A DNA stretch of 23,468 nucleotides from a virus, in IMG/VR virus record IMGVR_UViG_3300032265_002095, positions 1 to 23,468 of that record; one strand, 5' to 3'. This document shows, one piece after another, positions 1 to 23,468 of the stretch (within the stretch, counting starts at the first letter, position 1; each line of letters begins with the position of its first letter). The notes beneath the pieces are model-generated. The model saw nothing but the letters and a program-made list of their open reading frames with translations, searched no databases and was not told where the DNA came from. Both the position numbers and the translations under genes were made by a program.

Positions 1-65
1 CGTGGAATAATGAAAATTTAATTAAAAGTTATGAAAACTATATTGATAAGGCATTCAACCTTTGA
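1..65 (+). CDS. 3' end of an upstream gene (partial)
   Basis: An open frame enters from the left edge and ends at the TGA at 63-65, giving about 20 C-terminal residues that end in AFNL. It is too short to assign a function. Its stop overlaps the TTG start of the next gene in a TTGA arrangement, so it is probably the preceding member of the same sugar operon and translationally coupled to it. The codon use (AAT, TAT, ATT rich) matches the neighbouring genes. Confidence 0.55.
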   Translation, partial: WNNENLIKSYENYIDKAFNL

Positions 66-829
66 TTAAGTTAGATATCGTTTTACAAGGATTATGTGGA
101 AGCAATACCAAAGAAATTATTGAAACATATCTGTCACTAGAATTTGTAGATAAGATTATCTTAAGTAGTTACGCAAGCAGCCTTAATTTTAATTTACCCG
201 ATAGAGTGGTTTGGGTAGATAATAAAATGATTGATCCAGTAGGCTGTGGCAATCGTAATTTACAAATTAACACTAGTAAAAATGGTTTAGCAAAGGTTAC
301 CAGCAAGTACTGTGTAAAGATGCGCAGTGATCAGTTGATTCGAAGCGATAGTATGCGCCTTATGTATAATTTTTGGATTACTAACGATGACCCAGAAAAC
401 CGAAAACCGCTACCAAATAATCCTCTAGGCAGAATTTATGTATGTGGTTTGTATCGTAACTATCCATATCATCCACGTGATCACGTATTTTGGGGATTTT
501 CAGAAGATGTTAAAAACCTTTGTGATGTGCCTTTTGATTTGAATCCAGATCAAAGTGCAGATTATAACACTAAAACTAGAGCAGAAACTTATCTTGCGCA
601 GTATTATTATACCAAGTATGATAGTAGTATTCAAGAACATGTTAATAATGCTCAGCAGTTTTTAACAGATGCAGCTCCGTATAAGTCGCTGGCAATGGCA
701 AAAGATTGGGAAAATCGTGATAGGTTATTCAAGGTTTTTCCTAAAATTAGTTTAAGCTGGCCTAAACATGGTCTTGATGAATATCATTACGATGTAGGTG
801 CTATGCACAGTGAGTATTGGGCAGATTGA
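62..829 (+). CDS. WavE-like glycosyltransferase / LPS synthesis protein
   Basis: This 255-residue protein resembles the WavE family of lipopolysaccharide synthesis proteins. The supporting landmarks are an N-terminal beta-strand followed by a short helix (IVLQGLCG...TKEII), a GNRNLQI segment near residue 62, and KYCVKMRSDQLI near residues 83-94, where WavE-type enzymes carry a conserved K-x-R-(S/T)-D. The C-terminal half is rich in aromatic residues, as is common in these enzymes. The start is TTG at 62, which overlaps the previous stop (TTGA) and implies translational coupling; there is no good upstream ATG. Its stop overlaps the ATG of the HAD gene. In context it probably transfers a sugar made by the downstream enzymes onto a host or virion glycan. 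The family call is by motif resemblance; the acceptor and donor are unknown. Confidence 0.7.
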   Translation: MIKLDIVLQGLCGSNTKEIIETYLSLEFVDKIILSSYASSLNFNLPDRVVWVDNKMIDPVGCGNRNLQINTSKNGLAKVTSKYCVKMRSDQLIRSDSMRLMYNFWITNDDPENRKPLPNNPLGRIYVCGLYRNYPYHPRDHVFWGFSEDVKNLCDVPFDLNPDQSADYNTKTRAETYLAQYYYTKYDSSIQEHVNNAQQFLTDAAPYKSLAMAKDWENRDRLFKVFPKISLSWPKHGLDEYHYDVGAMHSEYWAD

Positions 830-1365
830 TGATAAAACTTTTAATTTTAGACGTAGATGGTGTAATGACAGATGGAACCAAACATTATGATCGTGATGGC
901 ATAGTTATCGCTAAGCAATTTTGCGATAAAGATTGGACAGCTATTAAACGTTTTCGTGCTATTGGGGTAAATGTTTGTTTTCTTACAGGCGATGGATATA
1001 ATAAAACTATTTTAGAAAATCGCAATCTTGATGTAATTGTTAATCGTGGCAGCGGTGAACATAATGATAAGAAACATTATTTGAACGATATCTTAGAAAA
1101 ATATAAAGTCACCGCTGAAGAAACTGCTTATGTTGGTGACGATCTTTTTGATATTGGTATAATGAAACTGGTTAAACATGCATGGTGTCCACTTGATAGT
1201 CCAATTTCTGTTCATCAAGTTGCTAAAGCTATTCCACGCAATGGCGGTAAAAATTGTATTGCTTGGTTGTATGATCATTTGGAAACAAAAGTTTTAATAC
1301 CATATGTAAAGTATGAAGATGTTATTCAAAAAATATATGATTTAGATATCGCAGAAAAATTTTAA
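829..1365 (+). CDS. KdsC-like HAD-family sugar phosphatase
   Basis: This 178-residue protein has all four HAD motifs. They are the nucleophile/acid pair in LDVDGVMTDG (Asp8, Asp10), the Thr of CFLTGDG (Thr53), a Lys at 81/82, and the acidic motif YVGDDLFD (about 101-108). The DVDGV-x-TDG form and the compact size without a cap domain match the KdsC / N-acylneuraminate-9-phosphatase subfamily, which dephosphorylates KDO-8-phosphate or similar sugar acids. The ATG at 829 overlaps the preceding stop by one base (TGATG). An in-frame TTG at 817 would extend it by four residues but is less likely. The stop again overlaps the next ATG. The probable role is removing a phosphate from an intermediate in an activated-sugar pathway encoded by the cassette. 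The true substrate cannot be read from sequence. Confidence 0.85.
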   Translation: MIKLLILDVDGVMTDGTKHYDRDGIVIAKQFCDKDWTAIKRFRAIGVNVCFLTGDGYNKTILENRNLDVIVNRGSGEHNDKKHYLNDILEKYKVTAEETAYVGDDLFDIGIMKLVKHAWCPLDSPISVHQVAKAIPRNGGKNCIAWLYDHLETKVLIPYVKYEDVIQKIYDLDIAEKF

Positions 1366-2027
1366 TGTATGATGTTGTAATATACGGTCATTTAAGTGTT
1401 GACAAGATTTATACAGGATTTAATCTTGTTGAATCACTTGGTTGTATTGCTAATACATGGAAGGCATTGAGTAACTTAAGTGCAGACATTACTATAGATG
1501 TTGAACCTACAGAAATTGGCGAAGCAATTGTATATGTCGATCCACTTGCTAGTAAACGATATAGTAAAGCTACTCTAAGCAAACGAGTTCACCATGCGCC
1601 AACTATTAAACCTTGTAAGATAAGTGCAGTTCAATATGTCAACGCACTTGTAAACACAGATTTTATTAAAGAACTAGATGGTATTGTTATGTGCGATGTA
1701 TGTACAGGCGTACCGCTAGATCATGCTTTGCTAGAACATATCGATATATTATTTGTTGCTGACAGTGAAATAGGCAATGTTGTTGATTTAAGTAAAATTT
1801 TAGATAATACTATAGTAGTAGTTCATAGTCCACAACGCAGCTTTGATAACAAAAATAATAATTTTATATTGCCTGTTGAGAATATATTAAGTAAAGTAAA
1901 TGTATTGGGTGCGGGCGATATCTATATGGCATGTTATATGTATGGATATCTTCAAGGCAAATCTGGCGCAGAGTGTCTTGAATTTGCGCATACTACTACA
2001 ACAAAAATTTTAGGAGAAAATAAGTGA
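1365..2027 (+). CDS. small PfkB-family carbohydrate kinase
   Basis: This 220-residue protein ends in the PfkB signature: VLGAGDIYMACYMYGYLQG (about residues 183-201) holds the GAGD anion hole and the catalytic Asp. The N-terminus (DVVIYGHLSVDKI) fits the first beta-strand and substrate-binding Asp of ribokinase-type folds. At 220 residues it is well short of the usual 290-320, and the Gly-rich GG-x-x-N motif is reduced to GCIANTW, so the lid region is minimal. The start codon overlaps the previous TAA (TAATG), and the stop overlaps the next gene's GTG (GTGA). The related heptokinase domain of HldE/RfaE is an attractive comparison because phosphatase, nucleotidyltransferase and isomerase genes surround it, but this is inference. 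It could be a sugar or sugar-phosphate kinase of another pathway. Confidence 0.75.
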   Translation: MYDVVIYGHLSVDKIYTGFNLVESLGCIANTWKALSNLSADITIDVEPTEIGEAIVYVDPLASKRYSKATLSKRVHHAPTIKPCKISAVQYVNALVNTDFIKELDGIVMCDVCTGVPLDHALLEHIDILFVADSEIGNVVDLSKILDNTIVVVHSPQRSFDNKNNNFILPVENILSKVNVLGAGDIYMACYMYGYLQGKSGAECLEFAHTTTTKILGENK

Positions 2028-3181
2028 AACCAACAGTATTAGTTCCAATGGCTGGTTTGGGCAGCAGATTCGTTAAAGAAGGTTATAAGGTTCCAAAACA
2101 GCTTATTACTGTTGGTAACAAACATCTTATTGATTTAAGTTTAGATTGTTTAGATTATGCAGGTTGTAATTTGGTATTCATTGTGCGTGATGAACAGGTC
2201 TATAATCATCATATTGATGAAATTTTAATTCAGAAATTTGGTAGCGATATCAAGGTTATTGTGCTTGACCATCTTACCGAAGGCAGTGTATGCAGTTGTT
2301 TATACGCAGAGGAATATATAAACAATGATTCACCACTGGTAATTCATACACTAGACGTTGAATTTGATCCACCTTTTAATGTAAGCAGCATGTTAGATTT
2401 AGAAAGTGATGGATTAATTTTAACTTTTAAAAGCAATAGCGCAAATTACAGTTATGTAGCAACAGATGAAAACGGTATCGCTGTTAAGACAGCAGAAAAG
2501 AAACCAATTAGTAGTGAAGCATGTGTTGGTGTATACGGTTACAAGCGTGGCAGTGATTTTGTAAAGTATGCTAAGCAGATGATTGCTGCTAATATACGAA
2601 CAAATAATGAATTTTATATCTCTCCACTTTACAATCTTTTCATCGAAGCTGGTCTAAAGATTACTACGCTTCCTGTTGAAAAGATGCATGTATTTGGAAC
2701 ACCAGATGAATATAACTTTTACAAGAATAATGTTAATAAGCAAATAGGTGACAAACCTGTTGCGTTATGTAGCGATCATAGCGGATTTGAAGTTAAAGAA
2801 TTGTTTAAACAAGTTCTAACAATGCGTGGTATTAATTTTATTGATTTTGGCACAAGTGTCAACAAAGACTGCGATTATAGTGATTTTATTTCACAAGCTG
2901 CTCGTTCTATGAATGAAAATGAATGTGACTATGCTTTTGGTTTTTGTCGAAGTGGTCAAGGTGTAAACATGAGTGCTAATAAACACAAAGGCATTCGCAG
3001 TGCATTAATTTATAACGAATATGCTATGGAAATGGCTATTAGACATAATTGTGCTAACTTTTTTTCAATACCAGCAAAGTATGCTGATATAGATCAGTTA
3101 ACACGATATCTTAAAATAGCAATTAATAACAGTTTTGACGGCGGTCGTCATCAAATACGTATACAAAATTTGGAAAAGTAA
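2024..3181 (+). CDS. sugar-phosphate nucleotidyltransferase fused to an RpiB/LacAB isomerase
   Basis: This is a two-domain protein of 385 residues. Residues 1-236 form a nucleotidyltransferase: PMAGLGSRFVKEGYKVPKQL (8-27) is the G-x-G-x-R...PK signature of sugar-1-phosphate nucleotidyltransferases, followed by HTLDVEF (108-114) in the metal-site position and FGTPDEYNFY (224-233) at the domain end. Residues 243-385 match ribose-5-phosphate isomerase B / galactose-6-phosphate isomerase. The matches are SDHSGFEVKE (250-259), DYSDF (284-288), the catalytic-Cys segment FCRSGQGVNMSANK (307-320, Cys308 aligning with the active Cys of RpiB), GIRSALIYNEY (323-333) and the closing FDGGRH (371-376). The start is GTG at 2024, overlapping the kinase stop (GTGA). 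It probably isomerises an aldose/ketose phosphate and activates a sugar phosphate to an NDP-sugar. I know of no standard bacterial enzyme with this exact fusion, and it fits the pathway role of the surrounding genes. Confidence 0.85.
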   Translation: MKPTVLVPMAGLGSRFVKEGYKVPKQLITVGNKHLIDLSLDCLDYAGCNLVFIVRDEQVYNHHIDEILIQKFGSDIKVIVLDHLTEGSVCSCLYAEEYINNDSPLVIHTLDVEFDPPFNVSSMLDLESDGLILTFKSNSANYSYVATDENGIAVKTAEKKPISSEACVGVYGYKRGSDFVKYAKQMIAANIRTNNEFYISPLYNLFIEAGLKITTLPVEKMHVFGTPDEYNFYKNNVNKQIGDKPVALCSDHSGFEVKELFKQVLTMRGINFIDFGTSVNKDCDYSDFISQAARSMNENECDYAFGFCRSGQGVNMSANKHKGIRSALIYNEYAMEMAIRHNCANFFSIPAKYADIDQLTRYLKIAINNSFDGGRHQIRIQNLEK

Positions 3182-3182
3182 G

Positions 3183-3509
3183 ATGCAGAAATATAATATT
3201 AAAGATTTTAAATATGGTTGGATGGTAGGTGATTTTGAACCAAGTTTATTTAGAAATCCATTCTTTGAATTAGCACATCACTTTCATGAAGCAGGCTGTA
3301 GTACATACCCACATTATCACAAAGTTACAACAGAAATGAATTATATTGTGCGTGGTGCTATGATGGTCAGTGGTGTAAGATTAGAAACAGGTGATATCTG
3401 GATTTATGAACCGCATGACTTAAGCGATGTAGAATTTCTTGAAGATACTGACCTTGTTATCCTACGTTGGCCTTCAATTCCTAGTGACAAATATATGGTG
3501 GAACCATGA
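3183..3509 (+). CDS. cupin-domain protein
   Basis: This 108-residue protein begins at the ATG at 3183, one base after the preceding stop; an upstream in-frame ATG inside the previous gene is less likely. It is a single-domain cupin. The metal-binding first motif is visible as TYPHYHKVTTEMNYIVRG (about residues 40-57), with two His and a Glu, and the second motif region is GDIWIYEPHDLSDVEF (about 70-85) with a conserved His. Such small cupins act as sugar isomerases, epimerases or binding proteins in polysaccharide pathways, or as phosphate-sugar sensors. Placement inside the sugar operon supports a pathway role, but no substrate is evident. The next gene's ATG overlaps its stop (ATGA). Confidence 0.8.
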   Translation: MQKYNIKDFKYGWMVGDFEPSLFRNPFFELAHHFHEAGCSTYPHYHKVTTEMNYIVRGAMMVSGVRLETGDIWIYEPHDLSDVEFLEDTDLVILRWPSIPSDKYMVEP

Positions 3510-3988
3510 AAAAACCAATTGCTATAGCACATCGTGGAAATACTAAAGGTGCATTTCCAGAGATGGAAAACAAACCTGAATATATTGATGCTGTTTTACT
3601 TCGTGGATTTCATGCTGAGATTGATTTGCGTGTAATTGATGGTAAACTTTTTCTAGGACATGATACACCTGATTATGAGATTTCATTAGATTGGTTGATG
3701 TTTAGAAAATTTCAACTATGGATTCATTGTAAGAATTTTGAAGCACTTCAGCTACTTGGTAATACTGATTTAAATTATTTTTGGCATGAAAATGATGCCT
3801 ATACTATTACTAGTTTAGGTTTTGGTTGGGTATATCCAGGCAATCCTGTATATGAAAATAGTGTAATGGTTATGGTTGATAAAATTCCAGAAGTGTTAAA
3901 TTGCTATGCTATTTGTTTAGATGATTTTAGTAGCCGAACAGACCTAATTCCAGTCCCAAAAACGGCAACTTATACTTTGCAAGTTTAA
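3506..3988 (+). CDS. glycerophosphodiester-phosphodiesterase-like (PLC-like TIM barrel) protein
   Basis: This 160-residue protein has the start of the GDPD/PLC-like fold: AIAHRGN (residues 6-12) carries the catalytic His-Arg, ENKPEYIDAV follows, and EIDLRVIDGKLFLGHD (38-53) has the metal-binding Glu/Asp and the second catalytic His. Later HCK and FWHENDAYT match strands around the barrel. It is shorter than typical GDPDs (about 230-300), so it may be a minimal barrel. In phage sugar clusters such proteins may hydrolyse or form phosphodiester-linked substituents; this is inference. The ATG overlaps the cupin stop. The last 62 bases are antisense to the 3' end of the epimerase on the opposite strand, so both mRNAs run into each other. 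Confidence 0.75.
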   Translation: MKKPIAIAHRGNTKGAFPEMENKPEYIDAVLLRGFHAEIDLRVIDGKLFLGHDTPDYEISLDWLMFRKFQLWIHCKNFEALQLLGNTDLNYFWHENDAYTITSLGFGWVYPGNPVYENSVMVMVDKIPEVLNCYAICLDDFSSRTDLIPVPKTATYTLQV

Positions 3989-4724
3989 GATGACTACCAG
4001 TATAGCTTCTATTACTGGTAGTTAAAACTTCAACTTTTTTATAATCTAAATTTTTAATATCGCAAAATAACTTAGCTTGTTGACTCAATGTATACTTGTT
4101 TTCATAAACACAATTTAACGCCCTATGTCTGATCTGACTGTTCAATACCAAGTCAATAACTTGCGGCACATCCTCTAAATTAAAAAAGTCATGTCTACGA
4201 TCTTCACTAATGATTACTTTGTCATCATTTAACAACCGTTGAAAGAATCTGTTAGGTGGTTCACTATAGTGTGCCAATCCAAATAGTCGTATATTATAGC
4301 AATTATCTCGTTCAAGTAAATCTATGGCTTGAGAATGTTTAAGTGCAGAATATGGTAATTTAGGTTGCACATAAAGTATATAATCTTCGTCTGCAAAGTC
4401 TATATTGCGTTCGCTATCATATTCATAACCACTGCCTAGATGAATAAACTTTTTGTATGTGCGTTGGTTAAGTAAATTATTAAACATATCTAAATTTTTT
4501 CTTAAGAAAGTATCATCTGGATTATGGATCATTTCACGACCATAAAGTGCGCAGTTGATTACAGCATCGACAGGATTGGCTGTCATATAATTAGTAGTAA
4601 CAGACAAATCCGTTAAATCAAGTTCACTGCTGCTTGGTGCTAAAACCTGATGACCATACACTGTATAATACTTTACAAGATATCTTCCAATATAACCGCT
4701 GCCACCTGTGATTAATAATTTCAT
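3927..4724 (-). CDS. extended-SDR NAD(P)-dependent sugar epimerase/reductase
   Basis: This 265-residue protein reads leftward. The N-terminal Rossmann motif is MKLLITGGSGYIGRYLVKYY (G-G-x-G-x-x-G). Asp40 lies in the DLTD stretch, INCALYG follows the fourth strand, and the active-site pair is in PYSALKHSQAIDLL (YxxxK near 145-149), with a Ser/Gly-rich strand before it (HLGSGYEY). The C-terminal substrate domain (RLFGLAHY, NRFFQRLL, FFNLEDVPQVIDLVLN) is like RmlD/WcaG-type NDP-sugar reductases and epimerases. It is the only gene of the sugar cluster on the minus strand. It has its own sigma70-like promoter placed so that the mRNA would start at or beside the ATG. It probably modifies the NDP-sugar produced by the facing operon; the exact reaction is unknown. 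Confidence 0.85.
   Translation of the reverse strand: MKLLITGGSGYIGRYLVKYYTVYGHQVLAPSSSELDLTDLSVTTNYMTANPVDAVINCALYGREMIHNPDDTFLRKNLDMFNNLLNQRTYKKFIHLGSGYEYDSERNIDFADEDYILYVQPKLPYSALKHSQAIDLLERDNCYNIRLFGLAHYSEPPNRFFQRLLNDDKVIISEDRRHDFFNLEDVPQVIDLVLNSQIRHRALNCVYENKYTLSQQAKLFCDIKNLDYKKVEVLTTSNRSYTGSHLKLAKYKLPFLGLELGLFGY
3993..4022. repeat. 10-bp perfect inverted repeat after the sugar operon
   Basis: ACTACCAGTA (3993-4002) is repeated inverted as TACTGGTAGT (4013-4022) around a 10-base loop, starting five bases after the plus-strand stop at 3988. No T run follows on either strand, so it is not a canonical intrinsic terminator. It lies inside the 3' coding end of the epimerase and could be an RNA 3'-end hairpin for the plus-strand transcript, or chance. 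Confidence 0.4.
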
Positions 4725-4730
4725 ATGATC

Positions 4731-4759
4731 ATAATATCCTAATATATAATGTATAGCAA
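4731..4759 (-). promoter_or_regulatory. sigma70-like promoter giving a leaderless epimerase mRNA
   Basis: On the minus strand: -35 TTGCTA (4759-4754), 17-base spacer, -10 TATTAT (4736-4731), then six bases before the ATG at 4724. There is no Shine-Dalgarno sequence in that gap, so transcription should start at or next to the A of the start codon. Confidence 0.55.
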
Positions 4760-4776
4760 TATTTAATGGAAAATAA

Positions 4777-5508
4777 ATGTCACCAGAAGAAAGTCATGCA
4801 CATAGTTTACAAACACTAGAATATCTTGCGCTACTAGATGAGTATCTAAATGGTATTAAAAATATTGCGGTAATGGGTGCAGGTAAAGGATTAGATGCAG
4901 TTTGGTGGGCTACTTTGTGTGATAGCAGTGGTAAACCACATAATTTTAACGTTACAGCTGTAGAACTTGCACCAAGTTTAGAAATTAAAACTGCTGGTAA
5001 AATGCAGTGGCGGTTTGAAGATATGAGCACTATTGAACTACCTCTACAAGACCTTATATGGTGCCATAATGCGCTACATCATAGTATGAATCCTGTTAGT
5101 ACATTATTTCATTGGAACAAATTGCTGCGTCAAGATGGTTTGTTGATTGTAGAGATACCTTACTCTCTTTCCGTGCATAGTCATATCAAACATAATATCG
5201 TAAATGTAGCTATGGTAAGCGGAATGTATCATGTTTATACTATGAGCAATCTTATTGTACAATTAGCAAGTGCAGGTTTTGATTGCCGTAATGCACATTT
5301 CCAATTTGACAAAGAAAGCGGATGGTTACGTGCAGCAGTTTATAAATGTGATGATAAACCACGCCTTTACAGTAGTCTTTATGAATTAAAAGAAACAAAT
5401 AGACTTCCACATTGTCTTGATAGCGCCTTAAATGGTATTGATAAATTTAACGAAAATGATTTAGTTTTAGAATGGATCGATAGATCACAATCTATACTTG
5501 CTTTGTAA
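4777..5508 (+). CDS. class I SAM-dependent methyltransferase
   Basis: This 243-residue protein has the class I methyltransferase order of motifs. NIAVMGAGKGLDAVWWATL (motif I, G-x-G-x-G, about 28-46) binds SAM. An acidic strand TAVELAP (about 62-68) follows. LIWCHNALHHSMNP (about 92-105) is the WCHNALHH variant of the post-motif region often seen in Methyltransf_11 proteins, and LLRQDGLLIVEIPYS (about 117-131) is motif III. The C-terminal half is probably the acceptor domain. The ATG at 4777 follows a weak GGA (AATGGAAAATAA). It diverges from the epimerase and may act on a sugar or other small molecule; there are no DNA methyltransferase target-recognition motifs such as DPPY. A TATAAT at 4745-4750 is a possible -10 element for it, without a convincing -35. 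Confidence 0.8.
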   Translation: MSPEESHAHSLQTLEYLALLDEYLNGIKNIAVMGAGKGLDAVWWATLCDSSGKPHNFNVTAVELAPSLEIKTAGKMQWRFEDMSTIELPLQDLIWCHNALHHSMNPVSTLFHWNKLLRQDGLLIVEIPYSLSVHSHIKHNIVNVAMVSGMYHVYTMSNLIVQLASAGFDCRNAHFQFDKESGWLRAAVYKCDDKPRLYSSLYELKETNRLPHCLDSALNGIDKFNENDLVLEWIDRSQSILAL

Positions 5509-5570
5509 TTTTTGCATATCTATTATGCTTAAAATATCCTTGATTTTATGCTGCAATGCACCATTTATTG

Positions 5571-5578
5571 CATAAGTA
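5571..5578 (+). promoter_or_regulatory. T4-type late promoter motif candidate (CATAAGTA)
   Basis: CATAAGTA differs by one base from the CATAAATA form seen before other late genes here. It lies 24 bases before the ATG at 5603, and transcription would begin near 5585, leaving a short leader with a Shine-Dalgarno sequence. Confidence 0.35.
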
Positions 5579-5602
5579 GTGGTATGAAATAGGAGAAAAA
5601 CA

Positions 5603-5785
5603 ATGAAGACTTTAGTAAAAATTTGGAAGTATTTGTTTCCATCCGCACAAGAATTAATGCAACGTAGGTTTGAAGAATTTATGTCTGATTGTCATGATAT
5701 CCGTGATGTTGAATATCGTTTACAGCAGTGGAATCGTGAATATGGAATGGAAAAACGAAAGTTTGGTGGTTTACAAATTCGTTGA
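5603..5785 (+). CDS. small basic protein, possibly DUF3563-like
   Basis: This is a 60-residue protein of unknown function. The start is well supported by AGGAGA at 5591-5596, six bases before the ATG. The N-terminus (KTLVKIWKYLFPSAQELM) is amphipathic, and the rest (EEFMSDCHDIRDVEYRLQQW) is a predicted helix with alternating charge. The pattern of an aromatic, Leu-rich start followed by S/D...D-(I/L)-x-(E/D)-x-R resembles DUF3563-type small proteins, but the resemblance is weak. No membrane segment or nucleic-acid motif is evident. It stands alone between the methyltransferase and the tRNA, behind a late-promoter-like motif. Confidence 0.7.
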   Translation: MKTLVKIWKYLFPSAQELMQRRFEEFMSDCHDIRDVEYRLQQWNREYGMEKRKFGGLQIR

Positions 5786-5810
5786 TTACAACCTTTTTTA
5801 AGATTTTTTA

Positions 5811-5839
5811 TTGACATTATATATATTACCATATATATT
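5811..5839 (+). promoter_or_regulatory. sigma70 promoter of the tRNA gene
   Basis: -35 TTGACA (5811-5816) is a perfect consensus, followed by a 17-base spacer and -10 TATATT (5834-5839). Transcription would start around 5846-5847, just before the first tRNA base at 5850. It probably also drives the glycosyltransferase-like gene downstream. Confidence 0.7.
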
Positions 5840-5849
5840 AGTATCTGTT

Positions 5850-5920
5850 GGGGAACTAGTCTAATGGGAAAACGTCGCCTTTGCACGGCGAATATCGGGG
5901 TTCAATTCCCCGGTTCTCCA
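5850..5920 (+). tRNA. tRNA-Ala (anticodon UGC)
   Basis: The 71-base gene folds as a cloverleaf. The acceptor GGGGAAC (5850-5856) pairs with GTTCTCC (5913-5919) and includes G3.U70, the classic alanine identity element. The D arm is 5859-5873, with a C.A mismatch in its stem. The anticodon arm TCGCC/GGCGA closes the loop TTTGCAC, with anticodon TGC at 5882-5884. The variable loop has 4 bases. The T arm CGGGG/CCCCG has loop TTCAATT. The discriminator base is A. The 3' CCA is not encoded (CAC follows), so the host must add it. It reads GCA and by wobble GCG/GCT-type alanine codons, which are used often in the late protein at 22828. Confidence 0.9.
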
Positions 5921-5941
5921 CACTAAAAACAAGGTAATAAT

Positions 5942-6655
5942 ATGACCATGATCAAAATTTTTTGGCACGTAAATGAACTAGCAGGTTGGAACCATGTAAT
6001 GGATCAACAGTGGGATTTAATTGAAAAATCTGGACTATGGAACGCAGCCAGTGAAATTAATATCTGTATGAATGGTCAGCCTTGGACATTTACTGGTTGG
6101 TTATCAGGAAAGAATATCAATGATTCAACTAGTAAAATTAAAATGGTTAATGTTTATAAGGATGCATCACTGCATGAATGGACTACTTTAACTTATTTGC
6201 ATCAGCAATCTAAAGAAGCAAGTGAACCTTTCTACGTTTGTTATATTCATCTTAAAGGTTTATTGCGTTGGGGTGATGAAAATGTTGGTGATTGGCGTAA
6301 TTTTATGAATTATTTTACAATTGAGCAATGGAAGCACAATGTTGAAGCATTAGATCAAGGTGCACAAGCAGTTGGCACAAACTATGGTACAGAACCTTGG
6401 CCTCATTTTGCTGGTAATTTTTGGTGGGCAAAAAGCAATTATATTGCTGCGCTAGACCCACTACATCATCCAGAAGACAAACTAAATCGTGGTTATACAC
6501 AGTTTAAAACTCATCCAACTATTCCTCATTGGCGGTTTGATCATGAAGCATGGTTGCATAGTAAAAATCCAGACTACGTAGAACTTGCTCGTAGTCTGGA
6601 ACCTGGCGACCGTCATTATCGTGAACGTTATCCACGTGAAAATTATGTAAAATAA
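5942..6655 (+). CDS. putative glycosyltransferase (GNFWWA-motif family)
   Basis: This 237-residue protein has FYVCYIHLKGLLRW (about 96-109), with a Y-x-H-x-KG motif, and PHFAGNFWWAKSNYIAAL (about 158-175). The H-F-x-GNFWWA block followed by Y-I is a recurring feature of glycosyltransferase-like proteins in capsule and rhamnan clusters, where it sits near the acceptor site. The N-terminal strand IKIFWHVNEL and the many Trp residues fit a sugar-binding enzyme. Two in-frame ATGs (5942 and 5948) compete; the first is closer to the AAGG at 5931-5934. It follows the tRNA by 21 bases and probably shares its promoter. The assignment is by motif resemblance; sugar and acceptor are unknown. Confidence 0.6.
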   Translation: MTMIKIFWHVNELAGWNHVMDQQWDLIEKSGLWNAASEINICMNGQPWTFTGWLSGKNINDSTSKIKMVNVYKDASLHEWTTLTYLHQQSKEASEPFYVCYIHLKGLLRWGDENVGDWRNFMNYFTIEQWKHNVEALDQGAQAVGTNYGTEPWPHFAGNFWWAKSNYIAALDPLHHPEDKLNRGYTQFKTHPTIPHWRFDHEAWLHSKNPDYVELARSLEPGDRHYRERYPRENYVK

Positions 6656-6658
6656 AAA

Positions 6659-6991
6659 TTAATTTTCAATAGAATAGGATGTAGTCCAAGTTATATTATT
6701 ATCTGCAAAATGTTGTAAATAATTTTTTTTATTGGCAGCGTTTGAATTTAAATTCACATCTTGTTTTTCTTGTTCAATCATGTTATCAATTGAAGTATAG
6801 TTGTATTCTTTTGTATGTGTAAGTTCATCTTCGCTTATAGTTGAGTTTATAGAATGAATTAGACCGCTATTAAGGCAAGAATTTTCAAATTCGGTTTCTT
6901 CAAGTATTATTTCATTATTTTCATCAGTAGTCCATGTCCACGGTATACTTGTATTTGGACGAGTTTTAGTTCTAATTTTCTTAACTAACAT
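6659..6991 (-). CDS. small acidic protein of unknown function
   Basis: This 110-residue protein reads leftward. I prefer the ATG at 6991, which has AAAGGA nine bases upstream, over an in-frame ATG further upstream. The first 30 residues (LVKKIRTKTRPNTSIPW) are basic with a T-R-P-N...PW element reminiscent of short conserved phage proteins. The rest is acidic and low in hydrophobic residues (EETEFENS, EDELTHTKEY, many Asn/Ser), so it is probably partly disordered. Its 3' end lies three bases from the stop of the convergent glycosyltransferase-like gene. A late-type motif CATAAATA precedes it on the same strand, which suggests late expression. No function can be given. Confidence 0.65.
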   Translation of the reverse strand: MLVKKIRTKTRPNTSIPWTWTTDENNEIILEETEFENSCLNSGLIHSINSTISEDELTHTKEYNYTSIDNMIEQEKQDVNLNSNAANKKNYLQHFADNNITWTTSYSIEN

Positions 6992-7023
6992 GGTTATTGT
7001 TCCTTTTTTTGTAAAAAAAATAC

Positions 7024-7051
7024 TTGACACTCATAGTATTTATGGTATTAT
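7024..7051 (+). promoter_or_regulatory. sigma70-like early promoter of the AAA+ ATPase gene
   Basis: -35 TTGACA (7024-7029), 16-base spacer, -10 TATTAT (7046-7051). The ATG at 7084 follows with a short leader containing AGGGA (7070-7074). The promoter overlaps a late-type motif on the opposite strand. Confidence 0.6.
7037..7044 (-). promoter_or_regulatory. T4-type late promoter motif (CATAAATA)
   Basis: On the minus strand CATAAATA reads 7044 to 7037. It would start transcription near 7030, giving a leader of about 38 bases with AAAGGA before the ATG at 6991. It lies inside the spacer of the opposing early promoter. Confidence 0.45.
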
Positions 7052-7083
7052 GAATTATAGGCTCAATTATAGGGAAATTTACC

Positions 7084-7869
7084 ATGGCTTGTATGAATGA
7101 TGAAGCAATTATGGCTCGTATAGCTGAGCGTTTTGAAATTCTTGAAGATATGACCACTGCCGTAAAGGAAGGTGATGTTCGTGCTATGATTGTAGTAGGA
7201 CCGCCTGGTGTTGGTAAATCGTATGGTGTTCATAAAAAATTGGATGAACATTCTCTTTATGACGAAGTTGCTGGCAAAGTCAAGTATCAAGTTGTTAAGG
7301 GTGCCATGACTGCACTTGGTCTTTACGCCAAGCTGTATGAGTTTAGTGATGCTGGTAGTGTTTTGGTTTTTGACGATTGTGATAGCGTGTTAATGGATGA
7401 ACTATCACTTAATATTCTTAAAGCCGCACTTGATAGCGGCAAGAAACGCACCATTCACTGGAACGCTGATAGCAACTTACTTCATAAGCAAGGCATCCCA
7501 AATAAGTTTGATTTCAAAGGCGGCGTTATCTTTATCACCAATTTGAAGTTTGAAAATATTCGTAGTAAGAAACTGCAAGATCATCTTGGTGCACTGCAAT
7601 CTCGTTGTCACTATATTGATTTGACAATGGATACTGAACACGATAAATATCTTCGTATTCGGCAAATTGCAGAAAGTGGCGAATTGTTTAATGGCTATAA
7701 TATGACCAAAAAACAAGAAACTGAAATTCTGCATTTTATGAAGGACAATTCAAAACGGTTTCGTGAAATGTCATTGCGAACTGCTCTTAAGTTGGCTGAC
7801 CTTCGTAAGTCACAGCCGCATCGTTGGCAACGTGTTGCAGAAGTAACTATTATGAGGAATGGCACATGA
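7084..7869 (+). CDS. AAA+ ATPase
   Basis: This 261-residue P-loop ATPase has Walker A GPPGVGKS (about 40-47) after MIVV and Walker B VLVFDDCD (about 95-102). A sensor-1-like FITN follows GGVIF (about 152-159), and there is an SRC-type arginine segment ALQSRCHYIDL (about 173-183). The C-terminal 60 residues (MTKKQETEILHFMKDN...RFREMSLRTALKLADL) form a helical lid with the FREMSLR sensor-2-like Arg. The domain order is AAA+ rather than RecA. It is shorter than, and different in sequence from, the T4 clamp loader gp44, although the SRC motif is suggestive. It leads a two-gene operon ending in a strong terminator and has its own early promoter, so an early replication or remodelling role is likely. 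Confidence 0.8.
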   Translation: MACMNDEAIMARIAERFEILEDMTTAVKEGDVRAMIVVGPPGVGKSYGVHKKLDEHSLYDEVAGKVKYQVVKGAMTALGLYAKLYEFSDAGSVLVFDDCDSVLMDELSLNILKAALDSGKKRTIHWNADSNLLHKQGIPNKFDFKGGVIFITNLKFENIRSKKLQDHLGALQSRCHYIDLTMDTEHDKYLRIRQIAESGELFNGYNMTKKQETEILHFMKDNSKRFREMSLRTALKLADLRKSQPHRWQRVAEVTIMRNGT

Positions 7870-8045
7870 AGACATATGATATCAGCGGTTATGTTACTAG
7901 ACCACATGTGCCTGTAACAAGTTTTAGTTTAACTGTTAATGCCAATGACCAAACCAGTGCCAAAAGATTAGTAACAATGCAGTATGGTGCTGCTCCAGAT
8001 TCAAAAGTTACTATTCAAAAATTACTAGAAAAGAAAACAAAATAA
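7866..8045 (+). CDS. small protein of unknown function
   Basis: This is a 59-residue protein. The ATG at 7866 overlaps the stop of the ATPase gene (ATGA), so the two are translationally coupled; an upstream in-frame ATG inside the ATPase gene is unlikely. The sequence reads as two or three beta-strands (YDISGYVTRP, VTSFSLTVNANDQ), then a helix (SAKRLVTMQYG) and a lysine-rich tail (LLEKKTK). The pattern resembles a small alpha/beta module in which a helix follows a DQTSAKRLV turn, but no family can be assigned. It is the last gene before the terminator at 8053-8078. Confidence 0.7.
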   Translation: MKTYDISGYVTRPHVPVTSFSLTVNANDQTSAKRLVTMQYGAAPDSKVTIQKLLEKKTK

Positions 8046-8052
8046 TTGACTT

Positions 8053-8078
8053 AAACAGGGCTAATGCCCTGTTTTTTT
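8053..8078 (+). terminator. rho-independent terminator
   Basis: AAACAGGGC (8053-8061) pairs perfectly with GCCCTGTTT (8066-8074) around a TAAT loop, followed by a T run to 8078. It lies eight bases after the stop at 8045 and insulates the ATPase operon from uvsW. Confidence 0.9.
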
Positions 8079-8079
8079 A

Positions 8080-8108
8080 TTGCATTAAAGCAAATAACGT
8101 TGTATCTT
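8080..8108 (+). promoter_or_regulatory. sigma70-like promoter giving a leaderless uvsW mRNA
   Basis: -35 TTGCAT (8080-8085), 17-base spacer, -10 TATCTT (8103-8108), then seven bases to the ATG at 8116. There is no Shine-Dalgarno sequence in between. Confidence 0.45.
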
Positions 8109-8115
8109 AAACATA

Positions 8116-9561
8116 ATGCTATGTAAAATTGTAATTCGTGATGAAGTAAATTGTAAACTTGAAGGACTTGATGTAGACACACGTCGCAGACTTGTGGCAA
8201 AATTCAAGTATGAAGTTCCCTATGCTCGTCATTTACCAAGTGTGCGATTGGGGCGGTGGGATGGCAAAGTGCCATATTTTCAATTAAGTGGTAGCACTTA
8301 TATTAACTTACTTCCAGAAGTTATTGAATATTTAACTGAACGCAATTGGGAATTTGAAATAGAAGATAATCGACACTCTCGTCAATCATTTCAGTTTACA
8401 CAAGTAGATAGCAAAACATTTGCTAACAAAACATGGCCAGTGAACCACCCTAACGCAAACCAACCAATTATCTTACGTGATTATCAAATTGATATTATCA
8501 ATAAATTTTTGTGCGATACTCAATGTGTACAAGAAATTGCAACTGGTGCTGGCAAAACTATTATGACAGCAGTGCTTAGTTACTTGGTTGAACCATATGG
8601 TCGCACTATTGTTATAGTTCCAAGTAAGAGTTTGGTTATTCAAACAGAAGCTGATTATCGCAATCTTGGGCTAGATGTTGGTGTTTATTTTGGTGAACGC
8701 AAAGAATTAGGTCGTACTCATACTATCTGCACATGGCAAAGTCTAAACAGTCTTTATAAAAGTAGTAAAGGCGTTGGTAATGAGTGGACTACAATGCTCA
8801 ACGTTGCAGCAGTTATTGTAGATGAAGTTCACCAAGCAAAAGCAGAAGTTCTTAAAACACTACTTACAACTGAGTTTGCTGGCGTTCCTATTCGTTGGGG
8901 ATTAACAGGAACTATTCCAAAAGAAAAATTTGAACAGGTTGCGCTGCTAGTATCTATTGGAAAAGTAATTAGTCAGTTAAGTGCTAGTGAATTACAAGAA
9001 CGTGGTGTATTATCTAATTGCCATGTTAATATTGTTCAAACAGTTGAACACAGTGATTTTAGAAACTATCAAGAAGAATTAAAATACCTAACAACTAATA
9101 AAGATCGTCTTGACCATATGGCAAGCCTTCTTAGTGAAGTTATTAAAACAGGAAACACACTTGTGCTAGTAGACCGTCGTGAATGCGGCGATGAATTGGT
9201 AGCACGACTGCCCAACAGTGTGTTTGTTCAAGGAGACATGAAGAATGCAAAACGCAAAGAACACTATGATGAAATTGCTAACGTCAGTGACAAAATCATT
9301 GTTGCAACTTATGGAGTGGCTGCAGTTGGCATTAATGTTCCTCGTATTTTTAACCTTGTTCTTATTGAACCTGGCAAGTCATTCGTTCGTGTCATTCAAT
9401 CTATCGGTCGTGGCATTCGTAAGGCAGAAGACAAGGACTTTGTTCAAATCTGGGACTTAACTGCAGATTGTAAGTTTGCCAAACGCCATCTAACTAAACG
9501 CAAACAGTTTTATAAAGAAGCCAACTATCCATTTACCCAAGAAAAGAGTATCTATAAATGA
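8116..9561 (+). CDS. uvsW: UvsW-like SF2 DNA/RNA helicase
   Basis: This 481-residue protein is close to the 503 residues of T4 UvsW. It has the same N-terminal substrate-recognition domain (about 1-100, with the F-K-Y...RLGRWDGK-x-P signature at about 30-53). SF2 core motifs follow: Q-motif-like LRDYQIDII (120-128), motif I IATGAGKT (141-148), motif Ia VIVPSKSLV, motif II IVDEVHQAK (234-242), motif III WGLTGTIPK (261-269), and motif VI QSIGRGIRKAED near residue 430. In T4 this enzyme unwinds branched DNA and R-loops, switching replication from origin- to recombination-dependent mode. It has its own predicted leaderless promoter after the terminator, and its stop overlaps the next gene (ATGA). 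Confidence 0.93.
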   Translation: MLCKIVIRDEVNCKLEGLDVDTRRRLVAKFKYEVPYARHLPSVRLGRWDGKVPYFQLSGSTYINLLPEVIEYLTERNWEFEIEDNRHSRQSFQFTQVDSKTFANKTWPVNHPNANQPIILRDYQIDIINKFLCDTQCVQEIATGAGKTIMTAVLSYLVEPYGRTIVIVPSKSLVIQTEADYRNLGLDVGVYFGERKELGRTHTICTWQSLNSLYKSSKGVGNEWTTMLNVAAVIVDEVHQAKAEVLKTLLTTEFAGVPIRWGLTGTIPKEKFEQVALLVSIGKVISQLSASELQERGVLSNCHVNIVQTVEHSDFRNYQEELKYLTTNKDRLDHMASLLSEVIKTGNTLVLVDRRECGDELVARLPNSVFVQGDMKNAKRKEHYDEIANVSDKIIVATYGVAAVGINVPRIFNLVLIEPGKSFVRVIQSIGRGIRKAEDKDFVQIWDLTADCKFAKRHLTKRKQFYKEANYPFTQEKSIYK

Positions 9562-10298
9562 GTTATAGTCACATAGTATTCTGTGGTGATAGTTATATGC
9601 GTTGCTATATTGATTCTAAAGGACATTTAGAATTGTGTAAGCATCTTGGAGCAGAACCTGTTATGCTATATCGCAGTGGCAGTGCGCATGAATATGTTAT
9701 TAATCACATCTATAACAAAGTTAGAGAACTGCCTAAGTGTTTAATAATATGGGGATTATCATTTCCAAGTCGTTTAGATGTTCCTTTTAATCATCCAAAA
9801 TCAAATAAAAGTATGTGGGCAACACTTAATTATGATCATTTAGTAGGCAATGATGAGGATAAAGATTATTTTCAAAAATTACAAAAAAATTCAGATAATG
9901 ATAGATTAATTAATTTATTCAAAGATTATCTATATAATACGTTGAGCCATAGTGCACTTTTTATTGAAAAAACTCTTCATCAACTTGCTATAACTGCCGG
10001 TTGGTTAAAAAATAACGGACATGATTATTTGATTTGGAATCAAGCAGCCGGTGATTTTTCGCATTATAAAAATTTTAATTTTCCTGTGATGGCTGATATA
10101 GAAAGTGATAGCGGATTTTATAAAATATTTGATTTTTATATGAATCAATATACTCACAAATGTGGTGTTCCTATTCGTGATTCAGATTATTATAATGGTG
10201 AATGGAACATAGCAGCACATCCATTGGAGTGCCAACAATTATCAAATGTGATTAACACATTTATTTTAGATAACTTAAAAGGTAGAAATTTAATATGA
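9558..10298 (+). CDS. SGNH/GDSL-like hydrolase protein
   Basis: This 246-residue protein opens with HIVFCGDSYMRCYIDS (5-20), whose GDSY matches block I of SGNH hydrolases, with Ser12 as the candidate nucleophile. A Gly-Ser element (LYRSGSAHEYV, about 37-47) could be block II, LIIWGLSFPSRLD (about 62-74) replaces the G-x-N-D strand, and HPLECQQL (about 223-230) supplies the D/H-x-x-H-like C-terminal histidine block. Such proteins deacetylate or esterify glycans and are frequent in marine phages. The gene is more AT-rich than uvsW. Its ATG overlaps the uvsW stop and the next gene overlaps its own stop, so it sits inside an operon of replication genes. A second SGNH-like gene lies at 18517. Activity is uncertain because block III is weak. 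Confidence 0.6.
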   Translation: MSYSHIVFCGDSYMRCYIDSKGHLELCKHLGAEPVMLYRSGSAHEYVINHIYNKVRELPKCLIIWGLSFPSRLDVPFNHPKSNKSMWATLNYDHLVGNDEDKDYFQKLQKNSDNDRLINLFKDYLYNTLSHSALFIEKTLHQLAITAGWLKNNGHDYLIWNQAAGDFSHYKNFNFPVMADIESDSGFYKIFDFYMNQYTHKCGVPIRDSDYYNGEWNIAAHPLECQQLSNVINTFILDNLKGRNLI

Positions 10299-10795
10299 GA
10301 ATACTAACAGTAGATAACACCGTATTTGAAATGAATAACTTGCCAGATCAAGTTGATGACTTGCGATTCTGTGTGTTAGATAATAGTAACCCAAGCGAAG
10401 CAGATTATTATTTTTTACCATTAGTATTTTTAGAATCATTTAATGATCCTGCGTTAATGTTAAAGATAGGTGACCATAAAATAATGATGCCATATAATTG
10501 GCGTATTCTTATTGGTGAGGCTGAGATTGGTGATTTAGAAGCACTCCCATTGACCAAATTAAATGACCGTGGATTTCAGGCATTTACATTTAACCCATTA
10601 AGTTCATTCCGTGCAGCATTTATGAACATTGAAATTACAGATGTATACCAAGATGTGCGTTGGTACTTTCCTAAACTAAAGAATGGTCAACTACTTTGTA
10701 TTCCAATCAGTGACGGACCAAAGCCAATTTGTGCATATTTTGTTAAAGAAATCAGCCGTGCAAGCGAGACTATTGACATCCAGAATATAGTATGA
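10295..10795 (+). CDS. conserved phage protein of unknown function
   Basis: This 166-residue protein has an overlapping start with the previous gene (ATGA). It looks all-beta with many conserved-looking turns: YYFLPLVFLESFNDPALMLKIGD (about 37-59), MPYNWRILIG (about 65-74), LNDRGFQAFTFNPLSSFR (about 86-103) and DVRWYFPKLKNG (about 115-126). I recall similar sequences as hypothetical proteins of marine T4-like phages, but no function. There are no catalytic motifs, zinc ligands or membrane segments. Its last codons contain the -35 box of the next gene's promoter, so its 3' end is doubly used. Confidence 0.7.
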   Translation: MRILTVDNTVFEMNNLPDQVDDLRFCVLDNSNPSEADYYFLPLVFLESFNDPALMLKIGDHKIMMPYNWRILIGEAEIGDLEALPLTKLNDRGFQAFTFNPLSSFRAAFMNIEITDVYQDVRWYFPKLKNGQLLCIPISDGPKPICAYFVKEISRASETIDIQNIV

Positions 10796-10801
10796 TAGAA
10801 T
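10773..10801 (+). promoter_or_regulatory. consensus sigma70 promoter giving a leaderless mRNA
   Basis: -35 TTGACA (10773-10778), 17-base spacer, -10 TAGAAT (10796-10801), six bases, then the ATG at 10808. The -35 lies inside the coding end of the preceding gene. There is no Shine-Dalgarno sequence. Confidence 0.65.
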
Positions 10802-10807
10802 TAAATT

Positions 10808-11272
10808 ATGAATAAACTTGATATTGGTTATGAAATGGCACAACTTGACTTGCGTAACCGACAATTCTATGATGAACTTACCGATGAAGAACGCAAGAAG
10901 TTCTCTACATATCTTATGTTGCGTTGGGGCAGTGCTGTAACTGGTGTTACCGAATTGCAGCAGTATTATTTACAAGCAATGAATGAACGTGTTAATAAAC
11001 ATTTTTTTGATCTTAGCAAGCATCCTAAACTACAATGGCTGCTGCTGACCACTGTTTCTCCTAACATGGGCAAGCATCGTCATGAGTGGATGGCATTTAG
11101 TAGTAAGACTGTTAAAAATAAACGTGTGCAGAAAATTTTAGAATTATATCCACATATTAAAGCCGATGAAGCAGAACTGCTGAGCAATACTATTAATGAT
11201 GAACAATATAAAAAAATGTTAGTAGAACTTGGATATAGCGATAAAGAAATCAAAGATGTTTTAAAAAATTAA
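10808..11272 (+). CDS. possible clamp-loader small subunit (gp62-like)
   Basis: This is a 154-residue, mainly helical protein. Its recognisable stretches are LTDEERKKFSTYLMLRWGSAV (about 24-44), HPKLQWLLLTTVSPNMGKHRHEW (about 77-99) and a C-terminal LVELGYSDKEIKDVLKN. Size, helical content and the basic centre are compatible with the small subunit of T4-type clamp loaders (gp62, 187 residues, poorly conserved). I recall marine phage homologues of the HPKLQWLL pattern being labelled this way, but the sequence alone does not prove it. Its partner gp44 is not recognisable in this window. It is expressed from a strong, predicted leaderless promoter, as are the primase and helicase genes, which supports a replication role. 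Confidence 0.5.
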   Translation: MNKLDIGYEMAQLDLRNRQFYDELTDEERKKFSTYLMLRWGSAVTGVTELQQYYLQAMNERVNKHFFDLSKHPKLQWLLLTTVSPNMGKHRHEWMAFSSKTVKNKRVQKILELYPHIKADEAELLSNTINDEQYKKMLVELGYSDKEIKDVLKN

Positions 11273-11273
11273 C

Positions 11274-11281
11274 TATAAGTA
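11274..11281 (+). promoter_or_regulatory. late promoter motif candidate (TATAAGTA)
   Basis: TATAAGTA is one base away from the T4 late element TATAAATA and begins just after the stop at 11272. Transcription would start near 11288, about 28 bases before the ATG at 11316. Confidence 0.4.
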
Positions 11282-11315
11282 TATATTGCACATAAGATTA
11301 TCAAGTTGGCAATAT

Positions 11316-13706
11316 ATGGAAAATCAAGAACAACAAAAAATTTCTAGTTTGCAAAACAATTTGTTGAGTAAAAAACAAACAAAAAATATTGCAGTTATTC
11401 CGCTTTCTTTTCATACTGAAGTTGAACAATTAATAACAGAAGATCATTTACCTAGCAGTGATACTTTAGAAATTTATGAAAATTTCCAAATTGAAACAGT
11501 AATTTATGATACAGAACCTCAAAATCTTGAACAGCAAGAAGTAGACCGTGATCTAGAATCGCAAATTGTTGAACAAGAAGTAGTTGAACCGCAAATTATT
11601 GAACAAGAAGAAGTTAAAAATGACACACCACCAGAAAAAATTATAAAAGATTTTCACTGTTTTGATCTTACTTTTCTTAATTCTTATGACAATGAAAATG
11701 AAATTTACAGTCAAGATTTGCACAAAGAACATAATAAATATCTAGATACTAATTTAATTCAAAAATTAATTTTACTTAATAAAAAAATACCACAGAATTT
11801 AGATAAAAAATTTGATTTTTTTGTAGTTACTAACAAAGATGATTATTATCAGTTGCAGATTCTTGCAAGAAGCATTGGTAAATTTTGTAAAAATTTACCT
11901 TTAGGAAAAATTATTGTAGTTGTAAATGATGTATCTGAAGGTTTTCATAAAGATTTAAATCTTAGAAATATAATGGAAACACAACGTAAATATTTTGGAA
12001 AATATTGCGGTAATGTTGAATTTCATTTTTTTGATGAAATATATGATGGAACACATAAAGATGGTTATATTGTGCAACAAATACTTAAGCTATATGCTTA
12101 TATGTTTTGTTTCAGCGAAAATATATTAATCCTTGATACTAAAAATTTTTTTATTAGAGACGTAATTTTAGAAGAATTGCTATTTGACGACAAACTAAGA
12201 TCAGTATACGGGCATATTGATGAATTTTGGTATCAGAATAAAATTTTTACAGATAAATTATTTGATTTAGAAAACGATCATTCAACACTAATGATAAGAA
12301 CGCCATTTTTAGTTAAACGACAAACTCTTATAGAGTGTCATGATTATATACATGAAAAGTTAAAGTTATCATATGATGATATAATTGGATATGGTATAGA
12401 AAATAAAACAAATGAATTTATTTTGCTGCAATCATTTATTTTAAAAAAATATACAAAATTTGATAATTATTATTTTTTTACAAGCGAAAATAATAATCAA
12501 GGTTTAACAAATAGTGGTATATGGGTTATTGATATTAAAACTTGGGGAGAAAAAAACCACTATGATTTAAAAAATAATAAAAAAATTCCTAGAACAGTAG
12601 AAAGAGTTTTGACATGCAATTTTAGAGATGGTGATAATATTTTTTGTAGTTGTATACATCATCGTGCAATTAAAATTATGGATAATAATTTAGCAGAACA
12701 AGTTAAAATGCTTTGGATTAAATTAGGATTGTGTGACTATAAAGAAGCAAGCACAATAATCAATCATATTAAAAAAATTTTTGATTTATTTATTGTAACA
12801 TATGAAGATGATTACCCATTAGTAAAAATTCTTGCAAAAAGTATTGATAAGTATTGTACAAATTTGTCTATAAATAATATTGTTATTTTTGAAAATTCTA
12901 ATATACCTACACATAAAATTAAAGATATAATACCAAGTTTTGGTAATTTTTCTGAAAATGTAAAAATTTTTAACTGGAATGATTATTACTATGGTCATGT
13001 TACCGAAGATGGTTATTCTCGTCAACAAATTTTAAAATTAATGGCACACAGTTTTTGTGATTCAGAAAATATTATAATATTAGATAGCAAAAATTTTTTT
13101 ATAACAAATGTCACTGATTATGATTTTATTGATGGTGAAAAATTAGTTAGTTTCTATAATTTAGATAATCATCCTGATCACACAAAGTTGCAAAAAGAAT
13201 ATGCATTTAATTTATTTAATATTGATATAGAAAATAAAAATTTACCTATTCTTACACCATTTATAGTTGCACAAAAAACTCTTGAAAAATTAGAAAACAA
13301 ACTGTTAGAAGATTTTAATTTAAGACTAGATAGTTTTTTTGAAAATTTTCAAACTAGCAAATCAACTGAATTTTATTTGATGCAAGCATATATTATATCA
13401 GAGTATGGTAGTTTAGAAAATTATTATTGCTTCACACAAAATATACATAGTCTTTGGACAAGTATGATGTGTTTGTTTGAATCAGAACAATCTTTAGAAG
13501 GCGTAATACTTCAAACTAGAAAAAAATATTTAAAAATGCTTGGTATACATGGTAAAGCTATTAAACTTATGAAAAATAAAACTTATGAAAATATGGATAT
13601 TCCTTTGACACAGCAAGTTGTAAATCTTTGGACTAAGTTTGGTATTTGTGATGAAGAATATGCAACAAAAGTAGTAAATGATATTGTAAATTTAGCAGAA
13701 ATGTAA
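11316..13706 (+). CDS. tandem-duplicated glycosyltransferase-like protein (DUF6492-like)
   Basis: This 796-residue protein starts at the ATG at 11316; an in-frame TTG at 11286 would add ten residues. Residues 1-110 are charged and include three copies of a ten-residue acidic repeat. Two homologous domains follow, at about 166-480 and 487-796. The first opens with FDFFVVTNKDDYYQLQILAR and the second with FDLFIVTYEDDYPLVKILAK. Each then has GY-x-x-QQILKL...A...F followed by ILD(T/S)KNFFI, a GT-A-like strand ending in an acidic ILD motif, and a TPF(L/I)V segment. The architecture resembles DUF6492 glycosyltransferase-like proteins, duplicated in one chain. The gene is much more AT-rich than its replication neighbours and follows a late-type motif. 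It probably transfers two sugars, or has one active and one structural copy; this is inference. Confidence 0.7.
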   Translation: MENQEQQKISSLQNNLLSKKQTKNIAVIPLSFHTEVEQLITEDHLPSSDTLEIYENFQIETVIYDTEPQNLEQQEVDRDLESQIVEQEVVEPQIIEQEEVKNDTPPEKIIKDFHCFDLTFLNSYDNENEIYSQDLHKEHNKYLDTNLIQKLILLNKKIPQNLDKKFDFFVVTNKDDYYQLQILARSIGKFCKNLPLGKIIVVVNDVSEGFHKDLNLRNIMETQRKYFGKYCGNVEFHFFDEIYDGTHKDGYIVQQILKLYAYMFCFSENILILDTKNFFIRDVILEELLFDDKLRSVYGHIDEFWYQNKIFTDKLFDLENDHSTLMIRTPFLVKRQTLIECHDYIHEKLKLSYDDIIGYGIENKTNEFILLQSFILKKYTKFDNYYFFTSENNNQGLTNSGIWVIDIKTWGEKNHYDLKNNKKIPRTVERVLTCNFRDGDNIFCSCIHHRAIKIMDNNLAEQVKMLWIKLGLCDYKEASTIINHIKKIFDLFIVTYEDDYPLVKILAKSIDKYCTNLSINNIVIFENSNIPTHKIKDIIPSFGNFSENVKIFNWNDYYYGHVTEDGYSRQQILKLMAHSFCDSENIIILDSKNFFITNVTDYDFIDGEKLVSFYNLDNHPDHTKLQKEYAFNLFNIDIENKNLPILTPFIVAQKTLEKLENKLLEDFNLRLDSFFENFQTSKSTEFYLMQAYIISEYGSLENYYCFTQNIHSLWTSMMCLFESEQSLEGVILQTRKKYLKMLGIHGKAIKLMKNKTYENMDIPLTQQVVNLWTKFGICDEEYATKVVNDIVNLAEM
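11514..11615 (+). repeat. 30-base imperfect direct repeats coding an acidic linker
   Basis: Three 30-base units lie at 11514-11543, 11556-11585 and 11586-11615; the last two are adjacent and differ at three positions. They encode EPQNLEQQEV, ESQIVEQEVV and EPQIIEQEEV (residues 67-76, 81-90 and 91-100) in the linker before the first catalytic-like domain. Confidence 0.8.
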
Positions 13707-13712
13707 TATAAT
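13684..13712 (+). promoter_or_regulatory. sigma70 promoter giving a leaderless mRNA
   Basis: -35 TTGTAA (13684-13689), 17-base spacer, -10 TATAAT (13707-13712), six bases, ATG at 13719. There is no Shine-Dalgarno sequence. The promoter overlaps the end of the preceding gene. Confidence 0.6.
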
Positions 13713-13718
13713 ACACTT

Positions 13719-14444
13719 ATGAGTGAATTGCATAAAATAGCTATAGAAGCAGCAAACAAAATACGCAGTGGCAATTACATTTGCAAATACTGTAGTCAAG
13801 GGTTTGTGCGTGAAAGCACACTACAAGTTCATATGTGTGAGCCAAAACGTCGTGATAAACAACGTAGTGAAAAAGGTGTTGTTATAGGTTTTCAAACATG
13901 GTTGCGTTTTTGCGAACTTACACAAGGTTCAGCAAAATTAAAAACATATGAAGATTTTTGTAATAATAGTTTTTATAATGCATTTGTAAAGTTTGGACGA
14001 TATTGTGTAGGAATTAGTGCTGTTAATGTTAATCAATTTATAGAATATGTTTTAAAAAAACAAATAAAAATTGACAACTGGTGCAAAGACAACATATATG
14101 AAGAATATCTTTTTAATTTGTTGCGCAGTGAAAACAGCAATGATGCATTAGAACGCAGTATTATAACCATGCAGCAGTGGAGTGAAGAAACTAACAATCC
14201 TATCACTAGTTATTTTACAACTGTAAGTGCAAATCGTTTTATTCAACATATACTAAATGGTCGTGTTAGTTGTTGGGCAATCTATTGCTGTGATGCTGGC
14301 ATTGCTAAACTTGAAACGCTAAGTGAAGAACAAGTTACTATGATTATACCATGGATTGATCCTGAATTTTGGCAGCGTAAATTGTATGATTATCCTGCCG
14401 ATGCAGAATTAACTAAACATATATTATCACAAGCAGGTTTTTAA
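13719..14444 (+). CDS. zinc-finger protein conserved in T4-like marine phages
   Basis: This 241-residue protein has an N-terminal zinc finger. YICKYCSQGFVRESTLQVHM (about 20-39) supplies C-x2-C, and the following H-x-C (His38, Cys40) completes a C2HC site shaped like a classical C2H2 finger. A basic patch (EPKRRDKQR) and GVVIGFQTWLRFCELTQGSAK come next. The remaining helical region carries FVKFGRYC, AVNVNQFIEYVL, ALERSIITMQQW and a C-terminal DPEFWQRKLYDYP. I recall long proteins of this pattern as hypothetical proteins conserved in T4-like cyanophages; their role is not known to me. The finger plus basic patch suggests nucleic-acid binding. It has its own TATAAT promoter with no leader, and it is followed by a small overlapping gene. 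Confidence 0.8.
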   Translation: MSELHKIAIEAANKIRSGNYICKYCSQGFVRESTLQVHMCEPKRRDKQRSEKGVVIGFQTWLRFCELTQGSAKLKTYEDFCNNSFYNAFVKFGRYCVGISAVNVNQFIEYVLKKQIKIDNWCKDNIYEEYLFNLLRSENSNDALERSIITMQQWSEETNNPITSYFTTVSANRFIQHILNGRVSCWAIYCCDAGIAKLETLSEEQVTMIIPWIDPEFWQRKLYDYPADAELTKHILSQAGF

Positions 14445-14698
14445 TGTCTCAGCGATTTATTTTAGGTCACAAAGCATCACTGCAAGATATCAGAACCATA
14501 TCCAGTGATATCTATCCTATTGATTTGATTAAAAACAAAAGTATACTTGTAATAAGTGATGTTTCATGGTGGGTGAGTAATGCAAAAGATATTGAACAAT
14601 GGTGTGACTTATGCTTAACAAAGTGGTCACAACATGGTATGCTAATAGGGTTCGTAAATGATGAGGAACGTAATTTATTCTTGATGCGATGGATGTAA
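14444..14698 (+). CDS. small protein of unknown function
   Basis: This 84-residue protein starts at the ATG overlapping the preceding stop (TAATG), so it is translationally coupled. The N-terminal half is LGHKASLQDIRTISSDIYPIDL, and the middle has a hydrophobic strand SILVISDVSWWVSNAKD. The rest contains EQWCDLCLTKWSQHGMLIGFV, with a C-x2-C pair that could bind metal only with help from elsewhere. The alternation of strands and helices suggests a small alpha/beta fold. Its last 24 bases are antisense to the end of the radical SAM gene. I do not recognise the family. Confidence 0.65.
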   Translation: MSQRFILGHKASLQDIRTISSDIYPIDLIKNKSILVISDVSWWVSNAKDIEQWCDLCLTKWSQHGMLIGFVNDEERNLFLMRWM

Positions 14699-15721
14699 TT
14701 TTTTAAATAATTCGTAAATTCCACCATCAAATGAACAACTTTTATCTTGTTTTAAAATTTGTAAATATTCTGCTAAAATTTCATAATTAATATCAGGATT
14801 ATTTTCAATACAATTATAATTCCAATATGTGCTTGTCATATGTTGTCTTTTATCTAATAACTGCAATCCATACCTTACATTATATTTGTTTGCAATTTCT
14901 TTATAGTTTAATAAATCAAGATAGTTTTCACGTTGTAATACAAATTGAAAATTTAATTGTAAATCTAATTCTTTTATAATTTCAATACCATCTATAACAA
15001 TATCCCAATCTCCTCCACGAACTCGTTTATAAGTGTCATATGAACCAGCATCTAAACTTATAATTACATTGTATATGTTATGTTTTATAGATTCTAATTG
15101 TTTTCTGCGTTTTGATAGCAGATTTCCATTTGTTGTAATTACTAGTTTCCAACAAGGTGGTATTTCTGTGCCGTAAATAAACTTTTCCCAACTTTTACTT
15201 GTAAACAAATCACCACTACCATCACAAAAAATTTGCACCTCTTTATCAAAATTTCTATAGGATTGGCATAAACTTTGAAGTATTTTTTCTGTTGTTGGAT
15301 TTTCCTTATTTTTAAATATCAATCCACTTCTACAACTTGCACATTTTAAATTACAATTATCATCTATACCAAGATGTATGGTAGTTGGCAATGAAAAATT
15401 TGTAAATTTTTTATATGTATCAATATTATCTGGAATATCTGATAAACTATCAAGCATACTGCAATGACCAACTTTACACCAAGCAAACTTTCCATGCAAT
15501 ACTGAATCACGTATTTTTTTTAAATTTTCACTAGTGTTATAAATTTCTTCTATAGGATTATCTAAAATATTTCCAAGACGAAGAGAAGTCCAATCTTGAC
15601 AATAACAGCTATAAACACTGCCATCGTTATTAATGTTTATATTTTCCCAAGGTTGAAAACAAAATTTTCCAGTTAAGTTAGTTTTTTCATGATATATTTT
15701 TTGAAAACCTGGTATCATCAT
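14675..15721 (-). CDS. radical SAM protein with an N-terminal SPASM-like region
   Basis: This 348-residue protein reads leftward. The radical SAM cluster motif DDNCNLKCASCRSG (C-x3-C-x2-C) is near residues 126-139. It is followed by QIFCDGSGDLF in the GGE-like position, LVITTNGNLLS and NVIISLDAGSYDTYKRVRGG, all standard strands of the barrel. Unusually, residues about 21-92 carry the pattern normally found at the C-terminus in SPASM/Twitch proteins: CFQPWENININNDGSVYSC-x-C, then LGNILDNPIEEIYN and two more Cys pairs (WCKVGHC). The auxiliary-cluster domain therefore seems to precede the barrel. The start is the first of two adjacent ATGs, seven bases after a late-type motif. It probably modifies a peptide, sugar or small molecule. 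The gene is AT-rich and looks like cargo. Confidence 0.85.
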   Translation of the reverse strand: MMIPGFQKIYHEKTNLTGKFCFQPWENININNDGSVYSCYCQDWTSLRLGNILDNPIEEIYNTSENLKKIRDSVLHGKFAWCKVGHCSMLDSLSDIPDNIDTYKKFTNFSLPTTIHLGIDDNCNLKCASCRSGLIFKNKENPTTEKILQSLCQSYRNFDKEVQIFCDGSGDLFTSKSWEKFIYGTEIPPCWKLVITTNGNLLSKRRKQLESIKHNIYNVIISLDAGSYDTYKRVRGGDWDIVIDGIEIIKELDLQLNFQFVLQRENYLDLLNYKEIANKYNVRYGLQLLDKRQHMTSTYWNYNCIENNPDINYEILAEYLQILKQDKSCSFDGGIYELFKKLHPSHQE

Positions 15722-15728
15722 TGCAATT

Positions 15729-15736
15729 TATTTATT
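15729..15736 (-). promoter_or_regulatory. late promoter motif seven bases before ATG (AATAAATA)
   Basis: On the minus strand AATAAATA (15736 to 15729) is followed by seven bases and the ATG at 15721. A late start seven bases downstream would give a leaderless mRNA. No Shine-Dalgarno sequence is present. Confidence 0.5.
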
Positions 15737-15763
15737 GTCTCTTATATTAAAACATGTTAGTAT
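15735..15763 (+). promoter_or_regulatory. sigma70-like promoter giving a leaderless mRNA
   Basis: -35 TTGTCT (15735-15740), 17-base spacer, -10 TAGTAT (15758-15763), six bases, ATG at 15770. The -35 touches the opposing late motif. An in-frame TAG at 15758-15760 rules out a longer reading frame. Confidence 0.5.
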
Positions 15764-15769
15764 TTAAAA

Positions 15770-16330
15770 ATGGATATTGACATAGATTTTGGAAACCGTG
15801 AGGATATCTTGAAACTTATCAAGCATATACCCGCATCTATACACCGTGATAATACTATTGTTAAACACAACACTGGAGTTTATATCAATCCTATTCCTGC
15901 TAATCCTATTACAGGACTAAGCAATATTGATTATAGCAAAGCCCAAGAACTTGGTTATATGAAATTAGACCTACTGAATGTTCATGTTTATAATTCAGTT
16001 CGCAGCAACGAGCATCTTGACGAACTCTGTAACCGTGAACCTAAGTGGGAACTGTTAAAAAAAAGAGATTTTGTTGCCAAACTTATTCATTTATCAAATC
16101 ATTTTGATGTCGTGCAACAACATCTTCCTACTACATTGGATCAGTTGGCTATGGTATTGGCAATCATTCGTCCATCAAAACGGCATCTTATTGGAAAACG
16201 ATGGCGAGAAATAGCTGATGAAATCTGGGTAAAATCTGATGAGGGTTATTATTTTAAACGTGCGCATGCTGTATCTTATGCACAGCTAGTAATGGTTCAT
16301 ATGAACTTATTATGCGAGTCGTTTAACTAA
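15770..16330 (+). CDS. miniature DnaE-like (polymerase III alpha) protein
   Basis: This 186-residue protein follows the catalytic core of E. coli DnaE (1160 residues) in order. MDIDIDFGNREDILKLI corresponds to the PDFDVDF catalytic motif (Asp4 and Asp6 for Asp401 and Asp403). HNTGVYINPIP (33-43) corresponds to HAGGVVIAP. GYMKLDLLNV (62-71) corresponds to VKFDFLGL (Asp67 for the third catalytic Asp555). TTLDQLAMVLAIIRPS (121-136) corresponds to the ALVALFRPGP stretch, and YYFKRAHAVSYA (160-171) corresponds to GFNKSHSAAYA. Everything else (PHP, thumb, OB fold, tau-binding region and most palm/finger insertions) is missing. An in-frame stop at 15758-15760 fixes the start. The promoter and context match the phage replication genes. 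The function is unknown: a degenerate polymerase, a decoy of the host replicase or a repurposed nucleotide-binding fold are all possible. Confidence 0.75.
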   Translation: MDIDIDFGNREDILKLIKHIPASIHRDNTIVKHNTGVYINPIPANPITGLSNIDYSKAQELGYMKLDLLNVHVYNSVRSNEHLDELCNREPKWELLKKRDFVAKLIHLSNHFDVVQQHLPTTLDQLAMVLAIIRPSKRHLIGKRWREIADEIWVKSDEGYYFKRAHAVSYAQLVMVHMNLLCESFN

Positions 16331-16681
16331 TTGAACAACACGACGTTTTGTTCTGCGTTCTGCTAGTTTAGCAATTGAAACAACATGACCTTGTTGTGCT
16401 TGAATATCTTTACATATAAGTGTCACGGTACTATAACGAAAAGGAGTCCAAGTATCTTTTAAAAATATGTTAATTGGTATTAAACGATTGCTTTCATACC
16501 ACCATATTTCTGCTGCTTCAAGAAAAGCAATTTTGTCTCTTTCAGTTTTCAATTTATTAAATGCATACATGCTAATTATGTCAGTATCAAAATTTTGTAT
16601 TACACCTATGTAATCACTATGTGTGTATCGTATATAGCTAAGGAATGGATATTTTTCAAGCATTTGTTCAATTGTATTCAT
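16310..16681 (-). CDS. small basic-tailed protein of unknown function
   Basis: This 123-residue protein reads leftward from the ATG at 16681; a more upstream ATG is less likely because promoter elements lie in that region. The first half (TIEQMLEKYPFLSYIRYTHSDYIGVIQNFDTDIISMYAFNKLKT) is an aromatic alpha/beta segment. ERDKIAFLEAAEIWWYESNRLIPINIFLKDTWTPFR is the core, and the C-terminus is basic (ERRTKRRVVQLVKRL), which suggests nucleic-acid binding. The length and layout recall short regulatory proteins of T4-like phages, but I cannot name it. Its 3' end overlaps the miniature DnaE-like gene tail to tail by 21 bases. An early-type promoter lies immediately upstream. Confidence 0.7.
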   Translation of the reverse strand: MNTIEQMLEKYPFLSYIRYTHSDYIGVIQNFDTDIISMYAFNKLKTERDKIAFLEAAEIWWYESNRLIPINIFLKDTWTPFRYSTVTLICKDIQAQQGHVVSIAKLAERRTKRRVVQLVKRLA

Positions 16682-16689
16682 AATAAATA
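16682..16689 (+). promoter_or_regulatory. late promoter motif (AATAAATA) for the structural gene
   Basis: AATAAATA at 16682-16689 would start transcription near 16696, just at a GGAG ribosome-binding site (16696-16699) that precedes the GTG at 16709. It overlaps the -10 of an opposing early promoter. Confidence 0.45.
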
Positions 16690-16714
16690 TATTGCGGAGT
16701 CCATTGTTGTGCAA
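16686..16714 (-). promoter_or_regulatory. sigma70-like promoter for the minus-strand small gene
   Basis: On the minus strand: -35 TTGCAC (16714 to 16709), 17-base spacer, -10 TATATT (16691 to 16686), four bases, ATG at 16681. This is close to, but shorter than, the six-base spacing at the other leaderless promoters, so the exact start is less sure. Confidence 0.4.
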
Positions 16715-17497
16715 CCAATTTCAGGTTATTTATATAAACAAGTTATAGTAGCAGTTAAGAACAGTGACTTTGAACCTCACAGGGAGAATCAGTTAGTGTA
16801 TGCTCGTCCATTGCAGATTTATAAAGGTGTAGATAATAAATTTCAAATTCTTCTAAAAAATGCAGACCAAAAACCTGTGAGTTTATTAGATAGCACGGTT
16901 TTATTTAATCTTATTGATCCAACATCAAAAGAATTAATTTTTAGTAGAAATTTATCAATGGTTTATAATGACACAGGAACTGCAATTGCAATAATTGAAC
17001 AACCTTTTCTTGATAATATTAGTGCAGGGTTATATAATTATAGCATTGTAGTAACAAATGGTGAAGGTGAGCAACAAATTGCTTATAGTGATGATAACTA
17101 TAATGCCCAAGGTCAAGCACGTATAAATGAAAATGTATTTCCACAATTTACACCGTCTCTGCTGCCTACTATTTTACAATATAGCAATAATAGTGATACA
17201 AATTATCAAAATGTTGCATATACAAGCACCAGTATTATTTCAGATCGTGTAAAAAGCGTAGCAGTGCAACAAACTGTTCAATATAATGCAAATTCTTTTA
17301 CTGGTAATATTGATTTACAAGCTACCCAAGAAATACCAACTGCACTTAATCCAAACTCTTATATTACAATAGATACTATTACACTTAACAATTTTAGTGG
17401 TAACGGTTATTTTAACTTTCAAGGCAAATTTAATGCCGTTCGATTTAAAGTTACACAAAACAGTGGTGCAGTTAATTATATAGCATATCGTCCTTGA
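16709..17497 (+). CDS. BppU-like virion/baseplate accessory protein
   Basis: This 262-residue, all-beta protein starts at the GTG at 16709, nine bases after GGAG; upstream in-frame codons are antisense to the small minus-strand gene and less plausible. Residues about 30-115 (LQIYKGVDNKFQILLKN, VLFNLIDPTSKELIF, GTAIAIIEQPFLDNISAGLYNYSI) read as an immunoglobulin-like domain of the type at the N-terminus of BppU-like baseplate proteins, where the first strand is followed by D-x-x-(V/T)-x-F-x-(L/I). The C-terminal half (about 150-262) is rich in Asn, Thr and Gln with alternating hydrophobic residues and ends in FKVTQNSGAVNYIAY, suggesting a second beta domain exposed on the virion. The late motif directly upstream agrees with a structural role. 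Confidence 0.6.
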   Translation: MQPISGYLYKQVIVAVKNSDFEPHRENQLVYARPLQIYKGVDNKFQILLKNADQKPVSLLDSTVLFNLIDPTSKELIFSRNLSMVYNDTGTAIAIIEQPFLDNISAGLYNYSIVVTNGEGEQQIAYSDDNYNAQGQARINENVFPQFTPSLLPTILQYSNNSDTNYQNVAYTSTSIISDRVKSVAVQQTVQYNANSFTGNIDLQATQEIPTALNPNSYITIDTITLNNFSGNGYFNFQGKFNAVRFKVTQNSGAVNYIAYRP

Positions 17498-17521
17498 CTT
17501 TTGTTATAAATCTGTTATATT
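17494..17521 (+). promoter_or_regulatory. sigma70 promoter giving a leaderless primase mRNA
   Basis: -35 TTGACT (17494-17499), 16-base spacer, -10 TATATT (17516-17521), six bases, ATG at 17528. There is no Shine-Dalgarno sequence. The -35 overlaps the stop region of the preceding gene (stop at 17495-17497). Confidence 0.6.
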
Positions 17522-17527
17522 AAGTAC

Positions 17528-18526
17528 ATGGAAATAACTAACCAAATCATGCAGCATCTGCCATGGAAACGTAAATCCACACCTAGCGGTTGGATAAGTT
17601 TCAATGCTGTATGCTGTCATCATAATGGTCAAAGTGTAGATACTCGTGGTCGAGGTGGTGTTATACGTTCACCAGAAGGCGGTATCACTACTCACTGTTT
17701 TAATTGTCATTATACTGCCGCTTGGCAACCTGGCAATCGACTATCATATAAGATGCGTAGATGGATGAGTTGGCTTGGTATAGCTGATGAAATTATTAGC
17801 AAATGCAGTTTATTTGCACTTGCACAATCAACACCAGATGGGCCACGTGAAGAAATACATAAATTACCAAACTATGAACCACGTGATATTTGTCCTGGTC
17901 GTCCTATTACAAGTTGGTTAAATGATGGATATATTAATGAAAACGATTATAACAGTCTTAAAAGTGCTATCAATTATCTTGATAGCAGAGGTTTTAACGA
18001 TAAGCTACATGAGTTTTATTGGACAGCAGATGCGTCATTGCGTAACCGTGTGTTAGTTCCATTTACTTGGAAAAACAGACCTATGGGTTACAGTGGCCGA
18101 CTATTTGAAGATGGCAAAAAGAAAATCAAATACTTTTCAAACTATCCAAGCAATATGGTTTGGGGGTATGACCGTCAAAGTAAGGAAGCAAAGTTTTGCA
18201 TCGTTGTAGAAGGATTGTTAGATGCAGTTGCAATAAATGCACTTGCAATTTGTAGTAATGAAGTTAATGATATTCAGGCAGAAATTATTGAGTCACTTGA
18301 CCGTGATATCATTGTTGTGCCTGATCGTGATAAAGCTGGTATAGAAATGGTAAATGCTGCACTCAAATATGGATGGAGTGTAGCATTCCCTGATTGGGAA
18401 AGTGGTATTAAAGATACCGCAGATGCAGTTGCTAAGTATGGGCAGTTGTTTACGATGCGTAGTATCTTAGATAGTGTTCAAAGTAGCAAGTTGAAAATTC
18501 AATTGATGTCAAAGAAATGGTATTAA
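17528..18526 (+). CDS. DNA primase (T4 gp61-like, TOPRIM)
   Basis: This 332-residue protein is close to T4 gp61 (342). An N-terminal zinc ribbon is formed by CCHHNG (about 29-34) and THCFNCHYTAAW (about 56-67). The catalytic region has RNRVLVPFTW and the TOPRIM fold, with FCIVVEGLLDAVAINAL (about 224-240; conserved Glu) and IIVVPDRDKAGIEMV (about 262-276; D-x-D). It makes RNA primers for lagging-strand synthesis and works with the hexameric helicase encoded at 19279, where T4 gp61 and gp41 form the primosome. The gene has a strong leaderless promoter. An AT-rich SGNH-like gene starts inside its last ten bases and separates it from the helicase. Confidence 0.92.
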   Translation: MEITNQIMQHLPWKRKSTPSGWISFNAVCCHHNGQSVDTRGRGGVIRSPEGGITTHCFNCHYTAAWQPGNRLSYKMRRWMSWLGIADEIISKCSLFALAQSTPDGPREEIHKLPNYEPRDICPGRPITSWLNDGYINENDYNSLKSAINYLDSRGFNDKLHEFYWTADASLRNRVLVPFTWKNRPMGYSGRLFEDGKKKIKYFSNYPSNMVWGYDRQSKEAKFCIVVEGLLDAVAINALAICSNEVNDIQAEIIESLDRDIIVVPDRDKAGIEMVNAALKYGWSVAFPDWESGIKDTADAVAKYGQLFTMRSILDSVQSSKLKIQLMSKKWY

Positions 18527-19254
18527 AAATAGCAGCATTTGGTTGTTCTGTTACGTTTGGTGATGAATTTATAGATTCATCACATAATGATATTATTGTT
18601 CCTAGTAATCATATTTGGGTAAACCATTTATTAAATGATGCTGAAATATTTAACTATGCTATATCTGGTGCAGGCTGTGATCAAATAATGAAAAGAATTT
18701 TAGCTGTAGATTTGACAGAAATTAATTTGGTTGTTGTTATGTGGACTTATATGGAAAGATTAACACTTTACAAAGATAATTTTCCTATAAATTTTTCGCC
18801 TAATCAATTTGTGTGTTACGATCAAGATATTAATATCAACAAACTTCTTTTAAACAAATTTAAAGATAAATCTAAATTAAAAAATTTACAAAATGTATAT
18901 GAAACAATCTTTTGCGAACAAAAGATGCTGTATAATGATTATTTTAAAAATATATTATTGGCTCAACAATACCTTGAATTGCATAACAAAAAATTTTATT
19001 TTACTACAGTATTTAATTATTTTCATGAATATGAACTTATCAGGAAAAAAATTAATAGTATAAAAAATGATACAGATATTTTTTATTCTAACATTAACAG
19101 AAGTAAATTTTTTTTACCAGAAGATTTAGGATTTAAACAATGGACAAACAAGTATAATTATGATAAATTTGAACGAGGACATTATAAAGAACAAGCACAC
19201 ATAGAATTTTCATCCTTATTTAAAAGTTGGATTGATAATAATAATGACAATTAA
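18517..19254 (+). CDS. second SGNH/GDSL-like protein
   Basis: This 245-residue protein starts with KIAAFGCSVTFGDEFIDS (4-21). The FGCS-x-TFG form is the block I of a phage SGNH-like group in which Ser11 would be the nucleophile and Cys replaces the usual Asp of GDS. ISGAGCDQIMKRIL (about 49-62) matches block II with its Gly, and LVVVMWTYMERL (about 70-81) stands in for block III. HYKEQAHIEFSSLFKSWI near the end gives the catalytic His position. It overlaps the primase stop by ten bases without a visible Shine-Dalgarno sequence, so it is probably translated by coupling. The coding sequence is AT-rich (many TTT, AAA, AAT), unlike the primase and helicase on either side, which suggests it was inserted between them. 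Acyl-sugar hydrolase or transferase activity is plausible but not shown. Confidence 0.65.
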   Translation: MVLKIAAFGCSVTFGDEFIDSSHNDIIVPSNHIWVNHLLNDAEIFNYAISGAGCDQIMKRILAVDLTEINLVVVMWTYMERLTLYKDNFPINFSPNQFVCYDQDININKLLLNKFKDKSKLKNLQNVYETIFCEQKMLYNDYFKNILLAQQYLELHNKKFYFTTVFNYFHEYELIRKKINSIKNDTDIFYSNINRSKFFLPEDLGFKQWTNKYNYDKFERGHYKEQAHIEFSSLFKSWIDNNNDN

Positions 19255-19272
19255 ATAAATTTAAGATATAAT
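19244..19272 (+). promoter_or_regulatory. sigma70 promoter giving a leaderless helicase mRNA
   Basis: -35 ATGACA (19244-19249), 17-base spacer, consensus -10 TATAAT (19267-19272), six bases, ATG at 19279. There is no Shine-Dalgarno sequence in the gap. Confidence 0.6.
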
Positions 19273-19278
19273 TACCCA

Positions 19279-20685
19279 ATGGCAAAAACATACGATAGTT
19301 CAATACAAAAACTGTTTATAGAGATGATGTTGAGTGATCCTCAAAGTTATGTGCGTATACAAAATATTTTTAACCCGAATAATTTTGATCGCAGTTTGCA
19401 AAGTGCAGCCAAATTTATTAAAGAACACTGTGAAAACCACACAGTAATGCCTGTTGTTGAGCAGATTAATGCTGCTACTCACAATACATTTGATATTGTG
19501 CCTGGCATAACAGATGATCATACTGCTTGGTTTTTAGAAGAATTTGAAGGATTTACCAAACAAAAAGAACTTGAACGTGCTATTCTTAAAGCTGCAGATA
19601 TGCTTGAAAGTGGTGATTTTGATCCTGTTGAAAAGATTATCAAAGATGCTGTTCAAATTAGTTTAACAAAAGATTTAGGAACAGATTATTTTGCTGATCC
19701 ACGTGCTCGTTTGATGAAAATCAAAGATAATAATGGTCAGGTTTCTACAGGTTGGAGTGCGCTTGATCAAAAATTATTTGGTGGTTTTAATAAAGGTGAA
19801 TTAAACATCTTTGCTGGCGGCAGTGGCAGTGGTAAATCACTGTTTATGCAAAACATTGCTGTTAATTGGATGCAGAGTGGATTAAATGGTGTATATATTA
19901 CACTGGAGTTGAGTGAGGAACTTACCTCTATGCGTATAGATAGTATGATTACTAACATTGCTACCAGAGATATCTTTAAGGATATTGATACTGTAGATAT
20001 GAAAGTTGTCATGGTAGGCAAAAAAAGTGGTAGATTACAAATAAAATATTTGCCAGCACAAAGCAATATTAATGATATTCGTGCATATGTCAAAGAGTTA
20101 CAAATACGCAGTGGTCGCCGTGTTGACTTTATTATGATTGACTATCTTGACCTACTCATGCCTGTTAGTGCTAAGGTTAGTCCCAGTGATTTGTTTGTTA
20201 AAGACAAGTATGTTAGTGAAGAAATTCGTAACTTTGCAAAAGAAATGCAGTTGTTATTGGTAACAGCATCACAGTTAAACCGTGCAAGTGTTGAAGAGGT
20301 TGAGTTTGATCATAGTCATATCAGTGGCGGTATTTCCAAAATTAACACTGCAGATAATTTATTTGGTATTTTTACTTCTCGTAGCATGCGTGAACACGGC
20401 AAATATCAGTTACAAATTATGAAGACACGCAGCAGTAGTGGTGTAGGACAAAAGATTGAATTAGAGTTTGATATTGATAGTCTGCGTATTCGTGATTTGG
20501 CAGAAGACCCTGATTATCAACAGTTTAAGAAGCAGAGTAGCAGTATATTTGCTAGTATTAAAGGTGGTTCTAATGTTAAACCTGCAACAGATGCAGTTTC
20601 CGAAGATCAACCAGGCAAAATTGTAGCAGATGTCAACAGCAGTGCACTGCGTCAGATGCTAGCTAACTTGAAACAGAAGAGTTAA
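19279..20685 (+). CDS. replicative DNA helicase (T4 gp41-like, DnaB family)
   Basis: This 468-residue protein is very close to T4 gp41 (475). The N-terminal helical domain covers about 1-130. A linker follows, then the RecA-like core: GWSALDQKLFGGFNKGELN (about 158-176), Walker A FAGGSGSGKS (about 178-187), ITLELSEELTSMRID, Walker B VDFIMIDYLDLL (about 286-297), TASQLNRAS (about 330-338; sensor Gln) and an arginine-finger region near ISKINTADNLFGIFTSR. It ends with an extra 50-residue tail rich in Ser, Lys and Gln. As a hexamer it unwinds the replication fork 5'-3' together with the gp61-like primase. Its 3' end overlaps a broken gene on the other strand by 23 bases. Confidence 0.93.
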   Translation: MAKTYDSSIQKLFIEMMLSDPQSYVRIQNIFNPNNFDRSLQSAAKFIKEHCENHTVMPVVEQINAATHNTFDIVPGITDDHTAWFLEEFEGFTKQKELERAILKAADMLESGDFDPVEKIIKDAVQISLTKDLGTDYFADPRARLMKIKDNNGQVSTGWSALDQKLFGGFNKGELNIFAGGSGSGKSLFMQNIAVNWMQSGLNGVYITLELSEELTSMRIDSMITNIATRDIFKDIDTVDMKVVMVGKKSGRLQIKYLPAQSNINDIRAYVKELQIRSGRRVDFIMIDYLDLLMPVSAKVSPSDLFVKDKYVSEEIRNFAKEMQLLLVTASQLNRASVEEVEFDHSHISGGISKINTADNLFGIFTSRSMREHGKYQLQIMKTRSSSGVGQKIELEFDIDSLRIRDLAEDPDYQQFKKQSSSIFASIKGGSNVKPATDAVSEDQPGKIVADVNSSALRQMLANLKQKS

Positions 20686-20873
20686 ATTTTTCTAGCTTTA
20701 ATGTCCGCACATTTTGGCATTCAATATACTGACTGCCATTGCTTGTTTTAACTTTGCCTACGCCACACACTACATCATAGTCATGATATGCTACTGGACC
20801 TTTTACCAGTAGGTCAATATATTTTCCGTTACCAACGCCAAGTGTAAGAAAAGTAATATACTTGTAGTTTCAT
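20663..20873 (-). pseudogene. frameshifted small gene (about 69 codons)
   Basis: On the minus strand an ATG (20873-20871) with AAGGG about six bases upstream is followed by AAACTAC. Read as it stands, it reaches a stop after 14 codons. Dropping one A of the AAA at 20870-20868 gives a continuous frame of 69 residues to the TAG at 20665-20663. It starts MNYKYITFLTLGVGNGKYID and has codon use (AGC, GGC, GTA) like its neighbours. The predicted product is beta-rich (YIDLLVKGPVAYHDYDVV, CGVGKVKT, QYIECQNVRTLKL). No other in-frame start exists upstream. It may be a real frameshift mutation, a programmed shift or an assembly error. I do not recognise the family. Confidence 0.6.
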
Positions 20874-20931
20874 TGATTGCCCTTTTTGCCTAATATGCCA
20901 ATATAACAATATTTACACTGTTTTTTTACTA

Positions 20932-20939
20932 GATAAATA
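20932..20939 (+). promoter_or_regulatory. late promoter motif seven bases before ATG (GATAAATA)
   Basis: GATAAATA at 20932-20939 is followed by seven bases and the ATG at 20947, exactly the spacing seen for the other radical SAM gene on the minus strand. It predicts a leaderless late transcript; there is no Shine-Dalgarno sequence. Confidence 0.5.
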
Positions 20940-20946
20940 TTTTTAC

Positions 20947-21960
20947 ATGATTTCCCTTCAAGATATAAGACATTTACATATGGAATTTAGTTCTCTGTGT
21001 AATGCCAGATGTCCTCTTTGTCCACGAAATTTATTTGGTTATCCATTTAATATGGGTTACGTAGAAACTAACTTAACTCTTGAACTGGTTAAGAAATCAT
21101 TTTCACCAACATTTATTTCTCAACTTGAACGTGGTATATTAATTAATGGAAATTTTGGCGATTTTACATCTAATCTAGAATCATTAGAAATAATAAAATA
21201 TTTTAAATCATGTTATCCTGATTTAACAATGCATATAAGCACTAACGGTAGTGCTAGAAATGTTGATTTTTGGCATGAATTGGGAAAATTTAATAACACA
21301 ATTATTGATTTTTGTTTAGATGGTCTAGAAGATACACATCATTTATACAGACAGGATACAAATTTTAATAAAATATTACAAAATGCAAAAACGTATATTG
21401 ATGCTGGCGGCGAGGCTGTTTGGAAAATGATAAAGTTTGACCATAATGCACACCAAATAGAAGAATGTCGTGAACTTTCTAAAAATTTAAGTTTTGCAGA
21501 TTTTAAAATGGTTGATCATGGTAGAAACACAGGTCCAGTTTTTAACCGAGATGGCACCTTGTCTCATATAATGGGTGACTGGCAGGGTGATACTGTTATT
21601 GAAAATATTATTGTAGATAAAAATAACCAAAACAAAGAATTTTACATTAAACCTCATATTGTTGGTATGACACACTCATGTGTTACTAAAAATCAAAAAT
21701 CAATTTATATATCAGCAGAAGGAAAAGTATATCCATGTTGTTTCTTTGGATTTAGTCCAGAGACATATGACAAAGGATGGAATGGTAAAATGAATCGCCA
21801 AATTAAACCACTGTTGGAAAAGAATAGTTTACATGAATATGATTTAGAAACATGTATTCGTTGGTTTGGCAAAGTTGAAAGTGCATGGACAAAAGATAGT
21901 TATGAAACAGGTGCAATTATGACTTGTGATATAATGTGTGGAAAAGTTCCACAAACATGA
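20947..21960 (+). CDS. radical SAM protein with C-terminal SPASM-like cysteines
   Basis: This 337-residue protein has the cluster motif FSSLCNARCPLCPRN (14-28, C-x3-C-x2-C) at the very start of the barrel. LINGNFGDFTSN (about 65-76) is in the SAM-binding position, and MHISTNGSARN and IDFCLDGLEDTHHLYR follow as successive strands. Residues about 240-337 have the SPASM arrangement: CVTKNQKSIYISAEGKVYPCC, then FFGF and single Cys at about 300, 325 and 330. The domain order is the usual one, unlike the minus-strand radical SAM gene in this window. Family members modify peptides, tRNA or sugars and need S-adenosylmethionine and a second iron-sulfur cluster. No substrate peptide is obvious next door. 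The gene is AT-rich, stands alone and is expected to be late. Confidence 0.87.
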   Translation: MISLQDIRHLHMEFSSLCNARCPLCPRNLFGYPFNMGYVETNLTLELVKKSFSPTFISQLERGILINGNFGDFTSNLESLEIIKYFKSCYPDLTMHISTNGSARNVDFWHELGKFNNTIIDFCLDGLEDTHHLYRQDTNFNKILQNAKTYIDAGGEAVWKMIKFDHNAHQIEECRELSKNLSFADFKMVDHGRNTGPVFNRDGTLSHIMGDWQGDTVIENIIVDKNNQNKEFYIKPHIVGMTHSCVTKNQKSIYISAEGKVYPCCFFGFSPETYDKGWNGKMNRQIKPLLEKNSLHEYDLETCIRWFGKVESAWTKDSYETGAIMTCDIMCGKVPQT

Positions 21961-21965
21961 TTTCC

Positions 21966-21973
21966 AATAAATA
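21966..21973 (+). promoter_or_regulatory. late promoter motif (AATAAATA)
   Basis: AATAAATA at 21966-21973 would start transcription near 21980, immediately before the AAGGAG at 21979-21984 that serves the TTG start at 21993. A start at the ATG at 21975 would lie upstream of that transcription start. Confidence 0.45.
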
Positions 21974-21992
21974 AATGCAAGGAGTAACTGTC

Positions 21993-22241
21993 TTGCGCAA
22001 ACAAACACGTAGCATATTAGATGAATTAAGTTCGTTACCTGTTGGACAGAATGCTGCATTGGTTCTAGAAAGTCGTGCTAATCATATTATTAACAGTGCA
22101 GTAAATTTAATTAATCAAATACGTGAAAATTATGATGCTCCACAAGCAGATGAATTAGAACGCAGACTTATAAATTCTATACGTGGACAAGATCCACAAA
22201 AATTTGTGCGTGGTCTAAGGAAGATTAATGAGAGCCGCTGA
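21993..22241 (+). CDS. small helical late protein of unknown function
   Basis: This 82-residue protein starts from TTG at 21993, eight bases after a full AAGGAG. An in-frame ATG at 21975 would give 88 residues but has no ribosome-binding site and precedes the predicted late transcription start. The product is almost entirely helical with evenly spaced hydrophobics: SILDELSSLP, NAALVLESRANHIINSAVNLINQIRENY and DELERRLINSIRGQDPQKFVRGLRKI. It is basic at the C-terminus and could form a helical bundle or coiled coil. Its 3' end overlaps the next gene by 14 bases, so the two are probably co-expressed and may act together. It is not recognised. Confidence 0.65.
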   Translation: MRKQTRSILDELSSLPVGQNAALVLESRANHIINSAVNLINQIRENYDAPQADELERRLINSIRGQDPQKFVRGLRKINESR

Positions 22242-22749
22242 AATTATTGTAGAGGTTAGTCCTCCTAATGTTATTCCACCAAGTAATAGCACAGAATTTA
22301 TTAACAGCAATAATTTTATGCTTAATTTAATGAAAGCAGTTCCTCCTATACCTGGCGATGTAGATGCTTATACCAGTGCACTTATTTCAGCAGTTATCAA
22401 ACGTAGTAGTGATAATTTGAACAATGAAGATTTAGATAAAATAATTAATCAAATTAAAACTTCTGAACCTGATTTTTTAAATCCAGATAAAGATCCAACA
22501 CAATTACAAAATGATTTAATAAAATTATCACCAAAAATTACACAAGCATGGTATCAAGGCCGTAAAGATGCAGTTTTTGGCAAATTAACCACAGATTCAA
22601 CAGATGTCGTAGACACTAATTTAGAAAAATTGATTGGTATTCATCCTAGACGTGGACGAGAATTTTTTGTTCAACTTCGAAAAATAATTAATGACCCTAC
22701 ACGCTTTGATAAATTTAAAAAAGACATCAATACTTTACTCACAACTTAG
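22228..22749 (+). CDS. late protein of unknown function (MRAAEIIVE N-terminus)
   Basis: This 173-residue protein starts with RAAEIIVEVSPPNVIPP. Short M-(R/K)-x-x-E-(I/F)-I-x-E starts of this kind recur in structural and late proteins of marine T4-like phages, although their meaning is unclear. A Pro/Ser/Asn-rich linker follows, then two helical segments (DVDAYTSALISAVIKR, LDKIINQIKTSEPDFL) and a C-terminal region with PRRGREFFVQLRKIINDPTRFDKFKKDI. It overlaps the preceding gene by 14 bases. Its position between that helical protein and the probable structural protein at 22828, and the late motif before the pair, suggest late expression. There is no catalytic motif and no membrane segment. Confidence 0.7.
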   Translation: MRAAEIIVEVSPPNVIPPSNSTEFINSNNFMLNLMKAVPPIPGDVDAYTSALISAVIKRSSDNLNNEDLDKIINQIKTSEPDFLNPDKDPTQLQNDLIKLSPKITQAWYQGRKDAVFGKLTTDSTDVVDTNLEKLIGIHPRRGREFFVQLRKIINDPTRFDKFKKDINTLLTT

Positions 22750-22758
22750 TATGTATAT

Positions 22759-22782
22759 TGATTGAAAAATATAAATCAATCA
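22759..22782. repeat. inverted repeat overlapping a late promoter
   Basis: TGATTGA (22759-22765) and TCAATCA (22776-22782) form a seven-base inverted repeat around ten bases. Its right arm overlaps the first bases of the CATAAATA motif, so it could be a binding site or the 3' hairpin of the preceding mRNA. Confidence 0.35.
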
Positions 22783-22788
22783 TAAATA
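22781..22788 (+). promoter_or_regulatory. T4-type late promoter motif (CATAAATA)
   Basis: CATAAATA at 22781-22788 lies 39 bases before the ATG at 22828, giving a leader of about 33 bases with a strong GGAG (22817-22820). It probably drives the abundant protein encoded there. Confidence 0.55.
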
Positions 22789-22827
22789 ATTACAGCGTTG
22801 TAATGACGCAAATTTTGGAGAATTAAA

Positions 22828-23250
22828 ATGGCAGATTTTTATCGTATAAGTGGTAGTGCTGGTGTAGTTGGTGATGGTAAGGGTTTTATCTCAACAGCAA
22901 TCGGCGCTAGCTTCATCGGAAAGTTCCCTGTAGCACTAGCAGGTTATATCGCAGCAAGTGGTGGTTCAGCACAAGACATTCGTAGTGAAAGTGGTGTAAA
23001 CAACGCAATTCCTGCAATCCTAAGCGCAATCGCAAGCAACGTAACTGTTCTTGCGTATCAGGTTGAAGCAGGTAGTGGTGGCAACATCAGTCTACTTCTT
23101 GAAGGTGCACAAGGTCTTGCATCAACTGATGCTGGTATCGCAACAGTTGTTCAAAGCACTGTTCGTAGTTTAACTGCTGCTGGCAACAACGCAGTTGATT
23201 GCAGCGGTTCAGTGTTCGCAAACCGTGGCTTCAAGCTAAGCTACGTATAA
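22828..23250 (+). CDS. probable abundant virion structural protein
   Basis: This 140-residue protein is rich in Ala, Gly and Ser, with long alternating stretches (GVVGDGKGFISTAIGASFIG, VALAGYIAASGGSAQDI, NAIPAILSAIASNVTVLAYQ, GGNISLLLEGAQG, VVQSTVRSLTAAGN). There is no signal peptide and no enzymatic motif; the composition is that of a small capsid, tail or surface-decoration protein. The codon choice stands apart from neighbouring genes (ATC, AAC, GCA, CTA and CGT preferred over AT-ending alternatives), which is typical of very highly expressed genes. It has a strong Shine-Dalgarno sequence (GGAG, seven bases before the ATG), a clear late promoter and a strong terminator of its own, so it is made as a single-gene transcript. 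The exact structural role is inferred. Confidence 0.6.
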   Translation: MADFYRISGSAGVVGDGKGFISTAIGASFIGKFPVALAGYIAASGGSAQDIRSESGVNNAIPAILSAIASNVTVLAYQVEAGSGGNISLLLEGAQGLASTDAGIATVVQSTVRSLTAAGNNAVDCSGSVFANRGFKLSYV

Positions 23251-23276
23251 TATATTCAAGATATATTACAAAGTTC

Positions 23277-23303
23277 AAGGGCGAGCAATCGCCCTTTTTC
23301 TTT
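23277..23303 (+). terminator. rho-independent terminator
   Basis: AAGGGCGA (23277-23284) pairs perfectly with TCGCCCTT (23289-23296) around a GCAA tetraloop, followed by a T-rich tail. It ends the structural-protein transcript 27 bases after its stop. Confidence 0.92.
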
Positions 23304-23319
23304 GCCTAAATTGCATTAT

Positions 23320-23327
23320 TATAAGTA
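23320..23327 (+). promoter_or_regulatory. late promoter motif candidate (TATAAGTA)
   Basis: TATAAGTA is the same one-base variant of the late element as at 11274. It ends five bases before the ATG at 23333, again leaving almost no room for a leader. Confidence 0.35.
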
Positions 23328-23332
23328 AAAAC

Positions 23333-23468
23333 ATGATTAGATGTATAACACTATTTGATATTACCAGAAATGGTGATTATCATGCAGCCGATCAATTAAA
23401 AAATTGGCACACACTGTTACAAGCCATCAATTTACAATCTATACCAACAATTCAATCATATCCTAAAC
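23333..23468 (+). CDS. 5' end of a conserved T4-like marine phage gene (partial)
   Basis: Forty-five codons are open to the right edge, beginning MIRCITLFDITRNGDYHAAD and continuing through KNWHTLLQAINLQ. I recall the MIR-x-ITLFDIT start, followed by a W-x-T-(L/I)-LQ segment, as the beginning of a hypothetical protein common in T4-like marine phages. No function is known to me. It follows the terminator at 23277-23303 and so must have its own promoter, for which the TATAAGTA just upstream is the candidate. Confidence 0.6.
   Translation, partial: MIRCITLFDITRNGDYHAADQLKNWHTLLQAINLQSIPTIQSYPK

Follow-up and report, generated by a model that had tools for sequence, protein, structure and literature searches.

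Gene B and its relatives

The stretch of viral DNA analysed here (the window, 23,468 nt) encodes a short protein in which the original prediction saw a miniature DnaE retaining the catalytic core of the bacterial DNA polymerase III (Pol III) alpha subunit. We asked what such a protein can be: a complete minimal enzyme, one part of a larger enzyme, a mimic of the host replicase, or the remnant of a decayed gene. Its gene, hereafter gene B, is located as follows:

15770..16330, + strand: gene B, corresponding to the C-terminal half of a split minimal Pol III alpha (ORF, 186 aa, phrog_11778)

The reading frame is intact, as had been claimed. It begins with the first possible ATG; the open frame reaches only three codons further 5', and an in-frame stop lies four codons upstream of the start. 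B was assigned to phrog_11778, labelled 'DNA polymerase' in PHROGs (E = 9.1e-61), and the Pfam search of B recognised no family. Homologues were found in 90 annotated phage records at approximately 30–50% identity, 89 of them covering at least 80% of the length of B. The carriers include the RaK2/GAP32/121Q/CBB group, PA5oct/MIJ3/Paride, Atu_ph07, Phosso, and Vibrio 2.275.O, as well as XacN1/XaC1, SCTP-2, RAS14/CM1, and Slickus01. In IMG/VR, 50 close relatives were present, and a scan with the B profile matched at least 575 stretches. The length of the frames was nearly constant (182–202 aa, n = 136).

A phmmer search of the PDB with B alone gave no match, and DnaE was reached by profiles only. 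The profile search of all PDB sequences, built from 21 diverse B proteins, yielded ten matches at E values up to 10, nine of which were DnaE or Pol III alpha. A DnaE signal, which the original prediction had called for, is present, with a weak E value: the best match (E = 0.015) was aligned in four collinear segments, i.e. DIDID, the GV/IP segment, KxD...RP, and KSHaxxY. In the fourth segment, the K163..Y170 helix of B aligned with F-KSHAAGY of the 5lew chain. In a shuffle control, E. coli DnaE and a phage DnaE-like protein (locus L060, see below) scored above 1000 of 1000 shuffled copies with the B profile and also with the profile of the partner protein A. The AlphaFold model of B alone had a pLDDT of 93.9 and a pTM of 0.85. 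When it was compared with the PDB by Foldseek, matches 1–13 were all Pol III alpha (probability 0.87–1.00); everything else had a probability of 0.06 or less, starting with the 14th match (0.04). The proposed check of the predicted fold also spoke for Pol III alpha, and the resemblance of B to DnaE is real and above chance.

Predicted catalytic residues of B

Five DnaE motifs follow one another in B in the expected order (D(I)D(I)D, KHxxG, KxDxL, RP, and K[RS]H), which bears out the suggested collinearity. Their positions and E. coli DnaE counterparts are as follows:

15773..15787, + strand: DIDID motif with D2, D4, and D6; D2/D4 correspond to the Mg ligands D401/D403 of E. coli, D6 to D405
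15866..15877, + strand: H33-x-x-G36, counterpart of DnaE HAGG (E. coli 511–514); H33 and G36 invariant
15962..15970, + strand: K65-x-D67, counterpart of E. coli K553 and D555 (third Mg ligand); K65 and D67 invariant
16169..16180, + strand: R134-P135-x-K137, counterpart of DnaE FRPGP; invariant, aligned by hhalign to DnaE 529–642
16256..16279, + strand: K163..H166...Y170 helix, counterpart of DnaE NKSHSAAY; H166 and Y170 invariant

The computed motif starts in E. coli DnaE were 401 for DFDVD and 552 for VKFD. E. coli D401, D403, and D555 are metal ligands throughout the C family, while D405 is invariant in DnaE and is Asn in PolC (Timinskas et al., PMC3919608). All three family C catalytic aspartates are present in B. 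Since D401 and D403 are the first and the second Asp of DFDVD, the Mg ligands of B should be D2, D4, and D67, judging from the aligned sequences. The original prediction was correct in that the aspartates are retained and in its choice of Asp67, but its Asp4 and Asp6 are shifted by two residues with respect to the ligands D2 and D4. The presence of D6, the equivalent of D405, indicates that B is DnaE-like and not PolC-like.

Conservation was assessed for 96 B proteins and 80 A proteins, which remained after dropping sequences more than 90% identical. In the B set, D2, D4, D6, H33, G36, K65, D67, L69, W93, R134, P135, K137, H166, and Y170 were conserved in 100% of the proteins. No homologue of this dereplicated set had lost any of the four aspartates, in agreement with the expectation that they are maintained. 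Because the invariant residues form the base of the active site, catalysis by them is very probably retained. The same data bear on the reading of B as a decaying fragment of a DnaE gene, which could be suspected because more than 80% of DnaE is absent and a real DnaE-like deletion remnant is located nearby (20675-20914). Intact frames of near-constant length with invariant catalytic residues in 96 non-redundant B proteins, as well as synteny kept from Agrobacterium to Klebsiella phages, leave this reading practically no probability; frequent stops or loss of D2, D4, or D67 were looked for among the B homologues and not seen.

Parts of DnaE missing from B

Between D6 and H33, B has 27 residues compared to 106 in E. 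coli DnaE (D405–H511), a stretch which we take to hold the thumb insertion (domain limits of the 2006 structures). Similarly, R134 and H166 are 32 residues apart vs. 121 in E. coli (R639–H760), where the stretch contains QEQVM and RRAMGKK. Thus, B has neither the thumb insertion nor the QEQVM/RRAMGKK finger segment. DnaE holds the dNTP and the duplex by its finger segment and thumb insertion, so efficient templated synthesis by a protein devoid of both is doubtful unless other partners contribute. The GRGS segment of the palm is also absent from the B chain and is carried, in invariant form, by a second protein, A. The description of B as a miniature DnaE with its catalytic core is therefore right as to kinship with DnaE, but half of that core, the one with GRGS, belongs to another gene.

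The original prediction also considered a mimic that engages the host clamp or replisome. Such a mimic would be catalytically dead, attach to the host clamp, tau, or replisome, and take it over or inhibit it; B does resemble a part of the host DnaE, and many phages encode replisome-modifying proteins. This suggestion is left without support, as B stops short of the DnaE regions for beta clamp and tau binding. In addition, a dead mimic would not need absolutely conserved catalytic residues, and the same residues occur in relatives on hosts from Agrobacterium to Klebsiella, Xanthomonas, and Vibrio. We regard a mimic as highly improbable.

A and B together comprise approximately 360 residues. The sole DnaE match of A covers DnaE 321–393, and B extends no further than the NKSHSAAY helix near DnaE 760–780. 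The PHP, HhH, clamp-binding, OB, and tau-binding parts are missing from A and B alike. A Pol3 core is normally flanked by the PHP and (HhH)2 domains and a clamp-binding motif (Timinskas et al., PMC3919608); A and B together lack this set of features of a C-family polymerase.

The partner gene A and the split point

When whole genomes of B-bearing phages were searched with PF07733 (DNA_pol3_alpha), a second ORF of approximately 170–185 aa, hereafter gene A, was detected in every one of them. A matched only positions ~18–98 of the 260-position model (E down to 5e-12) and belongs to phrog_11127 (~175 aa, E down to 3e-85). Its profile found Pol III alpha in the PDB at E = 7.7e-4. The AlphaFold model of A alone had a pLDDT of 91.1, and its best fold matches in the PDB were Pol III alpha. 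Two short misread frames aside, the A frames were 165–213 aa long (n ~ 94). R124, E128, and GxGRGS (numbering of the L062 frame) were conserved in 100% of the 80 A proteins.

The C-terminal 71–75 residues of A correspond to DnaE 321–393 and stop exactly at FLN (hhalign E = 4.5e-6). For example, one A protein ends with ...IWGVGRGSSVASYVLFLIGVHKVDSLKYNLDIKEFLK(stop), equivalent to the segment ~359–393 of E. coli DnaE. The last residues of A are EFLK or EFLR, located at the stop or a few residues before it. The next conserved DnaE motif after FLN is PDFDVDF, i.e. the beginning of B, in which xDIDID is found 0–29 residues from the frame start. Since A stops at FLN and B opens at the counterpart of PDFDVDF, the split falls in the short loop between FLN (E. 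coli 391–393) and PDFDVD (400–405). No A–B fusion was detected among the approximately 94 A frames and 136 B frames fetched.

In the B-bearing records of at least 130 kb searched first, A accompanied B in 15 of 15: Atu_ph07, RaK2, Paride, Phosso, Vibrio 2.275.O, XacN1, SCTP-2, RAS14, Slickus01, XaC1, GAP32, 121Q, and three IMG/VR contigs. Seven of ten further large IMG/VR contigs contained both genes; one (289 kb) had no B and two (191 and 201 kb) had no A, and these single-partner contigs may be incomplete. The two genes are distant from each other (33.6 kb in RaK2, ~44 kb in Paride, ~182 kb in Atu_ph07, and ~224 kb in Phosso), and in the virus under study A lies outside the 23-kb fragment.

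These observations weigh on the possibility that B alone is a minimal polymerase or nucleotidyltransferase, for which its three metal-binding aspartates and its confidently predicted solo fold could be cited. GRGS is missing from B and invariant in A, and A accompanies B in all 15 records mentioned above, so an enzyme made of B alone appears very unlikely. The proposal of a minimal nucleotidyltransferase survives only for B acting with A, which brings GRGS, and fails for B by itself.

The same genomes encode another replicative polymerase. Of the 15 B-bearing relatives, 14 have a family B polymerase (PF00136 above the cut-off), and only a 130-kb contig gave no such match; no family A polymerase was found in the seven records tested. 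Alishewanella phage Slickus01 (L077 / OQ508957.1) has a complete genome of 141 kb, below the jumbo threshold, with both A and B; the pair is thus not confined to jumbo phages. In this genome, B lies near the clamp-loader small-subunit gene with A ~11 kb away, and the family B polymerase match spans two frames (578 and 322 aa).

Gene neighbourhood

The claim that B lies among replication genes was confirmed by a primase, a DnaB/gp41 helicase, and a UvsW-like helicase in the window:

8116-9561: UvsW-like helicase
16310..16714, − strand: convergent small gene (phrog_11637, E = 3e-31), sharing 21 bases with the 3' end of B
17528..18526, + strand: DnaG-type primase, T4 gp61-like (phrog_47, E = 1e-25; same order in relatives)
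19279..20685, + strand: DnaB-type helicase, T4 gp41-like (phrog_19, E = 9e-66; DnaB_C, E = 5e-21)

The conserved block consists, in this order, of small genes, B, the convergent small gene, a virion protein gene, the gp61-type primase, and the gp41-type helicase (15770-20685 in the window). XacN1 and RAS14 kept B without the adjacent primase and helicase. In most B-bearing phages examined, among them Atu_ph07, RaK2, Paride, Phosso, GAP32, and 121Q, a small convergent gene likewise comes directly after B; in XacN1 and RAS14, it is displaced by one gene. The convergent gene is a conserved positional partner of B, and there is no evidence for its membership in the enzyme. Gene A, in turn, precedes the gp44 clamp-loader gene by a few genes in RaK2 and Paride; in Phosso, an AAA-ATPase occupies the corresponding place. 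Directly downstream of A, phrog_14844 was found in Paride and Atu_ph07. With B by the primase and helicase and A by the clamp loader, both halves belong to replisome gene clusters, which are usually tens to hundreds of kb apart.

The suggestion that B is promoter-driven was not upheld: sigma-70-like matches were at chance level (6 found vs. 6.9 expected). T4-late-like TATAAATA sites were likewise no more frequent than expected by chance. In another part of the window (62-5508), inspection of the translations by eye revealed a surface-sugar-like cluster with a HAD-type phosphatase, a sugar kinase-like protein, a nucleotidyltransferase fused to an RpiB-like domain, a cupin, an NAD-dependent epimerase-like protein, and a methyltransferase.

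A third, single-chain family C gene

One more family C gene, convergent with the helicase gene, is present at ten B-bearing loci closely related to the window (e.g. L021, L003, and L017). It encodes an intact single-chain PHP-less DnaE-like protein of 566–582 aa that has the full set of motifs, fingers included. Its copies and the corresponding region of the window are listed below:

L060:1411-3156: single-chain DnaE-like gene, intact
L021:15407-17152, − strand: single-chain DnaE-like gene, intact
L003, L017, L002, L015, L016, L020, L006, L038, L048: single-chain DnaE-like gene, also intact
20675-20914, − strand (window): deletion remnant of the single-chain DnaE-like gene, two ends only, in different frames

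The remnant comprises the final ~63 residues together with a stretch near the N-terminus, with ~1.5 kb lost between them, and is still flanked by the radical-SAM and helicase neighbours. A natural deletion or a join made in assembly may account for it. Since B is intact beside it, the split enzyme is independent of the single-chain one.

The L060 protein (phrog_405) has no PHP, as is the case for A and B, and combines RGS, DIDID, HCGG, KVD, RP, RRAFAKK, and RAH in one chain. It differs from A/B in being unsplit and in keeping the finger domain PF17657, which is missing from B. Its nearest relative in annotated phages is from the 484-kb uncultured phage LR756508 (37%). The hhalign alignment of B with the L060 protein placed the DIDID of B on a second DxDID (182) instead of the true one (121), probably due to the missing thumb; for this reason, the two proteins were anchored by motifs. 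A 338-kb IMG/VR contig (G001, comprising L021, L060, L063, and L071) encodes a family B polymerase, the split A/B, and the single-chain PHP-less DnaE-like protein.

Proposed function of A and B

From the homology and the position of the split, B is likely to be a subunit of a two-gene family C polymerase which it forms with A, without PHP and thumb, and which exists beside a family B polymerase. That A and B form one catalytic site is very likely. A would provide the N-terminal part of the palm with the triphosphate-binding GRGS motif (the Pol beta-like 'GS' motif), and B would provide D2, D4, and D67 for two metal ions, together with K65 and a finger stub; GRGS of A and D2/D4/D67/K65 of B would thus make up one Pol beta-type site. 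As the chain is broken in the loop between FLN and (P)DxDxD, the two sides of the active site must join non-covalently.

DNA synthesis on a template by A and B is moderately probable, and some other nucleotidyl transfer has an appreciable, though clearly smaller, chance. In the latter case, A and B would be an active but non-templated nucleotidyltransferase that has lost fingers and thumb and serves end-tailing, primer tagging, or modification of RNA or nucleotides. Only palm and a finger stub are left (27 vs. 106 and 32 vs. 121 residues), with the three Asp, the Lys, and GRGS invariant, as such an enzyme would have them. But the neighbours are replisome components, and the RP and KSH residues at the base of the fingers are invariant and have no obvious use in a bare transferase, so we consider this reading rather unlikely.

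We favour the two-chain polymerase. It may act as an accessory polymerase of the replisome, in gap filling, primer extension or handoff, or repair, and not as the main replicase; this role is suggested by the position of A near a clamp-loader gene and of B near primase and helicase genes, and by the family B replicase encoded in addition. Possibly, although we think it unlikely, the obligate two-chain enzyme represents a new functional class of Pol beta-fold nucleotidyltransferase, without a thumb and without fingers that close on the substrate. In that case, it would be, for example, an enzyme dedicated to primer extension, gap filling, or end modification and brought in by the primase or the clamp loader, rather than a shortened replicase.

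If A/B works, few family C catalytic units would be smaller, and its active site would be common to two separately encoded chains; it would show what the bacterial replicase palm is capable of when PHP, thumb, most of the fingers, and clamp binding are absent. It also bears on the question of why T4-like giant phages with a family B replicase retain the core of a bacterial-type polymerase as well.

Comparison with known systems

A split minimal Pol III alpha was predicted earlier for 'group 2.2' jumbo phages, by Iyer et al. 2021 (PMC7824862). The system described there agrees with ours in that an N-terminal NTP-binding protein and a separate C-terminal Mg/DNA-binding protein are encoded by distant genes, and a family B polymerase is present in the same genomes (here, those of the relatives). 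B of the window is a further case of a known, computationally predicted kind. Earlier articles had mentioned just a single protein each: the truncated alpha-like CBB_328 of 172 aa (PMC5259590) and a predicted alpha subunit in Atu_ph07 (PMC6102473). No laboratory test of the split polymerase was found in the literature searched. New here are the exact split point, the residues found invariant over ~100 sequences, the co-occurrence counts, the structural check, a carrier that is not a jumbo phage, and the third gene; some of this may already be contained in the figures and supplements of Iyer et al.

Iyer et al. also stated that no further Pol III domains occur in phages carrying the split form, and claimed that the minimal form resembles an ancestral one, a claim on which a working A/B would bear. 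On contig G001, PF17657 fingers are present too, in a separate protein.

Bacterial DnaE (E. coli, T. aquaticus, and M. tuberculosis) shares with A/B the GRGS motif (on A), DxDxD with the DnaE-type third Asp, the collinear HxxG, KxD, RP, and KSH motifs of B, and the fold. A/B differs from it in consisting of two chains and in having no PHP, thumb insertion, QEQVM/RRAMGKK, HhH, clamp-binding, OB, and tau-binding parts. In Microbacterium phages (e.g. PP978795.1, 41110-41472), a match of the A query crosses the adjacent genes 55 and 56, both annotated as DnaE-like Pol III alpha; this interrupted DnaE is possibly a frameshift or an independent split.

Family C polymerases made from two genes are also known from cyanobacteria, in which DnaE is split by an intein. 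A/B is divided at another site and has no room for intein halves, as A stops near EFLK and B starts with xDIDID; hence, the A and B chains stay separate.
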